DNA of 64,000 nt from Chryseobacterium sp. Leaf394 (GTDB lineage: Bacteria > Bacteroidota > Bacteroidia > Flavobacteriales > Weeksellaceae). A program made the position numbers and the translations under genes. Under the pieces are notes generated by a model. The model was not told the DNA's origin. It saw only the letters and a list, made by a program, of their open reading frames with translations, and did no database searches. The stretch's first letter is position 1, and each line of letters starts with the position of its first letter. Location: NCBI RefSeq assembly GCF_001424105.1, contig NZ_LMQH01000011.1, forward strand, positions 1,294,273 through 1,358,272. The letters run 5' to 3'. Shown one piece after another: positions 1-64,000 of this stretch.

Positions 1-585
1 CGAGTAGTGAACGTGAATTTTTCCCATTCCTTCGACGGCTTTCATAATTCGTTGCGCTTTGCCCAAAGAGTATCCTATAAAAACTGAAGTCTTCTGATTT
101 TCCTGATTTCTTAAAACCCAATTCTGCAGTCTCTTATTTAAATCCGGAACTTCGAGCCAGTTGTAAATGGGAAGTCCGAAAGTACTTTCAGTCACAAATT
201 CATTGCATTTTACCAACTCAAACGGTGTACTCAAACCATCATCCTGAACTTTATAGTCACCTGAAATCACGCTCACATAACCTTTATATTCCAAGCGAAT
301 TTGTGCCGAGCCAATGATGTGACCAGCCGGATGCATCGAAAGTTTGACCCCATTAATGTCTAAAACCTCGCCGTACTGCAAGGTCTGACATTCGATGTCA
401 GGAGAAATTCTTTGGTGTAAAATAGGTTTTGTGAAATGATGACAAAGGTATTTTTTCATTCCCCAACGCGCGTGGTCGGCGTGTCCGTGCGTGATGACCG
501 CATAATCTACAGGTCGCCACGGGTCAATATAAAATTTCCCCTGCGGACAGTAAATACCTTTGTTTGTGAATGTGATGAGTTTCAA
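1..585 (-). CDS. DNA-ligase-associated exonuclease, metallo-beta-lactamase fold (3' end outside window)
   Basis: A metallo-beta-lactamase-fold nuclease of the type encoded beside ATP-dependent DNA ligase and an Lhr-like helicase; its presumed role is DNA end processing before ligation. The metal-binding motif THGHADHARWG lies near residue 35, followed by a PAGHIIGSAQI segment and an SGDYK motif, as in this subfamily. No in-frame ATG exists near the front, and a stop lies upstream (about 616-618), so the best start is the TTG at 583-585 (reads LKLITFTNKGIYC). The gene runs off the left edge, so only about 195 N-terminal residues are visible and the ligase and helicase partners cannot be checked. 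Family assignment is by motif recognition. Confidence 0.82.
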   Translation of the reverse strand, partial: MKLITFTNKGIYCPQGKFYIDPWRPVDYAVITHGHADHARWGMKKYLCHHFTKPILHQRISPDIECQTLQYGEVLDINGVKLSMHPAGHIIGSAQIRLEYKGYVSVISGDYKVQDDGLSTPFELVKCNEFVTESTFGLPIYNWLEVPDLNKRLQNWVLRNQENQKTSVFIGYSLGKAQRIMKAVEGMGKIHVHYS

Positions 586-632
586 AAGTGTGATGATTAG
601 TGTGTTTCTGAATATTCAAAAACCTAACCAAA

Positions 633-992
633 TTAATTTTGTTCAAGACTTTTCTGCAAATCACTCCACGCACCGCCATTGTAAACCTTCTTGAAACCTT
701 TTTCTTTTAAAATATGTTCGACTTTTACACTTCTCAAACCGTGCGAACAGACTGTGATATACGTTTTATTCGGGTCAAGTTCTATGTATCTTACACGGAT
801 TGTTCCTAAAGAAATATTCTGTGAACCAGCGATATGTCCGGTTTCAAATTCTTTTTCTGTTCTTACATCTAAAATTACGGCTCCGTTTTTAATCAATTTG
901 TCTAGACCATCGTCCAAAGTCTGATATTGATAAACTCTGTACACAACATAAATCAACAAGATTACTCCACAGAAAATCAAGATATTCTTCAT
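633..992 (-). CDS. Membrane-anchored rhodanese-domain protein
   Basis: A single N-terminal membrane segment (residues about 4-20) is followed by one rhodanese domain: LDVRTEKEFETGHIAGSQNI, then the active-site loop CSHGLRS with the sulfur-carrying Cys at residue 82. Such proteins move sulfane sulfur, and here the domain probably faces the periplasm. It is the last gene of a three-gene operon; its start overlaps the stop of the DUF3817-like gene by 4 bases (989-992), which suggests translational coupling. The operon appears to be controlled by the upstream TetR regulator. The sulfur donor and acceptor are not evident. Confidence 0.85.
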   Translation of the reverse strand: MKNILIFCGVILLIYVVYRVYQYQTLDDGLDKLIKNGAVILDVRTEKEFETGHIAGSQNISLGTIRVRYIELDPNKTYITVCSHGLRSVKVEHILKEKGFKKVYNGGAWSDLQKSLEQN

Positions 993-1291
993 AGTTTGCT
1001 TAGTATTTTTTTATCGATATAAAATGTTCCGAACGGAATGATGCACGCTAAAAGAACTTTCCAGGTTGTTTCTTTAAACTTCCAGTTTTGTTCTATACCA
1101 ACACTTAACGTATTGAATAAAAAAAGCAGAAATAATGAACCGTGAATCGGTCCAATCATTTTGACGAAAGCGGGATTATCAAATCCATATTTTAAAGGGA
1201 CGGCGATAAATACTAATGTTAATAACGAAATTCCTTCAAGAATGGCAATGATTCTCAGGCGTCCGATTTTGGTTTTAAGTAAATCAATCAT
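989..1291 (-). CDS. DUF3817-type small integral membrane protein
   Basis: About 100 residues with three hydrophobic segments. The pattern (LEGISLLTLVFIAVPLKY, then a GPIHGSLFLLF segment, then a final membrane helix) matches the DUF3817 family as I know it; function unknown. I place the start at the ATG at 1289-1291 (MIDLLKTKIG) and not at an upstream ATG at 1336, because the latter would overlap the preceding gene by 43 bases while this one leaves a 2-base gap. It is the middle gene of the TetR-linked operon. Confidence 0.75.
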   Translation of the reverse strand: MIDLLKTKIGRLRIIAILEGISLLTLVFIAVPLKYGFDNPAFVKMIGPIHGSLFLLFLFNTLSVGIEQNWKFKETTWKVLLACIIPFGTFYIDKKILSKL

Positions 1292-1293
1292 AA

Positions 1294-1752
1294 TTATCTG
1301 AAATAAGGTCTGTTGGCAAGCGGTGAAAACGGCCACGGAATTGCGATGAAAATTATCACTAAAGCGATAACGAAGTAAATTAATAATTTCTTATATTTCT
1401 CCCTGTAATCGGTCTTTCTTTTTGAAATGGAGGAACCAATGGTAATTAGAATAATGGAAATAAGCATCAGTGAAATGTGAATCAATCCGAAAAAAAATAA
1501 GTCAAAAGATTCTCGGGCTTCGGTGAAATTCTTCCAAAAATATTTGATAATGGGACTTTGAGAATATAAGGTGATTCCCAAAACCAGTTGAATATGTGCA
1601 ATGGTCGCCGTCCAGTGTCTGACGGAATCGTCTGTTTTTGAAAAGATTTTATCGGAAAAGTAACCTTGATAAGCTCTGAAAATCGAGTAGAGCAAACTCA
1701 GTAAAACCAGCCAGCGAAATATGGAATGGAGAAATGTAAGCGTTTGATACAT
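1294..1752 (-). CDS. Four-helix membrane protein, cytochrome b-like
   Basis: About 152 residues with four predicted membrane helices and scattered histidines (in helix 1, near the helix 2 start and in helix 3). Homologues in flavobacteria are often labelled cytochrome B, but I see no firm haem-ligand signature. A second ATG lies 15 bases upstream at 1767, but the -7 element at 1773-1780 would place transcription start near 1766, so the ATG at 1750-1752 (MYQTLTFLHS) is preferred. It is the first gene of the rhodanese operon and lies directly downstream of an 11-bp-arm palindrome likely bound by the TetR regulator. Confidence 0.6.
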   Translation of the reverse strand: MYQTLTFLHSIFRWLVLLSLLYSIFRAYQGYFSDKIFSKTDDSVRHWTATIAHIQLVLGITLYSQSPIIKYFWKNFTEARESFDLFFFGLIHISLMLISIILITIGSSISKRKTDYREKYKKLLIYFVIALVIIFIAIPWPFSPLANRPYFR

Positions 1753-1772
1753 TGTTAAAAATTTCAATGCAG

Positions 1773-1780
1773 CAAAGATA
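1773..1780 (-). promoter_or_regulatory. -7 promoter element (TATCTTTG) for the rhodanese operon
   Basis: An exact match to the Bacteroidota TAnnTTTG element, about 20 bases before the ATG at 1752 and immediately downstream of the palindrome at 1785-1810. No convincing -33 TTTG is visible. Confidence 0.6.
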
Positions 1781-1784
1781 AAGC

Positions 1785-1810
1785 AAAAACATACTGATTA
1801 GTATGTTTTT
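1785..1810. promoter_or_regulatory. Perfect 11-bp-arm palindrome, probable TetR operator
   Basis: Arms AAAAACATACT and AGTATGTTTTT are separated by GATT. The dyad lies between the tetR stop and the -7 box of the next operon, covering the -15 to -40 region, so a bound dimer would block transcription of the rhodanese operon. The ATACT-n4-AGTAT core has the usual geometry of TetR-family operators. A weak terminator for tetR is the alternative reading, since one arm ends in five T on each strand. Confidence 0.65.
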
Positions 1811-1820
1811 AAAGAAAAAA

Positions 1821-2411
1821 TTATTTCAGGCTTTCAAAATAATTCTTAAGTCCTTTTAAATAAATAAGATATACAGATTTTGAATTTTCAAGTTTACCTA
1901 AATTCCGTACACCCCAATATCCCGATATTACAAAAACAGCAACCTCTTTCGCGTTTACGTCAGATTTTAAAACTTGTTCCTTCTTAGCTTTTTCAATGGC
2001 ATCGATCATCGTTTTTTCCCAGTCAAGCGAAAGGTTATTTAAAGCTTTTGTAAAATCAATATTCCACGGCGCCATTTCCTGAGTGAAATTGGAGGCTGGA
2101 CAGCCGTATTCCACTTTTAAATCTTCACTTTCCATTAGTAAATAATGAAGTAAATTATAAATCGTGTCCAAAGGATTTCCCTCAGTTTGAAAAGGCTGGA
2201 TAAAATTGTTTTTAAAATTGGGGATCATCAGTTCATTGAGAATCGCCAGACCCATTTCATCTTTGGTTTTAAAGTGATAATAAAAGGCACCTTTCGTTAC
2301 CTGAGTTGTAGCGATAATTTCATCGACGCTTGTTGTCTGATAGCCTTTTTGGTAAATCAGTTTAAAAGCTTTCTGAAGAATATTTAAGCGGGTTTCCTGA
2401 GATTTTTTCAT
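1821..2411 (-). CDS. TetR/AcrR-family transcriptional regulator
   Basis: The N-terminal helix-turn-helix reads TSVDEIIATTQVTKGAFYYHF, the classic TetR recognition region, followed by an all-helical ligand domain of about 145 residues with the KVEYGCPASN and GYWGVRNLGK segments typical of TetR proteins with a TetR_C_6-like or related C-domain. I choose the ATG at 2409-2411 (MKKSQETRLN); an upstream ATG at 2456 would add 15 residues that do not fit the family. It probably represses the downstream operon through the palindrome at 1785-1810. The inducer is unknown. Confidence 0.88.
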   Translation of the reverse strand: MKKSQETRLNILQKAFKLIYQKGYQTTSVDEIIATTQVTKGAFYYHFKTKDEMGLAILNELMIPNFKNNFIQPFQTEGNPLDTIYNLLHYLLMESEDLKVEYGCPASNFTQEMAPWNIDFTKALNNLSLDWEKTMIDAIEKAKKEQVLKSDVNAKEVAVFVISGYWGVRNLGKLENSKSVYLIYLKGLKNYFESLK

Positions 2412-2460
2412 AAAATACCAACGGGTCTGTTTTCGCAAAGGAACAAATTTTAGCAAACAA

Positions 2461-2491
2461 AAAAAAGAGCTGCTTTTAAAACAACTCTTTT
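2461..2491 (-). terminator. Terminator of the PRISE reductase gene
   Basis: On the minus strand AAAAGAGTTG pairs with CAGCTCTTTT (one G-U pair) and is followed by a run of T. It lies just after the stop of the 2498-3574 gene. Confidence 0.7.
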
Positions 2492-2497
2492 GAAATC

Positions 2498-3574
2498 TTA
2501 AGGAATAATTTTTTCTTCTTTTAATTTTTTAAATAAGTCAAAGAAAGATTCTTCGGTATTCTGAAATTCTCTGAATCCTGCCTTTCGGCTGTTGGTCATA
2601 TCGGTCATTACTTCGAGCGGTCTTCCTAAATCCAAATCGGTGTGCCATGCGGAAGATAATCTTTCGATATTCGCTTCTTTTAAATCATATTTCTCTACAA
2701 TTTTGCTCCAGATTTCCTGATCGTTCTGCATCTCTTTTTCGAGAGGTCTGATTTCGTTTTCAAAACCTACTGCTTCAACGCCAAAATATGCTGCCAGTCT
2801 GTACCACAACCATTTCCAGCGGAAAATATCTCCATTGCTGATATTGAATGCTGTGTTTTTAGCAGATTCTGTTGTAGATGCCCAGACCAGCTGTTTTGCT
2901 AAAATTCTTGCGTCGGTTACATCGGAAATTCCGTTCCACTGTGCGGATGAACCGGGCCAGATGAATTTTCTGCCAGTCTCTTTGCAGATGCTTGCGTACA
3001 CTGCCAAAGTCGTTCCCAGATTCATGGCATTTCCCACCGCATAACCGATTACTGTATGCGGTCTATGAATGCTCCAGCTGAAACCATCTCTCTCGGCCGC
3101 TGCATAAACTTCATCTTCCTGAGCGTAGTAAAAGTTGGGGAGCGGAAGTCTCGGTTGCTCTTCTCTCAAAGGCGTTTCCGGAAGTTTTCCGTCTTTTGCG
3201 TAGGCTTCAAACGATCCGAGGTAATGTTTTAAACCTGTAACCAGAGCAATATGCTGAATTGATTTTTTAGGAGATAAAACGTTTAAAAGATTTCTTACCA
3301 AAGCACTGTTGACACGGATGTTTTCTTCTTCGGTGTCATTCCTCATCCAGGTTGTAAAAAATACGTGAGTAGGAGCGATGTTTTCTAAGGCAGTTTCCAA
3401 ACTTTCAATGTCAAGAAGGTCTGCTTTCACAGAGATTAATCCACTGATATTGTTATTGGTATTTCTGGAGATTCCGTAGGTTGTCCAGCCTTGAGAAATA
3501 AGTTCGTTGGCGAGGTTGCTTCCCGTAATTCCGGTGGCACCAACAACTAAGGCGATGTTTTTATTATTTTCCAT
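2498..3574 (-). CDS. PRISE-type SDR oxidoreductase (progesterone 5-beta-reductase/iridoid synthase-like)
   Basis: 358 residues with an extended-SDR Rossmann motif near the N-terminus (VVGATGITGSNLA), the PRISE-typical FFTTW segment near residue 75, a TGLKHY segment, and the NFYYAQED motif near 165 in place of the ordinary YxxxK. These features fit the PRISE family, which reduces activated C=C bonds of enones using NAD(P)H. The substrate here cannot be inferred. It is transcribed alone, from a TAACTTTG box 18 bases before the ATG. Confidence 0.85.
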   Translation of the reverse strand: MENNKNIALVVGATGITGSNLANELISQGWTTYGISRNTNNNISGLISVKADLLDIESLETALENIAPTHVFFTTWMRNDTEEENIRVNSALVRNLLNVLSPKKSIQHIALVTGLKHYLGSFEAYAKDGKLPETPLREEQPRLPLPNFYYAQEDEVYAAAERDGFSWSIHRPHTVIGYAVGNAMNLGTTLAVYASICKETGRKFIWPGSSAQWNGISDVTDARILAKQLVWASTTESAKNTAFNISNGDIFRWKWLWYRLAAYFGVEAVGFENEIRPLEKEMQNDQEIWSKIVEKYDLKEANIERLSSAWHTDLDLGRPLEVMTDMTNSRKAGFREFQNTEESFFDLFKKLKEEKIIP

Positions 3575-3592
3575 TTTGTAAAATTTCTTTTA

Positions 3593-3600
3593 CAAAGTTA
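3593..3600 (-). promoter_or_regulatory. -7 promoter element (TAACTTTG) for the PRISE reductase
   Basis: An exact TAnnTTTG match on the minus strand, 18 bases before the ATG at 3574. Confidence 0.55.
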
Positions 3601-3645
3601 CCGTGATCATTGACGAAACCACTTGATCTGGGTCATGAGTTTCGA

Positions 3646-3700
3646 CAAATTCAAAATTCAAAATTTCAGATTCAAAATTTCAGATTCAAGATTTTAAGGT
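3646..3700. repeat. TTCAAAATT/TTTCAGATTC low-complexity repeat
   Basis: The 13-mer AAATTTCAGATTC occurs at 3661-3673 and 3675-3687 (14-bp period) and is flanked by further TTCAAAATT variants. It resembles the tracts at 50,400-50,480 and 54,974-55,200. It lies between the crp-type gene stop and the PRISE promoter. Confidence 0.6.
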
Positions 3701-3705
3701 CAAGA

Positions 3706-4290
3706 TTATAGCTTTTTTAATAAAAGTTTCTTGCGGATTCTGCTGACGGTTTCCGGAGCTAAACCTAAAAATGAAGCAATGAGATTGTGCGGAATTCTTT
3801 TTATGATTTCAGGATTTTTCTTTGAAAACTCCAAATATTTCTCTTCTGCGGTATAACTGTTTGATGCAATTAAACGATAATCTTTTGTCACCAGACTGTT
3901 CTGATACAAAATTCTGAAATAGCGGTCCATCACAGGAATTTCTAACGTCAGTTTTTCGTAATCTTCAAGACTGATCATCAGCAATTCTGTTTCTTCAACG
4001 GCATCAATATTCAAGACGGCCTTTTCCTGACTGATAAAACTTTTAAAATCTGAAATCCACCAGCCTTCGAAAGCAAACATATTGATGTTTTCTCCGCCCT
4101 TTTCAGCCACAAAATAAGATTTAAGCAAACCTCTACTCACAAAAGAAAGATGAGTGCAAATTTCTCCTTCTTTCAATAGGAGTTGTTTTTTCTTCAGTTT
4201 TTTAACCGAAAAGAAAAACTGTAATTCAGTTTTTTCTTCGTTGGTTAAGTTTACCTTGTTTTGAACATGAGAAATGAGAATATCAAACAT
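3706..4290 (-). CDS. Crp/Fnr-family transcriptional regulator
   Basis: 194 residues: an N-terminal cyclic-nucleotide-binding-type beta barrel (about 15-115) containing LLLKEGEICTHLSFVSRGLLKSYF, and a C-terminal winged helix ending IASFLGLAPETVSRIRKKL, the recognition helix region. There is no obvious cluster-binding cysteine array, so this is not an Fnr oxygen sensor in the strict sense. It ends the leftward run from the aldo/keto reductase, 21 bases after the PPC-domain gene, so it may be co-transcribed with those genes and may regulate them. Confidence 0.88.
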   Translation of the reverse strand: MFDILISHVQNKVNLTNEEKTELQFFFSVKKLKKKQLLLKEGEICTHLSFVSRGLLKSYFVAEKGGENINMFAFEGWWISDFKSFISQEKAVLNIDAVEETELLMISLEDYEKLTLEIPVMDRYFRILYQNSLVTKDYRLIASNSYTAEEKYLEFSKKNPEIIKRIPHNLIASFLGLAPETVSRIRKKLLLKKL

Positions 4291-4311
4291 GCAGAAAAAT
4301 ATACATCAAAA

Positions 4312-4782
4312 TTAAGGTTTATCTTCCGACTTTTCAAAATCATAAAGATTGATTCCGATATCCTCATTTTTAGTTTTAAAAACAGGAATTGCCATTGGAT
4401 AGAAAAAGAATTCTCCTGCTCCGCGAATTTTTGCATCCTGTAAATGTCCCGCAATTGCCGAATAATCCTGCCTTCCCAAAGTAATATGTAAATGGAGGAG
4501 CGGCTTATTTTCAGCCACAGAAACATTGCCCGAGATATTGGTCACTTCCATCTGTTCGTCAAACTTTTTGTCGACATAATCTTTCGTAGAAAAGTCAAAA
4601 AACCTGAGAGTTGCTTCACTTACTGCACCAATGCCGGTGACCTGACCGGATTTAATGTTCTGATTTAATACAAAATCATTCAGAGCCTGCACAATGCTCG
4701 ACTGATCTTTAATACTGACGATATAATTGTTTTCAATTTTTTTGGCGGTCCATAATTCGCCTTCTAAAATCCTTTCTTTCAT
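4312..4782 (-). CDS. PPC-domain (DUF296) DNA-binding-like protein
   Basis: A single PPC/DUF296 domain of about 140 residues. Diagnostic are the GQVTGIGAVSEATLRFFD stretch and the metal-binding pattern HLHITLGRQDYSAIAGHL, where three histidines would hold a metal in this trimeric fold. In plants the domain occurs with AT-hooks; bacterial stand-alone versions have no settled function. It follows the DoxX gene by 4 bases, so the two are almost certainly co-translated. Confidence 0.83.
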   Translation of the reverse strand: MKERILEGELWTAKKIENNYIVSIKDQSSIVQALNDFVLNQNIKSGQVTGIGAVSEATLRFFDFSTKDYVDKKFDEQMEVTNISGNVSVAENKPLLHLHITLGRQDYSAIAGHLQDAKIRGAGEFFFYPMAIPVFKTKNEDIGINLYDFEKSEDKP

Positions 4783-4786
4783 ATTG

Positions 4787-5182
4787 TTATATTATAGGTT
4801 GATGTTCTTCTGAACTGTATCTTAAATAAAACCACAAAAGTGCAAACAGATACAGTGAGTGGAGCAGCTGTGCTTCAATGGCTGACCAGTTTTCAACGGA
4901 ACTGCTTCCAAAAATAAGGATGCTCATTAATGCAAGTGATGCATAAATGGTTAATTTAGGTTTAAAACCAATCAACAAAGCTATTCCGACAATCGCTTCT
5001 AAAAATGGGAGCAGATATCCGAAAGGCGTAATCAACACTTCAGGAATTGCTGATTTCTCCATAGATTTTACCATTCCTTCGGTAAAAGCCTGCAGTTTTG
5101 GAATTCGCACCAAACCGTGACCGGCCAGTGAAATGGCGATTGGAAGTCTCAGGAAGAAAAATAAGGTTTTGAAGTCTTTCAT
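4787..5182 (-). CDS. DoxX-family membrane protein
   Basis: 131 residues with four predicted membrane helices and the DoxX features AGHGLVRIPKLQ in helix 1 and PFLEAIVGIALLIG in helix 3. DoxX proteins are linked to redox and thiol stress, but the chemistry of this member is unknown. It lies 74 bases after the beta-hydroxyacid dehydrogenase gene and 4 bases before the PPC-domain gene. A second, unrelated-context DoxX protein is at 54,471. Confidence 0.82.
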   Translation of the reverse strand: MKDFKTLFFFLRLPIAISLAGHGLVRIPKLQAFTEGMVKSMEKSAIPEVLITPFGYLLPFLEAIVGIALLIGFKPKLTIYASLALMSILIFGSSSVENWSAIEAQLLHSLYLFALLWFYLRYSSEEHQPII

Positions 5183-5256
5183 TGTTTTTGTTTTTGGTTG
5201 GATGCTGGATGTCAGTTGGTGGTTGATAGAAAATTATCTTCTCAAGTTCATTATGT

Positions 5257-6117
5257 TTATTTCTGGCCTTGGTTCTTTTTTAAATAATTGATAATTCCAA
5301 TCACATCGTCTTTCCCGAAGCCATCGTTTTGAGCGGACTGATAAGTTTCAATTAAAGTTTGAGACAGAGGAAAATCGGCACCAGCGTCTTTTGCCAGAAG
5401 AATATCTTTCAACATTAAATCTAAAGAAAATGCAGGCTGATAATTGTCTTCAACCAAAAGAGGCGTTTTGACTTTGGTCGCACCGCTTCCGCTTGCACTT
5501 TCGTTAATGATTTCCAGCATATCCTTTCTTTCAATACCTAAATGATCTGAGAAAAGAATCGTCTCTGCCAAACCCTGATAAAGCGTTGAAATAAAATAGT
5601 TGACCGACAGTTTTGCCGCCAGACCTTTTCCGTTTTTGCCTAAATGTTTGATCTGTTTCCCAAGTTTTTCTAAATACGGTTTTGCTCTTTCCACATCATT
5701 CTCATCTCCACCGACCATGAAAATTAAAGTTCCTTCGGCAGCTGGTTTTGTGCTTCCCGCAACTGGAGCATCAAGGAAAGAGGCCTCTTTTATTTTCACG
5801 GCATCTGCAAGTTTTGTACTTGCTTCAGGTGAGATTGTACTCATATCGACGAACAGTTTTTCTGAAATATTCAGTTCTAAAATCTGTCTGTAAACATCTT
5901 TTGCCGCTTCATCATTGGTCAGCATTGTGAAAATAATATCACTGTTTTCTACCAGTTCTTTTATATCATCAGCAACTTTTGACTCAGCTTTAAACTCTTC
6001 CGCTTTCTCCACAGTTCTGTTGTAAACGGTCAATGAAAACCCTGCGTTCTCCAGGTTTTTTGCCATTGGATGTCCCATATTTCCCAAACCGATAAAGCCT
6101 ATTTTTTCTGTGCTCAT
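5257..6117 (-). CDS. NAD(P)-dependent beta-hydroxyacid dehydrogenase (3-hydroxyisobutyrate dehydrogenase family)
   Basis: 286 residues, normal family length. The N-terminal Rossmann motif is IGFIGLGNMGHPMAKNL; the substrate-binding motif is DAPVAGSTKPAAEGTL; the catalytic Lys lies in KGLAAKLSVNYF. The family oxidises or reduces short beta-hydroxyacids or semialdehydes (3-hydroxyisobutyrate, tartronate semialdehyde, succinic semialdehyde); the exact substrate cannot be told. It sits in a leftward operon with an aldo/keto reductase, which suggests carbonyl reduction or detoxification. Confidence 0.88.
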   Translation of the reverse strand: MSTEKIGFIGLGNMGHPMAKNLENAGFSLTVYNRTVEKAEEFKAESKVADDIKELVENSDIIFTMLTNDEAAKDVYRQILELNISEKLFVDMSTISPEASTKLADAVKIKEASFLDAPVAGSTKPAAEGTLIFMVGGDENDVERAKPYLEKLGKQIKHLGKNGKGLAAKLSVNYFISTLYQGLAETILFSDHLGIERKDMLEIINESASGSGATKVKTPLLVEDNYQPAFSLDLMLKDILLAKDAGADFPLSQTLIETYQSAQNDGFGKDDVIGIINYLKKNQGQK

Positions 6118-6132
6118 ATTTTACTATCTAAA

Positions 6133-6423
6133 TTAATAACTTTTAAGTTTTTTCATGAATTCTGAAATTGCCGGACTTAAATCTTCAAACAGAGGATGAT
6201 TTTTATTTTTAATTAAAACTTCTGTAAATAATTTCAAACCTAATATAAACTCAAGAGACGTTTTTTCATCTTCAAAGAGATTTTTAGTTTTTATTAAATA
6301 GAAAATTTTAAAAAGATCATCATGGTTTTCAAACTCAAAAGAAAGATTCTTTCCCGCAATCGAGCCATCTTTTAATTCTAATTCTTTCAGATCAATATGG
6401 TATCTGTTATTTCTTTTTTCCAT
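6133..6423 (-). CDS. Small DUF3861-like protein
   Basis: 96 residues, no signal peptide or membrane segment. The opening NRYHIDLKELELKDGS resembles the DUF3861 family as I recall it; function unknown. It sits 2 bases after the aldo/keto reductase gene and 15 bases before the dehydrogenase gene, so it is an operon member. The family label is moderate; existence of the gene is well supported by spacing. Confidence 0.65.
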   Translation of the reverse strand: MEKRNNRYHIDLKELELKDGSIAGKNLSFEFENHDDLFKIFYLIKTKNLFEDEKTSLEFILGLKLFTEVLIKNKNHPLFEDLSPAISEFMKKLKSY

Positions 6424-6425
6424 AA

Positions 6426-7547
6426 TTAAGCTTTTGGTGTTGGAGCATTTTCTTCAATTAATTTTTCCTTTTTCAGTTCTGCCCAGAATCCTGCAGGAAT
6501 TTTCGTTTTAAACGATGCCGCATTTTCTTCAGACTGTTTTACCGTGTGAGCCCCTGGAATTACACCGGAGACCACATCCGAAGCTGCCGCAAACTGAAGC
6601 GCAGCCGTTCTCAGATCTACTTTATGATTATTGGCAACGCGTTGCAGTGCCACCAGTTTTTCTTTCACCCCAGCCGGAAAATCGCCATTGTATAAATACC
6701 GGTCTTTACCTGACAGAAAACCTGCACACAAAGGAGCTCCCACAACAATTGAAATGTCTTTTTCAGCGGCCTTCGGGAATACTTTATTCAGATCGTCTTT
6801 GTGATGAATCAATGAATACTGACACGCCGAAAGGAAAATATCAGGATCGGAAACTTCGATGGCTTTTAAAATTGGTTCTATGGTGTTGACTCCAAAACCC
6901 CAACCTTTAATCAAACCTTCTTCACGCATTTTAATCAGCTCGGGCATGGCGCCTTTGGCAGCGATATCAAAATATTTTACCCAATCACCTTTCATATCTT
7001 TGTTGTCGGGAGACAAATCGTGGATGAAAACGATGTCTAATGAGGCAACTCCCAATCTGTTCAGGCTGTCTTCCACACTTTTTCTGGCGCCGGCGGCCGT
7101 GTAATCGTACTCATAAGAAAAATTGAGTTTTCCTTTCCACAAGCCATCCAGTTTGAAATCGTCATGTGGTTTAAGTATTCTTCCCATCTTTGTAGAAAGA
7201 GTGAATTCATCGCGTTTTTTGTCTTTCAGAAACAATCCCATTCTGTGTTCGCTGAGTCCCAAACCGTACCACGGTGAAGTATCGAAATAGCGGACTCCTG
7301 CGTTCCAGGCCGCTTCAATGGATTGTAAACATTCAATGTCAGGATTGACATTGAAACCATTTCCTAAAGCGACACCGCCAAATCCTGATTTATATTTGGG
7401 TCTGAATCTTTTTCCCAGTCCTTTATTTTCAAATTGTTCCATAAAATTTTCTTTTAATAGTTGTGATGCAAACGCAGGTACGGCAGATGAAGCCATCAAT
7501 CCTGCTGCGGCAAGTCCGCTGTTTTTTAAGAAAGTTCGTCTTTCCAT
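6426..7547 (-). CDS. Exported-type aldo/keto reductase with twin-arginine-like signal
   Basis: 373 residues. The N-terminus MERRTFLKNSGLAAAGLMAS, ending in AFA, resembles a Tat signal, suggesting a periplasmic enzyme. The AKR barrel follows, with Asp and Tyr of the catalytic tetrad in YFDTSPWYGLGLSE, Lys in STKMGR and His in FIHDLS. The pattern is close to D-threo-aldose 1-dehydrogenase/pyridoxal dehydrogenase-like AKRs. It heads a leftward run of six genes. Export is inferred from the N-terminus only; an NADP-dependent enzyme in the periplasm would need a cofactor supplied before export. Confidence 0.85.
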   Translation of the reverse strand: MERRTFLKNSGLAAAGLMASSAVPAFASQLLKENFMEQFENKGLGKRFRPKYKSGFGGVALGNGFNVNPDIECLQSIEAAWNAGVRYFDTSPWYGLGLSEHRMGLFLKDKKRDEFTLSTKMGRILKPHDDFKLDGLWKGKLNFSYEYDYTAAGARKSVEDSLNRLGVASLDIVFIHDLSPDNKDMKGDWVKYFDIAAKGAMPELIKMREEGLIKGWGFGVNTIEPILKAIEVSDPDIFLSACQYSLIHHKDDLNKVFPKAAEKDISIVVGAPLCAGFLSGKDRYLYNGDFPAGVKEKLVALQRVANNHKVDLRTAALQFAAASDVVSGVIPGAHTVKQSEENAASFKTKIPAGFWAELKKEKLIEENAPTPKA

Positions 7548-7872
7548 TATATGATATTTTTGTGTGGTGTTTGCCGGTATTTACAGCATTTACCAGACCA
7601 TCCCCAATATCACAGCTACAGTTTTTCCAATTTTAACATAATTTTTTCAACTTTCCATTTGGGAATCTGTTTTTGGATCTTTACGGTCTGTCAGGGAGAA
7701 AATTTTATAAACTCAATTGATGGCTGAAGTTCAGAAATGAATTGTCACCAAATTGACGTGGGCATTTTTAATATATTCCATCAACTGAATATGATTTGTT
7801 ACAGTTTCATTTTTCTGGAATTTCATTTTCACAATCAATAAATCTTACGGAAATTTGCAAAAAAAGAATTTC
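7548..7872. other. Divergent intergenic region, no gene seen
   Basis: About 325 bases between the leftward aldo/keto reductase and the rightward acetyltransferase. It must hold both promoters, but I find no exact TAnnTTTG close to either start and no RNA gene or strong hairpin. Confidence 0.5.
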
Positions 7873-8505
7873 ATGAAGATCATCGATTTTGAAAACTGGA
7901 ACAGAAAAGAACATTTTGAATTTTTCTCGTCATTAAAAAGTCCGTACTTTGGCTTCACCACAGATGTTGACTGCACGAAGGCTTATGACACTGCAAAGAA
8001 AAACGGATATTCTTTTTTTGCCTATTACCTCTACAAATCGATGGTCGCCATCAACACGGTCAATGCTTTGAAACTCAGAATTGTAGATGATCAGATTGCT
8101 TTACACGAAACGGTTCACATTGGCAGTACGATTGGCAGGGCAGACGGCACTTTCGGTTTTTCCTACTTTGAATTTTCTGATGATTTTCAGACGTTCAACG
8201 AACGTTTGCAGGAGCAGGTGATAAAGGTTCAGAACACGAAAGGTCTGGGAATTAAAAATGACGTTTTGCCGCCCAATCACATCAGACACACGACGATTCC
8301 ATGGCATTCTTTCACGTCGATTCTGCATCCTACAGATTTTGATCCCAAAGAATGTATTCCCAAAATAGCCTTCGGGAAATTCAGCGAGCGTGACGGGAAA
8401 AAGATGATGCCTGTTTCCATTGAAGCGCATCACGGATTGGCGGATGGCATTGATCTGGCGAGGTATTTTGAGGCATTTCAGAGGGAACTGGATAGGGGTG
8501 TGTAA
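7873..8505 (+). CDS. Chloramphenicol acetyltransferase-fold protein (CatA-like)
   Basis: About 210 residues, the length of trimeric CAT enzymes. The catalytic motif EAHHGLADGIDLARYF (HHxxxDG) near the C-terminus and the SFTSILHPTDF segment are both typical. It would acetylate a hydroxyl group from acetyl-CoA, but chromosomal homologues in flavobacteria are common and need not give drug resistance. The ATG at 7873 (MKIIDFENWNR) is chosen; the TTG at 7855 would add six unmatched residues. A strong terminator follows. Confidence 0.82.
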   Translation: MKIIDFENWNRKEHFEFFSSLKSPYFGFTTDVDCTKAYDTAKKNGYSFFAYYLYKSMVAINTVNALKLRIVDDQIALHETVHIGSTIGRADGTFGFSYFEFSDDFQTFNERLQEQVIKVQNTKGLGIKNDVLPPNHIRHTTIPWHSFTSILHPTDFDPKECIPKIAFGKFSERDGKKMMPVSIEAHHGLADGIDLARYFEAFQRELDRGV

Positions 8506-8508
8506 AAG

Positions 8509-8534
8509 AAAAACCTGCTTGTGGGCAGGTTTTT
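8509..8534 (+). terminator. Terminator of the CatA-like gene
   Basis: AAAAACCTGC and GCAGGTTTTT form a perfect 10-bp stem with loop TTGTGG. Confidence 0.85.
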
Positions 8535-8671
8535 AATTGGTATTGATCTCTCAAATTTCTTCTTTATTAATATATCATTGTAGAATCAATAATATTGCCA
8601 ATCGAATCGTTACGATAAATATTATCATGAGAGTAGTCGTCATTATTAACGCATATATGCTCGAAAATAAG

Positions 8672-9040
8672 TTAACCAACTGACTCTGGAATTACAGGTT
8701 GGTTATAGATGGGAATTTGAGAGCTTAATATTGCTTTTCCATTCCTTCCGTATTCTATCCAGTTTTTAATATTATAATTTTTTGATGAACAATCACAGTC
8801 CCATAACTGCAGATTCTGCTTGCCACCTACTGTAATAAACCTACCTTTTTTATCCTTTAATTTTTTTGTGAGATAAACCCATTTAATCCAAGCCGAGTTA
8901 CTGCTTTCACGACGAGAAGAAATCGTATAGTCTGCTGATTTATATATATCAATGAAATTATTTGGTACTGGTGTAAAAGCAAATAAGGCAAAACAAGTAA
9001 TAACTGTTGCCAAGATTAAAATTACTTTAAAATTTTTCAT
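8672..9040 (-). CDS. Small exported protein, unknown
   Basis: About 122 residues. The N-terminal signal (MKNFKVILILATVITCFALFAF) indicates export. The mature part has a CDC pair and the phrase WIKWVYLTKKLKDKKGR, but matches no family I know. The ATG at 9038-9040 is preferred to a TTG two codons upstream. It is the last of three leftward genes for small exported proteins; the start is 9 bases after the stop of the preceding gene, so co-expression is likely. Confidence 0.65.
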   Translation of the reverse strand: MKNFKVILILATVITCFALFAFTPVPNNFIDIYKSADYTISSRRESSNSAWIKWVYLTKKLKDKKGRFITVGGKQNLQLWDCDCSSKNYNIKNWIEYGRNGKAILSSQIPIYNQPVIPESVG

Positions 9041-9049
9041 GATCAAAAT

Positions 9050-9670
9050 TTATTTAAACCATTTGTTTAATCTTCTCTTTGTTCTGTCAAATGCTGTTTG
9101 CTCCCATATTACCTCAAATCCATTCCAAAAAACTCTTATTTGATTTCCAGAGTCACGATATAAAACAAATTTTATATCCTTGTGTTGAATATATACGTTA
9201 TTAACATTTGAAGATTCGGAAACATATTTAGAGTTGTTCTCTCGGACTTCTTCTAATCTTTGTAAAATAGATTGGGCTTCGTTTAAAGGCAGATACCTGA
9301 AGGCATATGCACTTCCTATATTACCGTCAGAATTTCTATTGTCGCCAAAAAACGCAAGTAAAAGACCTCTTTCATTTACCTCTGTACAATTAAAGGCAAC
9401 AGAAATTAACCCACCACTATCATCTGATGCCAGACTTTCTGTCTCAAATTTAATTTCACGATTATCAGCATTACCAATAATATTATTTATAATATATTCT
9501 TTCGACCGGAACTGCGAAATTTCTTTTGCAACTTCTTTTTTTACAGCATTTGCTGCCAAAAAAGTTATTGCGGTCGCAGCTGCAGCAGTTCCAACAGCTA
9601 CAGCAGTTCTATTTTGTGCATTTCCGTAAATGCTAAAAATAAGAAAACATGGAATTAGAATTTTTTTCAT
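9050..9670 (-). CDS. Exported protein, unknown
   Basis: 206 residues with a clean signal peptide (MKKILIPCFLIFSIYGNAQ). An Ala-rich hydrophobic stretch (about 24-42, AVAVGTAAAATAITFLAANA) could be a second membrane or glycine-zipper-like segment. The rest is mixed alpha/beta with no recognised motif. It is the middle gene of the three-gene unknown cluster. Confidence 0.65.
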   Translation of the reverse strand: MKKILIPCFLIFSIYGNAQNRTAVAVGTAAAATAITFLAANAVKKEVAKEISQFRSKEYIINNIIGNADNREIKFETESLASDDSGGLISVAFNCTEVNERGLLLAFFGDNRNSDGNIGSAYAFRYLPLNEAQSILQRLEEVRENNSKYVSESSNVNNVYIQHKDIKFVLYRDSGNQIRVFWNGFEVIWEQTAFDRTKRRLNKWFK

Positions 9671-9681
9671 GATGTAACCAA

Positions 9682-10101
9682 TTATTTAAAAATTTTATTG
9701 TACCACCCACTTACATCTTTTTTAATAAGCTCATGATATTCGTACAGCAATGATGCTAAGCTTGAATTAGCTCTCTGACTTTTATACGAATTTACTGTAA
9801 GATAACCATAAAAGTTCCCATTTTTATCTACTACAATTGGAGGATTTGAGGCATAATTATTCCATGGTGAGTATGAACTGTATTCGTTTCCATAAGTTCC
9901 ATAAGAATTCCAAATAGATTTTGTATTGTATGAGTTACCATATGTTCCGTAGTTATTCCATATAGAATTTTTATCGTAAGAATCACAATTTAAACAACCT
10001 AGATACTCATCATGACTTGACCCACCATATATGTGAAGCGTTTGAGCACTTAAGATTATCGAAAACAAGAGAAATGTAAGAAAGTGTAATTTATTTTGCA
10101 T
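9682..10101 (-). CDS. Exported protein with repeated WNxYGxYGNxY motif
   Basis: About 139 residues starting at the ATG at 10099-10101 with a signal peptide ending LSAQ. After GSSHDEYLGCLNCDSYD come three related units: SIWNNYGTYGNSYN, SIWNSYGTYGNEYS and SPWNNYASNPP, then PIVVDKNGNFYGYLTVN. I recall the same LGCLNC ... WNxYGxYGS ... NPPVIVD layout from hypothetical proteins of many bacteria, so the family is real but uncharacterised to my knowledge. The open frame continues 62 codons upstream, but a -7 box at 10123-10130 supports the short form. It heads the three-gene cluster. Confidence 0.72.
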   Translation of the reverse strand: MQNKLHFLTFLLFSIILSAQTLHIYGGSSHDEYLGCLNCDSYDKNSIWNNYGTYGNSYNTKSIWNSYGTYGNEYSSYSPWNNYASNPPIVVDKNGNFYGYLTVNSYKSQRANSSLASLLYEYHELIKKDVSGWYNKIFK

Positions 10102-10458
10102 TCTAGGATATTTTGTTTTTTGCAAAGATATAATGTGTCGATGTATAAAAATTACGGTTATCCTTAATTTCAAAAATAAATACAAATAACTTGAAAGTAT
10201 TCCGTATTTGTACTGAAATTTTACAGGCGTTATTTCAAAAATTATATTAGTTTCGACATTATCATTGAATAATAATTCATTACACAAAACTGGTTATCTG
10301 TAGAACATTCTCCCACCATCCTTCGAGAACTCTTCGGGTTTCCTTCGGAAAACACATACTTTTCCCGAACAACAACCGAACAAACCCCAAACAAAAGCCG
10401 AAGAAATATCCTTTTCAAAAACTATTTTTCATTAATTTCGTCAAAAATCAAAAAGATA
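10102..10458. other. Divergent intergenic region
   Basis: It holds the promoter of the YGxYGN gene. At 10318-10350 there is a GC-richer patch (CTTCGAGAACTCTTCGGG, then TTCCTTCGGAA) that looks like a small repeat element. No RNA gene is recognised. Nothing matches TAnnTTTG exactly before the S9 peptidase; TAATTTCG near 10,435 is closest. Confidence 0.45.
10123..10130 (-). promoter_or_regulatory. -7 promoter element (TATCTTTG) for the YGxYGN cluster
   Basis: An exact TAnnTTTG match 21 bases before the ATG at 10101; it also decides the start codon of that gene. Confidence 0.6.
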
Positions 10459-12861
10459 ATGAAGATCAAATTAACCATCTGTTTACTGGCTTTTCTGAAT
10501 TTTTATGAAGCACAGGAAAATATCAGCTATCAGAAACCTTCTGCGGAGATTCTGCAGCTGGCAGATTATGAGAGACCACCAAGCGTTCTGACCAATTCAA
10601 AGAAAGACTGGGTCGTTTTTGTATACAGACCAACGTACAAAACCCTTGATGATCTCAATCAGCAGGAAATGAAATTAGGAGGTTTGAGAATAAATCCGGT
10701 TACCAATATTTCAAGTTCAGTCACGTACATCAACAATCTGAAAGTGCGGAAGATGAATGATAAAACTGAAGTTCAGGTGAAAGGTTTGCCACAGAATCCG
10801 AAAATCACGAATACCAGTTTTTCGCCTGACGAAAAAAGGATGGCGTTTACCAACACCACCGACAAAGGCGTTGAATTGTGGGTGATCGATCTGGAAACGG
10901 CAACCGCAAAAAAAATCAGTCAGGATAATCTGAATGCCAATTACGGTTCGCCTTATGTCTGGATGAAGGATTCTCAGAGTTTTCTTCTGAAAGTTCTTCC
11001 GGCCAACAGACCGAAACTGATGGACGCTTCAAAAGACTTACCGACAGGTCCGATTGTTTCCACTGCCGACGGAAAGGTTTCGCAGAACAGAACGTATCAG
11101 GATTTGCTTAAAAATCCTCAGGATGAAAAGAATTTCGACAACCTGATGAGTTCTGAACTGTATCATACCGATCTTAATGGAAATCAGAAGAAATTTAAAG
11201 AAAAAGATCTGTATGCCGGTCTGTCTTATTCTCCGGACGGAAAATATCTGATGGCGACAACGATTAAAAGACCTTATTCGTACATCGTTCCTTTGAACCG
11301 TTTTCCAATGACTTCAACCGTTTATGACGCGAGCGGAAATGTAGTAAAAGTGGTCAATGAGATTCCTCTGAATGAAATTATGCCCAAAGGTTTCTCTTCC
11401 GTAAGAATGGGAAAAAGAGACATGAGCTGGAGAAGCGATATGCCTGCAACGTTGGTGTATGCCGAAGCAATGGATGGTGGCGATCAGTCTAAAACTGTTG
11501 AGTTCAGAGATGAAGTTTTCACTTTGGATGCTCCTTTTAACGGAACTCCGAAGTCTTTCTTTAAAACCAAACAGCGTTACGAAGGCACGAGCTGGACCAA
11601 CGATCATTACGCCATTGTTTCGGAAGGCTGGTATGACACCAGAAATACAAAATCGTATCTGATTGACCTAAACAACGGAAAATCTCAGGTCATTGAAGAC
11701 CGAAATTATCAGGATGTTTACAGCGATCCTGGAAGTTTCAACACGACCAAAAATGATTTTGGAAGATATGTGGTGAATATGAAAGGGGAGAAGGCTTATC
11801 TAATCGGAGCAGGTTTTACGAAAGACGGTCAGCATCCTTTTGTGGATGAGCTGGACATGAAATCTTTAAAAAAGAAAAGACTCTACACCTCAAAGCTGAA
11901 AAATGCCAAGGAAGAAATCATCGACATTATTGATCCTAAAAAAGGCGATGTTTTAACGATACAGCAGTCGGCGAGTTCTTATCCGAATTATTTTAAAAAG
12001 AATATCAAATCCAATAAATCTGAGCCGGTAACACAGTTTGCCAATCCTTTTGAAAGCATTAAAGATGTGTACAAGGAAGTGATTACGTACAAAAGAAATG
12101 ACGGTGTTACTTTGACGGGAACCCTTTATTTGCCTGCAAATTATGACAGAAAGGCGAAGAAAGAGAAGTTGCCACTGTTGATTTGGGCTTATCCTACGGA
12201 ATATAAAGATAAAAATACGGCAGGACAGAACACACAAAACCCCAACGACTTTACGTTCCCATATTATGGTTCATTCGTTTATTGGACGGCAAAAGGATAT
12301 GCGGTTCTGGATGATGCAGCATTCCCAATCATCGGAGAAGGAAAAACGGAGCCGAACGATACTTTTATTACTCAGTTGGTTGCCAACGGAAAAGCAGCAA
12401 TTGATGCCGTGGATCAGTTAGGTTACATCGACAGAACAAAAGTAGCTGTGGGTGGACATTCCTACGGAGCCTTTATGACGGCAAATCTTCTTACGCATTC
12501 TAAAGATTACGCCTGCGGAATAGCAAGAAGTGGTGCGTACAACAGAACTCTGACACCATTCGGTTTCCAGAGCGAACAGAGAAATTACTGGGACGTACCG
12601 GAAATCTACAACGGAATGTCACCTTTTATGAATGCTGATAAAATGAAAACACCACTTTTGTTGATTCATGGTGATGCAGACAACAATCCCGGAACATTTA
12701 CTTTGCAGACGGAAAGATATTTTCAGGCATTAAAAAATCTGGGAGCACCGGTAAAAATGGTTCTTCTGCCTAAAGAAGCTCACGGATATGTTGCCAAAGA
12801 AAACATTCTGCATTTGCTTTGGGAACAGGATCAGTTTTTGGAGAAGTGTCTGAAGAAATAA
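10459..12861 (+). CDS. S9-family serine peptidase (prolyl oligopeptidase type), exported
   Basis: 800 residues with a signal peptide (MKIKLTICLLAFLNFYEAQ), a beta-propeller-like N-terminal region (about 30-540, with SPDEKRMAF and SPDGKYLMA blade signatures) and a C-terminal alpha/beta hydrolase domain. The catalytic triad is visible: Ser668 in GGHSYGAFMTAN, Asp741 in HGDADNNPG and His775 in EAHGY. The GEGKTEPNDTFITQL segment matches the glutamyl-endopeptidase-like S9 group more than dipeptidyl peptidase IV. It is likely periplasmic and used for peptide scavenging. Confidence 0.9.
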   Translation: MKIKLTICLLAFLNFYEAQENISYQKPSAEILQLADYERPPSVLTNSKKDWVVFVYRPTYKTLDDLNQQEMKLGGLRINPVTNISSSVTYINNLKVRKMNDKTEVQVKGLPQNPKITNTSFSPDEKRMAFTNTTDKGVELWVIDLETATAKKISQDNLNANYGSPYVWMKDSQSFLLKVLPANRPKLMDASKDLPTGPIVSTADGKVSQNRTYQDLLKNPQDEKNFDNLMSSELYHTDLNGNQKKFKEKDLYAGLSYSPDGKYLMATTIKRPYSYIVPLNRFPMTSTVYDASGNVVKVVNEIPLNEIMPKGFSSVRMGKRDMSWRSDMPATLVYAEAMDGGDQSKTVEFRDEVFTLDAPFNGTPKSFFKTKQRYEGTSWTNDHYAIVSEGWYDTRNTKSYLIDLNNGKSQVIEDRNYQDVYSDPGSFNTTKNDFGRYVVNMKGEKAYLIGAGFTKDGQHPFVDELDMKSLKKKRLYTSKLKNAKEEIIDIIDPKKGDVLTIQQSASSYPNYFKKNIKSNKSEPVTQFANPFESIKDVYKEVITYKRNDGVTLTGTLYLPANYDRKAKKEKLPLLIWAYPTEYKDKNTAGQNTQNPNDFTFPYYGSFVYWTAKGYAVLDDAAFPIIGEGKTEPNDTFITQLVANGKAAIDAVDQLGYIDRTKVAVGGHSYGAFMTANLLTHSKDYACGIARSGAYNRTLTPFGFQSEQRNYWDVPEIYNGMSPFMNADKMKTPLLLIHGDADNNPGTFTLQTERYFQALKNLGAPVKMVLLPKEAHGYVAKENILHLLWEQDQFLEKCLKK

Positions 12862-12895
12862 TCGTAAAAGAGTATTTAAAAACAAAATTTTCAAA

Positions 12896-12935
12896 GCATT
12901 TTTCTTTTCCCCTTCCCTAAAGGGTGGAAAAATGC
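12896..12935. repeat. Dyad after the S9 peptidase gene
   Basis: GCATTTTTC and GAAAAATGC pair exactly around a C/T-rich then G-rich loop that itself contains CCCT/AGGG. It could be a weak terminator or an intergenic repeat. Confidence 0.4.
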
Positions 12936-12963
12936 CAAGAAAGCATTATCAAAATCACGCTTG

Positions 12964-12986
12964 TGTCATCCTGAGCTTGTCGAAGG
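12964..12986 (+). repeat. REP-like element, copy 1
   Basis: A TGTCATCCTGAGC...GTCGAAGG element. It matches the reverse complement of copy 2 (13,103-13,125) at 18 of 23 positions. Elements of this type are scattered between genes in many Bacteroidota genomes. Confidence 0.65.
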
Positions 12987-13033
12987 AAATTTTGATAAAA
13001 TACAAATAAATTCAAAACGGCTTTTAAAACAAA

Positions 13034-13073
13034 CTGCCCCTGAAAGATTAAACTTTCAGGGGCAGTGTTTTTT
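13034..13073. terminator. Strong 13-bp hairpin terminator
   Basis: CTGCCCCTGAAAG and CTTTCAGGGGCAG form a perfect stem with loop ATTAAA; TGTTTTTT follows on the plus strand. It lies between the two outer REP-like elements and about 170 bases after the S9 peptidase stop. Confidence 0.8.
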
Positions 13074-13102
13074 AAGATCGGTAAAAACATCTTACACTGA
13101 AC

Positions 13103-13125
13103 ACTTCGACGGGCTCAGTGTGACA
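13103..13125 (-). repeat. REP-like element, copy 2 (inverted)
   Basis: ACTTCGACGGGCTCAGTGTG plus ACA. It is inverted relative to copy 1, with the terminator hairpin between them. Confidence 0.65.
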
Positions 13126-13178
13126 TCTCTAATACTGGGCTGTTTTACTGTAACACTTTTAGCTTTAGCTAGTTTATA

Positions 13179-13195
13179 CTGAGCTTGCCAAAGTG
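13179..13195 (+). repeat. REP-like element, partial copy 3
   Basis: CTGAGCTTGCCAAAGTG shares the CTGAGCTTG core with copy 1 and lies against the stop of the next leftward gene. Confidence 0.5.
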
Positions 13196-13200
13196 AAGTC

Positions 13201-13449
13201 TTATTTATCAATCGATCCCAAAACCTTTTGTGCAAAAGAGTTTAGGGCATCTTTCTCGCTCATTCCGTTTTGTACGTTGGCGTGAACTTCCAGAGCGCCG
13301 CAGATATTGGTGATCAATTCTCCGGCAACATTCATATCTTCCTCGGTGGTTCCTCGGAATTCTGTGAAACTTTCAAGAACTTCTAAAGTTTTTTCTAAAT
13401 TTTCAGGAGTCTGATTCTGAAAAAACTGTCTGATAATCGGTAATTTCAT
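13201..13449 (-). CDS. Small conserved protein (DUF6952-like)
   Basis: 82 residues, acidic, helical, no signal. MKLPIIRQFFQN and the TTEEDMNVAGELITNICGALEVH segment fit a small flavobacterial family I associate with DUF6952; function unknown. It follows the thioredoxin gene by 11 bases, so the two are probably one transcript and may share a thiol-redox role (inference from context only). Confidence 0.65.
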   Translation of the reverse strand: MKLPIIRQFFQNQTPENLEKTLEVLESFTEFRGTTEEDMNVAGELITNICGALEVHANVQNGMSEKDALNSFAQKVLGSIDK

Positions 13450-13460
13450 TTGATTTTATT

Positions 13461-13766
13461 TTACAGTTCGCTGAATAACTCAATTAAACTTTCAGCTTTG
13501 TTAGACTGCACCTGATTAACCAGTTCACCGTTTTTGAAGATGGCAAAAGTAGGAAGATTATCCACTTTAGCCAGTTTTCTGCTCTCAGGAAGTTTCTCTG
13601 CATCCACATATAAAAAAGGAATTGCATCATTCTCCGAAGCCAGTTTTTTGAATTTCGGCTTCATAATTCTGCAGTTTCCGCACCATGTAGCTCCGTACTG
13701 TACTACAACTTTTTCGTTATCGCCTACGATGCTCTGCAAAGTATCTTCTGTTAATTCTGTATACAT
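13461..13766 (-). CDS. Thioredoxin-family protein
   Basis: 101 residues, a minimal thioredoxin fold. The active site is ATWCGNCRIM with Cys29 and Cys32; the usual WCGPC has Asn in place of Pro, which should shift its redox potential. The cis-Pro motif is DNLPTFAIF. No signal peptide, so cytoplasmic. It is encoded upstream of the DUF6952-like gene and near the peroxiredoxin gene, a plausible electron acceptor. Confidence 0.88.
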   Translation of the reverse strand: MYTELTEDTLQSIVGDNEKVVVQYGATWCGNCRIMKPKFKKLASENDAIPFLYVDAEKLPESRKLAKVDNLPTFAIFKNGELVNQVQSNKAESLIELFSEL

Positions 13767-13819
13767 AATTTCAATTTGAAAATTTGGTAATTTATTAATC
13801 TGGAAAATGTCATTAAACA

Positions 13820-13876
13820 GAAAATGAGATAATTTTATAACTAATCAAAGATTAATTTTCAAATTATCTCATTTTC
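13820..13876. repeat. 16-bp inverted repeat between peroxiredoxin and thioredoxin genes
   Basis: GAAAATGAGATAATTT (13820-13835) and AAATTATCTCATTTTC (13861-13876) pair exactly around a 25-base loop. It lies just after the peroxiredoxin stop; it may terminate that gene or be a degenerate TTTCAAA-type repeat. Confidence 0.55.
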
Positions 13877-13892
13877 AAATTAACACTTTATC

Positions 13893-14525
13893 TTAGTTTT
13901 TTGCTAAATACTCAGCAGTAGAAGTTCTGTCTGCTTTCATAGCGTCTTTTCCTTCTTCCCAGTTGGCAGGGCAAACTTCACCGTGCTTCTGAACGTGAGT
14001 GTAAGCGTCGATCATTCTTAAGAATTCCTTTACGTTTCTTCCCAAAGGCATATCGTTCACCGCTTCGTGGAATACTTTTCCAGTCTCGTCGATAAGGTAA
14101 GTAGCTCTGTAAGTTACGTTTGATCCTGTGAAAACTTCATTTCCTTCTTCATCAAAATCAAGATCCTGATCTACGATATCAAGTAAGTTTGCCAACTGTC
14201 TGTGAGTATCAGCCAAAAGCGGGTAAGTTACACCTTCGATTCCGCCGTTGTCTTTTGATACATTTAACCATGCAAAATGAACCTCGTTCGTATCACAAGA
14301 AGCACCGATTACTTTAGTATTTCTTTTTTCGAATTCAGGTAAAGCCTCCTGAAAAGCGTGAAGCTCAGTCGGGCATACAAAAGTGAAATCTTTCGGGTAC
14401 CAGAATAAAAGAACTTTCTGTTGGTTTTCTGCAGCTTCCTGAAATACATTGATTCTTAAATCATCACCCATTTCAGACATTGCGTCGATCGTTACATTTG
14501 GGAATTTTTTTCCTACTAAAGACAT
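13893..14525 (-). CDS. Typical 2-Cys peroxiredoxin (AhpC/Prx1 type)
   Basis: 210 residues from the ATG at 14523-14525 (MSLVGKKFPN). The peroxidatic Cys51 sits in DFTFVCPTEL and the resolving Cys185 in GEVCPANW, so the enzyme reduces hydrogen and alkyl peroxides through an intersubunit disulfide. An upstream in-frame start at 14561 would overlap the -7 box at 14559-14566 and is rejected. No ahpF lies beside it; the thioredoxin 130 bases downstream could recycle it. Confidence 0.92.
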   Translation of the reverse strand: MSLVGKKFPNVTIDAMSEMGDDLRINVFQEAAENQQKVLLFWYPKDFTFVCPTELHAFQEALPEFEKRNTKVIGASCDTNEVHFAWLNVSKDNGGIEGVTYPLLADTHRQLANLLDIVDQDLDFDEEGNEVFTGSNVTYRATYLIDETGKVFHEAVNDMPLGRNVKEFLRMIDAYTHVQKHGEVCPANWEEGKDAMKADRTSTAEYLAKN

Positions 14526-14558
14526 AATTTTCTTGTTTTTATTTAAATTTTTCTGGTG

Positions 14559-14566
14559 CAAATATA
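14559..14566 (-). promoter_or_regulatory. -7 promoter element (TATATTTG) for the peroxiredoxin gene
   Basis: An exact TAnnTTTG match 33 bases before the chosen ATG. I see no clear OxyR-type dyad upstream. Confidence 0.6.
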
Positions 14567-14773
14567 TTACTTTTCGTCTATTGATTTTAAGTAATCTAAT
14601 AAATAAAATCTATAATTGTTTTTCACATGCAACAGCAGATATTTTCAGAATTTCATGCCGTTCAGCTGGTTGCAATCTGATTTTCTTACAGAAGGAAAGT
14701 TTTTATCTATCAAAAAAAAATCAGATTTAAGTTTAAACCTAGATCTGAAATATATTTTAAAACAAAATTGATA

Positions 14774-15967
14774 TTAAATCGCTTTTTCTAAAGTTTCTTT
14801 AATTCTTCTCATCGCTTCTCTCAGTTCTTCTTCTGAAGCTGCATAAGAAAACCGGATGCACTCAGGACTGCCGAAAGAAACTCCGCCAACGCAGCCTACG
14901 TGTGCTTTCTCCAAAAGGAACATCGCAAAATCGTCTGCGTCTTTTATTTCAGTTCCATCTAAAGTTTTTCCGATGTAGTAAGAGATATCTGGGAAGAAAT
15001 AGAAGGCAGCTTTAGGTAAAAGAACCTTGAAACCTGTGATTTCCTTCATCAGTTCAAACATTAAATTTCTTCTTTGTTCGAAAGCATCGATCATATATTT
15101 ATACTCTGACGGATCTGTTTTCAAAGCAACAATTGAAGCTCTCTGAGCAACAGTGTTGGCACCGCTGGTCATCTGTCCCTGTACTTTTTCACAGGCTTTT
15201 GCCAACCATTCTGGACATGCTGAATAACCGATTCTCCAGCCGGTCATCGCAAAAGCTTTAGACATTCCGTTGATTACCGCAGTCTGCTCATACACTTCAG
15301 GGAATTGCGCAATAGAAGTGGTTTTGGTTTCATAATTAATGTATTCGTAAATCTCGTCTGAAATTACTGTTACGTGAGGATATTTTGCAATTACTTTTGC
15401 CAGAGATTTCAACTCGTCGTAGGTGTAATAACCACCTGAAGGATTACAAGGCGAACTGAAAAGAATGGCTTTTGTTTTATCGGTTATTGCTTCTTCAAGC
15501 TGCTCTGCCGTAATTTTAAAATCGGTAACGTAAGATGTAGGAAGCATTACAGATTCTCCGCCCATCATTTTTACCATTTCGTCATAACTTACCCAGTATG
15601 GTGTAGGAAGAATTACTTCATCTCCGTCATTTACAATTGCTGCCAAAACATTGATGATGGCCTGTTTAGCACCGTTAGAAACGCAAATCTGTGAAGGTTT
15701 ATAATCTAATTGATTGTCTCTTTTTAATTTATCTGAAATCGCCTGTCTGAGTTCCAAAAATCCCGGTACGGGAGAGTAGTGGCTGTAGTTTTCGTTGATG
15801 GCATCAAAAGCGGCCTGTTTGATATTGTCGGGAACGTCAAAATCGGGTTCACCTAAAGTTAAGCTGATTACATCAATGCCTTCGGCTTTCATTTCTCTTG
15901 CCTTGTTAGACATCACAAAAGTCTGCGAGTAACCCAGTCTGTTCACTCTATCTGATAGTTTATTCAT
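14774..15967 (-). CDS. Class I PLP-dependent aminotransferase (aspartate aminotransferase-like)
   Basis: 397 residues, fold type I. The PLP-binding Lys237 lies in NGMSKAFAMTGWRIGY; other cofactor contacts are SNGAKQA, SSPCNPSGG and VISDEIYE. The C-terminal Arg that binds the substrate carboxylate is in ECIRFSYA. It fits the AspB/subgroup Ib enzymes that transfer amino groups between aspartate and 2-oxoglutarate. It is transcribed singly from a TATATTTG box 20 bases upstream. Confidence 0.9.
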   Translation of the reverse strand: MNKLSDRVNRLGYSQTFVMSNKAREMKAEGIDVISLTLGEPDFDVPDNIKQAAFDAINENYSHYSPVPGFLELRQAISDKLKRDNQLDYKPSQICVSNGAKQAIINVLAAIVNDGDEVILPTPYWVSYDEMVKMMGGESVMLPTSYVTDFKITAEQLEEAITDKTKAILFSSPCNPSGGYYTYDELKSLAKVIAKYPHVTVISDEIYEYINYETKTTSIAQFPEVYEQTAVINGMSKAFAMTGWRIGYSACPEWLAKACEKVQGQMTSGANTVAQRASIVALKTDPSEYKYMIDAFEQRRNLMFELMKEITGFKVLLPKAAFYFFPDISYYIGKTLDGTEIKDADDFAMFLLEKAHVGCVGGVSFGSPECIRFSYAASEEELREAMRRIKETLEKAI

Positions 15968-15987
15968 GAAATTTTTTGTCTTTCGAA

Positions 15988-15995
15988 CAAATATA
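15988..15995 (-). promoter_or_regulatory. -7 promoter element (TATATTTG) for the aminotransferase
   Basis: An exact TAnnTTTG match 20 bases before the ATG at 15967. Confidence 0.6.
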
Positions 15996-16103
15996 TAAAT
16001 TATGACCGTGATTAAAAACTAAATTACCACAGATCTGTTTATTTTTTAACTGAATATTTATCATTTAAATCTAAAAAATTCACTCTTTCAAGAGATTTTT
16101 GAT

Positions 16104-16111
16104 TAGTTTTG
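16104..16111 (+). promoter_or_regulatory. -7 promoter element (TAGTTTTG)
   Basis: An exact TAnnTTTG match 14 bases before the GLPGLI gene ATG at 16126. Confidence 0.55.
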
Positions 16112-16125
16112 AGAAAATTTAAATT

Positions 16126-16947
16126 ATGCTGAGACTGCTTCTGCTATTGATTACAACATCTTTGTATGCACAAAATTACCGCTTTGTATATGAATACAAA
16201 TTCAGACCGGACGTTATTATAAAAGACTCACTGGTAACTGATTACATGAATCTTGATACGGATGGAAAGGAATCGTATTTTTACAACGCGGCAAAATTTG
16301 AGAAAGATTCGGCTTATGCTGCTATGAAAGACTCAAAGGTGTTTTCTGAATATAAAAATTTTGACAGAAATCTTACCTACACTGTTCACAAGATTTATTC
16401 CCCGAAAAGCATAAAATTTTACGATAAGTTCCAGACTGCCAATCTTGTCATCAGAGAAGAAAAATTTCCGGTGTGGAAAATTCAGAATGAATTTAAAAAA
16501 ATTGGTGAAGTGAACTGTCAGAAAGCGGTTGCGGATTACAGAGGAAGAAAATGGGAGGCATGGTTCAGCAAAGATTATCCTGTAAGCGACGGGCCATACA
16601 AGTTTTCAGGACTTCCAGGGCTCGTGGTGCAGATTCAGGATACAGAACTTGACCATCAGTTTAATTTAATTCAGATTAAAAAGACGAAATCAAACTATAG
16701 TTTTTTGCCTAAAACCAATAAGGAAATCAGCGAGAAAGAATTCAGAAAACTGTGGACAGACTATCGTTTTGCTTCCGATGAAATTGATAAGATGAATATC
16801 AATTCGAAAGAAGGAAACGTAGTTCTACAGCTGAAAGATGGCTATACAAGCACAATTAAGAAAGACAGACTCACCAAAGCCAAAGATTTTGATGCGGCAC
16901 TTTCAGCAATACTTTCCAAATCTAAAAACAGGATTGAAAGAGATTAA
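16126..16947 (+). CDS. GLPGLI-family secreted protein
   Basis: 273 residues with a signal peptide (MLRLLLLLITTSLYAQ). The family signature is FSGLPGLVVQIQD near residue 165; upstream it has the usual conserved Trp (KWEAWFSKDYPVSDGP). GLPGLI proteins are known only from Bacteroidota and their function is unsettled. A second, more divergent member lies at 21,417-22,124. Confidence 0.88.
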   Translation: MLRLLLLLITTSLYAQNYRFVYEYKFRPDVIIKDSLVTDYMNLDTDGKESYFYNAAKFEKDSAYAAMKDSKVFSEYKNFDRNLTYTVHKIYSPKSIKFYDKFQTANLVIREEKFPVWKIQNEFKKIGEVNCQKAVADYRGRKWEAWFSKDYPVSDGPYKFSGLPGLVVQIQDTELDHQFNLIQIKKTKSNYSFLPKTNKEISEKEFRKLWTDYRFASDEIDKMNINSKEGNVVLQLKDGYTSTIKKDRLTKAKDFDAALSAILSKSKNRIERD

Positions 16948-16982
16948 TTGCTTTTAAACTTGATTTAAGAAATCAAAAACTT

Positions 16983-16990
16983 TATTTTTG
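16983..16990 (+). promoter_or_regulatory. -7 promoter element (TATTTTTG) for rsmG
   Basis: An exact TAnnTTTG match 19 bases before the rsmG ATG. Confidence 0.5.
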
Positions 16991-17009
16991 CTCAAATATA
17001 CTATTTAAG

Positions 17010-17645
17010 ATGTCTACAGCGTTATTATTAAAATATTTCCCCGATCTCACTGACGTTCAGAAAGAACAGTTCGCAAAACTTGAAGTACTTTATAAGGAAT
17101 GGAATGAAAAGATCAATGTAATCTCCCGAAAAGATATGGAGTCGCTTTATGAAAAGCACATTCTGCACTCCCTGGGAATCGCAAAAGTGATGGGATTTGC
17201 TCCGGGAACTAAAGTTCTGGACATTGGCACCGGCGGAGGTTTTCCCGGAATTCCACTGGCAATCCTATTTCCTGAAACCCAGTTTACGCTGATCGATTCT
17301 ATTGGTAAGAAAATCACGGTTGTGAATGCAGTGGCGGAAGGTGTCGGATTAACCAACGTAACAGCGATTCACGGAAGGGCTGAAAAACTGAAAGAAAAAT
17401 TCCACTTTGTGGTCAGCAGGGCAGTGACGCAGATGCCTGAATTTCTCCGTTGGCTGAAAGGTAAATTTGAAAAAGAGCAGATCAACGCAAAACACAATGG
17501 TGTGCTTTATCTGAAAGGCGGAGAACTCGCTGAAGAACTCGCAGGACTGAAATGTGAAATTTTTAATCTTAAAAATTACTTTGAAGAAGAGTTTTACGAC
17601 ACTAAAAAAGTGGTATATCTATCAAAAGGTAATTTTAATTCTTAA
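17010..17645 (+). CDS. rsmG: 16S rRNA (guanine527-N7) methyltransferase RsmG
   Basis: 211 residues, family length. The N-terminal KWNEKINVISRKDMESLYEKHILHSL-type segment (seen here as EWNEKINVIS) is diagnostic of RsmG/GidB. The SAM-binding motif I is LDIGTGGGFPGIPLAILFP, with acidic loop FTLIDSIGKK and the GRAEKL and VSRAV motifs. It methylates N7 of G527 in 16S rRNA; loss in other bacteria gives low-level streptomycin resistance. It ends 63 bases before the frameshifted lipoprotein. Confidence 0.95.
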   Translation: MSTALLLKYFPDLTDVQKEQFAKLEVLYKEWNEKINVISRKDMESLYEKHILHSLGIAKVMGFAPGTKVLDIGTGGGFPGIPLAILFPETQFTLIDSIGKKITVVNAVAEGVGLTNVTAIHGRAEKLKEKFHFVVSRAVTQMPEFLRWLKGKFEKEQINAKHNGVLYLKGGELAEELAGLKCEIFNLKNYFEEEFYDTKKVVYLSKGNFNS

Positions 17646-17708
17646 ATAAGTAATTATCTGGAATTATATTTGCTGAAAATTTAAAATAATTAAATAAAAT
17701 TTAATGTA

Positions 17709-18117
17709 ATGAAAAATTTACTTTCTATATTTATTCTGACTGTAATTTCGTCCGTAACTTTTACATCTTGCAATGACGATGATGATTACGAGACTATACA
17801 GTTGGTAGAAAAAGTAAAGATTGACAGTGTGTCAATTGTTAACGATACGATGAATGTTTTTGATATTCAGAGCATCAGAACCTATCAGAAATTCACGCAG
17901 CAGTGCGAAGGTTTTTATGGTTATGATTACGTTCATACCGCAGATTTCGACAGAAATGTGACCGCTTACAAGTTTAAAAACCAATGCCAATTGTGGATCG
18001 GGAACTTTCACAGGTTTTAATCAGATCAATTTTGCTCCGAAGGTCGCTGGGACTTATAATTTTAAATTCTGGACAGGAGATAACACGTTCATCACCAAAA
18101 CAATCGTAGTTCAATAA
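17709..18117 (+). pseudogene. Surface-type lipoprotein gene with an internal frameshift
   Basis: The first frame gives a lipoprotein (signal ending FTSC, Cys21, followed by NDDDDYE, an acidic stretch like the Bacteroidota lipoprotein surface-export signal) and stops at 18020. Removing one A from the AAAAA run at about 17,970-17,975 joins it to a second frame reading TNANCGSGTFTGFNQ and ending WTGDNTFITKTIVVQ at 18117, immediately before the next ATG. The continuation is protein-like, so the one-base frameshift is clear; whether it is a real mutation or a sequencing error in a homopolymer is not. Family unknown. Confidence 0.75.
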
Positions 18118-18660
18118 ATGAAATACAGGATTTCAGCAGTTTTCGTTTTAATAACATTTTTCTTTGCTTCAGCACAGAAAATTTATTGGTCTGAAAGCCG
18201 AAAGCTGACATGGAGCGACTTTCAAAGCAGGGATAATCTCGGGCATGACTTTTCGGTTGTGGCATTTGCCAATGTTGGGATGGGCTACTCTGCAGAAACC
18301 ACTACCAATCCCAAGGCTCCTGTAAGCATTGAGGTTTCAGTGTATTTTGACACTCAGAGATCCTGGAAAGTTGATAACATCAAGGGTGACCGTGTACTTG
18401 TACATGAACAAAAACATTTTGATATTGCTGAAGTTTATGGCAGAAAATTGAGACAGCTGATTGCTGCAAATATTAAAAATTCACTTGATTATCAAAATAA
18501 ATTCGTTCCTCTCTACAAAGAGAATTTGGCTCAGTATAAAAGCTTTCAGAAGAAATACGACAGCGAAACCAACCACGGACTGAATGAAGAAAAGCAGATG
18601 TATTACAATAATTTTATCGCTGAAGAACTTAAAAAATTAAATAAATTCCGGAAAAATTGA
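18118..18660 (+). CDS. DUF922-type exported Zn-dependent protease-like protein
   Basis: 180 residues with a signal peptide (ending ASAQ). RKLTWSDFQ near residue 28 and the zinc motif VHEQKHFDIAE (HExxH) near residue 100 place it in DUF922, a group predicted to be secreted metalloproteases. The ATG follows directly on the stop of the repaired lipoprotein frame. It overlaps the AddB-like start by 4 bases (TTGA), so translation is probably coupled. Confidence 0.8.
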   Translation: MKYRISAVFVLITFFFASAQKIYWSESRKLTWSDFQSRDNLGHDFSVVAFANVGMGYSAETTTNPKAPVSIEVSVYFDTQRSWKVDNIKGDRVLVHEQKHFDIAEVYGRKLRQLIAANIKNSLDYQNKFVPLYKENLAQYKSFQKKYDSETNHGLNEEKQMYYNNFIAEELKKLNKFRKN

Positions 18661-21359
18661 AGTTTCTCAACAAAATAATCAGTGAACTGCTGGCTCAGGA
18701 AAATGATCTTTCCAAATTCAGTATTGTATTGCCGGGGAAAAGACCTATAGTTTTCATCCGCCAGATTCTCGAAGAAAAAAAATATTCCGGTTTTTTGCCT
18801 GATTTTTTTACGGTGGAAGAGCTTATTACAGACATCGTAGATCAGCAGCCTATTCAGGGAATTTCTCTCTGGCTTTTTTCTTATGACGTTTACAGAAAAC
18901 TCAATCTTATTCCGCAAGACAGTTTTTCAGATTTTCTGAAATGGTTTCCCACGCTGCAAAAAGACTGGGATGATATTCTGAAGTTTTCAGACAGTGATAC
19001 AGCGGTTCTGCAATACATGTTTGATGAAGAGCGTATTAAGGAATGGGCTCAGGATTTGGGTGATGACGACGAAGTTCCAAGAAAAAAATTTCTGAACTTT
19101 TGGCGGAATATGAATATTTACCTACCGGCTTTAAAATCTGCTTTACTTGAGAAAAACTGGGCAACTTCAGGGATGATTCATGAAATTGCGACGGCAAAGA
19201 TTCAAAAATATGCCACAGAGAGCGATAAGAAATTTATTTTCTGTGGTTTCAATGCCTTTACACCAGTTGAAGAAAAACTTGTGAGAAATCTTTTGCAGTG
19301 GGACAAAGCGCAATGTTATTTTCAGGGCGACCGTTATTATTTCGATGACGAAAGACAGGAAGCAGGAAAGTTTCTGAGAGATCATAAAACTTGGAAGGAA
19401 TTCAATGACAGCCGGGAATTCAGGTGGATTGAAAACGATTTTAATCAACCCAAAAACATAAAAGTTTACGAAGTTTCGGGAAATATTACCCAGACAAAGA
19501 TTTTGCCTGAAATCTTTAAAGAAAGCCTCGATGCCGATTATTCTGACACCGCAGTAGTTCTCCTTGATGAAAATCTTCTGCCTGCGAGTCTCGATGTGAT
19601 GCATTCTGTGCAGCATCTGAATATTACAATGGGTTTTCCGTTAAAAAATCTTTCTTTTTCAAATGCTGTAAAACAACTTTTTTATCTTCAGAAACAACTT
19701 GAGAAGAATAAAACAACGTACTATTATAGAGATATTTACCCTATATTGGAAGAGCTTCCATCTTCTGAATCTGATGAAAAAATTACTTCAAATTTTAAAT
19801 CGAAAATAGAGGAGAGAAATATTGTTTACATTTCACGAAAACTTTTCTCAGAACTTCTTTCTGATCTTTCTTATTTTAAACTTTTGCTGAAAGCAGATTC
19901 AGCACAGGCTTATCTTGACCTGTTGACGGACTTCTGTGTTGGTCTGAAATGGCTGGATATCGACGATATTCAATATGAAAATATTTCTCACTTCGAAAAC
20001 GCTTTCAGACTTCTGAAAAACCAGATTCTTCCGTATCAGTTTGATATTAAGATGGAAACGCTTGAGGTTTTGATCAATCAGCATATCAACACAGAAAGTA
20101 TTGATTTTCAAGGCGAACCTTTGAAAGGACTGCAGGTGATGGGACTTTTGGAAACCCGTTTGCTGAACTTTAAAAACGTTATTCTTCTTTCAGTAAATGA
20201 AGGAAAACTACCGCTTGGAAATTCGCAGAATACGTATATTCCTTTTGATATCCGCCGACATTTTGAACTGCACACCTATCTGGAGAACGACAGTATTTAT
20301 GCCTATCATTTTTACCGTCTGATTCAGGATGCAGAGAATGTGCACCTGCTGTACAATGCATTGAGTTCGGGCGTAAACACTGGTGAAAAGAGCCGTTTCA
20401 TCACCCAGATTGAAATGGAGAGCAGTCACAACATCGAACATTTGATTATTGAAAACACCAGCGAGCCCATAAAAACTGAACCTATTGAAATTCAGAAAAC
20501 AGAAGCTGTACTGCAGAAACTTGATAACTGGAAGGAGCGGGTTTCGGCTTCCCATTTGACGAGTTATCTTTATAATCCGGTAGATTTTTATCTTTCTAAA
20601 ATTCTCAACACTTCTGAAACTGACGAAATCGAAGAAGAGCTTTCAGTGAGAAATTACGGAAATCTGGTTCATTATTCACTTCAGGATGTTTATGAAGAAC
20701 TGAAAGGCAAAGTTTTAAAAGAAAGTGATTTACAAAAATCAATTAAAGCAATAGATCAGTATATTAACGGAGCCATTGAAAAGCTGAAACATCAGCCTGA
20801 ATTCTATGAAAAGGGAATGAATTTCATTCACAGGGCCATCGCCAAAAAGGTAATCGAAGCGGTGCTGAATTTCGATCTTGAATTGGTGAATAGCGGAAAT
20901 GAACTGAAGATCATCGATATTGAAAGGAAATTTGAAAATGCAGATCTGTATATTGATGAAGAATCAAAAGATAAGATATCTTTTTACGGCTATATTGACC
21001 GGATCGACCAGCTGAACGGAACCATCAGAATCATTGATTACAAAACGGCTAAAACAAAAAATCTGACAGTAAAAATTGATGAATTAACTCAGGATGATTA
21101 TTTTCACAGGGAAGACCGGAAACAGGCGATGCAGCTCTGTCTGTATCAGTATGTAGTTCAGAGTTTACCGGAATTCTGGGGACTTCCTGTGCAGACAGGA
21201 ATATGGAGTTTCGCAGATGCCAAAAAAGGAGTAGTAGCACTTGAGTTTGCTCAGGGAGAGTTGCAAAATGCTATGGTTTCTATCCAGAATTTAATTCTTG
21301 AGATTTTAAATCCTGAAATAAGTTTTGTTGAGAATGTAAAGACTTTTGCCGGAAATTAA
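18657..21359 (+). CDS. AddB-like PD-(D/E)XK nuclease-family protein
   Basis: 900 residues. The N-terminal half resembles the inactivated helicase part of AddB/RexB-type proteins (FSIVLPGKRPIVFIRQIL, VGLL-like segment GLQVMGLLETR). The C-terminal nuclease has VRNYGNLVHYSLQDV, then GYIDRIDQ and IIDYKTAK with Asp794 and Lys796, followed by QAMQLCLYQY. Start is a TTG overlapping the DUF922 stop; no ATG fits. AddB normally works with AddA in double-strand break repair, but no addA is visible in this window. Confidence 0.82.
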   Translation: MKFLNKIISELLAQENDLSKFSIVLPGKRPIVFIRQILEEKKYSGFLPDFFTVEELITDIVDQQPIQGISLWLFSYDVYRKLNLIPQDSFSDFLKWFPTLQKDWDDILKFSDSDTAVLQYMFDEERIKEWAQDLGDDDEVPRKKFLNFWRNMNIYLPALKSALLEKNWATSGMIHEIATAKIQKYATESDKKFIFCGFNAFTPVEEKLVRNLLQWDKAQCYFQGDRYYFDDERQEAGKFLRDHKTWKEFNDSREFRWIENDFNQPKNIKVYEVSGNITQTKILPEIFKESLDADYSDTAVVLLDENLLPASLDVMHSVQHLNITMGFPLKNLSFSNAVKQLFYLQKQLEKNKTTYYYRDIYPILEELPSSESDEKITSNFKSKIEERNIVYISRKLFSELLSDLSYFKLLLKADSAQAYLDLLTDFCVGLKWLDIDDIQYENISHFENAFRLLKNQILPYQFDIKMETLEVLINQHINTESIDFQGEPLKGLQVMGLLETRLLNFKNVILLSVNEGKLPLGNSQNTYIPFDIRRHFELHTYLENDSIYAYHFYRLIQDAENVHLLYNALSSGVNTGEKSRFITQIEMESSHNIEHLIIENTSEPIKTEPIEIQKTEAVLQKLDNWKERVSASHLTSYLYNPVDFYLSKILNTSETDEIEEELSVRNYGNLVHYSLQDVYEELKGKVLKESDLQKSIKAIDQYINGAIEKLKHQPEFYEKGMNFIHRAIAKKVIEAVLNFDLELVNSGNELKIIDIERKFENADLYIDEESKDKISFYGYIDRIDQLNGTIRIIDYKTAKTKNLTVKIDELTQDDYFHREDRKQAMQLCLYQYVVQSLPEFWGLPVQTGIWSFADAKKGVVALEFAQGELQNAMVSIQNLILEILNPEISFVENVKTFAGN

Positions 21360-21371
21360 TTGGTAAAAATA

Positions 21372-21402
21372 AACCTTCAAGGTTTCGAAAACCTTGAAGG
21401 TT
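21372..21402. terminator. Bidirectional 14-bp hairpin between convergent genes
   Basis: AACCTTCAAGGTTT and AAACCTTGAAGGTT pair exactly around CGA. ATTTTT follows on the minus strand, so it best serves the GLPGLI gene. Each arm is itself nearly palindromic. Confidence 0.75.
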
Positions 21403-21416
21403 GACAAACTTAAAAT

Positions 21417-22124
21417 CTAGCTTTTTCTCAACTCTTTTACTTTCTCCATAAATTCCTCGTGATTATATACTTTCAGATTTTTATCAATGTCTTCAATGAT
21501 AAGATTTTTCACATTTTTCTCTACAGATTTTGCCTCTGCTGTAATATGTTCGGATTCTACTTTTAAGACAAGACCTGGAAAATTAAAATAAGCTAAAGGT
21601 CCTGTTTTTGCCGGAATTTGCTCTGTGTACCAAACTTTTGAAATTGTTTTGCTTATGGAATTTTCTACTGTGGCGACCTTACAGGAAAGGCCAAGGATTT
21701 TTTCGTCAGAGACTGCTGTTTCTAAAATTTTGTCACCAGGAATTCCATATTGATAAAATTCTTCATCTTTTATCTTTGTGTAAGAATAAAATCCAGGATC
21801 ATTTTTACGTTTTAATGATTTTATTTTTGGTTGAGAAAAACTGTTCAGAGGCACCTGCGTCAAATATATTTTTTTGGGTCTGTTTACAGTATCATAAACT
21901 GGTGCTTCGGGAAAAGATTCGTACATAAAGTTCCCATCCACGTAGGATAAAATATGCTTTTGTTTAGCTGATTGCTGTTCTGCAACTCTTTTTCTAAAAT
22001 CCTCACTTCCAACACTGGGAACTTTTTTTTGTTTAAACTGAACTTGATATTCCACTTTAAAAGACTGTGCGTTAGCAAAAATAGCTGAAATAAACATCAA
22101 AGAAAAAATGTAGTTTTTTTTCAT
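21417..22124 (-). CDS. GLPGLI-family secreted protein (divergent)
   Basis: 235 residues with a signal peptide (ending ANAQ). The signature is FNFPGLVLKVESEH, a variant of GLPGLI, preceded by KVWYTEQIPAKTGPL, which is typical. It lacks the long acidic region of many members. It is transcribed from a TACATTTG box about 44 bases upstream. Function unknown for the family. Confidence 0.83.
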   Translation of the reverse strand: MKKNYIFSLMFISAIFANAQSFKVEYQVQFKQKKVPSVGSEDFRKRVAEQQSAKQKHILSYVDGNFMYESFPEAPVYDTVNRPKKIYLTQVPLNSFSQPKIKSLKRKNDPGFYSYTKIKDEEFYQYGIPGDKILETAVSDEKILGLSCKVATVENSISKTISKVWYTEQIPAKTGPLAYFNFPGLVLKVESEHITAEAKSVEKNVKNLIIEDIDKNLKVYNHEEFMEKVKELRKS

Positions 22125-22167
22125 CTGAAAATAATTTTAGGTTTAAATATTCCTTATCGTGTGAATT

Positions 22168-22175
22168 CAAATGTA
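22168..22175 (-). promoter_or_regulatory. -7 promoter element (TACATTTG)
   Basis: An exact TAnnTTTG match 43 bases before the GLPGLI gene ATG at 22124. Confidence 0.5.
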
Positions 22176-22240
22176 TATATTTTCGTCCTGTTTTAAAATT
22201 AAATATTTCATTTTTGTAAAAATTTAGTATTATTTAATAA

Positions 22241-22271
22241 AAATGTTCCGACTTTTAAAGCCGGAACATTT
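22241..22271 (-). terminator. Terminator of the acyl-CoA dehydrogenase gene
   Basis: AAATGTTCCG and CGGAACATTT pair exactly; on the minus strand TTATT follows. It is about 38 bases after the stop. Confidence 0.65.
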
Positions 22272-22308
22272 GTCTTATAATAATTTTTGTTAAATAAAAT
22301 GCTCTATT

Positions 22309-23487
22309 TTAAAATGCATTAAACCCAGTAATATCCAATCCTGTGATCAACAAATGAACATCGTGCGTCCCTTCATAAGTAATTACAGACTCTAAGTTTG
22401 CAGCGTGGCGCATCATCGGAAATTCTCCCATGATTCCCATTCCACCAAGGATTTGTCGGGATTCTCTTGCAATATCAATCGCCATTTTCACGTTATTTCT
22501 TTTCGCCATAGAAATCTGAGCCGGACTTGCCTTGTGTTCGTTTTTCAAATTTCCTAACTGAAGACAAAGCAACTGAGCCTTGGTAATTTCAGTTAAAAAT
22601 TCAGCCAGTTTTTTCTGCTGCAACTGAAATGCTCCTACAGGTTTGCCAAACTGTTTTCTTTCTTTGGAATACTGAACGGCAGTACAGTAGCAATCTATCG
22701 CAGCACCAATTACGCCCCATGAAATTCCGTATCTGGCAGAGTTCAGACAAGAAAGAGGTCCTTTTAGTCCTGTTACATTTGGTAACAAATTTTCCTTCGG
22801 AACTTTCACATTATTGAAAACCAATTCGCCTGTTTTTGAAGCTCTCAAACTCCATTTGTTATGTGTTTCCGGAGTGGTGAAGCCTTCCATTCCTCTTTCC
22901 ACGATGAGTCCCTGCACTTTTCCTTCTTCATTTTTTGCCCAAATCACTGCAATATCACAAAGGGGAGCGTTGGTAATCCACATTTTTGCCCCGTTCAGCA
23001 AATAATGATCGCCCATGTCTTTGAACTGCGATTCCATAGAACTCGGGTCTGAACCATGGTTAGGCTCCGTTAAACCAAATGAACCAATCATTTCGCCTGA
23101 GGCCAATTTTGGTAAGTATTTTTTCTTTTGCTCCTCAGAACCAAATTCATTAATCGGAAACATGACAAGAGAACTCTGAACGGAAGCTGCAGAACGCACC
23201 GCAGAATCGCCTCTTTCCAGTTCCAGCATAATCAAACCGTAAGAAATCTGATCGAGCCCGGAACCACCGTACTCTTCAGGAATGTAAGGTCCCAAAGCTC
23301 CGATTTTCCCCAGTTCTTTCATTAAATTTGGCAAATCAGTATGATTTTGTGCAGCCTGATCGATATTCGGCATCACGAAACTTTCAACCCAGTCACGCAC
23401 AGACTGTCTGATGAGCTTGTGTTCATCGGTGAGGAAAGCATCAATTCCAAAATAATCTGGTATGCTGGTAAGCGGATAATATGACAT
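22309..23487 (-). CDS. Acyl-CoA dehydrogenase, glutaryl-CoA dehydrogenase-like
   Basis: 392 residues, FAD-dependent. Evidence for the glutaryl group: the Arg in AVRSAASVQSSLVM that contacts the substrate gamma-carboxylate, GSFGLTEPNHGSDP near the flavin, ARYGISWGVIGAA, and the catalytic Glu in ITYEGTHDVHLLITG. The reaction would be oxidative decarboxylation of glutaryl-CoA to crotonyl-CoA in lysine/tryptophan breakdown, feeding electrons to ETF. Neighbours do not add pathway genes. Confidence 0.87.
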   Translation of the reverse strand: MSYYPLTSIPDYFGIDAFLTDEHKLIRQSVRDWVESFVMPNIDQAAQNHTDLPNLMKELGKIGALGPYIPEEYGGSGLDQISYGLIMLELERGDSAVRSAASVQSSLVMFPINEFGSEEQKKKYLPKLASGEMIGSFGLTEPNHGSDPSSMESQFKDMGDHYLLNGAKMWITNAPLCDIAVIWAKNEEGKVQGLIVERGMEGFTTPETHNKWSLRASKTGELVFNNVKVPKENLLPNVTGLKGPLSCLNSARYGISWGVIGAAIDCYCTAVQYSKERKQFGKPVGAFQLQQKKLAEFLTEITKAQLLCLQLGNLKNEHKASPAQISMAKRNNVKMAIDIARESRQILGGMGIMGEFPMMRHAANLESVITYEGTHDVHLLITGLDITGFNAF

Positions 23488-23568
23488 AAATTTTTGTTTT
23501 TCTAAAAATAAGATTTTTTAGACAGTGACAAAAAAATAATGTGTTTTTAAAGGCAAAGAATACAAAAT

Positions 23569-24357
23569 TCAGATAAAATCTTCCTCCAAAAAGGTGTAAG
23601 GTTTTGATTTTGAATGGTATTTTTCTATAAACTTATAGAGATAAGGTGCTTTGTTTGCGGAGCCGTCGTACAGTTTTTCAAGCCTTTCCAGCATATTCAT
23701 GCTTAAAATTTTGCGCTGAAAATTGTTTCTTCTGAATGTTTCACCCAAAATTGTTTCGTAAAGGCTTTGCAGATCTTTCATGGTAAATTTTTCGGGAAGA
23801 AGATTGGATGCGGCGACCTGAGTGTCAATATTATCCCGCAGAAATTCCAGTCCTGACCTGATGATTCTGTCGTGGTCAAAAGCCATTTGTGGAAGCTTGT
23901 CTACCTCAAACCACGCGCAGGTTTCGTTGAAGGCGTCGGGAAAGGTATTGGCAAGGGAAAAATCGATGAGACTACAGTAACCCACCGTGATAAACCGCTG
24001 CAGAATCCAGTGATTTTCGGTGACATCAAGACCTTTATTCTGGATTAAAGTTTTATGCACATTATTTTCAGTACGGCTCATTCTACCAAAAGTGTGAAAC
24101 TGTTCCAGAAAAATGTCTTTAAGATGCGTTCTTTCGAATAAAACCCTTGCTGCAGCATCCCGGAGGTCTTCATCCAGAAAAACAAAACCTCCCGGAAGGG
24201 AATACAGATCAAGATCATGATATTTCAAAAGCAAAACTTTCAGGATACCATCATGAAAACCGAAAATAGTGCAGTCTACCGAAAGATTTGGAATGAAATC
24301 TTTGCTGTCGATCAGCTGCTTCAGGGTTTCAATATTTTTATTGTGATCTGTTTTCAT
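23569..24357 (-). CDS. Nudix-fold transcriptional regulator (NrtR/AraR-like)
   Basis: 262 residues: an N-terminal Nudix fold (about 25-150) and a C-terminal winged helix containing LPEKFTMKDLQSLYETILGE and RNNFQRKIL, as in NrtR-type regulators. The Nudix box reads GGFVFLDEDLRDAAARVLFE; the catalytic RExxEE positions are RVLFER, so two key acidic residues are lost and hydrolase activity is unlikely. In Bacteroidota, such proteins sense sugars (AraR in Bacteroides). It follows the MFS permease gene by 21 bases and faces the glucan locus, which suggests it controls that locus (inference). Confidence 0.82.
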   Translation of the reverse strand: MKTDHNKNIETLKQLIDSKDFIPNLSVDCTIFGFHDGILKVLLLKYHDLDLYSLPGGFVFLDEDLRDAAARVLFERTHLKDIFLEQFHTFGRMSRTENNVHKTLIQNKGLDVTENHWILQRFITVGYCSLIDFSLANTFPDAFNETCAWFEVDKLPQMAFDHDRIIRSGLEFLRDNIDTQVAASNLLPEKFTMKDLQSLYETILGETFRRNNFQRKILSMNMLERLEKLYDGSANKAPYLYKFIEKYHSKSKPYTFLEEDFI

Positions 24358-24378
24358 GCTGTAAAAATAAAATTATTT

Positions 24379-25563
24379 CTAATATTTTTGATTAATTGCT
24401 TTAAAAAATGAAAATCCGAAGATAAAAACTGTCATTACCGCCAAAAATATGAAGACCGCGTAATAATTCAGCATTTGATTTTGAAATAAAACAGAAATAA
24501 GTGCAGAGCTTGCTGAACTTCCCAAAGATGAAAAAATTACAATGACGGAAGTAAGCACATTCACTTTTTCTTTATCTGTGGAAGAAATCATTTTTGAATT
24601 GGCAACGGGATAGAGCGGTGCAAGAAAGAAACCGATCACCGGAAAAATGTAGATTAAAATTGCTGATTTTCCATTACTGAAAAACTGGATTGCAATAATC
24701 AAAAACAGAATCAGAAGAACCATAGAAACGCAGATGTAAAAGTATTTGGACAAATCGAACCGTCTTATGATCTGTGCCGTAAATATCCGGCCCAAATAGC
24801 TGAAAACTGCCAAAAATGATGTAGCCTGAAGTGCAAAAAAAGAATCTACACCCAAATGGTTTTTATAAAAAGAAGGCAACCAGGAATTAAAACTCTGTTC
24901 AGTAAACACGATGAAAAACAAAAGTCCAAAAAAAGCAGTGAATGCAGGTTTTCCGAATCCTGTAAGATCGGGTAGAAGACTAATGTTTTTATTTTCCGTT
25001 TCGGTGATTTCTGTTTTCAAAAAAAGGTAAACAGTAAAGAAACTGATAAGCGAAATTCCCAAAAAACCAAATTTCCAGAATTCGCCGTATTGGCTTGAAA
25101 TGAGCCACCCAAAACCTGTGTTGACAACAAAAATCCCAACCATGAAGGAAGCTTCTACACTGCTCATGGTTTTGGTTAAAGTTTTTTCATCAAAAATATT
25201 GTTTTTAATAATATTGAAAACGCAGATTTTACCCAGCGCAAAACACGCTCCGATGATCGCAAACCACAATTTATAAAACCAGAAAACCTGTACAAACGGT
25301 AAGATTACAGAACATACTGCGACAATCAGTAAAGCCGAAATGAGTGAGGTTTTCGTTCCGATTCTGCTGATAAAACTTACGGCAAAAATAGAAATGAATG
25401 CGATTGGAAGATCTTTAAAAGCCTCTAAAAGTCCCAGTTTACCGTAGGAAATATTTTCTTCTGACAGTTGAAGGATGATGATGCCCATACAGTTTAAAAC
25501 CATCGAAAATATCAGAAAAGTTAATTTAAGTGGAACGGTAATTTTATTGATAGAGGTCGCCAT
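24379..25563 (-). CDS. MFS sugar permease (FucP-like)
   Basis: 394 residues with about twelve membrane helices. The layout (SYGKLGLLEAFKDLPIAF in helix 2, SRIGTK loop, AEASFMVG-like SSVEASFMVGIFV in helix 5) resembles FucP/glucose-type H+ symporters of Bacteroidota glycan loci. The likely role is inner-membrane uptake of glucose or gluco-oligosaccharides released by the neighbouring hydrolases. It is divergent from susC and upstream of the Nudix regulator in one operon. Confidence 0.83.
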   Translation of the reverse strand: MATSINKITVPLKLTFLIFSMVLNCMGIIILQLSEENISYGKLGLLEAFKDLPIAFISIFAVSFISRIGTKTSLISALLIVAVCSVILPFVQVFWFYKLWFAIIGACFALGKICVFNIIKNNIFDEKTLTKTMSSVEASFMVGIFVVNTGFGWLISSQYGEFWKFGFLGISLISFFTVYLFLKTEITETENKNISLLPDLTGFGKPAFTAFFGLLFFIVFTEQSFNSWLPSFYKNHLGVDSFFALQATSFLAVFSYLGRIFTAQIIRRFDLSKYFYICVSMVLLILFLIIAIQFFSNGKSAILIYIFPVIGFFLAPLYPVANSKMISSTDKEKVNVLTSVIVIFSSLGSSASSALISVLFQNQMLNYYAVFIFLAVMTVFIFGFSFFKAINQKY

Positions 25564-25634
25564 TGGGAGATTTTTTATTGCATTGTAAAGCTGAAATTAT
25601 CAGAAATTAACATTTTGCACATGCTCTGAAAGCC

Positions 25635-25642
25635 CAAAAATA
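25635..25642 (-). promoter_or_regulatory. Possible -7 element (TATTTTTG) for the permease-regulator operon
   Basis: An exact TAnnTTTG match, but 71 bases before the ATG at 25563, giving a long leader. Confidence 0.35.
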
Positions 25643-25706
25643 AAAGAAAAATTAAAATAATAATTAAAAATATGTTAACTAATGAAAAAAAAATATATTT
25701 TTATTG

Positions 25707-25719
25707 TCTCAATTTGAGA
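25707..25719. promoter_or_regulatory. Palindrome TCTCAATTTGAGA over the susC promoter
   Basis: A perfect 6+1+6 dyad 19 bases before the susC ATG. The embedded TCAATTTG differs by one base from the -7 consensus, so a bound regulator would mask the promoter. It is a candidate site for the adjacent Nudix-type regulator; the known sites of that family were not compared. Confidence 0.45.
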
Positions 25720-25738
25720 ATTAAAAAACTAACTGTAT

Positions 25739-28663
25739 ATGAATGTACAAATATCAAGAAGTTTAGGAATCATTGCCGCACTTTATTTTACGGCAAATTT
25801 CAGCGCACAGACAACGCCCGCAGACACAGTATCTAAGGAACAGAAAATTGAGGAAGTGGTGATGATTGGTTATGGATCTCAGCGCAAAAGCAATGTTACC
25901 GGTGCAATATCCAGCATCAAAGCAAGCGATATTGAGAATATTCCTGCCGGTAAACCAGAGCAGGTGCTGCAGGGCCGTGCTGCGGGAGTGAATGTAATCA
26001 CGAATTCAGGTCAGCCGGGTTCCAGTGCGACAATCCGTGTGAGGGGAGTTACCAGTTATTCTTCCAGTAATGATCCTTTATGGGTGGTTGACGGAATTGT
26101 GGTTGATGGCATCAGCTGGTTGAATCAGTCAGATATTGAAAGCATAGAAGTATTAAAAGACGGTGCTTCTTCAGCAATTTATGGAGTTTCTGCCGCCCGT
26201 GGAGTTATTCTGGTAACCACAAAAAAAGGAAAACGGGGAAAACTGAATCTTTCATACAACGGTTTCTATGGATTTGGAAGTGCTGCAAAAAAACTGGATT
26301 TACTAAATGCAAGCGAATATGCAACAGTCATAAACGAAGGATTCATCAACGATGGTAAAGCACCCCGTTTCAGCGATCCTGCAAGTTTTGGTGAAGGTAC
26401 AGACTGGCAGGACGTGATTTTCAACAATGCTACAAGATCAAACCATGAGGTAAGTGTAAGCGGAGGTAACGAAAAATCTACTTTTTTTGGTTCATTTGGA
26501 TATTATGATCAGACAGGTATTGTGATGAGCGATATTTCTTATTATAAAAGAATTACAGGAAGAATAAACTCTTCTCATAAAGTAACAGACTGGTTAACTT
26601 TAGGACAGACGTTCGCGTATACGAACACGAAAAATCAGGGTATCAATTCTAATGGAGAGTTTGGTGGTCCATTGAGTTCTGCAATCAATCTCGATCCGAT
26701 TACACCTTTGGTAATTACTGATCCAAGTGTTCTGAACAGTGCACCATACAACAATCCATCTATTGCCCCGTATCTTTTCAGAGATGAAAACGGAAATCCG
26801 TACGGTATTTCGCCTTATGTTAATCAGGAAATGTCTAATCCTTTAGCATTCAGAAATACACAGCTGGGAAATGGTGGCTGGTCTGATGATTTGGTTGCGA
26901 ATGTATATGCTGAAGTAAAGTTTCTGAAACATTTTACTTTTAAACCTTCACTTAACGGCAAGAAAGCCTACTGGGGGAGCAAAAACTTTACACCTTTATT
27001 TTATTTAAATCCAAATTACAACAATTTAAGTATAAACAGTTTAAGCAGAACAACCCAGCAGAAATTTGAATGGAGTTCCGAAAATACACTGAGCTACCAA
27101 AACCGTTTCGGAAAACACAATATCAATGCATTAATCGGAAATGGATATTATGAATACAATATTGGTTTCGGACAAACTGTTACACATACAGGACTCCCTG
27201 TAAATAACTGGCAGGATGCATCTTTCAACTTCTTTGTGGCTCCGGATAAGAGAAATACAAATGCCTGGGATTACATCAATACGCATAAAGCTTCCTATTT
27301 TGGCAGATTAATTTACGATTACGACAACAAATATCTGTTTACCGGAACACTGAGAGCAGATGCTTCTTCAAAATTTGGTGAAAATCATCACTGGGGATAT
27401 TTCCCTGCTTTCTCTTTAGGGTGGAATGTTGATAAAGAAAGCTTCTGGCCGGAAAACAAAATTGTGAACACCTTAAAACTTCGTGGAGGTTATGGTGTAC
27501 TCGGAAATGACGGAATTGGAGATTTTCAGTTTGCAAGTTTCTACGTTTCGGGAGCGAATTACACATTTATAGACGCTCAGGGAAATCCTGTAATCTACCC
27601 TGGCTATATTCCTAATACTTTGGAAAATAAAGATTTAAAGTGGGAAACAACATCCCAGCTTAATATCGCTGCAGATTTAAAGTTATTTAATAATTTTAAT
27701 TTAACCGTCGACTACTACAAGAAAAAAACTTCTGATATCCTGCGCCAGATCAACATTCCGGGATATGTGGGAGTTACAGTGTCTCCAACAGCCAATATTG
27801 GCGATATGGAAAATGAAGGTGTAGAAGTAGAATTAGGCTACAGAAAAAACTGGTCAGATTTCAATGTTTCTGTGAACGGAAATTTTGCTTACCTGAAAAA
27901 CACTGTAACAAGTTTAGAAAGAGGTAGGGAATATCTTGACGGTCCCGGGTTTCAGTCGATGGGATCTATTCAAAGAATTCAGGTGGGGCAGCCTTACAAC
28001 TCTTTTTACGGTTTTCAGACTTTGGGAGTGTTTCAGAACCAGGCACAGATTAATTCTTATGTGAATTCAGGCGGGCAGATGATTCTTCCAAATGCAAAAC
28101 CTGGAGATTTCATCTGGGCAGATTCTAATGGTGATGGGAAAATTGATAATAATGATAAGGTCAATCTGGGAAGCTCAATTCCTAAATATACATTTGGTCT
28201 TACGGCTAATTTAAGTTACAAAAACTGGGACTTTATGGCTTTTGCTCAGGGTGCGGCAGGAAATAAAATTTTCCAGGGTCTGAGAAGACTGGATATGATT
28301 GATGCCAATTATCAAACCACTATTTTAGATCGTTGGACTGGCGAAGGATCTACCAACTCCGCTCCACGTCTGACAAGGGATGATCCGAATCAAAACTATT
28401 CCAGATTGTCAAATTATTACCTTCAGAAAGGAGATTATGTGAGATTAAAATTGGTGCAGCTTGGTTATACACTTCCACAGTCGGTTACAGACAGCTTTGG
28501 TTCAAGTAAAGTCCGTTTTTACGTGACAGCAGAAAATCTTGTTACCTTTACCAAATACACCGGTTACGATCCTGAGATTGCGGCAGGAGACAGTTTTGGT
28601 ATTGACAGAGCATTTTATCCTCAGGCACGGACATTTATTTTTGGAGCAAATATCACTTTTTAA
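25739..28663 (+). CDS. SusC/RagA-family TonB-linked outer-membrane transporter
   Basis: 974 residues: signal peptide, then a plug domain beginning at the family motif VVMIGYGSQRKSNVTGAISSI, with GRAAGVNVI and IRVRG further on, then a 22-strand-type beta barrel ending in an aromatic residue (GANITF). The usual N-terminal carboxypeptidase-regulatory-like domain is absent, and the protein goes from signal peptide almost directly to the plug. It imports glycan oligomers with its SusD partner, powered by TonB. Next gene starts 11 bases later. Confidence 0.95.
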   Translation: MNVQISRSLGIIAALYFTANFSAQTTPADTVSKEQKIEEVVMIGYGSQRKSNVTGAISSIKASDIENIPAGKPEQVLQGRAAGVNVITNSGQPGSSATIRVRGVTSYSSSNDPLWVVDGIVVDGISWLNQSDIESIEVLKDGASSAIYGVSAARGVILVTTKKGKRGKLNLSYNGFYGFGSAAKKLDLLNASEYATVINEGFINDGKAPRFSDPASFGEGTDWQDVIFNNATRSNHEVSVSGGNEKSTFFGSFGYYDQTGIVMSDISYYKRITGRINSSHKVTDWLTLGQTFAYTNTKNQGINSNGEFGGPLSSAINLDPITPLVITDPSVLNSAPYNNPSIAPYLFRDENGNPYGISPYVNQEMSNPLAFRNTQLGNGGWSDDLVANVYAEVKFLKHFTFKPSLNGKKAYWGSKNFTPLFYLNPNYNNLSINSLSRTTQQKFEWSSENTLSYQNRFGKHNINALIGNGYYEYNIGFGQTVTHTGLPVNNWQDASFNFFVAPDKRNTNAWDYINTHKASYFGRLIYDYDNKYLFTGTLRADASSKFGENHHWGYFPAFSLGWNVDKESFWPENKIVNTLKLRGGYGVLGNDGIGDFQFASFYVSGANYTFIDAQGNPVIYPGYIPNTLENKDLKWETTSQLNIAADLKLFNNFNLTVDYYKKKTSDILRQINIPGYVGVTVSPTANIGDMENEGVEVELGYRKNWSDFNVSVNGNFAYLKNTVTSLERGREYLDGPGFQSMGSIQRIQVGQPYNSFYGFQTLGVFQNQAQINSYVNSGGQMILPNAKPGDFIWADSNGDGKIDNNDKVNLGSSIPKYTFGLTANLSYKNWDFMAFAQGAAGNKIFQGLRRLDMIDANYQTTILDRWTGEGSTNSAPRLTRDDPNQNYSRLSNYYLQKGDYVRLKLVQLGYTLPQSVTDSFGSSKVRFYVTAENLVTFTKYTGYDPEIAAGDSFGIDRAFYPQARTFIFGANITF

Positions 28664-28674
28664 TATGATTCATT

Positions 28675-30195
28675 ATGAAAAATAAATTTTATAAATTTAG
28701 CATAGCCGCTTCACTTTTTGTAGGAGCCGCATTTACAAATACCGGATGTACAAACAGCAATATCGAAGATGTTGAATATTTAGGGGCATTTGAGACTGAA
28801 AACTTTTTCAGAAACGAACAGGAATGCTTCTTTGCTTTGGTAGGAGCTTACGATGGCTTAAGAAAATATGCCGGAGGTTTTGAAAATATGGTTACTTTTT
28901 TCAATGCAGGATCAGATGACTTTTACGCGGGTGGGGGAAGCTCAACCGATGGTGCAGGAATTCAGGGGTTGTCAAATTATCAGCTCAATTCCACAACGAT
29001 GCCTGCAACCTATTGGAGAGATTATTATCAGGGAATTTCCAGAACCAATGTTTTGATTCAGAAAGTTCCTCTGGCAACAATGAGTGATGCTACTAAAAAC
29101 AGATTTGTGGCAGAATCTAAAACCTTAAGAGCGCTGTATTATTTTGAATTGGTCAGAATGTTCAAAAATATACCTTTAATTTTGGAACCCTTCAAAGCAA
29201 CAGATGATTACTACAATGTTCCACAGGTGGCTCCCGCTGCAGTATACGCTCAGATTGAAGCAGATTTACTCAGTGCAATACCGAACCTTCCTGCCACGAT
29301 CTCTGCAGATCAGAAAGGACGCCTTACCCAAGGTGCCGCAAGAGCTTTGCTGGGTAAAGTTTATTTGTATCAGAACAAAAGAAGTGAGGCTGCGTTGCAG
29401 TTTGCTGAAGTAAATGGAACACCGGGCGGAAGCAACCAATACGGTTATAAACTTGTAGACAATTTTGCAACATTGTGGAACACTGAAAACAAATTTACTA
29501 CAGAATCAATTATAGAGGTCAATCATACCAATCTGGGAAATTCTGACTGGAGTTTCTGGGGGCAGGGAAATGATGAAGGAAATTCTATCTGTATCATGAC
29601 TGCTATAAGATCTTACAACCGAAAAAACAATGCAGCTCCGGATTATATTGCCGGTTGGGCTTTCAATCCGATTAGTGAAAATCTGTTTAATTTTATGCAG
29701 GGAGATCCTAGATTAGATGCAAGTATTTTTAATGCAAAAGCAGCAAAACAATTAGATCATATCGACTATTCGCCAGCCTACATGGATTCCGGATATTTTC
29801 TGAAAAAGTATATGCCAACAAAAAATGAAGTGACTACACTTCCAGGGGCATCAGAATTAAATTACAGAAAAAATTACATCCTAATTAGACTTGCCGATAC
29901 GTATCTGATGGAAGCCGAAGCGTTGAATGGAACCGGTGCAAGAGCACAACTCTTACTTGATGCAGTGAGAGCTAGAGTAGGTCTGGCTTCTGTTCCTGTT
30001 TCAATTCAGGCAATAAAGAATGAAAGAAGAAGGGAATTAATAGGTGAAGGTCACCGTTGGTTTGATCTGGTGAGATGGGGCGATGCACCAGCAGTACTGG
30101 GTTCCAGAGGATTTGTAGCTGGTAAAAACGAAATTCTACCAATTCCTTTACTGGAGCTTACAGGCACAGCACTTAAACAAAACCCCGGCTATTAA
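28675..30195 (+). CDS. SusD/RagB-family glycan-binding lipoprotein
   Basis: 506 residues. Lipobox NTGC puts the lipid anchor at Cys25. SusD features include NFFRNEQECFFALVGAYDGL, the TPR-like helices around residues 70-240 (SKTLRALYYFELVR, TQGAARALLGKVYL), and the C-terminal ERRRELIGEGHRWFDLVRWG. It caps the SusC barrel at the cell surface and binds the target glycan. It is encoded between susC and the GH30 gene with gaps of 11 and 2 bases. Confidence 0.95.
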   Translation: MKNKFYKFSIAASLFVGAAFTNTGCTNSNIEDVEYLGAFETENFFRNEQECFFALVGAYDGLRKYAGGFENMVTFFNAGSDDFYAGGGSSTDGAGIQGLSNYQLNSTTMPATYWRDYYQGISRTNVLIQKVPLATMSDATKNRFVAESKTLRALYYFELVRMFKNIPLILEPFKATDDYYNVPQVAPAAVYAQIEADLLSAIPNLPATISADQKGRLTQGAARALLGKVYLYQNKRSEAALQFAEVNGTPGGSNQYGYKLVDNFATLWNTENKFTTESIIEVNHTNLGNSDWSFWGQGNDEGNSICIMTAIRSYNRKNNAAPDYIAGWAFNPISENLFNFMQGDPRLDASIFNAKAAKQLDHIDYSPAYMDSGYFLKKYMPTKNEVTTLPGASELNYRKNYILIRLADTYLMEAEALNGTGARAQLLLDAVRARVGLASVPVSIQAIKNERRRELIGEGHRWFDLVRWGDAPAVLGSRGFVAGKNEILPIPLLELTGTALKQNPGY

Positions 30196-30197
30196 AT

Positions 30198-31628
30198 ATG
30201 TTAAAGAAAAAATCATATAGTTTCTTTTCAAAGAGTACTGCACTGCTTTTCAGCGGTGTGGTACTTTTATCTTTAGGTTCATGTGCATCAACAATTTCTA
30301 CGAAAAATCAGGTTCAGTCATGGCTTACAAAAGGAGATGAAAGCGTAAAATTACAGCAACAGCTACCCTTGGTTTTTGTAAACACATCCAATAATTTTCA
30401 GAATATTGAAATTGATGATTCTCAAAAGTTTCAATATGTTGACGGTTTCGGATTTACATTAACGGGCGGAAGTGTCGAAGTGATTAACCGTCTTTCACCA
30501 ACGAAAAGAAAAGCTTTGTTGAACGAGCTTTTCGGTAAAGATGAAAATTCGATTTCGATCAGTTATTTGAGATTAAGCATTGGCGCTTCTGATCTGGATG
30601 GTGAAGTTTTTTCTTATGACGATTTACCACAGGGACAAACTGATCCCACTTTATCAAAATTCAGTCTGGCGAGAGATAAATATTTAATTGCGATGTTAAA
30701 AGAAATTTTAGCCATCAATCCGAAAATCAAAATCATTGCAACTCCCTGGTCGCCTCCTGTTTGGATGAAGGATAACGGAAAATCAATTGGCGGAAGTTTA
30801 AAACCTGAGTTTTATGATACTTATGCAAATTATTTTGTCAAATATATCCAGGGAATGGCTAAAGAAGGAATAACAATCGATGCTGTGACTCCACAAAACG
30901 AACCTTTGCATCCCGGAAACAATCCGAGTTTACTGATGGTTTCAGATCAGCAGAGAGATTTTATCAAACAAAGTTTAGGACCAATTTTTAAATCAAATCA
31001 AATTAAAACTAAAATTGTAGTTTATGATCACAATTGCAACAAACCGGAATATTCCATCAATATTTTAAACGATCCTGAAGCCAATCAATACATTGACGGC
31101 TCAGCTTTTCATTTGTACGAAGGCAATATTTCAGCTTTAAGCACTGTTTATAAAGCTCATCCGAACAAAAATTTATATTTCACAGAACAATGGACTGGCT
31201 CAAAAGGAACTTTTGATGGAGATTTAAACTGGCATGCTAAAAATGTAATTATCGGTTCGATGAGAAACTGGAGCAAAATTGCTTTGGAATGGAACCTGGC
31301 AAATGATACTGATTTTAAACCTCACACTCCGGGAGGTTGTACAGAATGCAAAGGTGCCATTACGGTTTCAGATAAAGAAAACTTCACAAGAAATGTAGGA
31401 TATTATATCATTGCTCACGCTTCGAAATTTGTTCCTGCCAGATCACAAAGAATTTCTTCAACGCAGACCGATAACCTGTCCACAGTTGCTTTTAAAACTC
31501 CTGAAGGAAAAACGGTTTTGATTGTTCAGAATTACAGTAAAGCAGACGAAAATTTTAATATTAAATTTAAAAACAAAACAGCTCCTGTAAACATTACAGC
31601 AAGTTCGGTTGCAACTTATGTTTTTTAA
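30198..31628 (+). CDS. GH30-family glycosidase, lipoprotein (probable endo- or exo-beta-1,6-glucanase)
   Basis: 476 residues with a lipobox LGSC (Cys29). The (beta/alpha)8 barrel shows the acid/base Glu235 in AVTPQNEPLHPGNNP and the nucleophile Glu330 in LYFTEQWTG; TPWSPPVWMKDNG is typical of GH30. The close match to the glucosylceramidase-like subfamily (GH30_1/3) suggests beta-1,6-glucanase action. Within this locus it would remove beta-1,6 branches or cut beta-1,6 stretches. Subfamily is inference. Confidence 0.88.
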   Translation: MLKKKSYSFFSKSTALLFSGVVLLSLGSCASTISTKNQVQSWLTKGDESVKLQQQLPLVFVNTSNNFQNIEIDDSQKFQYVDGFGFTLTGGSVEVINRLSPTKRKALLNELFGKDENSISISYLRLSIGASDLDGEVFSYDDLPQGQTDPTLSKFSLARDKYLIAMLKEILAINPKIKIIATPWSPPVWMKDNGKSIGGSLKPEFYDTYANYFVKYIQGMAKEGITIDAVTPQNEPLHPGNNPSLLMVSDQQRDFIKQSLGPIFKSNQIKTKIVVYDHNCNKPEYSINILNDPEANQYIDGSAFHLYEGNISALSTVYKAHPNKNLYFTEQWTGSKGTFDGDLNWHAKNVIIGSMRNWSKIALEWNLANDTDFKPHTPGGCTECKGAITVSDKENFTRNVGYYIIAHASKFVPARSQRISSTQTDNLSTVAFKTPEGKTVLIVQNYSKADENFNIKFKNKTAPVNITASSVATYVF

Positions 31629-31793
31629 ATTTTAAAATGACGCATTTAAAAGTTTTTAGAATGAAGACTCTGTGTTCTTTGCTAAGTAGAACGCCTTAAT
31701 GAAATTGAAAAATCAATAGAATTATTTGCTAAAAAATCTTTGTGGACTTTGCATTTAAAATTAATTAAAGTTTCCAGCAAAAATTAAATTACA
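31629..31793. other. 165-base gap within the glucan locus
   Basis: It carries two related phrases, CTCTGTGTTCTTTGC (31,669-31,683) and TCTTTGTGGACTTTGC (about 31,738-31,753). No hairpin terminator is seen, so read-through from GH30 into GH3 is plausible. Confidence 0.4.
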
Positions 31794-34016
31794 ATGAAAA
31801 AACTTTATTTCATATTAACCTTTACAGCATTCGGATTCAACGCATTCGGACAGAAAACAATCGACCAGAAAGTCACTGAGCTTCTCTCTAAAATGACTTT
31901 AGAAGAAAAAATAGGTCAGCTCGTTCAGTACAGCGGTTTTGAATACGCCACAGGTCCACAGAATTCCAATTCTGCGAATGTTTTAAATGAAATCAAAATA
32001 GGTAAAGTCGGTTCTATGCTGAATGTGGCAGGAGCAGAGGAAACTAGAAAATTTCAGGAATTAGCTTTAAAATCAAGATTAAAAATTCCGATGCTTTTCG
32101 GTCAGGACGTGATTCATGGTTACAGAACAACGTTTCCGGTGAATTTGGGTCAGGCGGCGAGTTGGGATTTAAATTTAATTGAAAAATCTGAAAGAATTGC
32201 TGCAACAGAAGCCTCTGCGTATGGAATTCACTGGACGTTTGCGCCGATGGTCGATATTGCAAGAGATCCGAGATGGGGCAGAGTGATGGAAGGTTCGGGC
32301 GAAGATACTTACTTGGGAACGCAGATTGGTTTGGCAAGAATCAAGGGTTTTCAGGGGAAAGGTCTTGGAAATCTTGATGCAATTATGGCTTGTGCAAAAC
32401 ATTTTGCAGCGTATGGAGCAGCAGTTGGCGGAAGAGATTATAATTCTGTTGACATGAGTTTAAGACAATTACATGAAACGTATCTGCCACCTTTTAAAGC
32501 AGCTGCGGAAGCGGGTGTGGCAACTTTTATGAACTCATTTAATGACATCAATGGAATTCCTGCAACAGCAAACCAATATATTTTAAGAGATGTTTTGAAA
32601 GGAAAATGGAACTATAAAGGATTTGTGGTTTCGGACTGGGGAAGCATCGGTGAAATGGTTCCTCACGGTTACGCAAATGACAATAAGGAAGCTGCAGAAA
32701 AAGCCATCAATGCTGGAAGCGACATGGATATGGAGAGCCGTGCATACATGGCCGAACTTCCGAAATTAGTTCAGGAAGGAAAAGTGGATCTTAAATTAAT
32801 TGATGATGCCGCGCGAAGAATTTTAGTTAAAAAAGTTGAGATGGGATTATTTGATGATCCTTATCGATTCAGCAGTGATAAGAGACAGAAAGAACAGTTA
32901 AACAATCAGGAAAACAGAAAATTCGGAAGAGAGTTTGGTTCGAAATCGATTGTCTTGTTAAAAAATGAAAAGAATATTCTTCCGCTTTCAAAGTCGACAA
33001 AAACGGTTGCGCTGATCGGACCTTTCGGAAAAGAGACGGTCGCCAATCACGGCTTTTGGTCTGTGGCTTTTAAAGATGATGACCAAAGAATTGTAACGCA
33101 GTTTGACGGTATTAAAAATCAGTTTGACAAAAACTCGACATTGCTGTATGCAAAGGGCGCTAACGTCGATGATCAAGACAGATCAATGTTTGCTGAAGCT
33201 GTGGAAACGGCAAAAAAAGCAGATGTTGTGATTATGACTTTAGGCGAAGGTCACGCCATGAGCGGTGAAGCAAAAAGCAGAAGTAATCTTTATTTTTCCG
33301 GTGTTCAGGAAGATTTGCTGAAGGAAATTGCCAAGACCGGAAAGCCGATTGTTTTAATGATTAATGCAGGAAGACCATTGGTTTTTGATTGGGCAGCAGA
33401 CAATATCCCAACCATTGTTTACACTTGGTGGCTTGGTACTGAGGCAGGAAATTCAATTGCTGACGTACTTTTCGGCACTGTTAATCCGGGTGGAAAACTA
33501 CCGATGACTTTTCCGAGAACAGTGGGTCAGGTTCCAATTTATTACAATCACTACAATACCGGAAGACCTGCGAAAAATAATACGGACAGAAATTATGTTT
33601 CCGCATACATCGATCTGGATAACGATCCGAAATTTCCTTTTGGATATGGTCTAAGTTATACTCAGTTTAAATATGCTGACATGAAATTAAGTTCGACAAG
33701 TCTGAAAGGAAATCAGAGTTTAAGTATCACTGTTAGTATTTCCAATACCGGAAATTACGACGGGGAAGAAGTGGTGCAGCTGTACATCAGAGACTTGGTG
33801 GGGAAAGTGGTAAGACCTGTGAAAGAATTGAAAGGCTTTCAAAAAGTTTTCATTAAAAAAGAAGAGAGTAAAACCATCACTTTTACATTGACTCCTGAAA
33901 ATTTAAAATTCTATGATGATGCTTTGAACTACGATTGGGAAGCCGGAGAATTTGACATTATGGTAGGAACTGATTCTCAGAATGTTCAGGCAAAAAGAAT
34001 TTCCTGGGAAAAATAA
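31794..34016 (+). CDS. bglX: GH3 beta-glucosidase
   Basis: 740 residues, signal peptide ending FGQ, periplasmic. Domain order: GH3 N-terminal barrel (about 30-350) with the nucleophile Asp in GFVVSDWGSIGE and the KHFAAYGAAVGGRDYN loop, then the alpha/beta sandwich (about 390-610), then a fibronectin-III-like C-terminal domain (about 650-735). It releases glucose from short beta-glucan oligomers. Third enzyme-type gene of the locus. The symbol follows the nearest well-known relative. Confidence 0.92.
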   Translation: MKKLYFILTFTAFGFNAFGQKTIDQKVTELLSKMTLEEKIGQLVQYSGFEYATGPQNSNSANVLNEIKIGKVGSMLNVAGAEETRKFQELALKSRLKIPMLFGQDVIHGYRTTFPVNLGQAASWDLNLIEKSERIAATEASAYGIHWTFAPMVDIARDPRWGRVMEGSGEDTYLGTQIGLARIKGFQGKGLGNLDAIMACAKHFAAYGAAVGGRDYNSVDMSLRQLHETYLPPFKAAAEAGVATFMNSFNDINGIPATANQYILRDVLKGKWNYKGFVVSDWGSIGEMVPHGYANDNKEAAEKAINAGSDMDMESRAYMAELPKLVQEGKVDLKLIDDAARRILVKKVEMGLFDDPYRFSSDKRQKEQLNNQENRKFGREFGSKSIVLLKNEKNILPLSKSTKTVALIGPFGKETVANHGFWSVAFKDDDQRIVTQFDGIKNQFDKNSTLLYAKGANVDDQDRSMFAEAVETAKKADVVIMTLGEGHAMSGEAKSRSNLYFSGVQEDLLKEIAKTGKPIVLMINAGRPLVFDWAADNIPTIVYTWWLGTEAGNSIADVLFGTVNPGGKLPMTFPRTVGQVPIYYNHYNTGRPAKNNTDRNYVSAYIDLDNDPKFPFGYGLSYTQFKYADMKLSSTSLKGNQSLSITVSISNTGNYDGEEVVQLYIRDLVGKVVRPVKELKGFQKVFIKKEESKTITFTLTPENLKFYDDALNYDWEAGEFDIMVGTDSQNVQAKRISWEK

Positions 34017-34032
34017 TCACTGTATCAATAGG

Positions 34033-34050
34033 AGCGGGCTTTAGCCCGCT
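34033..34050 (+). terminator. Short GC-rich hairpin after the GH3 gene
   Basis: AGCGGGCT-TT-AGCCCGCT, followed by TTCG. The same GCGGGCTTTAGCCCGC phrase recurs between genes in related genomes, so it may be a repeat as well as an attenuator. Confidence 0.5.
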
Positions 34051-34150
34051 TTCGTAGGTAAAAGACATTTGGTTTTAACCAAAATTTACACATTATCTAT
34101 GTGTGATTTTGTTTAAATCATAGGTTGTCAGACAAATATAGTTTCCATTT

Positions 34151-34963
34151 ATGAAAAGTAGAATTCAATATATTTTCCATCTAATCATCGCAGGGACTTT
34201 AGTTCTCTCATTATTAAATTGTGTTTCAAACAAACCGGATTTAAGCAGAAATTTAATCTGGAGCGACGAGTTTAATTACAAAGGCTTGCCTGATTCTACC
34301 AAATGGCATTACGATGTCGGTGGCGATGGTTATGGCAATAACGAAGCTCAGTTTTATACCAAAAACAGATTGGAAAATGCAAGAGTAGAAAACGGAAACC
34401 TTGTGATCGAAGCCAAAAAAGAAAACTGGGAAAACAATAATTATACTTCTGCAAGACTTTTAACGAAAGGAAAATTTTCATTTCAATATGGAACAGTTGA
34501 AGTCCGTGCAAAACTTCCAAAAGGTCGGGGAACATGGCCTGCCATCTGGATGATGAGCGAAAATATGAAAGAATGGCCGGATGACGGTGAACTGGATATT
34601 ATGGAACATGTCGGTTTTAATCAGGGTTTTGTACATGCATCGGTTCACACTAAAAAGTATAATCACATCATCAATACCCAGAAGACAGACACTTTGTTTG
34701 TAAAAGATGCCAGCGAAAAGTTCCATATCTACAAAGCGGATTGGACGCCTGAAAAAATTGATGTCTATATCGATGATCAGAAGTTTTTCACCTATGAAAA
34801 TAAAGAAAAGACGTATGAATCATGGCCTTTTGATCAGCCTTATTTTATTATTCTAAATCTGGCCGTGGGCGGATTTTGGGGTGGAAAAGAAGGAATTGAC
34901 GATTCTGTTTTTCCGCAGAAATATGAGATTGATTATGTGAGAGTTTATCAGAGAAAGAAATAA
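34151..34963 (+). CDS. GH16-family endo-beta-1,3-glucanase (laminarinase-like), lipoprotein
   Basis: 270 residues; lipobox LLNC (Cys24). The catalytic ExDxxE motif is DGELDIMEHVG with Glu147 nucleophile, Asp149 and Glu152 acid/base; the extra Met of the beta-bulge form is typical of laminarinases. Flanking WPAIWMMSEN and VYIDDQKFFTYEN segments fit. It would cut the beta-1,3 backbone at the surface. It completes the SusC-SusD-GH30-GH3-GH16 locus. Confidence 0.92.
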   Translation: MKSRIQYIFHLIIAGTLVLSLLNCVSNKPDLSRNLIWSDEFNYKGLPDSTKWHYDVGGDGYGNNEAQFYTKNRLENARVENGNLVIEAKKENWENNNYTSARLLTKGKFSFQYGTVEVRAKLPKGRGTWPAIWMMSENMKEWPDDGELDIMEHVGFNQGFVHASVHTKKYNHIINTQKTDTLFVKDASEKFHIYKADWTPEKIDVYIDDQKFFTYENKEKTYESWPFDQPYFIILNLAVGGFWGGKEGIDDSVFPQKYEIDYVRVYQRKK

Positions 34964-34991
34964 ACCACACTTCATATTAACATTTTTATTA

Positions 34992-35023
34992 AGTTTCGGC
35001 AGGGCAATTGTTCTGCCGGAACT
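34992..35023 (+). terminator. Hairpin after the GH16 gene
   Basis: AGTTTCGGCAG and CTGCCGGAACT pair with one G-U. The T tail is weak. Confidence 0.5.
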
Positions 35024-35073
35024 GTTTCCAAACAAATTAAATTTTATAAGTTGTCAAATGTTCCGTTTAAAAT

Positions 35074-35105
35074 CAAAAAAAATCCGAAACAAAAAGTTCC
35101 GGATT
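35074..35105 (-). terminator. Terminator of fabI
   Basis: AATCCGGAAC/GTTTCGGATT stem on the minus strand, one mismatch, followed by a T run. Confidence 0.65.
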
Positions 35106-35155
35106 TAAATATATAATTGAAAAATTACTTATTACCAATTACTCATTACCCATGA

Positions 35156-35965
35156 TTACTCAACATCATATTTGCTGATTACCTTCTGAGTAACTCCTGA
35201 GCTGCTGAAACCTCCGTCATGGAAGAGATTCTGCATAGTGACTTTCTTGGTTAAATCTGAGAATAAAGTTACACAGTAATCCGCGCATTCAAGAGCAGTA
35301 GCATTTCCTAGTGGAGACATATCTTCCGCATATCCCATAAATCCGCCAAAACCTTTCACACCACTTCCTGCCGTAGTTGGAGTAGGAGATTGAGAAACTG
35401 TGTTTACACGTACTTTTCTCTGTCCCCAATAGTTCCCGAAAGTTCTTGCGATGCTTTCAAGATATGCTTTGTTGTCAGACATATCGTTGTAATCAGGGAA
35501 TGTTCTCTGAGCAGCGATATAGGTCAGCGCCAAGATGCTTCCCCATTCGTTCATACAGTCTTTCTCGTAAGCTACTCTCATTACTTTGTGGAAAGAAACT
35601 GCTGAGATATCCCAACCTTTTTCCAACCAGTCGTAGTTCATTTCTGTATAGTGTTTTCCTTTTCTTACGTTGATAGACATTCCGATGGAGTGTAGGATAA
35701 AATCTATTTTACCAAATTTTGCAACTGCGGCATCAAAAAGTTTTTCAAGATCTTCGATGGAGGTAGCATCTGCACCAATCACTTCAGAACCAGTTTTTTC
35801 AGCCAAAGCATTCAATTCTCCCATTCTGAGGGCGATAGGAGCGTTTGATAAGATAAATTCTGCACCTTCTTCATGACATCTTTCTGCAACTTTCCAAGCG
35901 ATTGATTGTTCATTAAGGGCTCCAAATATAATTCCCTTCTTGCCTTTAAGTAAACCGTATGACAT
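35156..35965 (-). CDS. fabI: Enoyl-ACP reductase FabI
   Basis: 269 residues, SDR fold. The GIIFGALNEQSIAWKVAE cofactor motif is the FabI form of the Rossmann loop; SIGMSINVRKGK follows, and the catalytic Tyr and Lys appear as YNDMSDNK (Yx6K). It catalyses the last step of each fatty-acid elongation round using NADH or NADPH, and is the usual triclosan target. It is transcribed alone from a TACATTTG box. Confidence 0.93.
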   Translation of the reverse strand: MSYGLLKGKKGIIFGALNEQSIAWKVAERCHEEGAEFILSNAPIALRMGELNALAEKTGSEVIGADATSIEDLEKLFDAAVAKFGKIDFILHSIGMSINVRKGKHYTEMNYDWLEKGWDISAVSFHKVMRVAYEKDCMNEWGSILALTYIAAQRTFPDYNDMSDNKAYLESIARTFGNYWGQRKVRVNTVSQSPTPTTAGSGVKGFGGFMGYAEDMSPLGNATALECADYCVTLFSDLTKKVTMQNLFHDGGFSSSGVTQKVISKYDVE

Positions 35966-35989
35966 AGTATTTTAATGTTTATTAATCCA

Positions 35990-35997
35990 CAAATGTA
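35990..35997 (-). promoter_or_regulatory. -7 promoter element (TACATTTG) for fabI
   Basis: An exact TAnnTTTG match 24 bases before the ATG. Confidence 0.6.
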
Positions 35998-36024
35998 ACG
36001 ATTATTTGTGTTGTAAGCATAATA

Positions 36025-36058
36025 AAAAACGAAGCCTTACTTAAAAGGCTTCGTTTTT
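36025..36058 (-). terminator. Terminator of the 36,084-36,383 gene
   Basis: AAAAACGAAGCCTT and AAGGCTTCGTTTTT form a perfect 14-bp stem around ACTTAA, with T runs. Confidence 0.85.
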
Positions 36059-36083
36059 TTTGAAATATTTATATGACTGAATT

Positions 36084-36383
36084 CTAATTTGTTTTTTTAT
36101 TCCATTCTGCCTTCACATCTTCTGCGGCATCTTTGGTTTTTTCCCAGGCATCGCTTGCTCCCTGCTTGATATCTTCCCAGGTATCTCCAGCTTTTTCTTT
36201 TGCTCTTTCAAGCCAGCCTTCGCTTGTTGCTTCCTCGTCGTTATTTCTTCTTTCGTTGATATAATCTTTAGCTCTGTCTGCTAAATCCTCAACTTTCCAC
36301 TTTGCGTTGTCTGCAGTGTTTTTCAAAGAATCTTTGGTGTTGTCTACTGCGTTTTCTGCTTTGTTGTAATCTTGATTTTCCAT
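36084..36383 (-). CDS. Small hydrophilic stress-type protein (LEA/CsbD-like)
   Basis: 99 residues, no signal, almost no hydrophobic residues. It is built of amphipathic helical units with recurrent Trp and Ala-Lys-Asp: LERAKEKAGDTWEDIKQG, ASDAWEKTKDAAEDVKAEW. This resembles LEA-like or YtxH/CsbD stress proteins, but I cannot assign a family. It probably accumulates under stress (inference from composition). It has its own terminator. Confidence 0.7.
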   Translation of the reverse strand: MENQDYNKAENAVDNTKDSLKNTADNAKWKVEDLADRAKDYINERRNNDEEATSEGWLERAKEKAGDTWEDIKQGASDAWEKTKDAAEDVKAEWNKKTN

Positions 36384-36692
36384 TATATTTAATTATTTAA
36401 GGTGTTATATTTTATATTTAAACAATAAGCATTCCTAAGAAAGTTCTGCAAATGTTAAAATTGTCATAAATTAATTTTGTCGGTCTGTTATGATAAAAAG
36501 TAATTTATAAAAAGTCAGAATTTTCACTCAAAATAATTATTCATTGTGTCAAGTCTCATCTGATTAAAATTCTTTATAAATTAGAATATTTAATAAATTT
36601 TTTATGCTAATCAGTTAAAAATTGATTTATGTTAATTATTTTATCTCAAATAATTAAATATATTTGCACCTTCAAAATTCAAATGAACTTCA
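36384..36692. other. AT-rich intergenic region
   Basis: About 310 bases between divergent genes, very AT-rich. Apart from the -7 element at 36,659 I find no repeat, hairpin or RNA gene. Confidence 0.45.
36659..36666 (+). promoter_or_regulatory. -7 promoter element (TATATTTG)
   Basis: An exact TAnnTTTG match 26 bases before the ATG at 36693. Confidence 0.6.
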
Positions 36693-37844
36693 ATGAAAAA
36701 AAAGATAGTTTCCTTCTCAGCTTTATTTCTGATTTCTTTTAGTACGGTTTATGGGCAGGTCGGCATTGGCACCACCACACCAGACCAGTCATCAATTCTT
36801 CACCTTAACAGTACAAACAAAGGTCTTCTGCTGACGAGCATTGCGCTTACATCATCAACAGACAATATCACGATTCCGTCTCCGGCAGCAGGACTTCTTA
36901 TCTGGAATAACGGTACAGGCGGCTTCAGCCCTGCTGGTTTATACTATTGGGACAATGCCAAATGGAATATTTTGTCAACAGGAAATACCACAACAGGAAT
37001 CGGTACAACATCCGGCTGGAACACCACTGGAAATAATTCAGGCAGCAGTTCCGGAGCAGGTACAGCCATGTCTCTTGGAACTTCCACCTTCGATGATCTG
37101 ATTTTTAAAGTTAATAATACATACGCAGGAAGGCTGGGAACCAATAATTCTGTACAGTTGGGAACGGGAACGTCGGCGTCTCAAAGCGGAACTGCTGTTG
37201 GGCAAAATGCGAAGTCTACCAGCAACGAAAGCACTGCAGTAGGAGCAAATTCAACTGCGGCAGGATTTCAGTCAGCTGCTTTTGGTTACAATTCAAAAAC
37301 AAATTCCAACAGTGAGACTGCAATCGGTTACAATACAGTGACCAATGGGCAAAACTCAACGGCTTTAGGTTCCGGAGCGTCTGCTACAGGGCAAAATTCG
37401 TCTGCGATAGGATATGGTGCTGCGACAACTCAGGCCAATGCAATTGTTCTGGGAAATTCAGGAGCTAATATCGGTATTGGAACAAATTCACCGAATACTT
37501 CAGCTAAACTCGATGTTAACGGACAGTTTAAATTGGGTGAGAAAGGAAGTATTATAAAAAATATAGTAAGTTTTGAAACCTGGCCGGGCGTATCCATCTA
37601 CAATCTTTCTGCCGGAGGTTCTGCCGAAATTGATATTGCAGTTCCTGCTGCGGCACAGATCAGCTCGGGCAGAGCAAGCATTGTGGTTTCGCCTGCAGGA
37701 GATTTTCCCGGTAATTCTACTTTTGCAGTTTCAAATCCGAGGTACACTTCCGCCTCCAACATCAGAATTAATGTAACCAATATTTCCGGTGCTGCGGCGA
37801 GTCTTTATTACGGACATTTTTTTGTGACAGTGAATGAATTTTAA
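36693..37844 (+). CDS. Secreted protein with YadA-head-like repeats
   Basis: 383 residues; signal peptide ending VYGQ, then the Bacteroidota phrase VGIGTTTPDQSSILHL. Residues about 155-250 carry YadA/Hia-head-type 14-15 residue repeats (GTAVGQNAKSTSNES, TAVGANSTAAGFQS, TAIGYNTVTNGQNS, TALGSGASATGQNS). A second VGIGT-like unit (NIGIGTNSPNTSAKLDVNG) follows, then a beta-rich C-terminal domain. There is no YadA membrane anchor and no T9SS sorting domain, so how it is held or exported past the periplasm is unclear. Confidence 0.78.
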   Translation: MKKKIVSFSALFLISFSTVYGQVGIGTTTPDQSSILHLNSTNKGLLLTSIALTSSTDNITIPSPAAGLLIWNNGTGGFSPAGLYYWDNAKWNILSTGNTTTGIGTTSGWNTTGNNSGSSSGAGTAMSLGTSTFDDLIFKVNNTYAGRLGTNNSVQLGTGTSASQSGTAVGQNAKSTSNESTAVGANSTAAGFQSAAFGYNSKTNSNSETAIGYNTVTNGQNSTALGSGASATGQNSSAIGYGAATTQANAIVLGNSGANIGIGTNSPNTSAKLDVNGQFKLGEKGSIIKNIVSFETWPGVSIYNLSAGGSAEIDIAVPAAAQISSGRASIVVSPAGDFPGNSTFAVSNPRYTSASNIRINVTNISGAAASLYYGHFFVTVNEF

Positions 37845-38201
37845 AAGGAAGCGGGAGTATAGGAATATTCTTCAGATAACTTACGATTTAAAATTGTCCC
37901 AATCTCACGTGCCATTTGATAATTTTTTTTCCGGATTTAATGTCCTCTGTAAATATAAAATGTCAAATAAACACATGATTTTGAGGTTTTTACATTTATA
38001 GTGATATACATTAAACTTAGTGTTTTAAGGTGAATTAATTTCCAAATAATGATAATTTTAATGAAATTTTTATTAAAAGTCAAAGATTATTTCCCTATAG
38101 ATACAGCTTTCGTAAAATATTTACAAATAATCATAATTTTTCTTTATGTTTGAACCGTAAAATATTTTGTAAAGACTATAATTTAAAATTACTGATAATC
38201 A
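37845..38201. other. Intergenic region, no gene seen
   Basis: About 357 AT-rich bases. It contains a -7 element at 38,145-38,152; otherwise I see no RNA gene, repeat or strong dyad. Confidence 0.45.
38145..38152 (+). promoter_or_regulatory. -7 promoter element (TATGTTTG)
   Basis: An exact TAnnTTTG match 49 bases before the ATG at 38202. Confidence 0.5.
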
Positions 38202-39029
38202 ATGAAACTAAAACTACTCATTCTTGTAACGTGCATTTACAGCGTACAGGTTTTTTCACAGCAATATTATGGCAAACAGCAGTCTAAAAATCTTCCTAAA
38301 GTTGAATTTATTTTAGCTGATGGCTCCAAAACAGATGGTTTTTTTGTAGGTTATACTTATCCCAACGGTACTTATCCGGGCTTTTTCGATAAGGATGATA
38401 TCTACAATTTTGTTTATAAAAAAACGAAAACATCAGCCGATGAAAAATTTGGTGCAAATGAAGTGAAACTGGTGAAAATTTATGATGACCATGATGATGT
38501 AGTGAATGCCATTGAAAGACTGGACATGAAATATATCGATAAAAACGGTCAGGTTTCAGACAAGAAAAAAAGATCGTTTCAGCCGCTGCTTTATGATGGG
38601 AAATTACAGATTTTCGGTTCAAATCTTACTATCTGCACAGGTGCAGCCTGTAACTATGTCTATTCTAAAATCTATATCAAAAATGCAAAGGACGATTTTG
38701 CTGTAATGCCTGTGGATTACGATAAGATGGGACTTTTTGCAGGATCACTTTATGATAAGATGGCGGAAGCATTTAAGTACGCCGGCAGAGACTGTCCCGA
38801 ATTCCTGAAATATATGGAACAGTTTGATGCTAAACTTGAAGATAAAGAATTCAAAAAAGAAATTGCTGCAAGATTTAAAGGGATCAGAAAAAAGGCTTAT
38901 GAAGATGCTAAGAAAGATAAATTAGGATATAACGGCACACAGGAACTGATAGGTCAGTACATGCTTCAGGCTTACCTTGATTTCTATGGCGGCATCGTAA
39001 GGGAATACGAAAAAAACTGCCCCAATTAA
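38202..39029 (+). CDS. Exported protein, unknown
   Basis: 275 residues; signal peptide ending VFSQ. The mature part begins with a small beta domain (KVEFILADGSKTDGFFVGY), has a charged middle, one Cys pair in TICTGAACNYVY, and a helical Lys-rich C-terminal part (about 190-270). I recognise no family. It stands alone with its own promoter and a clear terminator. Confidence 0.7.
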   Translation: MKLKLLILVTCIYSVQVFSQQYYGKQQSKNLPKVEFILADGSKTDGFFVGYTYPNGTYPGFFDKDDIYNFVYKKTKTSADEKFGANEVKLVKIYDDHDDVVNAIERLDMKYIDKNGQVSDKKKRSFQPLLYDGKLQIFGSNLTICTGAACNYVYSKIYIKNAKDDFAVMPVDYDKMGLFAGSLYDKMAEAFKYAGRDCPEFLKYMEQFDAKLEDKEFKKEIAARFKGIRKKAYEDAKKDKLGYNGTQELIGQYMLQAYLDFYGGIVREYEKNCPN

Positions 39030-39036
39030 TTTCATC

Positions 39037-39067
39037 AAAAAGGATTTCAACATTTGAAATCCTTTTT
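39037..39067. terminator. Bidirectional 14-bp hairpin terminator
   Basis: AAAAAGGATTTCAA and TTGAAATCCTTTTT pair exactly around CAT, between convergent genes. Confidence 0.85.
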
Positions 39068-39119
39068 ATTTTATGTAAGTCTAAAGTTGCAATTATTTTT
39101 TTAGTATCGGGAATTAAAC

Positions 39120-39974
39120 TTATTTCACAACCCTTTCCAAAACCCATTCTATAAGATTTTGTTCTGAAGCATGATGATCTTTTGAAAATTCGCCTCTTCG
39201 TCTATTGGCGATTACATTGTTTACGGTAATGGCTTTATGACCTAAAAGCTGAGAGAAAGCGTAGATAGCAGAAGTTTCCATCTCAAAATTGGTAATTCCC
39301 AGATCATTTAAAGTTTCCAAAAACTGTTCGTCTGTGGACTTCAAACGGAGTTGTCTGCCTTGTGGAGCATAGAAGCCCGGGAAAGTTGCTGTATTTCCGT
39401 GGTATTTTGCGTCTTTGTAAAGTTCGCCCAATTCTTCAGACCATTCTGAAAAATAAAGCATTGGTTTTATCCTTTCGTAGGGAAATTTTTCATAAAAACT
39501 TTTCGAAAATTCATTTTCAAACTGATAATCTTTGTAGAAATTCATCAGTCCGTCGAGACCGACAACGTTTTGAGTAACGAGCATATTGTCTACTTCCACC
39601 TCGGGATTCACACTTCCGCAGGTTCCCATTCTGAAAAGTTTCAGCGAAGTTTTTTCAGCTTTGATTTCTTTCTTTTTTAAATCGATATTGACCAGAGCAT
39701 CGAGCTCATTCATCACGATATCTATGTTTTCAGTACCAATTCCTGTAGACATTACGGTAATTCTTTCACCTCTTAAAATTCCTGTGTGGGTATAAAATTC
39801 CCTCTTATTTTTTTTGATTTCTACTTTGTCGAAATGTTTTGAAACCTTTGCCACACGGTCGGGATCGCCAACGAGGATTATTTTTTCGGCAATATCTTCA
39901 GGTAAAAGATTTAAATGATAAATGCTTCCGTCTTCATTGAGAATAAGTTCTGAAGCTGCAAGTTGATTAAGCAT
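39120..39974 (-). CDS. Nucleoside phosphorylase (uridine phosphorylase family)
   Basis: 284 residues. Family motifs: ILVGDPDRVAKV (phosphate loop), MSTGIGTENIDIVMNEL, RMGTCGSV and the ribose/base-binding NFEMETSAIYAFSQLLGHKA. It splits a nucleoside with phosphate to base and ribose-1-phosphate for salvage. Base preference (uridine versus purine) cannot be decided by eye. It is transcribed leftward, divergent from the peroxidase gene. Confidence 0.88.
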   Translation of the reverse strand: MLNQLAASELILNEDGSIYHLNLLPEDIAEKIILVGDPDRVAKVSKHFDKVEIKKNKREFYTHTGILRGERITVMSTGIGTENIDIVMNELDALVNIDLKKKEIKAEKTSLKLFRMGTCGSVNPEVEVDNMLVTQNVVGLDGLMNFYKDYQFENEFSKSFYEKFPYERIKPMLYFSEWSEELGELYKDAKYHGNTATFPGFYAPQGRQLRLKSTDEQFLETLNDLGITNFEMETSAIYAFSQLLGHKAITVNNVIANRRRGEFSKDHHASEQNLIEWVLERVVK

Positions 39975-40072
39975 AATATTTATTTTTCTGTTTCTAAAAG
40001 TACTAAAATTGATGTAAACGAAATGTAAACATTATTTAATTTATCGTTAAAATGTTACCAATTCAAAGAAGG

Positions 40073-40080
40073 TACATTTG
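40073..40080 (+). promoter_or_regulatory. -7 promoter element (TACATTTG) for the peroxidase
   Basis: An exact TAnnTTTG match 14 bases before the GTG start at 40095. Confidence 0.6.
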
Positions 40081-40094
40081 CCGGTAAAAAAATC

Positions 40095-41942
40095 GTGAGA
40101 TCTTACTTTATACTTATTCCAGCTATTCTGATTGTATTATTTTCCATGTCTTTTAATGATGCTGACAAAGGTTTAAAAACCGAAAATACATATATCAACC
40201 AAGGTCTTACCAATTTCAAAATCGAACTTGAATATCTGAAAAATGATGCCGAACTTTTTTCAGAAAAAAGAATTACAGTGGGGAAGCTGCGTGAAACCAT
40301 CAGAAAGACCAGAAATTCTTTTAAGGAAATCGAATTTTTTGTAGCCTATCACTATCCTGAATTTACCAAAACCCATCTTAATGCTGCACCGCTTTTTCAT
40401 ATCGAAGCAGCAGGAACAACTGCTTTCACTTTACCCCCAGAAGGGCTGCAGGTTTTAGACGAATTGATTTTTTCTGATGAAGCCGAAAATGAAAAGGAAG
40501 AGATAAAAACCATCACCAATTTTCTCTATAACAGTTACGCTAATTTTTATTTGAGTACTTTGAAAAACGGAGTAAGCAGCGGAACCAATAAAACGTTACC
40601 CCTCAGAATCGAACTGATCAGAATCTACAGTTTGGGAGTGACTGGTTTTGATACGCCGGGATCTTTAAATATTTCTGAAGAGTCTGCTCACGCTTTTCTG
40701 GGAATGAAAAATTATATTTCGGATGATGCTTATTTTAAAAGTTTTAAAACTGAAAAAGCCATTCAGATTTTAGATCAGACCATTCAATATTTAGGGAGAA
40801 ATAATGATTTTGAAACTTTTGACCGTATTATATTTTATAAAAACTTCGTTCAGCCTTTGTATGAAGAGTTCGGTACATGGGATGGCAGACCGGATGATCT
40901 CAAAAACTTTTCAGGATGGAATGTTTCCAACAAAGATTTTTTTAAAGCCGATTTTTTTGATCCGTATTTTTATACTTTACTGAAACCTTCTGAAGACAGT
41001 CAGGAATTGAGAGATTTGGGCGAAAAGATATTTTATGACACCAATTTCAGTGCGAACGGAAAGATGAGTTGTGCAAGCTGTCATTTGCCGGAAAATGCAT
41101 ACACTGATTTAAATTCAAAATCACTGAGCAATGTTGAAGGAAAAACGGTATTAAGAAATTCGCCTTCACTTTACAATGCGGTTTTTGCGAAAAGATTTTT
41201 CTATGACATGCGTGCTTTTTACCTTGAGCAGCAGGCAGAACATGTGATTTATAACAAGGAAGAATTTGATACGGATTATGAAAAGATAGTTGCTAAATTA
41301 AATTCAGATAAAAACTATAAGAAATCTTTTTCAACTTTATTTAAAGACAAAAAGATTACAAAACAGAATTTTTCGAAAGCTTTAAGTTCATTTGTTGCTT
41401 CACTGTATTCCTTTGAAAGTGATTTTGACCGTTTTATGAGAAATGAAAAGGAAATTTCTGAGGATGCCAAGAAAGGATTTAATCTTTTTATGGGAAAAGC
41501 CAACTGTGCAACCTGTCATTTTGCCCCTCATTTTTCAGGATTGGTCCCACCTTTTTTTAATGAAAATGAATCTGAAGTTTTAGGAGTAACAAAGAAACCG
41601 ATTTCAGTTTTACCTGTGGAATTGGATGACGACAAGGGAAGGATTAATTCAAATGTGAAAAAAGAAAGTTCGTGGATTTATGAAAATTCTTTTAAAACAA
41701 TGACCGTAAGAAATATTGCTTTAACGAAACCTTATTTTCACAACGGGGCTTTCAATACTTTGGAAGAAGTAATTGAATTTTACAATGAAGGTGGAGGAGA
41801 AGGCTTGGGATTGCCCATGAAAAACCAGACACTTCCTGCGGACAAACTCAATCTTTCTGAGGCAGAGAAGAAGCATCTGATCAGTTTTCTGAATACTTTG
41901 ACGGATATCAGCAAGGCTAAAACTCAGGTGAAGAGAAAGTGA
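40095..41942 (+). CDS. Di-haem cytochrome-c peroxidase with extra N-terminal domain
   Basis: 615 residues from a GTG start, with a hydrophobic N-terminal export segment. The C-terminal 320 residues are a CcpA/MauG-type di-haem domain with haem motifs CASCH (Cys326) and CATCH (Cys471) and the NSPSLYNAVFAKRFFYDMRA segment. Residues about 25-300 form an additional helical domain (SFKEIEFFVAYHYPEF, FHIEAAGTTAFTLPPEGLQVLDEL) not present in classical peroxidases. Together with DWD-like GTWDGRPDDL this suggests a substrate- or metal-binding module. Likely periplasmic peroxide reduction or protein oxidation. Confidence 0.87.
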   Translation: MRSYFILIPAILIVLFSMSFNDADKGLKTENTYINQGLTNFKIELEYLKNDAELFSEKRITVGKLRETIRKTRNSFKEIEFFVAYHYPEFTKTHLNAAPLFHIEAAGTTAFTLPPEGLQVLDELIFSDEAENEKEEIKTITNFLYNSYANFYLSTLKNGVSSGTNKTLPLRIELIRIYSLGVTGFDTPGSLNISEESAHAFLGMKNYISDDAYFKSFKTEKAIQILDQTIQYLGRNNDFETFDRIIFYKNFVQPLYEEFGTWDGRPDDLKNFSGWNVSNKDFFKADFFDPYFYTLLKPSEDSQELRDLGEKIFYDTNFSANGKMSCASCHLPENAYTDLNSKSLSNVEGKTVLRNSPSLYNAVFAKRFFYDMRAFYLEQQAEHVIYNKEEFDTDYEKIVAKLNSDKNYKKSFSTLFKDKKITKQNFSKALSSFVASLYSFESDFDRFMRNEKEISEDAKKGFNLFMGKANCATCHFAPHFSGLVPPFFNENESEVLGVTKKPISVLPVELDDDKGRINSNVKKESSWIYENSFKTMTVRNIALTKPYFHNGAFNTLEEVIEFYNEGGGEGLGLPMKNQTLPADKLNLSEAEKKHLISFLNTLTDISKAKTQVKRK

Positions 41943-41990
41943 TTATCTATTGATGTTGATTTTTAAAATTTACAATTTAAGGATACGGGA

Positions 41991-42345
41991 TTAGAGTTTC
42001 GGGGTGTAAGAATATACTTTTGGGATAAAAGAATATACTTTTAGGAAGGAAAAATATACTTTAGGGATGCGAGAATATACTTTTGGGATGCAAGAATATT
42101 CTTTTGGGATGCAAGAATATACTTTTAGGATGCAGGAATATAGTTTTGGAATGCGAAAATATAGTTTTGGGAAGCGAGAATATAGTTTTGGGATGTAAGA
42201 ATATACTTTCTGGATACAAGAATATACTTTTTGGAAGCAAAATATTGTTTGACATTGCAAAAACTAAGTTCGCCAAAGCAAGAATATTATTCGACAATAC
42301 AACAATAGAATTCGACAAGGCAAGAATATCATTCGACATACGGAT
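41991..42345. repeat. 21-bp tandem repeat array, about 17 units, two subfamilies
   Basis: From 42,011 the sequence falls into consecutive 21-bp units that each begin AATA(T/G/C). Units 42,011-42,240 follow the core AATATACTTTTGGGATGC plus AAG; the last of these is 20 bp. Units 42,241-42,345 follow AATATTATTCGACAATGC plus AAG. A partial unit lies at 41,991-42,010. Several units contain TACTTTTG or TAGTTTTG, which match TAnnTTTG. Short open frames run through the array on both strands because the unit is a multiple of three. There are no spacers, so it is not a CRISPR. Confidence 0.88.
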
Positions 42346-42601
42346 AATTACAAATAACATTTTCATAGATATAACTTTACCTCACAATAGTTTAGATTCC
42401 TCCGGAATGCCAAAATGAATGCTGATTTTTGCGTTGTGAGTAAAAACGGACATTACTTTCTGATTTAATACTAATTTAACCTGCGTAACATTCGATTTCA
42501 GTTTTATTAATATTCATCGCCGTTTAATTAAAGATAGCGTAACGCAAAGCCATCAGGAAACAGATAGTTTTGCACTTGAAAAATGATAATTTAATAAAAA
42601 A
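42346..42601. other. Region between the 21-bp array and the PhoX-like gene
   Basis: About 255 AT-rich bases holding the -7 box at 42,565. Around 42,540-42,560 GCGTAACGCAAAGC is slightly GC-richer. No gene or hairpin recognised. Confidence 0.4.
42565..42572 (+). promoter_or_regulatory. -7 promoter element (TAGTTTTG) for the PhoX-like gene
   Basis: An exact TAnnTTTG match 29 bases before the GTG start at 42602. The same octamer occurs in three units of the upstream 21-bp array. Confidence 0.55.
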
Positions 42602-45250
42602 GTGAAAAGAAAACTACTTACGATTGCAGCCTTGGCTTTGATGACGACATCAATGGTTCAGGCACAGACAACAATCTTCGGATTGCAGAGTTCATGGAAG
42701 TTTAATGATGCAGATGTTGCGCTTCCTGCAACATGGAAAAATGCCAATTACGATGTTTCTACATGGGCTTCAGGAAACGGACCGCTTGGTTACGGAGATC
42801 CTGTAACAACAGCTTTTGTATCGGGAGTTGATACTGCTTATCTTACTAAAGATTTTACAGTAAATCTAGCCGATTTAACCTCCACTATGGAATTTGGCGT
42901 TAGAAGAGACGACGGAATCGTGGTTTATCTTAACGGCGAAGAAGTAATAAGAGACAATATGCCTGCGGGAGTAATTTCTCACGGAACTTTTTCTTCAACT
43001 ACAGTTGATGGTGCTGCAGAAACGGCAATCAATGTTTTTACTATTCCTAAAAACAAGTTTGTACAGGGAAATAACAGAATTTCTATTGAATTACACAACA
43101 GAAGTGCTGGAAGTTCTGATTTAACGATTGATGCTTATCTAAAAACGATTGTTCCGCCACAGCCATTGGGTTCTGTATTAATTCAGGGTTCATCCTGGAG
43201 CTACAAAGACGACAATCAGCCTCAGGCAGCACAGTGGAAAGATTCCAACTATAATATTGCAGCTTGGACAACAGGAAACGGACCATTAGGTTATGGAGAT
43301 CCGGTAACTACAACAATCAATTCTGGTTTAGCGACTGCTTATTTTGCCAAAGATTTCACAGCCAATTTAGCTGACCTTTCTGCTAATATGGAATTAGGCG
43401 TGATGAGAGACGACGGAATTGTGGTTTATCTGAACGGGCAGGAAGTTGTAAGAGACAATATGCCGACAGGTACTATCACTCACGATACTTTTTCAAGTAC
43501 TATTATTGACGGAGCTGCAGAAAATATCTACAACACGTTTGTAATTCCTAAAAATAAATTTGTACAGGGAACCAACAGAATTGCTATTGAAGTTCATAAC
43601 AGAGATTTGACCAGTTCAGACTTGAGAATGGATGCTTATATTCAAAACTCAACTGTAGTGGCGCCTCCTGTAAGTTGCAACACAGGTACACACATCAGCT
43701 GTTTTACATCTATTATTCCAACAACACAGACTTCAAAGCTTATCATCCCTGCTGAACACAAATATCAGCTGATTTTAAAAGAAGGAGACAGCTATACAGA
43801 AGGCGGAGGATTAGTAGGTGGACAAAATGACTTTACAGCTTATGTAGCTAAAAATAACAGCAGTGTAGACGGATATTTATCTGTAAACCACGAGACCAAT
43901 CCTGGAGGAGTGACGATGGCTGAAGTAAATTACAACCCAACTACAAAACTTTGGCAGTTATCGAGATCAAGAGCGGTAAGTTTTTCTGGTACAAGCTTAG
44001 TGCAGACCATCAGAAACTGTTCAGGAGGAATTACACCATGGGGAACTGTGGTTACGGCAGAAGAATCTGTAACTTCAGCTGATACCAATGCCGACGGTTA
44101 CAAAGATTATGGTTGGCTGGTAGAGATCAATCCTGCAACAGCTCAGGTGATGTCTCATAATACCAACGGCACAAAAGATAAACTGTGGCAAATGGGAATC
44201 ATGAACCACGAAAATGTGGTGGTAAATGATGCAGGAACAGTCGCTTATTATGGTGAAGATGGCGGAACCAACATGGTGTACAAATATGTTTTGGATACTC
44301 CAAATGATCTGACCTCCGGAAACTTATATGTTTTAAAACTGACCAGCGGACTGAGCGGAGGAAATCCTGTAGCAACCACTGGAGAGTGGATTCAGATTCC
44401 AAATAAAACGCAGGCTAACCAAAACAATACGACAGCTTTGGCACAGTCTCTTGGCGGAACTGCGTTCAACGGAGTTGAAGACGTGGAAATCAGTCCTCTT
44501 GACGGTAAGGTTTATTTTACAGCAAAAGGTTTAAACAAAGTGTACAGAATGACAGACAATGGAATGACACTTTCCAACGTAGAAACATTTGTAGGAGGAG
44601 CGTCAACTGTTTATTCTTTCAACACTGCTCAGGGAATTAAAACTGAGGCATGGGGAGACGGAAACGACAACCTTACTTTTGACGAACTGGGAAATCTCTG
44701 GGTTCTTCAGGATGGCGGTAAAAACTATATCTGGGTAATCGGGCCGGACCATACGCAGGCCAATCCAAATGTGAGATTATTTGCTTCAATGCCGGCAGGT
44801 TCGGAGCCTACAGGTCTTACTTTCACACCGGATAAGAAATTTGGTTTCTTCAGTATTCAGCATCCGAACTCAACAATCAGTACAGATATTGATGCAACAG
44901 GAAATACCATCGACTACAGAGGAAAATCCGCAACGGTCGTGGTGGCACTTTCACAATTCTTAGGAAATGCAGGATCTTTGGCAACAAGCGAAGTAATCAA
45001 AGAAACAGAGGTTACCGTAGCACCAAACCCAACTTCAGGAATTGTAAAAATCAATTCTCCAAAAGCACTGAAAAACCTTGAAATCACTGCATACAGCATC
45101 GACGGAAAGATTGTGTTTAAGAAGAAATACAGCGGATCAACAAGTCAGCTTGAATTAGACTTAACTAATGAGCTGAATGTTTCCAGAGTTTTAGTTTTAA
45201 ATATTGAAGCAGAAGGATTCCAGAAGACTGCGAAGATTCTTAAAAAATAA
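42602..45250 (+). CDS. T9SS-exported PhoX-like (DUF839) protein with duplicated N-terminal domain
   Basis: 882 residues from a GTG start; signal peptide ending VQAQ. Residues about 25-190 and 195-355 are two copies of one beta-sandwich module (both contain GNGPLGYGDPVTT, RDDGIVVYLNG and NKFVQG.NRI). Residues about 370-790 resemble PhoX/DUF839 beta-propeller phosphatases (GYLSVNHETNPGG, TAEESV, NHENVVVNDAGTVAYYGEDGG, EPTGLTFTPD). The end (about 805-882, VAPNPTSGIVKIN ... FQKTAKILKK) is a type A T9SS sorting domain. It may be a surface Ca/Fe-dependent phosphatase, but phosphatase activity is inferred only. Confidence 0.85.
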   Translation: MKRKLLTIAALALMTTSMVQAQTTIFGLQSSWKFNDADVALPATWKNANYDVSTWASGNGPLGYGDPVTTAFVSGVDTAYLTKDFTVNLADLTSTMEFGVRRDDGIVVYLNGEEVIRDNMPAGVISHGTFSSTTVDGAAETAINVFTIPKNKFVQGNNRISIELHNRSAGSSDLTIDAYLKTIVPPQPLGSVLIQGSSWSYKDDNQPQAAQWKDSNYNIAAWTTGNGPLGYGDPVTTTINSGLATAYFAKDFTANLADLSANMELGVMRDDGIVVYLNGQEVVRDNMPTGTITHDTFSSTIIDGAAENIYNTFVIPKNKFVQGTNRIAIEVHNRDLTSSDLRMDAYIQNSTVVAPPVSCNTGTHISCFTSIIPTTQTSKLIIPAEHKYQLILKEGDSYTEGGGLVGGQNDFTAYVAKNNSSVDGYLSVNHETNPGGVTMAEVNYNPTTKLWQLSRSRAVSFSGTSLVQTIRNCSGGITPWGTVVTAEESVTSADTNADGYKDYGWLVEINPATAQVMSHNTNGTKDKLWQMGIMNHENVVVNDAGTVAYYGEDGGTNMVYKYVLDTPNDLTSGNLYVLKLTSGLSGGNPVATTGEWIQIPNKTQANQNNTTALAQSLGGTAFNGVEDVEISPLDGKVYFTAKGLNKVYRMTDNGMTLSNVETFVGGASTVYSFNTAQGIKTEAWGDGNDNLTFDELGNLWVLQDGGKNYIWVIGPDHTQANPNVRLFASMPAGSEPTGLTFTPDKKFGFFSIQHPNSTISTDIDATGNTIDYRGKSATVVVALSQFLGNAGSLATSEVIKETEVTVAPNPTSGIVKINSPKALKNLEITAYSIDGKIVFKKKYSGSTSQLELDLTNELNVSRVLVLNIEAEGFQKTAKILKK

Positions 45251-45265
45251 TACTAATTTTTTTAT

Positions 45266-45298
45266 AAGGCTGCCGGATTTTTCCGGTGGCCTTTTTTT
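45266..45298 (+). terminator. Terminator of the PhoX-like gene
   Basis: AAGGCTGCCGGA...TCCGGTGGCCTT stem with a 2-bp internal mismatch, followed by seven T. Confidence 0.8.
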
Positions 45299-45301
45299 AT
45301 T

Positions 45302-46198
45302 ATGAAGAAGCTTTTGGTTGTAATTTCTATATCTTTTTTATCTGAACTGAATGCGCAGATCGATCCTGTAAAATATCCGACATATACAGATATTGACGCA
45401 GCTTTACAATCCAGAGAAACCGTCTACAGCATGAGTTTCAGAGATAAAGGACTTTTCAATTTACCACCTCAGATTTCAAAATTAAATTCAATTTTCTTTC
45501 TGAATCTGATGGCCAATAATTTTGAAAAAATAGATGAGGTTCTTTTTACCTTAAAGGAAATGGAAATTTTATATTTAAATGAAAATAACATTAAATACAT
45601 TCCGGATGAAATTTCAGCATTTCAGAAGCTGAAGACATTCTCAATGAATCTGAATCAGCTGACATCCATTAATCCTGAATTTTCAAAACTTCAGAATCTG
45701 AAAGCCGTACATCTTGAAGCCAATAATTTAAATATTTTTCCACCGGCACTGACCAAAATTTCGGGTTTGGAAGAAATCAATCTTCACAGCAATCAGATCA
45801 GCAGCGTTTCTGATGTTGACCAAATAAAAAATTTGCAGTTTTTAAATCTCTCTTCAAATCAAATCAATGATTTGAATGATTCTGAATTTCCAAAGAAATT
45901 AAAATACCTCGAACTTCAGAAAAATACCATTACGGCAATTCCTGAATCTATTTTAAATTTAAAAAACCTAGAATTTTTAAACATCGGAGAGAACAAAATC
46001 ACGCAAATTTCCCCGAAAATAAAGAATATGAAAAAACTGTCGAGTCTAAATGTCGCCAATAATAATCTGGAATCTCTTCCACAGGAAATTACTAAGTTGA
46101 AAAATTTAAAAACGTTAATTCTCAACGGAAATCCATTGAAAAAAGATGAGGTAGAACACCTCAGAAAAAAAATGCCGGAAACCCAGATCTATTTCTAG
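45302..46198 (+). CDS. Exported leucine-rich-repeat protein
   Basis: 298 residues; signal peptide ending NAQ. From about residue 45 to 290 there are roughly ten LRR units of 22-23 residues with the LxxLxLxxNxLxxIP pattern (EILYLNENNIKYIPDEI, LKAVHLEANNLNIFPPAL, LEFLNIGENKITQISPKI). LRR proteins bind other proteins; partner unknown. No T9SS domain. The ATG follows the terminator stem by only a few bases. Confidence 0.87.
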   Translation: MKKLLVVISISFLSELNAQIDPVKYPTYTDIDAALQSRETVYSMSFRDKGLFNLPPQISKLNSIFFLNLMANNFEKIDEVLFTLKEMEILYLNENNIKYIPDEISAFQKLKTFSMNLNQLTSINPEFSKLQNLKAVHLEANNLNIFPPALTKISGLEEINLHSNQISSVSDVDQIKNLQFLNLSSNQINDLNDSEFPKKLKYLELQKNTITAIPESILNLKNLEFLNIGENKITQISPKIKNMKKLSSLNVANNNLESLPQEITKLKNLKTLILNGNPLKKDEVEHLRKKMPETQIYF

Positions 46199-46199
46199 A

Positions 46200-46523
46200 T
46201 TATCCGCCGACCCTCTTGGTCTTGAAGCCCATTTCTTTAAGGATATCCATTATTTTATCACGGTTATCACCCTGTATGATAATCGTTCCATCCTTTTCAG
46301 AACCACCGATTCCTAAGGTGGTTTTTATTTTTTTTGAGATTTTCTTCAAATCTTCCTCGCTGCCTTCCCAGCCTTCAACTATGGTCACGGGTTTTCCGTT
46401 TCTGCCTTTTTTCTCAAATTTACACACCAAAGGCTCTTTTTGTTTAAAAGCTTCTTCGGGCATTTCAAAATCCTGCTCTTCGTGAGTGGGGAAAAGGTTT
46501 TTCAGTTGGTCTCTTAAATCCAT
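46200..46523 (-). CDS. eIF1/SUI1-family translation factor homologue (YciH-like)
   Basis: 107 residues. KFEKKGRNGKPVTIVEGWEG and the C-terminal IIIQGDNRDKIMDILKEMGF are the SUI1 fold core. Bacterial members (YciH) are thought to affect start-codon fidelity under stress. It converges on the LRR gene with 1 base between stops. A TAATTTTG box ends only 4 bases before the ATG, so the mRNA could be leaderless. Confidence 0.9.
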   Translation of the reverse strand: MDLRDQLKNLFPTHEEQDFEMPEEAFKQKEPLVCKFEKKGRNGKPVTIVEGWEGSEEDLKKISKKIKTTLGIGGSEKDGTIIIQGDNRDKIMDILKEMGFKTKRVGG

Positions 46524-46527
46524 AAGG

Positions 46528-46535
46528 CAAAATTA
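46528..46535 (-). promoter_or_regulatory. -7-like element (TAATTTTG) 4 bases before the eIF1-like ATG
   Basis: An exact TAnnTTTG match; its position predicts a transcript with almost no leader. Confidence 0.45.
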
Positions 46536-46583
46536 AAAAATTCTCTTCAAATAAGAATATAGAATGCTGATTCTAATTAACTG

Positions 46584-47051
46584 CTATTTTCTGTATAAAA
46601 TTTTATCATCTAATACAACAATGTTTCCGCTTGTATTAAAGAGGAAATCATCATAAACTTTTAGTTTATTTTGACTTTTAATAAGTTCATCAGAAGTTTT
46701 ATGGTCAAACCAATTATTTAAAAAAGCATTAATCTCCATGAATTGTGAATTAGATTCTGACTTACTGACAGTGTTTTTTAATGAATCAATCTTCTTTTTA
46801 TCATAAAGCATTTCAGCCTGAATAAAACGATCGGAAGGTCCCGCAAGAATACCTTTAGAATTATCAATATAAATGTGCTGAAATTTAACTTTTTGTGGTT
46901 TGAATTTAGAAACATCTAATATGTTTTGTAAATCAGATAGATTTTCTGATACATTTTCAATTTTATTTGATTTTTTATGATAATTACATGATACAGAGGC
47001 AAAGAGAAATAATGCTGAACTTATAACAATGTATTTTTTAATTTTTATCAT
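46584..47051 (-). CDS. Small lipoprotein, unknown
   Basis: 155 residues; lipobox ASVSC with Cys22. The mature part (KPQKVKFQHIYIDNSKGILAGPSDRFIQAEMLYDKKKID) matches no family I know. It is monocistronic. A perfect 26-bp palindrome lies 4-29 bases upstream of its ATG, so expression is probably tightly regulated. Confidence 0.68.
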   Translation of the reverse strand: MIKIKKYIVISSALFLFASVSCNYHKKSNKIENVSENLSDLQNILDVSKFKPQKVKFQHIYIDNSKGILAGPSDRFIQAEMLYDKKKIDSLKNTVSKSESNSQFMEINAFLNNWFDHKTSDELIKSQNKLKVYDDFLFNTSGNIVVLDDKILYRK

Positions 47052-47054
47052 ACC

Positions 47055-47080
47055 TTAAATTTAGTAATTACTAAATTTAA
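47055..47080. promoter_or_regulatory. Perfect 26-bp palindrome before the lipoprotein gene
   Basis: The half-site TTAAATTTAGTAA is followed directly by its exact reverse complement. Positioned just upstream of the ATG at 47051, it looks like an operator; an RNA hairpin with no loop is less likely. The binding protein is unknown; no regulator gene lies next to it. Confidence 0.6.
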
Positions 47081-47175
47081 TAATATTACAATTAGAAATG
47101 TCTTTAATCTTTAGTTTTAACAGCCATTAATCAAAATTTAAGCACCACAAATTCGGATTTTCATTTATAAATGGA

Positions 47176-47183
47176 TAAATTTG
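47176..47183 (+). promoter_or_regulatory. -7 promoter element (TAAATTTG) for gpmI
   Basis: An exact TAnnTTTG match 21 bases before the ATG. Confidence 0.55.
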
Positions 47184-47204
47184 TTTTGTTAAAATTTTCA
47201 AAGA

Positions 47205-48746
47205 ATGTCAAAAAAAGCAATATTAGCAATCCTTGACGGATGGGGAATCGGTCTGAATCCTGAAGTTTCGGCTATTGAACAGGCCAACACACCGTTTATG
47301 GACAGCTGTTTCCAGAAATTTCCACACACCACGCTTGAAGCCAGCGGTCTTGCCGTAGGTCTTCCTGCAGGACAAATGGGAAATTCTGAAGTAGGTCATA
47401 TGAATTTGGGTGCCGGAAGAGTTGTTTACCAGAATCTGGTGAAACTCAACATGGCTGTAGAAAACGGGACGCTCGGTCACGAACAGGTAATTGTTGACGC
47501 TTTTGATTATGCTAAAAGAGAAAATAAAAGTGTACACTTCATCGGTTTGGTTTCCAATGGTGGCGTGCATTCTCATATCAATCACTTAAAAGGACTTCTG
47601 TCTGCCGCCAAAGATTTTGGTTTAAATGAAAACGTTTACGTTCACGCATTTACGGATGGTCGCGATTGTGATCCGCATTCAGGTTTGGAATTTATCTCAG
47701 AATTGCAGGAGCATATGGCTCAGACCACCGGAAAACTGGCAACGGTTACCGGAAGATATTTTGCAATGGACAGAGACAGAAGATGGGAGCGTGTGAGACT
47801 GGCTTATGATGCAATGTGCTCAGGAATAGGCTTCAGAACTACTGATGCATTGTCAGCAATTCAGGAATCTTATAATGACAATATCACAGACGAATTTATC
47901 AAACCAATCATCCTTACCAAAGAAACACAGATAGGAAATATTGTTCCGGTGGCGAAAATGGTGGATGGCGATGTTGTGATTTGCTTCAATTTCCGTACAG
48001 ACCGCGGTCGCGAGATTACTGAAGTTCTCTGTCAGCACGACTTGCCGGATTACCAGATGAGAAAACTGGATTTATATTATGTTACACTGACCAATTACGA
48101 TAAAACGTATCATAATGTAAAAGTGGTTTTCGATGAAGATGTTTTAAAGGAAACAATGGGTGAAATTCTGGAGAGAAACGGAAAATCACAAATCAGAATT
48201 GCAGAAACGGAGAAATATCCACACGTTACATTTTTCTTTAGCGGTGGAAGGGAAGAAGAATATCAGGGTGAGAGAAGATTGCTTTGCCCAAGCCCGAAAG
48301 ATGTTCCGACCTACGATTTAAAACCTGAAATGTCAGCTTACGATATTACCAATGTTATTTTGCCTGAACTTAAAAATCAATCTGCAGATTTTATCTGTTT
48401 AAATTTTGCAAACACTGATATGGTAGGGCACACCGGAGTTTTTGAAGCCGCTGTAAAAGCTGCCGAAACGGTGGATAAATGTATTGAACAGGTTGCTACA
48501 ACTGCTTACGAAAATGGTTATGCTGTTTTCATCCTGGCAGACCACGGAAATTCTGATGTAATGAGAAATGTCGATGGTTCCCCGAATACACAGCATTCAA
48601 CCAATCTTGTTCCTCTGATTGTGATGGATAAAGATCATGAATGGAAACTCAAAGAAGGAAAACTCGGCGACATAGCTCCAACAATTCTGCACGTGATGGG
48701 TGTGGAGATTCCCGCAATCATGACGGGAGATATTCTTGTGAGTTAG
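47205..48746 (+). CDS. gpmI: 2,3-bisphosphoglycerate-independent phosphoglycerate mutase
   Basis: 513 residues, the family length. Metal and nucleophile motifs: LAILDGWGIG at the start, the phospho-Ser in GNSEVGHMNLGAGR, TDGRDCDPHSG, GRYFAMDRDRRWER, and the C-terminal NFANTDMVGHTG and ADHGNSD metal sites. It interconverts 3- and 2-phosphoglycerate in glycolysis using two Mn2+. Confidence 0.96.
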   Translation: MSKKAILAILDGWGIGLNPEVSAIEQANTPFMDSCFQKFPHTTLEASGLAVGLPAGQMGNSEVGHMNLGAGRVVYQNLVKLNMAVENGTLGHEQVIVDAFDYAKRENKSVHFIGLVSNGGVHSHINHLKGLLSAAKDFGLNENVYVHAFTDGRDCDPHSGLEFISELQEHMAQTTGKLATVTGRYFAMDRDRRWERVRLAYDAMCSGIGFRTTDALSAIQESYNDNITDEFIKPIILTKETQIGNIVPVAKMVDGDVVICFNFRTDRGREITEVLCQHDLPDYQMRKLDLYYVTLTNYDKTYHNVKVVFDEDVLKETMGEILERNGKSQIRIAETEKYPHVTFFFSGGREEEYQGERRLLCPSPKDVPTYDLKPEMSAYDITNVILPELKNQSADFICLNFANTDMVGHTGVFEAAVKAAETVDKCIEQVATTAYENGYAVFILADHGNSDVMRNVDGSPNTQHSTNLVPLIVMDKDHEWKLKEGKLGDIAPTILHVMGVEIPAIMTGDILVS

Positions 48747-48772
48747 AAAAATATACAGCAATATAAATGCAT

Positions 48773-48800
48773 AAAGGCCGTTGTACAAACAGCGGTCTTT
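48773..48800 (+). terminator. Terminator of gpmI
   Basis: AAAGGCCGTTGT and ACAGCGGTCTTT pair with two mismatches/G-U and are followed by TT. Confidence 0.6.
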
Positions 48801-48855
48801 TATGATAATCATCATAACGAACTGTATATTATGTTACAAATAATAAATTAAATCA

Positions 48856-48863
48856 TATCTTTG
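48856..48863 (+). promoter_or_regulatory. -7 promoter element (TATCTTTG) for the desaturase
   Basis: An exact TAnnTTTG match 23 bases before the ATG. Confidence 0.6.
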
Positions 48864-48886
48864 CAACTCAAATAAATCAATTTAGA

Positions 48887-49867
48887 ATGTATCAAAGCTT
48901 GGTAAGGAAAGAAGTAATGGGAATTTTGGAAAAGGAAGTGGGCTCTTTTCTTGATAAATTTTTGACCCCTATCGAAAAAATTTGGCAGCCCTCAGATTAT
49001 CTTCCGGATCCGTCAAGTGCTGATTTTAAATATGATTTAGAAGAAATTCAGACTTTCGCTCGTGAAATGCCTTATGATTTGTTCGTAACGCTTATCGGTG
49101 ACTGTATTACAGAAGAGGCATTGCCTTCTTACGAATCATGGTTGATGAGCGTAGACGGAATTGATCAGGAAAAGAGCGGACCGAGCTGGGCGAGCTGGAT
49201 CAGATCATGGACGGCCGAAGAAAACAGACACGGTGACCTTCTCGGAAAATACCTTTACCTGTGTGGAAGGGTAAATATGAGACAGATGGAAATCACTACC
49301 CAATATCTGATCAGTGATGGTTTTGATATCGGAACAAGTATGGATCCTTACAGAAACTTTGTTTATACAAGTTTTCAGGAAACAGCAACCAACGTTTCGC
49401 ACAGAAGAGTAGGAACTTTGGCAAAACAGACCGGGAACGGAAAGCTGGCGAAGATGTGTGGTGTAATTGCGGCTGATGAAGCAAGACACGCTAAAGCATA
49501 CAAGCATTTTGTTGCAAAAATTTTAGAATTAGATCCGTCGGAAATGATTTTGGCATTTGAAGATATGATGCGTAAAAAAATCGTGATGCCGGCTCACATG
49601 ATGAGACAGTCTGGTCAGGCAGCTGGCGAACTTTGGGGACACTTCTCAGATGCAGCACAGAGATGTATGGTCTACACAGGTCAGGACTACATCAATATTA
49701 TGAAAGATTTGTTGGATGAATGGAAAATTGAGCACATCACAGGACTTACAGAAAAGGCCGAAAAAGCTCAGGAATATTTAATGAAACTTCCGTCAAGACT
49801 TCAGAAAATTACAGACAGAATTTCTACTCCGGATCTGCAGTTTCAGTTTAATTGGGTTAAAAGTTAG
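48887..49867 (+). CDS. Acyl-ACP desaturase (soluble stearoyl-ACP desaturase family)
   Basis: 326 residues, no membrane segments. The diiron ligands appear in WTAEENRHGDLL and ADEARHAKAYKHF, with a further Glu in the TEEALPSYES and FQETATNVSHR segments. It inserts a cis double bond into ACP-bound acyl chains using O2 and ferredoxin, so it adjusts membrane fluidity. It is the plant-type enzyme, common in flavobacteria and actinobacteria. Single transcription unit. Confidence 0.92.
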   Translation: MYQSLVRKEVMGILEKEVGSFLDKFLTPIEKIWQPSDYLPDPSSADFKYDLEEIQTFAREMPYDLFVTLIGDCITEEALPSYESWLMSVDGIDQEKSGPSWASWIRSWTAEENRHGDLLGKYLYLCGRVNMRQMEITTQYLISDGFDIGTSMDPYRNFVYTSFQETATNVSHRRVGTLAKQTGNGKLAKMCGVIAADEARHAKAYKHFVAKILELDPSEMILAFEDMMRKKIVMPAHMMRQSGQAAGELWGHFSDAAQRCMVYTGQDYINIMKDLLDEWKIEHITGLTEKAEKAQEYLMKLPSRLQKITDRISTPDLQFQFNWVKS

Positions 49868-49894
49868 ATTTCGATTTAACAGTTTTTATAAATA

Positions 49895-49925
49895 CAGAGT
49901 GCCGCAGCAATGCAGCACTCTTTTA
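49895..49925 (+). terminator. Terminator of the desaturase gene
   Basis: AGAGTGC...GCACTCT stem with inner GCA/TGC pairs and one mismatch, followed by TTTTATTTT. Confidence 0.8.
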
Positions 49926-49935
49926 TTTTATTTAG

Positions 49936-49943
49936 TATCTTTG
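49936..49943 (+). promoter_or_regulatory. -7 promoter element (TATCTTTG)
   Basis: An exact TAnnTTTG match 23 bases before the ATG at 49967. Confidence 0.6.
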
Positions 49944-49966
49944 CCGAGCTAAATCATACATAAAAG

Positions 49967-50395
49967 ATGAATAATAAAAAAATAGCAGTAGATTTTGACG
50001 GAACAGTAGTGGAAGATGCCTATCCGGCGGTAGGGAAAGCTAAAATTTTTGCTTTTGAAACCTTAAAAAAGTTACAGTCTGAAGGATATAGATTGATTCT
50101 TTGGACGTACCGTCACGGTCCCGCTCTGGAAGATGCCATTGAATTCTGCAGAAAAAACGGTGTAGAATTCTATGCTGTAAACTCAAGTTTTGAAGGTGAG
50201 GTATTTGATTCTGCCACACAATCCAGAAAAATTGATGCTGACTGGTTCATCGACGACAGAAATATCGGCGGTTTTCCGGGCTGGGGAGAAATCTACAATA
50301 TCATCACAGAAAGAATTGAATTCCGTGTAGAAGGAGGCGAAGTCTTAGCCTACTCAAAACTGAAGAGAGAAAAAAAGAAAGGACTTTTCTGGTAA
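49967..50395 (+). CDS. HAD-superfamily hydrolase, BT0820-type
   Basis: 142 residues. The HAD motif I is AVDFDGTVVEDAYP, motif II LILWTYRHG (T) and motif III/IV WFIDDRNIGGFPGW. This small capless type resembles the BT0820 family; substrate unknown. It is followed by a TTTCAAA-type repeat and then map. Confidence 0.82.
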   Translation: MNNKKIAVDFDGTVVEDAYPAVGKAKIFAFETLKKLQSEGYRLILWTYRHGPALEDAIEFCRKNGVEFYAVNSSFEGEVFDSATQSRKIDADWFIDDRNIGGFPGWGEIYNIITERIEFRVEGGEVLAYSKLKREKKKGLFW

Positions 50396-50399
50396 TAAT

Positions 50400-50480
50400 A
50401 ATTTGAAATTTGATGTTTGAAATTTGAGATTATTCTCACTAACAATTTCAAATCTCAAATCTTAAATCTCAAATCTAATT
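50400..50480. repeat. TTTCAAA/TTTGAGA inverted low-complexity tract
   Basis: TTTGAAATTTGAGATT on the left and AATTTCAAATCTCAAAT on the right can pair around CTCACTAAC. It is made of the same heptamers as the 3,646 and 54,974 tracts, and sits directly before the map start. Confidence 0.6.
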
Positions 50481-50481
50481 A

Positions 50482-51291
50482 ATGATTCATTTAAAAAATA
50501 TAGACGAGCTTCGTCTGATGAAAGAAAGCGCAAGACTGGTTTCCAAAACTTTGGGAATGATTGCAAAAGAAATCAAACCAGGAATTACGACGCTTCATTT
50601 AGATAAATTGGCTCACGATTTTATCAAAGATCACGGTGCTGAGCCCGCATTTTTAGGATACGGAGGTTTTCCGTATTCACTTTGTATTTCGCCTAATGAT
50701 CAGGTGGTACACGGTTTTCCGAGCAAAGAAGAAATCAAGGAAGGAGACGTACTTTCTGTAGATTGTGGCGCTATCCTCAACGGTTTTGTAGGAGATCACG
50801 CCTACACTTTTGAAATCGGAGAGGTTGATCCTGAAACCAAAAAATTACTGAAAGTTGCCAAAGAATCTCTGTACAAAGGAATCGAACAGTGTGTGAGAGG
50901 AAAAAGAATCGGAGATATTTCTTATGCCATCCAGAACCACTGTGAAAAACAGGGTTACGGTGTCGTTAAAGAACTGGTGGGTCACGGAGTCGGAAGAAAG
51001 ATGCATGAAGATCCTCAGGTTCCCAACTACGGAAGACAGGGAAGTGGTAAAGTCATTAAAGATGGTTTAACAATCGCCATCGAGCCAATGATTAATCTTG
51101 GAACTGAAAAAGTGAAGTTCCACAGTGATGGCTGGACAGTGACGACTCTTGACAACAAACCTTCTGCCCATTTTGAGCATGATGTTGCGGTAATTAATGG
51201 CAAACCGGTGTTGTTATCGACATTTGAGTATGTTTATGAAGCATTGGGAATTGTGAGTGATGAAGAGAAAGCTTTTCAACTGGATTTTTAA
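50482..51291 (+). CDS. map: Type I methionine aminopeptidase
   Basis: 269 residues. The two metal ions are bound by Asp, Asp, His, Glu and Glu seen in LSVDCGAILNGFVGDHAYTF, GHGVGRKMHEDPQ and IAIEPMI, and FEHDVAV. It removes the initiator Met from nascent proteins and is normally essential. The ATG is 2 bases after a TTTCAAA-type repeat, so the leader of this mRNA would contain that tract. Confidence 0.95.
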   Translation: MIHLKNIDELRLMKESARLVSKTLGMIAKEIKPGITTLHLDKLAHDFIKDHGAEPAFLGYGGFPYSLCISPNDQVVHGFPSKEEIKEGDVLSVDCGAILNGFVGDHAYTFEIGEVDPETKKLLKVAKESLYKGIEQCVRGKRIGDISYAIQNHCEKQGYGVVKELVGHGVGRKMHEDPQVPNYGRQGSGKVIKDGLTIAIEPMINLGTEKVKFHSDGWTVTTLDNKPSAHFEHDVAVINGKPVLLSTFEYVYEALGIVSDEEKAFQLDF

Positions 51292-51351
51292 TTTTCTTTT
51301 AAATTTTCTACCAATATTCCGCTGCTTCGCAGCTTGTAACACAAATACATA

Positions 51352-52119
51352 GTGAAAAAGCTAACCAAACTTTTACTCAACAAAATTCCCCGTCCGATGC
51401 TTATTCAGATGAGTGTTTGGGCACGTCCGCTGATTTATCAGTTTTTTAAAGGTGACCGGTTTTTCGATCCTATTGATGGCAGGTCTTACAGAAAATTTCT
51501 TCCGTACGGATACGGAACTCAACGTGAAAATGCTCTGTCACCAGGAACTTTAAGTCTTGAAAGACACCGTCAGATGTTTCTGTATCTTCAGAATGAGACC
51601 GAATTTTTCACCAGAAACTATAAAGTTCTGCATATCGCTCCCGAACAGGAATTTTTGAGGAAATTTAAAAAGATGAAAAATCTGGATTACATTTCTGCTG
51701 ATCTTTTTTCGCCGATCGTTGATGTTAAGGCTGATATTCTGGATCTTCCTTTTGCGGATGAAAGTTTTGATATCATTTTCTGTAATCACGTTTTGGAACA
51801 TATTCAGGATGATGCAAAAGCGATGAGTGAGCTGTACCGTGTGATGAGACCTGGAGGTTGGGGGATTTTGCAGGTGCCAATGAAGAATTCACTTGAAAAA
51901 ACATATGAAGATTTCACGATTACCGATCCGAAAGAAAGACAAAAACATTTCGGGCAGTATGACCACGTTCGTTGGTACGGAATGGATTATTTTGACCGTT
52001 TAAAATCCGCAGGATTTGAAACTGAAATCAATTTCTACTCTCAACAGTTTTCTGATGAAGAAATAAAAAAATACGGCTTAAGGAAAAACGAAATTCTACC
52101 TGTCGTTTCAAAAAAATAA
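51352..52119 (+). CDS. Class I SAM-dependent methyltransferase
   Basis: 255 residues from a GTG start. The SAM-binding parts are VLHIAPEQEFLRKF (motif I variant), DILDLPFADESFDIIFCNHVLEHI and RVMRPGGWGILQVPM, as in the methyltransferase_11 group. The N-terminal 70 residues (FKGDRFFDPIDGRSYRKFLPYGYGT) are characteristic of a flavobacterial subgroup with unknown substrate. It lies 60 bases after map. Confidence 0.85.
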   Translation: MKKLTKLLLNKIPRPMLIQMSVWARPLIYQFFKGDRFFDPIDGRSYRKFLPYGYGTQRENALSPGTLSLERHRQMFLYLQNETEFFTRNYKVLHIAPEQEFLRKFKKMKNLDYISADLFSPIVDVKADILDLPFADESFDIIFCNHVLEHIQDDAKAMSELYRVMRPGGWGILQVPMKNSLEKTYEDFTITDPKERQKHFGQYDHVRWYGMDYFDRLKSAGFETEINFYSQQFSDEEIKKYGLRKNEILPVVSKK

Positions 52120-52150
52120 AAAAACGGCTTCAGATTCTGAGGCCGTTTTT
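52120..52150. terminator. Bidirectional terminator between methyltransferase and SMR genes
   Basis: AAAAACGGCTTCAG and CTGAGGCCGTTTTT pair with one G-U around ATT. Confidence 0.85.
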
Positions 52151-52241
52151 ATTTTAAGTGCCAATTTGCTTAATTGTTTATTGTTTCATTTAAACTTGCA
52201 CACTTCTTTACAATTCGTGTCGTCCGTCAAAATTCGTGTCA

Positions 52242-52568
52242 TTAGTGACTGACAGCCTTCAAACCAATCACAGAACCAATTAATGTACAGATAAAAAATA
52301 TCCTCCAGAAGCTTGCAGGATCTTTAAAGACAAAAATTCCCACCAATGCTGTTCCTACAGCGCCGATCCCGGTCCACACAGCGTAAGCCGTTCCGATAGG
52401 TAAGGTTTCGGTAGCTTTGATGAGGAGAAGCATAGAGATTGTAAGACAAGCTAAAAATCCTCCGAACCACCAGTACATTTCGTTTCCGGAAGTTTCCTTC
52501 ACTTTTCCGAGGCACGATGCAAAGGCCACCTCAAATAATCCTGCGATGATTAAAATAATCCAGTTCAT
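52242..52568 (-). CDS. SMR-family exporter, Gdx/SugE-like
   Basis: 108 residues, four membrane helices. The conserved Glu in helix 1 is in AGLFEVAFASCLGK, and the stretch GTAYAVWTGIGAVGTALVG is the hallmark of the Gdx (guanidinium exporter, formerly SugE) branch more than of EmrE. It would exchange a small cation for protons as a dual-topology dimer. No guanidine riboswitch is visible upstream. A Crp-type regulator gene ends up 97 bases upstream. Confidence 0.85.
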   Translation of the reverse strand: MNWIILIIAGLFEVAFASCLGKVKETSGNEMYWWFGGFLACLTISMLLLIKATETLPIGTAYAVWTGIGAVGTALVGIFVFKDPASFWRIFFICTLIGSVIGLKAVSH

Positions 52569-52664
52569 TCTAATTAAATTTATCCGTCAAAATTGAGATT
52601 TTAAAATCAATTAAAATTTTACAATTGTTAAAAAAAGTATTTTCCATAAAACTCTCCAACTCAA

Positions 52665-53228
52665 TCACTTCATCTCCGCCCGAATCCTGCTCAAACTCAC
52701 CTGTGACATCCCCAAATACGATGCAATATGCCCTAACTGAACTCTCTGCAAGAGGTAAGGCTTGTATTTCATTAAATCTTTATACCGTTCCAGGGCCGTT
52801 TTATACTGTCTCGAAATAATCAGCTCCTCAGTTCTTATCAGTTCACGTTCTGCAAATTTTCTTCCCCAATTGGCGATGTAAATATCTTCATTAAATAAAA
52901 TTTTTAATTTTGAGATTTCGAGCCGATACAGTTCACAATCTTCAAGAAGCTCAATACTTTCGTAGCCAGGCTTTCCTTCCACATAACTTTTCATGGAAAC
53001 AATCGGTTCGCCTTCCGTTCCAAACCAAAACGTAATGTCATTATTTTCTGTTGAAGCGTAAGCTCGGGCAATTCCTTTTTTTAAAAAGTAAATATAAGGC
53101 ACCACTTTATCAGCTTCCATTAAACAAAAACCTTTTGGAAAGCTCACTTCTGAAATATACTGTTTCAATTTTTCCCTGGAAATTTCAGGAAGCGGATAAA
53201 TGGTATCAATTATTTTGTCAATGGTCAT
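52665..53228 (-). CDS. Crp/Fnr-family transcriptional regulator
   Basis: 187 residues: cNMP-like barrel (VSFPKGFCLMEADKVVPYIYFLKKGIAR) and a C-terminal helix-turn-helix (LGHIASYLGMSQVSLSRIRAE). It is of the flavobacterial Crp type without iron-sulfur cysteines. It lies directly upstream of the SMR exporter on the same strand and may control it. Confidence 0.87.
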   Translation of the reverse strand: MTIDKIIDTIYPLPEISREKLKQYISEVSFPKGFCLMEADKVVPYIYFLKKGIARAYASTENNDITFWFGTEGEPIVSMKSYVEGKPGYESIELLEDCELYRLEISKLKILFNEDIYIANWGRKFAERELIRTEELIISRQYKTALERYKDLMKYKPYLLQRVQLGHIASYLGMSQVSLSRIRAEMK

Positions 53229-53253
53229 TAGATGTTTCGGGGTTTTCTGGTTA

Positions 53254-53389
53254 CGGGTTTCGGGATGCGGGTTTCGGGATTCGGGTTACGAAGTTTTGAA
53301 TCTGTATTTAAATTTCGATAAGTGTTTTCAGTTAAAAAAATATATTTTAAATAATTCATTCTGCATCCAGCACTTCGTAACCCGTATCC
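53254..53389. repeat. GC-rich direct and inverted repeat before era
   Basis: CGGGTTTCGGGAT occurs twice with a 14-bp period (53,254 and 53,268). Then an 18-bp arm (53,277-53,294, containing CGGGTTACGAAGT) pairs at 17 of 18 positions with 53,372-53,389, around a 77-base AT-rich loop. Confidence 0.65.
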
Positions 53390-53485
53390 AATTCTACCTC
53401 GCAACCTGCACCCCAATCTCTCCCCAAAAATAATCAATTTTAGAAATCTGAATAATATTGTCTGAAAGACCAATTTTGTTTTTAC

Positions 53486-53493
53486 TAACTTTG
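53486..53493 (+). promoter_or_regulatory. -7 promoter element (TAACTTTG) for era
   Basis: An exact TAnnTTTG match 33 bases before the ATG. Confidence 0.55.
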
Positions 53494-53526
53494 CAAATCG
53501 TAATAACAGCGGATTAATTTTTTTAT

Positions 53527-54402
53527 ATGCATAAAGCAGGATTTGTAAATATCGTTGGAAAGCCAAACGCCGGAAAATCTACCCTTCTGAATCAGCTGAT
53601 GGGTGAGAAGCTGGCGATTGTAACACAAAAGGCTCAGACAACCAGACATAGAATTTTTGGAATTTATAATGAAGAAGACTTACAGATTGTATTTTCTGAT
53701 ACTCCCGGAGTTTTAGATCCGAAATACGGTTTGCAGGAAAAAATGATGGATTTTGTAAAAGATTCTCTTCAGGATGCAGACGTTTTTCTTTTCATCGTAG
53801 ACGTTACCGATAAAGCCGAACAGTCAGAATTTTTAATTGATAAATTAAATAAAATTCCCGTTCCCGTTTTATTACTTTTAAACAAAATCGACCAGACCAA
53901 CCAGGAAGGTTTGGAAAAAATAGCGACCGAATGGCACGAGAGAATTCCGAAGGCTGAAATTTTACCTATTTCTGCACTAAATGCATTTAATCTTGATGTC
54001 ATTTTACCGAAATTAAAATCGATGTTGCCCGAAAGTCCGGCGTATTACGACAAAGATATGTACACCGACAAACCTGAGCGTTTCTTCGTCAACGAAGCCA
54101 TCAGAGAGAAAATTCTTTTGAATTATGATAAAGAAATTCCTTATTCTGTGGAAGTCGTTACAGAAATGTTCAAAGAAAAAGAGGGAATTATCTTTATCGA
54201 TTCTATTATCTACGTAGAAAGAGACACCCAAAAGGGAATTATCATCGGACATAAAGGTGAGGCTATCAAAAAGGTTGGAACTGAAGCCAGAATTGATCTT
54301 GAAAAGTTTTTCTCCAAAAAAATTCATCTGAACCTTTTTGTAAAAGTGAAAAAAGACTGGCGTAAAAACGACAGGGATCTGAAGAATTTTGGATACAGAT
54401 AA
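53527..54402 (+). CDS. era: Ribosome-assembly GTPase Era
   Basis: 291 residues. G1 GKPNAGKSTLLN, G2 KAQTTRHRIFG, G3 DTPGVLDP, G4 NKID, then the C-terminal KH domain with GIIIGHKGEAIKKVG. Era binds the 3' end of 16S rRNA and checks 30S maturation. Transcribed from its own promoter downstream of the inverted repeat. Confidence 0.96.
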   Translation: MHKAGFVNIVGKPNAGKSTLLNQLMGEKLAIVTQKAQTTRHRIFGIYNEEDLQIVFSDTPGVLDPKYGLQEKMMDFVKDSLQDADVFLFIVDVTDKAEQSEFLIDKLNKIPVPVLLLLNKIDQTNQEGLEKIATEWHERIPKAEILPISALNAFNLDVILPKLKSMLPESPAYYDKDMYTDKPERFFVNEAIREKILLNYDKEIPYSVEVVTEMFKEKEGIIFIDSIIYVERDTQKGIIIGHKGEAIKKVGTEARIDLEKFFSKKIHLNLFVKVKKDWRKNDRDLKNFGYR

Positions 54403-54470
54403 ACTAAAGACTCACTATCCATCGTTGTATTAGTACATTTTTTGCTATCTTTAAACTAAATTTTAAGTAG

Positions 54471-54899
54471 ATGAGCTATCAAAATTTAAAAACTAATCCA
54501 CTTATTCTCGATATCGTTCTTCTCGTTGTGAGATTATTCATAGGATTTGCCATGATTTCGCACGGTTATCCGAAACTTCAGACATTGATTGACGGAGGAG
54601 ATATCAAGTTTTTCGACTTTTTAGGATTAGGTCCAAAAATTTCATTAGGATTAACGGTTTTTGCAGAATTTGTCTGTTCGATATTCATTATCCTTGGACT
54701 GTTTACAAGAATTGCTGCCGGATTTCTGCTTTTCACAATGTCAGTTGCTGCATTTGTAGTTCACGGTGAAGACCCTTTTGATAAAAGAGAATCAAGTTTA
54801 TTATACCTTTCAATTTACGTGATTATTATAACACTGGGAGCCGGAAGATTTTCCGTGGATGGAATGATTGAAAAAAGGAGAAGATCCTCAGACTGGTAA
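54471..54899 (+). CDS. DoxX-family membrane protein
   Basis: 142 residues with four membrane helices. Typical DoxX stretches are RLFIGFAMISHGYPKLQ and GLGPKISLGLTVFAEFVCSIFIILGLFTR. It differs from the DoxX at 4,787 and is monocistronic with a strong terminator. Substrate unknown. Confidence 0.83.
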   Translation: MSYQNLKTNPLILDIVLLVVRLFIGFAMISHGYPKLQTLIDGGDIKFFDFLGLGPKISLGLTVFAEFVCSIFIILGLFTRIAAGFLLFTMSVAAFVVHGEDPFDKRESSLLYLSIYVIIITLGAGRFSVDGMIEKRRRSSDW

Positions 54900-54916
54900 A
54901 AATTAGAAATAAAAAG

Positions 54917-54950
54917 AAATCCCGAAACTTTAAAAGTTCCGGGATTTTTA
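54917..54950 (+). terminator. Terminator of the DoxX gene
   Basis: AAATCCCGAAACTT and AAGTTCCGGGATTT pair with one mismatch, followed by TT. Confidence 0.8.
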
Positions 54951-54973
54951 TGTATCTGAATTGTTTACAATCA

Positions 54974-55200
54974 GAATTCTTACAAATATTCAAAAGAATT
55001 TCAAACCTCAAATTTCAAATTTCAAATCATCTTATAACCTGAATTCTTGACAATCTGAATTCCTATAAAATATTCAAAAGAATTTCAAATCTCAAACCTC
55101 AAATTTCAAATAATCGAAAATCTGATCTGTTTATAATCTGAATTCCTGTAAAATATTCAAAAGAATTTCAAATTTCAAACCTCAAATTTCAAATCATTAA
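54974..55200. repeat. 83-bp tandem repeat, three copies
   Basis: Units begin with GAATTC at 54,974, 55,057 and 55,140, exactly 83 bp apart. Each contains AATATTCAAAAGAATTTCAAA and then CCTCAAATTTCAAAT, and ends AATCT before the next unit. The third copy runs into the 3' end of the aldolase gene. Confidence 0.8.
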
Positions 55201-55850
55201 GACAGTTTCTGAGAATCTGCAACAAACTGAGCCAAACCACTGTCTGTTAAAGGGTGTTTAAGCAAACTCAAAATCGGAGGAAGCGGTGAAGTAATTACAT
55301 CAGCACCAATTTTCGCACAGTCGATAATGTGCATTGAATGACGGATCGAAGCTGCAAGAATTTCAGTATCATACATATAATTATCAAAAATCAATCTGAT
55401 TTCCTGAATAAGATTAAGACCGTCAGTTGTAATGTCATCCAATCTTCCCAAAAACGGAGAAACGTAAGTTGCACCAGCCTTTGCAGCCAAAAGAGCCTGT
55501 CCAGGAGAGAAAATAAGAGTACAGTTGGTTTTAATTCCTTTATCTGAAAAATATTTCAAAGCTTTGATACCGTCTTTAATCATTGGGATTTTCACAACGA
55601 TATTTGGATGAATGGCAGCCAGTTCGTCACCTTCCTTGATCATTTCTTCGTAAGTTGTTGATAGAACTTCGGCAGAAATATCTCCGTCCACAATTTCGCA
55701 AATCGCTTTGTAGTGGTTTTTGATGTCTTCGTTACCACGGATTCCTTCTTTAGCCATCAAAGACGGGTTGGTCGTTACACCATCAAGAATTCCAAGATCT
55801 TTTGCTTCTTTAATTTGCTCTAAATTGGCAGTGTCAATAAAAAATTTCAT
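55197..55850 (-). CDS. Transaldolase-like fructose-6-phosphate aldolase (TalC/Fsa type)
   Basis: 217 residues, the short form of the family. [16 protein letters not shown] and [13 protein letters not shown] open the barrel; the Schiff-base Lys is in [16 protein letters not shown], and [26 protein letters not shown] follows. It may act as transaldolase in the pentose phosphate pathway or as an aldolase; sequence alone does not separate them. Its stop lies in the third 83-bp repeat. Confidence 0.9.
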
Positions 55851-55875
55851 TTCGTTTAAATTGATTTATATTCCA

Positions 55876-55883
55876 CAAAGATA
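55876..55883 (-). promoter_or_regulatory. -7 promoter element (TATCTTTG) for the aldolase
   Basis: An exact TAnnTTTG match on the minus strand, 25 bases before the ATG at 55850. Confidence 0.6.
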
Positions 55884-55934
55884 AACAATCCTTTGAAATG
55901 AATTTCTTATGCCTCATCAATTCTCAGTTTTAAT

Positions 55935-55942
55935 TATCTTTG
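55935..55942 (+). promoter_or_regulatory. -7 promoter element (TATCTTTG) for pepE
   Basis: An exact TAnnTTTG match; its position rules out the in-frame upstream start at 55,940. Confidence 0.55.
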
Positions 55943-56002
55943 TTAATACAGAATTATTCTTTATCCCTTTTTTACCGGAAAAGAATTTTATTAAATTTAA
56001 AA

Positions 56003-56695
56003 ATGAACATTATCCTCGCCTCGACGTCCACGCTTTTTGGTGGAAATTATTTAGAATATTTAAAGGAAGAATTAATTGAACTGTATAAAGGAATCGACGA
56101 ACTTATCTTTATTCCTTTTGCAAGACCTGGTGGAATTTCGCATGACAGTTATACCGAGAAAGCAAGGTCTTTTTTTGAAACTATTAATATCAAAGTTAGA
56201 GGTCTTCATGAATTTGACAACACAAAGGAAGCATTAAATTCTGCAAAAGCCTATTTTACAGGAGGTGGAAATACTTTTTTGCTGGTTAAAACTCTTCATG
56301 AAGAAAATCTGATGTCTGTTTTAAAGCAAAACATAGAAAGCGGAAAACCGTATTTAGGCTGCAGCGCCGGTAGCAACATTGGCGGACAGAATATGAAAAC
56401 CACCAACGATATGCCGATCGTTTATCCACTAAGCTTTGACTGTATGGGACTGGTTCCGTTTAATATCAACCCGCATTATCTTGATACAAATCCTGATTTA
56501 AAGCACAACGGTGAGACAAGAGAAACAAGAATTAAAGAATTTCTGACTCAAAATAACATCAAAGTTGTCGGACTTCGGGAAGGAAACTGGATCAGAAGAA
56601 TTGGTAATAAAATTACTGTGGAAGGAAGCGAATTGACCAGGATTTTTGAGAAAGACAAAGAGCCTTACGAAATCGAAACCGGAACTGAGCTTTAA
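56003..56695 (+). CDS. pepE: Dipeptidase E (peptidase family S51)
   Basis: 230 residues from the ATG at 56003 (MNIILASTSTLFGG), the length of PepE. The nucleophile Ser is in YLGCSAGSNIGG, with FTGGGNTFLLVKTL and NPHYLDT segments typical of S51. It hydrolyses Asp-X dipeptides in the cytoplasm. A 21-residue longer frame was rejected on promoter position. Confidence 0.9.
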   Translation: MNIILASTSTLFGGNYLEYLKEELIELYKGIDELIFIPFARPGGISHDSYTEKARSFFETINIKVRGLHEFDNTKEALNSAKAYFTGGGNTFLLVKTLHEENLMSVLKQNIESGKPYLGCSAGSNIGGQNMKTTNDMPIVYPLSFDCMGLVPFNINPHYLDTNPDLKHNGETRETRIKEFLTQNNIKVVGLREGNWIRRIGNKITVEGSELTRIFEKDKEPYEIETGTEL

Positions 56696-56728
56696 TTCTA
56701 AATTTAAATCTGAACAAACTTTTTCTTA

Positions 56729-58102
56729 ATGAAAAAAACTCTTTTCATCCTTGCGTTTCCTACACAACTTATTTTTGCTCAAAGCATCAGTCAGAAGCTC
56801 GATGACGCCACAAAAAATTTAATGAATTCCTCTTCGGCAGTTTCATCAAATCTGTCATTTTATGTTGCGGACGAAAGTGGAAATTTAATTTACGAATATC
56901 AGGGAAATAAAGGGCTTTCAACAGCGTCAACCCAAAAGATCTTCACAGCTGCTGCGGCTTTGGAGGTTTTAGGAAAAAACTATACCTACAAAACAACATC
57001 TTCCTATACAGGAACAGTTTCTGGAGGAAATTTAAATGGAAATCTTTTTATCACTTCAAACGGTGACCCGACTTTGGGAAGCTGGAGATACGATGGCTAC
57101 AAACCTGAAAATTTTAAGCAAAAATTTTTAGATGCTGTTAAAAAATCAGGAATTACAAAGATTTCAGGTGATTTGATAATTGATGATTCATATTTTGACC
57201 ATCAGACCATTCCTGGTGGCTGGCCGTGGGATGATCTGGGAAATTATTACGGTGCCGGAGTGTGGGGTGTCAACTGGCGCGAAAATCAGTTTGACATCAA
57301 TATAAATGGAACAGATTTTAAAAATTTCTCGTATCCTTTAGCAAATATCAAATGGCTTAATGACCTTAAAGCTGCAGGAAGTTCAGACCAGAGTTTGATT
57401 TTTACTGCTCCTCATTCTGACGTTGCGTTAATTAACGGAAATCTGCCTGCAGGAAAAGTAACGACCGTATCAGGATCTGTTCCCAATCCACCTTTGCAGT
57501 TAGGTGTGGAAGTTGAAAAATGGCTTAAAGGTTCGGGTATCGAGATTTCGGGTAAGGTTGTTACAAATTCTCAACTGGAAATCGAAGGAAAAAAACCTCT
57601 GGAATCTCCTAAGAGCAATATTATTCTCACTTACGAATCTCCAACTTTAGATAAAATCGTCTATTGGTTTTTAAGAAAATCCGTGAATCTGTACGGGGAA
57701 AATTTAATTAAAACTTTAGGCAAGGAGAAAAAAGGAGATCCGGGTTTCAAAAGTGGAGTTTCGTATTTAAAAGAATTCTGGAAATCAAAAGGAATCAATT
57801 CAAACATGATTAATTTTGCAGATGGGAGCGGACTTTCGCCTCAAAACTACGTCTCAGCAAAAGCAGAAGTACAGGCATTGATTTACGCCAAAAAACAACC
57901 GTGGTTTGAAGCCTATTACGATGGTTTTCCCACACAGGACAACGGTATGAAAATGAAAAGCGGAACGATGAGAGATACAAAATCGTATGCCGGATATCAC
58001 AGTTCAAAAGACGGAAAAAAATATGTTTACGCAATTATCATCAATAATTATCAGGGCAGCGGAAGTACAGAGCTGCAGAAAATTCTGAATGTTTTAAAAT
58101 AA
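56729..58102 (+). CDS. dacB: D-alanyl-D-alanine carboxypeptidase/endopeptidase, PBP4 type (S13)
   Basis: 457 residues, signal peptide ending IFAQ. The three penicillin-binding motifs are STQK (Ser67, Lys70), DGSGLS and KSGTMRDT; the large insert between the first two is normal for S13. It trims peptidoglycan cross-links in the periplasm. The histidine kinase gene starts 3 bases after its stop. Confidence 0.93.
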   Translation: MKKTLFILAFPTQLIFAQSISQKLDDATKNLMNSSSAVSSNLSFYVADESGNLIYEYQGNKGLSTASTQKIFTAAAALEVLGKNYTYKTTSSYTGTVSGGNLNGNLFITSNGDPTLGSWRYDGYKPENFKQKFLDAVKKSGITKISGDLIIDDSYFDHQTIPGGWPWDDLGNYYGAGVWGVNWRENQFDININGTDFKNFSYPLANIKWLNDLKAAGSSDQSLIFTAPHSDVALINGNLPAGKVTTVSGSVPNPPLQLGVEVEKWLKGSGIEISGKVVTNSQLEIEGKKPLESPKSNIILTYESPTLDKIVYWFLRKSVNLYGENLIKTLGKEKKGDPGFKSGVSYLKEFWKSKGINSNMINFADGSGLSPQNYVSAKAEVQALIYAKKQPWFEAYYDGFPTQDNGMKMKSGTMRDTKSYAGYHSSKDGKKYVYAIIINNYQGSGSTELQKILNVLK

Positions 58103-58105
58103 TAA

Positions 58106-59272
58106 ATGAAGAACCGTCCTTTTTTAGCAAGAATCAGCAACTGGATTGTATTTACAGTCCTGACTGTCATCGTTTTGGCACTTATCATTTCATCCAATAT
58201 TCTTATTAATAATCTGAGAAATAAGGAGGCAGAACGCATCAAGGTTTTTGCAACGGCGATAAAAATTATGCAGGGAAACCAGCAGACAAGCTCTGAAACG
58301 CAGGAATTGGTTTTTGCAATCTTGACTGAAAATGATCAGATTCCTACAATCTTAACAGATGAAAATAAGAAGCCTTTTATTTTTGAGGGCAGTTCGCGAA
58401 ATATTCCACAGGAGATTTTAGAAAATCCTGAAGAACTTAGAAAGTTGATCGTAAAAATGGAAAGCAACTATGCACCGTTCGAAATTGAAATTGCAAAAGG
58501 TGATAAACAGCTGGTTTTTTACGATAACTCAAAACTGCTTAGTGATTTAAGATATTATCCTTATTTTTTGGGACTTTTCATCATTGCATATCTTGCATTT
58601 ATTTTCTGGTTTTTGAGAACCATTAAAAAGACTGATGAAGGATATCTTTGGGCAGGTTTGGCAAAGGAAACAGCACATCAGATCGGAACTCCGCTGTCGT
58701 CAATGATTGGCTGGATGGAAATTATGAAGCTTGAAACCCCTGATTCTGATGGCGTTAAGGAAATTGAAAAAGATATCGAAAGACTGAGAACCATCTCCGA
58801 AAGATTCTCGAAAATAGGATCAGTTCCGGAGCTAAATGATATGAATCTGAATGCCACAATCAAAGAAAATTTTGATTATTTAAAGACACGGATTTCCAGA
58901 AAAGTAGATTTCAGTCTCAACCTTCCAAACTATCCGATTCTGGTTCCACACAATAAAATTCTGATCAGCTGGGTGATTGAAAACCTCGTGAAAAACGCTG
59001 TCGATGCTATGAAAGGTCAGGGGCAGCTACAGATCTGGATGATCGGTAAAAACAAAAATATTCTCATCGAAGTAAAAGATAACGGAAGCGGAATGACGCA
59101 TAATCAGGCGAGAAATGCTTTTAAACCCGGTTATTCAACAAAAAAAAGAGGTTGGGGATTAGGTTTAAGTCTTGCAAAAAGGGTAGTGCAGGAATACCAC
59201 AACGGTGATATCAAAATTTCACAGACAGAAATAGGAAAAGGAACAACCTTTAGAATTTCAATCAGAAAGTAA
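58106..59272 (+). CDS. Orphan sensor histidine kinase
   Basis: 388 residues: two membrane helices (about 13-35 and 150-171) bracketing a periplasmic domain of about 115 residues, then dimerisation domain with the phospho-acceptor His191 in KETAHQIGTPLSSMIGWME, and an ATPase with NLVKNAVDAM (N box), DNGSGM (G1) and KKRGWGLGLSLAKRV (G2). No response regulator lies nearby. The close link to dacB suggests it senses envelope state (inference). Confidence 0.9.
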   Translation: MKNRPFLARISNWIVFTVLTVIVLALIISSNILINNLRNKEAERIKVFATAIKIMQGNQQTSSETQELVFAILTENDQIPTILTDENKKPFIFEGSSRNIPQEILENPEELRKLIVKMESNYAPFEIEIAKGDKQLVFYDNSKLLSDLRYYPYFLGLFIIAYLAFIFWFLRTIKKTDEGYLWAGLAKETAHQIGTPLSSMIGWMEIMKLETPDSDGVKEIEKDIERLRTISERFSKIGSVPELNDMNLNATIKENFDYLKTRISRKVDFSLNLPNYPILVPHNKILISWVIENLVKNAVDAMKGQGQLQIWMIGKNKNILIEVKDNGSGMTHNQARNAFKPGYSTKKRGWGLGLSLAKRVVQEYHNGDIKISQTEIGKGTTFRISIRK

Positions 59273-59330
59273 TAAAAATTAATCAGTAATTTTATTGCTG
59301 ATACCAAAATACAGGAAGCAAAAAAATCAC

Positions 59331-59338
59331 TACTTTTG
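59331..59338 (+). promoter_or_regulatory. -7-like element (TACTTTTG) 4 bases before lolD
   Basis: An exact TAnnTTTG match; geometry predicts a nearly leaderless mRNA, as for the eIF1-like gene. Confidence 0.45.
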
Positions 59339-59342
59339 AAGC

Positions 59343-60011
59343 ATGATTACAGCCAAAAATATTCGTAAATCATACGGAAGTTTAGAAGTTTTAAAAGGGG
59401 TAGACCTTCACATCAAAACTGGTGAAGTGGTCTCTATTGTCGGGGAATCCGGTGCGGGAAAATCTACACTTTTACAGATTCTGGGCACTTTAGACAGTCC
59501 TACAATTCCGAAAGACAGCAGTACCGAAATCACAATTGCGGGAGAATCTTTCATCAATATGACCGATAAACAGATTTCAAAATTCAGAAATCAGAATATT
59601 GGTTTTGTATTTCAGTTTCATCAGCTTTTACCGGAGTTTACAGCGCTGGAAAACGTTTTGATTCCTACTAAAATTGCAGGAGCCAATGAAAGAGAAGCGA
59701 TTGAAAAGGCAGAATCAATTTTTCATGATTTGAAAATAGAACACCGTCTGGATCATAAGCCGGGACAGCTTTCTGGTGGTGAAGCCCAGCGTGTTGCGGT
59801 GGCAAGAGCATTAATCAATTCACCAAAAATAATTTTCGCAGACGAACCTACAGGAAATTTAGATTCTAAAAATGCGGATGATCTGCACCGCCTGTTTTTT
59901 GATTTGAGAGACAAGTACAATCAGACTTTTGTTATCGTAACACACAACCCGAATCTTGCTGAAATCACCGACCGAAAACTCGTGATGGTAGACGGATTAA
60001 TTGTTGAATAA
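59343..60011 (+). CDS. lolD: ABC transporter ATP-binding protein, LolD-like
   Basis: 222 residues. Walker [14 protein letters not shown]-loop [21 protein letters not shown], signature [15 protein letters not shown], Walker [14 protein letters not shown]. The [11 protein letters not shown] phrase is typical of LolD, which powers lipoprotein release from the inner membrane. The LolC/E permease is not in the window. An L,D-transpeptidase gene follows after 3 bases. Confidence 0.88.
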
Positions 60012-60014
60012 AAT

Positions 60015-60590
60015 ATGCTTAAAAATTTTCTTTTTTCTTTGATTCTGTTTTTAGTAAGCTGTGAAGGACATTCGCAGACTGCTGATGTGAAGATTCCAAA
60101 AGAGAAAATCACTGAGCTGAAAACTTTTATCAGCGACAAAAACTACAGTCAGGATTTGGCAATTTTCATCAATTTTAAAATTAAATCTGGAAAATACAGG
60201 TATTTTGTTTATGATCTGAAGAAAGATAAAATTCTGCAGTCCGCGATCGTTTCGCATGGCTCCGGATCAAACAGCAAAGTGTATGGAGAGCTGAAATTCA
60301 GCAATACCGAAAATTCTTTCCAGTCATCTTTGGGGAAGTACGAAATTAAAGAATCCTATTCCGGAAAATTCGGGAAATCATACCGTTTGGACGGTTTGGA
60401 TGCAACCAACAGCAATGCGAGAAGCCGTGCAATTGTGATGCATTCGTTGGATTGTGTGGCTGATATTGAATCTGAAAATCCGGCATGTCTGAGTTTAGGC
60501 TGTCCTATGCTGTCGCCAAAGGCATTTAAAGAGACAGCAAAATTCATCGATAATTCCAGTAAAACAGTTATTCTTTACGCGTTTTATTAA
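60015..60590 (+). CDS. Murein L,D-transpeptidase catalytic-domain lipoprotein (YkuD_2 type)
   Basis: 191 residues; lipobox FLVSC (Cys16). The catalytic region reads VMHSLDCVAD ... CLSLGCPMLSP: His, then the S-x-GC motif with the nucleophilic Cys, as in PF13645-type proteins. It would form or edit peptidoglycan 3-3 cross-links or anchor proteins. It is co-transcribed with lolD, fitting an envelope theme with dacB. Confidence 0.85.
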   Translation: MLKNFLFSLILFLVSCEGHSQTADVKIPKEKITELKTFISDKNYSQDLAIFINFKIKSGKYRYFVYDLKKDKILQSAIVSHGSGSNSKVYGELKFSNTENSFQSSLGKYEIKESYSGKFGKSYRLDGLDATNSNARSRAIVMHSLDCVADIESENPACLSLGCPMLSPKAFKETAKFIDNSSKTVILYAFY

Positions 60591-60605
60591 TTTAAATTTA
60601 AACTC

Positions 60606-61283
60606 ATGTCCATTAAATTTTTAGCAGAAGACGACAGACCGAGAGAAAAATTTTTACTGAAAGGTAAGAATTCACTTTCCGATTCTGAACTTTTGGCAAT
60701 TATCATGGGCAGTGGAAGCAGAGATGAAACAGCTGTGGAACTGGCAAGAAAAATCCTGGCTTCGGTGGATAACAGCTGGCATCAGCTTAGTTTACTGACG
60801 ATAAAAGATTTAACTAAATTCAAAGGTGTTGGTGTAGTAAAAGCGATTTCAATCGCAACAGCTTTGGAAATTGGGCGAAGAAGAGCTGCACAGGAAATTC
60901 CAGACAAACCACAGATTACGAGCAGTAAAGCAGCGTACGATGTTTTAAAAATTCATTTATCAGATTTAAGAACAGAAGAATTCTGGGCCTTATTTTTAAA
61001 TCAGAATAATAAAGTTGTCCATCTTTCGCAGCTTACTCAGGGTGGTATCAATCAGTCTCTGGTGGACCTAAGAATTTTGTTCAAAATTGCAATGGATCAT
61101 TTTGCCACCGGAATTATTGTTTCTCACAATCATCCTTCAGGAAATTTAAAACCAAGTCAGGAAGATATCAGTATTACAAAAAAAATTAAAGATGCGGGAA
61201 ATCTTTTGAATATTCAGCTTTTAGACCATCTCATTATTACCCAAAATTCATATTTAAGTCTGGCAGACGAAGGATTATTATGA
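60606..61283 (+). CDS. radC: RadC-family JAMM/MPN-domain protein
   Basis: 225 residues: N-terminal UPF0758 helix-hairpin-helix part (DRPREKFLLKG, LTKFKGVGVVKAISIATALEIGRR) and the C-terminal JAMM metal site SHNHPSGNLKPSQED. RadC was named for DNA repair, but its biochemical role is unproven. Its stop overlaps the start of the next gene by 4 bases. Confidence 0.93.
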   Translation: MSIKFLAEDDRPREKFLLKGKNSLSDSELLAIIMGSGSRDETAVELARKILASVDNSWHQLSLLTIKDLTKFKGVGVVKAISIATALEIGRRRAAQEIPDKPQITSSKAAYDVLKIHLSDLRTEEFWALFLNQNNKVVHLSQLTQGGINQSLVDLRILFKIAMDHFATGIIVSHNHPSGNLKPSQEDISITKKIKDAGNLLNIQLLDHLIITQNSYLSLADEGLL

Positions 61284-62182
61284 TCAGAAGACTGAAATAC
61301 CACGAGATTGATTTTGAGAAATATTCACAATGCATTGAAAATTCTGCACAGAGAAAATACTCTGCAACAAAACCGTTTTTGGATCTTACTTCAGGAAAAA
61401 AATGGGAAGTGCTGGTTTTAAGAGATTATGAAGCCGTGATGCCGATTCCGTATGTGATGAAATTGGTTTTTAAAATCGTTCAGAATCCAAGACTTTGTCA
61501 GCAGCTCGGGATATATTCAAAATTGGACGACAAGAAAATCAATGATTCGTTTTTCAATTTTTTGTCTAAAAAATATATAGTTCGATATTATGCATTTAAT
61601 GATTCAAACGAATTTTCATTTCAGCTGAATTTTAGAAAAAATTATCTGATTTTACCTGATTCTTATGAGAATGTCTATTCTAAATTCTCTCCCAAAAGAA
61701 AACGAAAACTCAGAACAGATCCTGAAATTCTGAAAGATATGCACATTAGAAAAATCAGTTTTAAAGATTCTGAACTGTTTATCCGCAATACTTTAAAAGG
61801 TGCTGATAAAGCAAGGGATATCGCAAAATACATCAGCCTTTTTGAAATGCTTTACAGTAATGACTGTCTTTTTTTTGAAGGTCTGTACTACCAAAACGAA
61901 ATAATCAACATCATTGCAGTGTATACAGATGAGAAAACAGCTGTACTTTTGGGGACATTCAATCATCAGGATTACGTCAAGTTAGCAGGCGCATCAATCC
62001 TTATTGACAAAGTTTTAAGGGAAACCGTTGAACATAAAATTTTTGATTTTGAAGGTGGAAATCTTCCCAATCTGGATGAGTTTTTCAGGGGCTTCAGACC
62101 GGAAATGAAACCATATTTTTACATTTCAAATAATGCTAAAGATTTGATACGGACAACAATCAAAAAATATTTAAAAATCTAA
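61280..62182 (+). CDS. Acyltransferase-like protein (FemAB/GNAT fold suspected)
   Basis: 300 residues, no signal. Conserved-looking parts: VLVLRDYEAVMPIPYV, PKRKRKLRTDP and, near the end, FDFEGGNLPNLDEFFRGFRPEM, a GNAT/FemAB-like acceptor region. I recognise the general fold only; substrate unknown. Four-base overlap with radC and 1-base gap to the DUF1697 gene show an operon. Confidence 0.6.
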   Translation: MIRRLKYHEIDFEKYSQCIENSAQRKYSATKPFLDLTSGKKWEVLVLRDYEAVMPIPYVMKLVFKIVQNPRLCQQLGIYSKLDDKKINDSFFNFLSKKYIVRYYAFNDSNEFSFQLNFRKNYLILPDSYENVYSKFSPKRKRKLRTDPEILKDMHIRKISFKDSELFIRNTLKGADKARDIAKYISLFEMLYSNDCLFFEGLYYQNEIINIIAVYTDEKTAVLLGTFNHQDYVKLAGASILIDKVLRETVEHKIFDFEGGNLPNLDEFFRGFRPEMKPYFYISNNAKDLIRTTIKKYLKI

Positions 62183-62183
62183 A

Positions 62184-62711
62184 ATGAAATACTGTGCTTT
62201 TCTCCGTGGCGTCAATGTAAAAGGTACCAATATGAAAATGGCTGATGTCTGCAAAGTGTTTGCAGATGCTGGAATGCGTGATGTAAGTTCAGTTTTGGCA
62301 TCCGGAAATATTATTTTTTCTTCTGATAAAACGGAATCTGAATTAAAATCTATTCTTGAAAAAGCAATGTCTGAACATTTCAGTTATGAAGCTTTTCTAT
62401 TTGTGAAAAATCAGGATGACATTGAGAATTTTTGGAACAGCAATCCTTTTCAGAAAAATGACAATTTACATATTTACGCATTTGTCTGTAATAAAGGTTT
62501 TGAGAAAATTTTAATGGCTGAATTTGAAAATGCTTCAAAAGCTGAAAATGAAGAAGCAAAAATAGAAAACGGTCTTTTTTACTGGCAGGTTCCCAAAGGA
62601 AATACGTTAGACTCGACTTTCGGGAAGATTTTAGGCAGAAAAAATATGAAAGATCAGTTTACCAGCCGAAATTTGAATACTTTTGAGAAAGTCATCAAAA
62701 AAATGACTTAA
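62184..62711 (+). CDS. DUF1697 protein
   Basis: 175 residues. The opening KYCAFLRGVNVKGTNMKMADV and VLASGNIIFSS are the DUF1697 signature; RKNMKDQFTSRNLNTFEKV near the end also fits. Function unknown for the family. It lies between the acyltransferase-like gene and kdsA. Confidence 0.9.
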   Translation: MKYCAFLRGVNVKGTNMKMADVCKVFADAGMRDVSSVLASGNIIFSSDKTESELKSILEKAMSEHFSYEAFLFVKNQDDIENFWNSNPFQKNDNLHIYAFVCNKGFEKILMAEFENASKAENEEAKIENGLFYWQVPKGNTLDSTFGKILGRKNMKDQFTSRNLNTFEKVIKKMT

Positions 62712-62751
62712 TTTTTATGTATTTTTACTGAACTTTTTTAATTATATAAAA

Positions 62752-63561
62752 ATGATTCAGTACTTAGAAAACATACACCACAAAGATTCCAAAAACTTTT
62801 TCTTAATCGCCGGTCCTTGCATTATTGAGGGCGAAGATATGGCACTCAGAATTGCCGAGAAAGTTGTTGAACTTACCAATAAGTATAAAATTCCCTACAT
62901 CTTCAAAGGAAGTTTTAAAAAAGCCAACAGAAGCAGGGTAGATTCTTTCACAACAATTGGTGAAGAAAAATCTTTAGAAATCTTAACAAAGGTTGGTGAA
63001 ACTTTTAATATTCCTACAACAACAGATATTCATGAAAATGAACATGCGGCTTTAGCGGCACAATATGTTGATGTTTTGCAGATTCCAGCGTTTTTAGTTC
63101 GCCAGACTGATCTTTTGGTTGCAGCAGCTCAGACCGGAAAATGTGTTTCTTTGAAAAAAGGACAGTTTCTTTCTCCTGAATCAATGAAATTTGCTGTTGA
63201 AAAAATTACGGATTCCAATAACGAAAAAGTTGCTATCATCGAGAGAGGAAATTCTTTTGGATACACAGATTTAATCGTAGATTACAGAGGAATTCCTACG
63301 ATGAGAAATTATGCTCCGGTAATTTTGGATGTTACGCATTCTCTTCAGCAGCCTAATCAAAGTTCGGGTGTAACAGGAGGTAGGCCGGAACTGATTGAAA
63401 CTGTTGCTAAAGCCGGAATTGCAGTGGGTGCAGATGGAATTTTCATTGAAACTCATCCAACGCCTGAAACAGCACTTTCAGATGGCGCAAATATGCTGAG
63501 ACTGGATCTTCTTGAAGATTTACTTCAAAAACTTACCAGAGTAAGAGAAGCGATTTTGTAG
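62752..63561 (+). CDS. kdsA: 3-deoxy-8-phosphooctulonate synthase (KDO-8-P synthase)
   Basis: 269 residues. FLIAGPCIIEGEDMALRIAE, FKGSFKKANRSRVDSF, GETFNIPTTTDIHE and DVTHSLQQPNQSSGVTGG are all KdsA motifs. It condenses PEP with arabinose-5-phosphate in LPS core synthesis, so the organism makes a KDO-type lipid A core. Confidence 0.96.
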   Translation: MIQYLENIHHKDSKNFFLIAGPCIIEGEDMALRIAEKVVELTNKYKIPYIFKGSFKKANRSRVDSFTTIGEEKSLEILTKVGETFNIPTTTDIHENEHAALAAQYVDVLQIPAFLVRQTDLLVAAAQTGKCVSLKKGQFLSPESMKFAVEKITDSNNEKVAIIERGNSFGYTDLIVDYRGIPTMRNYAPVILDVTHSLQQPNQSSGVTGGRPELIETVAKAGIAVGADGIFIETHPTPETALSDGANMLRLDLLEDLLQKLTRVREAIL

Positions 63562-63633
63562 ATTGGCTGGATGATGGAAGCTGGATGTTCGCCTGTTTCT
63601 ACAAAGACTTTTACGATAAATTCTGATTTTTTT

Positions 63634-64000
63634 ATGTTTAAAAAGCTTTCTTTACTGTTTTTCTTTTCAATATTTTTTTGGTCTTCGGCTCAGAAAACAG
63701 ATTCTTTGCAGATAGATTTTCCGGCAAAGTATAAACTGAAATTGGCTAATTCGAAAGAAAATATGCAGATGAAGGTGCTGGAATATATCCCTGAAAACGA
63801 AAACTGGGAAAATTACAGCATCATCATTACGAAACTGACAATGAAAAACATGGCACAAGTTCCGCTTCAGACTGTGTTTGAGTATCATAAAAAAATGGCT
63901 GAAGAAAAAGTAGAGAATTTAACTGTTACAGAGATTTCGAAAAATAAAGAAGGAGAAAAAGAGTTTAAACTTTTCACAATGGAAGCTGATGCCTACAAAG
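63634..64000 (+). CDS. Exported protein, 5' part only
   Basis: At least 122 residues, open at the right edge. Signal peptide MFKKLSLLFFFSIFFWSSAQ, then KTDSLQIDFPAKYKLKLANS and an acidic-basic helical segment. It resembles small flavobacterial periplasmic proteins with no known role. The ATG at 63634 is 72 bases after the kdsA stop. Confidence 0.65.
   Translation, partial: MFKKLSLLFFFSIFFWSSAQKTDSLQIDFPAKYKLKLANSKENMQMKVLEYIPENENWENYSIIITKLTMKNMAQVPLQTVFEYHKKMAEEKVENLTVTEISKNKEGEKEFKLFTMEADAYK

Follow-up and report, generated by a model that had tools for sequence, protein, structure and literature searches.

We read three adjacent leftward genes of Chryseobacterium sp. Leaf394, in the 64,000-nucleotide stretch of DNA analysed here (hereafter the window), as an AT-rich accessory cassette that was recently shared and occupies a variable chromosomal slot rather than as a conserved machine, with gene 1 encoding an extracytoplasmic binding module, and our confidence in this reading somewhat outweighs our doubt. 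A single transcript would then yield three independent exported proteins. The gene 1 product would carry two beta-hairpins bracketing three aromatic- and glycine-rich 16-residue loops and is predicted to bind a ligand of the cell surface or cell wall; gene 2 would encode a lineage-restricted exported protein, and gene 3 would derive from an Adhesin_E-like protein that is decaying or has been trimmed. Recent transfer, co-transcription, export, the binding function and the class of ligand are what we infer here from the observations laid out below.

Layout of the three-gene unit

The unit and the signals around it are arranged as follows.

10123-10130, minus strand: TAnnTTTG (-7) box, TATCTTTG, 21 bases upstream of the gene 1 ATG
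9682-10101, minus strand: gene 1, 139 amino acids, exported-type, with the SIWNxYGxYGS repeat domain
9781-10041, minus strand: conserved domain of gene 1, residues 21-107 (from alignments A1 and A4 and AlphaFold2)
9050-9670, minus strand: gene 2, 206 amino acids, exported-type
8672-9040, minus strand: gene 3, 122 amino acids, truncated and distant Adhesin_E relative
8567-8671, minus strand: frame past the in-frame stop of gene 3, 34 codons plus a stop, with resemblance to the longer relative kept
8509-8534, plus strand: terminator-like hairpin, separating gene 3 from a convergent acetyltransferase-like gene

The first-pass annotation had described three leftward genes with signal peptides, lying 9-11 bases apart under one -7 box, and the positions and gaps (11 bases between genes 1 and 2, 9 bases between genes 2 and 3) are borne out. 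Export-type N-termini are found on all three proteins; the same is true of 26 of the 61 non-overlapping open reading frames (ORFs) of the window under the hydropathy rule used, which is crude and catches membrane proteins too, so that three such genes in a row are unremarkable. The box is present, and C. piscicola has the same one upstream of gene 1 at about the same position, but it is weak evidence since TAnnTTTG occurs 99 times on both strands of the window against 80 ± 8 in shuffles, and by eye no -33 TTG is seen at the usual spacing. One terminator-like hairpin is observed where 0.8 are expected in shuffles. Co-transcription of the three genes is plausible. Downstream of the S9-peptidase-like flanking gene, positions 13017-13082 hold an inverted repeat with two adjacent 33-base arms (82% complementary), which may be a dispersed palindromic element. 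Here and below, the gene names topoisomerase, thioesterase, acetyltransferase, S9 peptidase and recombinase were assigned by eye from sequence.

A unit, probably recently shared, in a variable slot

Among 148 genomes of the genus, gene 1 has matches in 49 (47 near full length; the partial matches in G002 and G070, of about 41-43 residues only, lie outside that count), gene 2 in three (G000, G067 and G010) and gene 3 in 18. The complete trio occurs in two of the 148 only, namely the window genome (G000; 4.3 Mb in 17 contigs) and G067, apparently the Chryseobacterium piscicola record. The gene 1 product of C. piscicola is 97% identical to that of the window; in the genome collection no other close record with gene 1 and a name was found.

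The slot lies between the acetyltransferase-like gene, present in 131 of the 148 genomes, and an S9-peptidase-like gene. Both flanks were recovered in three of ten fetched stretches, and there the content differs, with the trio in G067, one ORF of 236 amino acids in G060 and three other ORFs in G088; the remaining seven have no peptidase gene within the stretch. The GC content of the trio genes (0.30-0.33) is below that of three flanking genes (0.41-0.42). Counting against a cassette by composition, the noncoding DNA flanking the trio is itself AT-rich (0.29-0.30 in the spacers on either side), and the window as a whole has a GC content of only 0.37.

Between the window and C. piscicola, dS is 0.21, 0.34 and 0.26 for genes 1-3 but reaches 0.91 and 1.09 in two genes of the flanks, a contrast that compositional bias and saturation in the flanks may exaggerate. 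Because the silent divergence of the trio is below that of the flanks, we infer that sharing of the unit postdates the divergence of the flanks. DNA identity in 100-base bins is 87-100% over the trio and 76-93% over the two flanking genes, so that the ranges overlap, with bins of 60, 90 and 98% just upstream of the trio; this comparison leaves out the stretch before about 7.8 kb, which did not align. The corresponding dN/dS values are 0.07 for gene 1, 0.05 for gene 2 and 0.30 for gene 3, values that suggest purifying selection on genes 1 and 2 between the carriers. On the C. piscicola side, the DNA downstream of the trio (L002, 7713-8416) is a tandem array of about 13.8 copies of a 51-base unit, or alternatively 4.6 copies of a 153-base unit.

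A tree of gene 1 (45 chosen rows, with several long branches) sets 28 genus copies on one side of a branch with 100/100 support, and the window and C. piscicola copies fall outside it as the closest relatives of that clade. Because these two copies are nearest to the genus clade, an old divergence with loss may also account for the pattern.

The repeat domain of gene 1

The conserved part of gene 1 spans about 85 residues and consists of a hairpin, three 16-residue SIWNxYGxYGSxYS repeats and a second hairpin. The repeat reported in the first-pass annotation is real: its units begin at S46, S62 and S78, and G35, N49, G55, S62, I63, N65, G71 and S78 are invariant across 14 aligned sequences, with S46 nearly so, the third unit being divergent past its first residues. 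With the repeats in register and a profile match, these sequences form one SIWNxYGxYGS family. The CxxC pair C36/C39 varies within it, since both positions are cysteine in 13 of 32 rows (which are not independent of one another), both are other residues in 17 and two rows are gapped.

AlphaFold2 predicts the structure of gene 1 with a mean pLDDT of 88.4, rising to 94-97 in ten-residue blocks over residues 21-110, and the five models span 78.4 to 88.4. A fold search with the model gave best E-values of 4.9 in the PDB and 1.5 in a viral library, with Z >= 2 for none of 34 chains, a negative that does not prove a new fold. Ig-like PDB matches (the best 60 of 254 distinct sequences at E <= 1 being listed) were judged to be chance, the best single-sequence match having an E-value of 1e-5 to one hybrid Ig chain and the best profile match 0.41. 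The domain is named in none of the four family libraries scanned (Pfam, NCBIfam, PADLOC and PHROG). All three proteins fall short of the curated cut-offs of Pfam and NCBIfam and lack a match at E <= 1 in the defence library PADLOC, the best PHROG value being that of gene 2 (E-value 0.0012), and no literature was found for the repeat strings of gene 1.

Our best guess is that gene 1 encodes a small, putative extracytoplasmic binding module. Binding to the surface or the cell wall seems its likeliest role because the aromatic, glycine-rich repeats are combined with export and with envelope-type domain fusions. A bolder version can be put forward only tentatively, in which gene 1 would be an unmodelled extracytoplasmic domain with a fold absent from solved structures, found in at least four phyla (on plasmids, on virus-assigned contigs, in variable slots) and acting in surface binding as a competitive trait that cells gain and lose.

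Distant relatives of gene 1 and their genomic contexts

The first-pass annotation placed the gene 1 motifs in hypothetical proteins of unconnected bacteria, and relatives, mostly annotated as hypothetical, are indeed found in distant taxa. The domain occurs in Bacteroidota, Pseudomonadota (Anaerobiospirillum, Cupriavidus, Robbsia, Microvirga and others), Bacillota (Paenibacillus) and Cyanobacteriota (Calothrix, Nostoc), and in a sample of the window's own phylum the gene 1 profile matches 8 of 395 genomes, two of them within the genus. It stands alone or forms the C-terminal part of longer proteins that also contain Bflower, DUF3298, Cu_amine_oxidN1 or RHS-like parts, the DUF3298 fusion having in addition a PdaC match below the cut-off. 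By eye, most of these fusions start with an export signal and two Bflower fusions have no evident one; the partners point at most to a location outside the cytoplasm, and no further.

Neighbourhoods were compared over 39 loci, which lie on virus-assigned contigs or in taxa beyond the genus (L137 yielded no family ORF), and the neighbours shared by distant loci are, by eye, mostly of phage, transposase, recombinase, regulator and toxin-antitoxin types. Close neighbours of other types are common to three pairs of loci, with a different gene in each: L063 and L064 (one genus), L054 and L086, and L057 and L138. The last pair comes from two Acinetobacter pittii plasmids, in which the gene 1 relative is divergent from the same small lipoprotein-like gene (89% identical; L057 3322-3678 and L138 861-1217). 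In L054 (3174-3635) and L086 (1935-2360) the ORF immediately before the Bflower fusion is related between the two loci and has about 141-153 residues, possibly a partner of that variant of the domain.

The mobile contexts raise the question of whether the cassette is cargo conferring a surface trait useful in competition or protection, with plasmids and prophages spreading the gene 1 domain to that end. Plasmid relatives number 13 of 72,556 records with the window protein as query and 16 with another family member, which alone recovers the Erythrobacter, Calothrix and Nostoc copies, and an export-type N-terminus was seen by eye in six of the seven plasmid relatives read. Further in its favour are 20 family loci among 77 pattern matches on virus-assigned contigs, some of them near recombinase-, repressor- or integrase-like genes by eye, and the differing content of the slot between genomes. 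Against this, three queries found the family in none of 50,697 phage records, the defence library matches none of the three window proteins, and at 27 of the 28 further genus loci read gene 1 has, within 1.5 kb, one or more of three recurrent chromosomal genes (topoisomerase-like, thioesterase-like and encoding a small membrane protein), L023 being the exception with none of them. We therefore regard spread as cargo as unlikely, and retain the accessory cassette with a binding module as the preferred reading.

Linkage of the three families

A second alternative is the one favoured in the first-pass annotation, in which the three proteins make up a small envelope complex or a secreted effector set. 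It draws on the tight gaps, the common orientation and the export-type N-termini, and also on the whole unit being common to two species with purifying selection apparent on genes 1 and 2. The families are, however, unlinked outside the two carriers. Among the 49 gene 1 genomes, gene 2 stands beside gene 1 only in G000 and G067; in G010 the two lie about 1.65 Mb apart. Relatives of genes 1 and 3 occur together in ten genus genomes including both carriers, and of the other eight, six have them on separate contigs and two at distances of 0.44 and 3.9 Mb. At the 28 other genus loci neither gene 2 nor gene 3 is within 1.5 kb of gene 1; these are part of the 45 genus loci with a near-full-length gene 1 that lie outside the carriers, the other 17 being judged from whole-genome positions. 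The gene 2 loci read, in other genera too, have varying neighbours, and only in the two carriers are gene 1 and gene 3 among them.

Gene 1 thus occurs without the other two in most genomes, and the distant gene 1 loci have no common partner, contrary to the conserved partnership that had been proposed. The linkage in independent genomes that would mark a three-gene system was not found, as both carriers have the same flanking genes, and gene 3 is truncated in one of them. With the trio known from just two carriers and a single site, it might still be a young true complex within this lineage, and overall we consider a complex or effector set improbable. The lead of a conserved three-part envelope system falls away, and what remains is a compact repeat domain in four phyla.

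Genes 2 and 3

Both genes had been described as matching nothing, which holds for gene 2 and fails for gene 3. Gene 2 has no Pfam match over the cut-off, none in PADLOC and no convincing PDB match. Within the bacterial family its matches come from 8 of 197 genomes, among them one copy with an internal stop and G629 (E-value 8.2e-4), a weak match in a very long frame and probably due to chance. Its profile retrieved no relative among 41 pattern matches in virus-assigned contigs, and none was found in the plasmid records. The structure prediction, from a two-row alignment, reaches a pLDDT of 46.0. Three candidate matches were judged to be chance: bindosome BasA (E-value 0.0059), a PHROG family without known function (E-value 0.0012, over the alanine-rich residues 14-91 of 206) and gp41 chains (best E-value 6.2e-4, by profile).

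Two of the gene 2 loci are described here as read by eye. In L069 (2141-2533), from another genus, a different small exported-type protein follows the gene 2 relative after 13 bases and is itself followed by a restriction-modification-methylase-like gene. In L070 (1768-2067) the relative has an in-frame stop and lies near a topoisomerase-like gene, the type that neighbours gene 1 in much of the genus.

Gene 3 ends after codon 122, and its C. piscicola counterpart has 157 residues; the frame beyond the stop still resembles this longer protein. In an alignment of 14 members, 12 match Adhesin_E (PF16747) at E <= 1, with a best E-value of 3.2e-10, and the window protein itself has no match, falling short of the curated cut-off of 23.7 bits. 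Six relatives were scanned singly, of which two pass (L040 at 32.9 and L044 at 36.2 bits), three are below the cut-off and one has no match; L039 and L046 reach 21.8 and 22.2 bits and the C. piscicola copy 18.9. Judged from these comparisons, gene 3 is a truncated, distant Adhesin_E relative and no member by cut-off. Matches to Ig_RSC4 (E-value 0.0099) and to a leucine-rich repeat chain (E-value 0.0053, by profile) were judged to be chance. The truncation and the dN/dS of gene 3, together with the internal stop in one gene 2 relative, would fit decaying passengers without present function, but the frames of genes 1 and 2 are intact and their dN/dS values low between the carriers, and we find this reading very improbable.

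Comparison with known protein families

Adhesin_E is the family of surface-adhesin protein E, and Haemophilus protein E is an adhesin; adhesion or host-protein binding is attributed here to that protein only. The Adhesin_E relatives of gene 3 have a C-terminal block that ends in a cysteine in all 13 aligned sequences, whereas the window protein has lost both the block and the cysteine to the in-frame stop, and it offers an example of truncation masking a known family.

For gene 1 the nearest named comparison is Bflower (PF21784, the 4-fold beta flower protein), to which the domain is fused in Aquabacterium and, judged from resemblance alone, in L086. Short 'dGxxxGyl' hairpins are seen by eye in both. 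For gene 1 itself PF21784 gives no match at E <= 1, short of the curated cut-off of 25 bits, and a profile comparison (probability 1.3%, over 13 columns) led us to reject their identity. Judged by titles and abstract openings, the literature found on Bflower is unrelated, and a CATH paper is what was found on 'beta flower'.

Plasmid proteins annotated as hypothetical in Acinetobacter, Cupriavidus, Paenibacillus, Nostoc and others carry SIxNxYGxYGS repeats and have the same domain as gene 1. In searches that start from gene 1 the matched stretches are 39-63% identical; the neighbours and partner domains of these proteins differ. Given that the domain is unnamed in the libraries scanned and matches no solved structure in the searches made, one structure of it together with a ligand screen would help to place many such hypothetical exported proteins.
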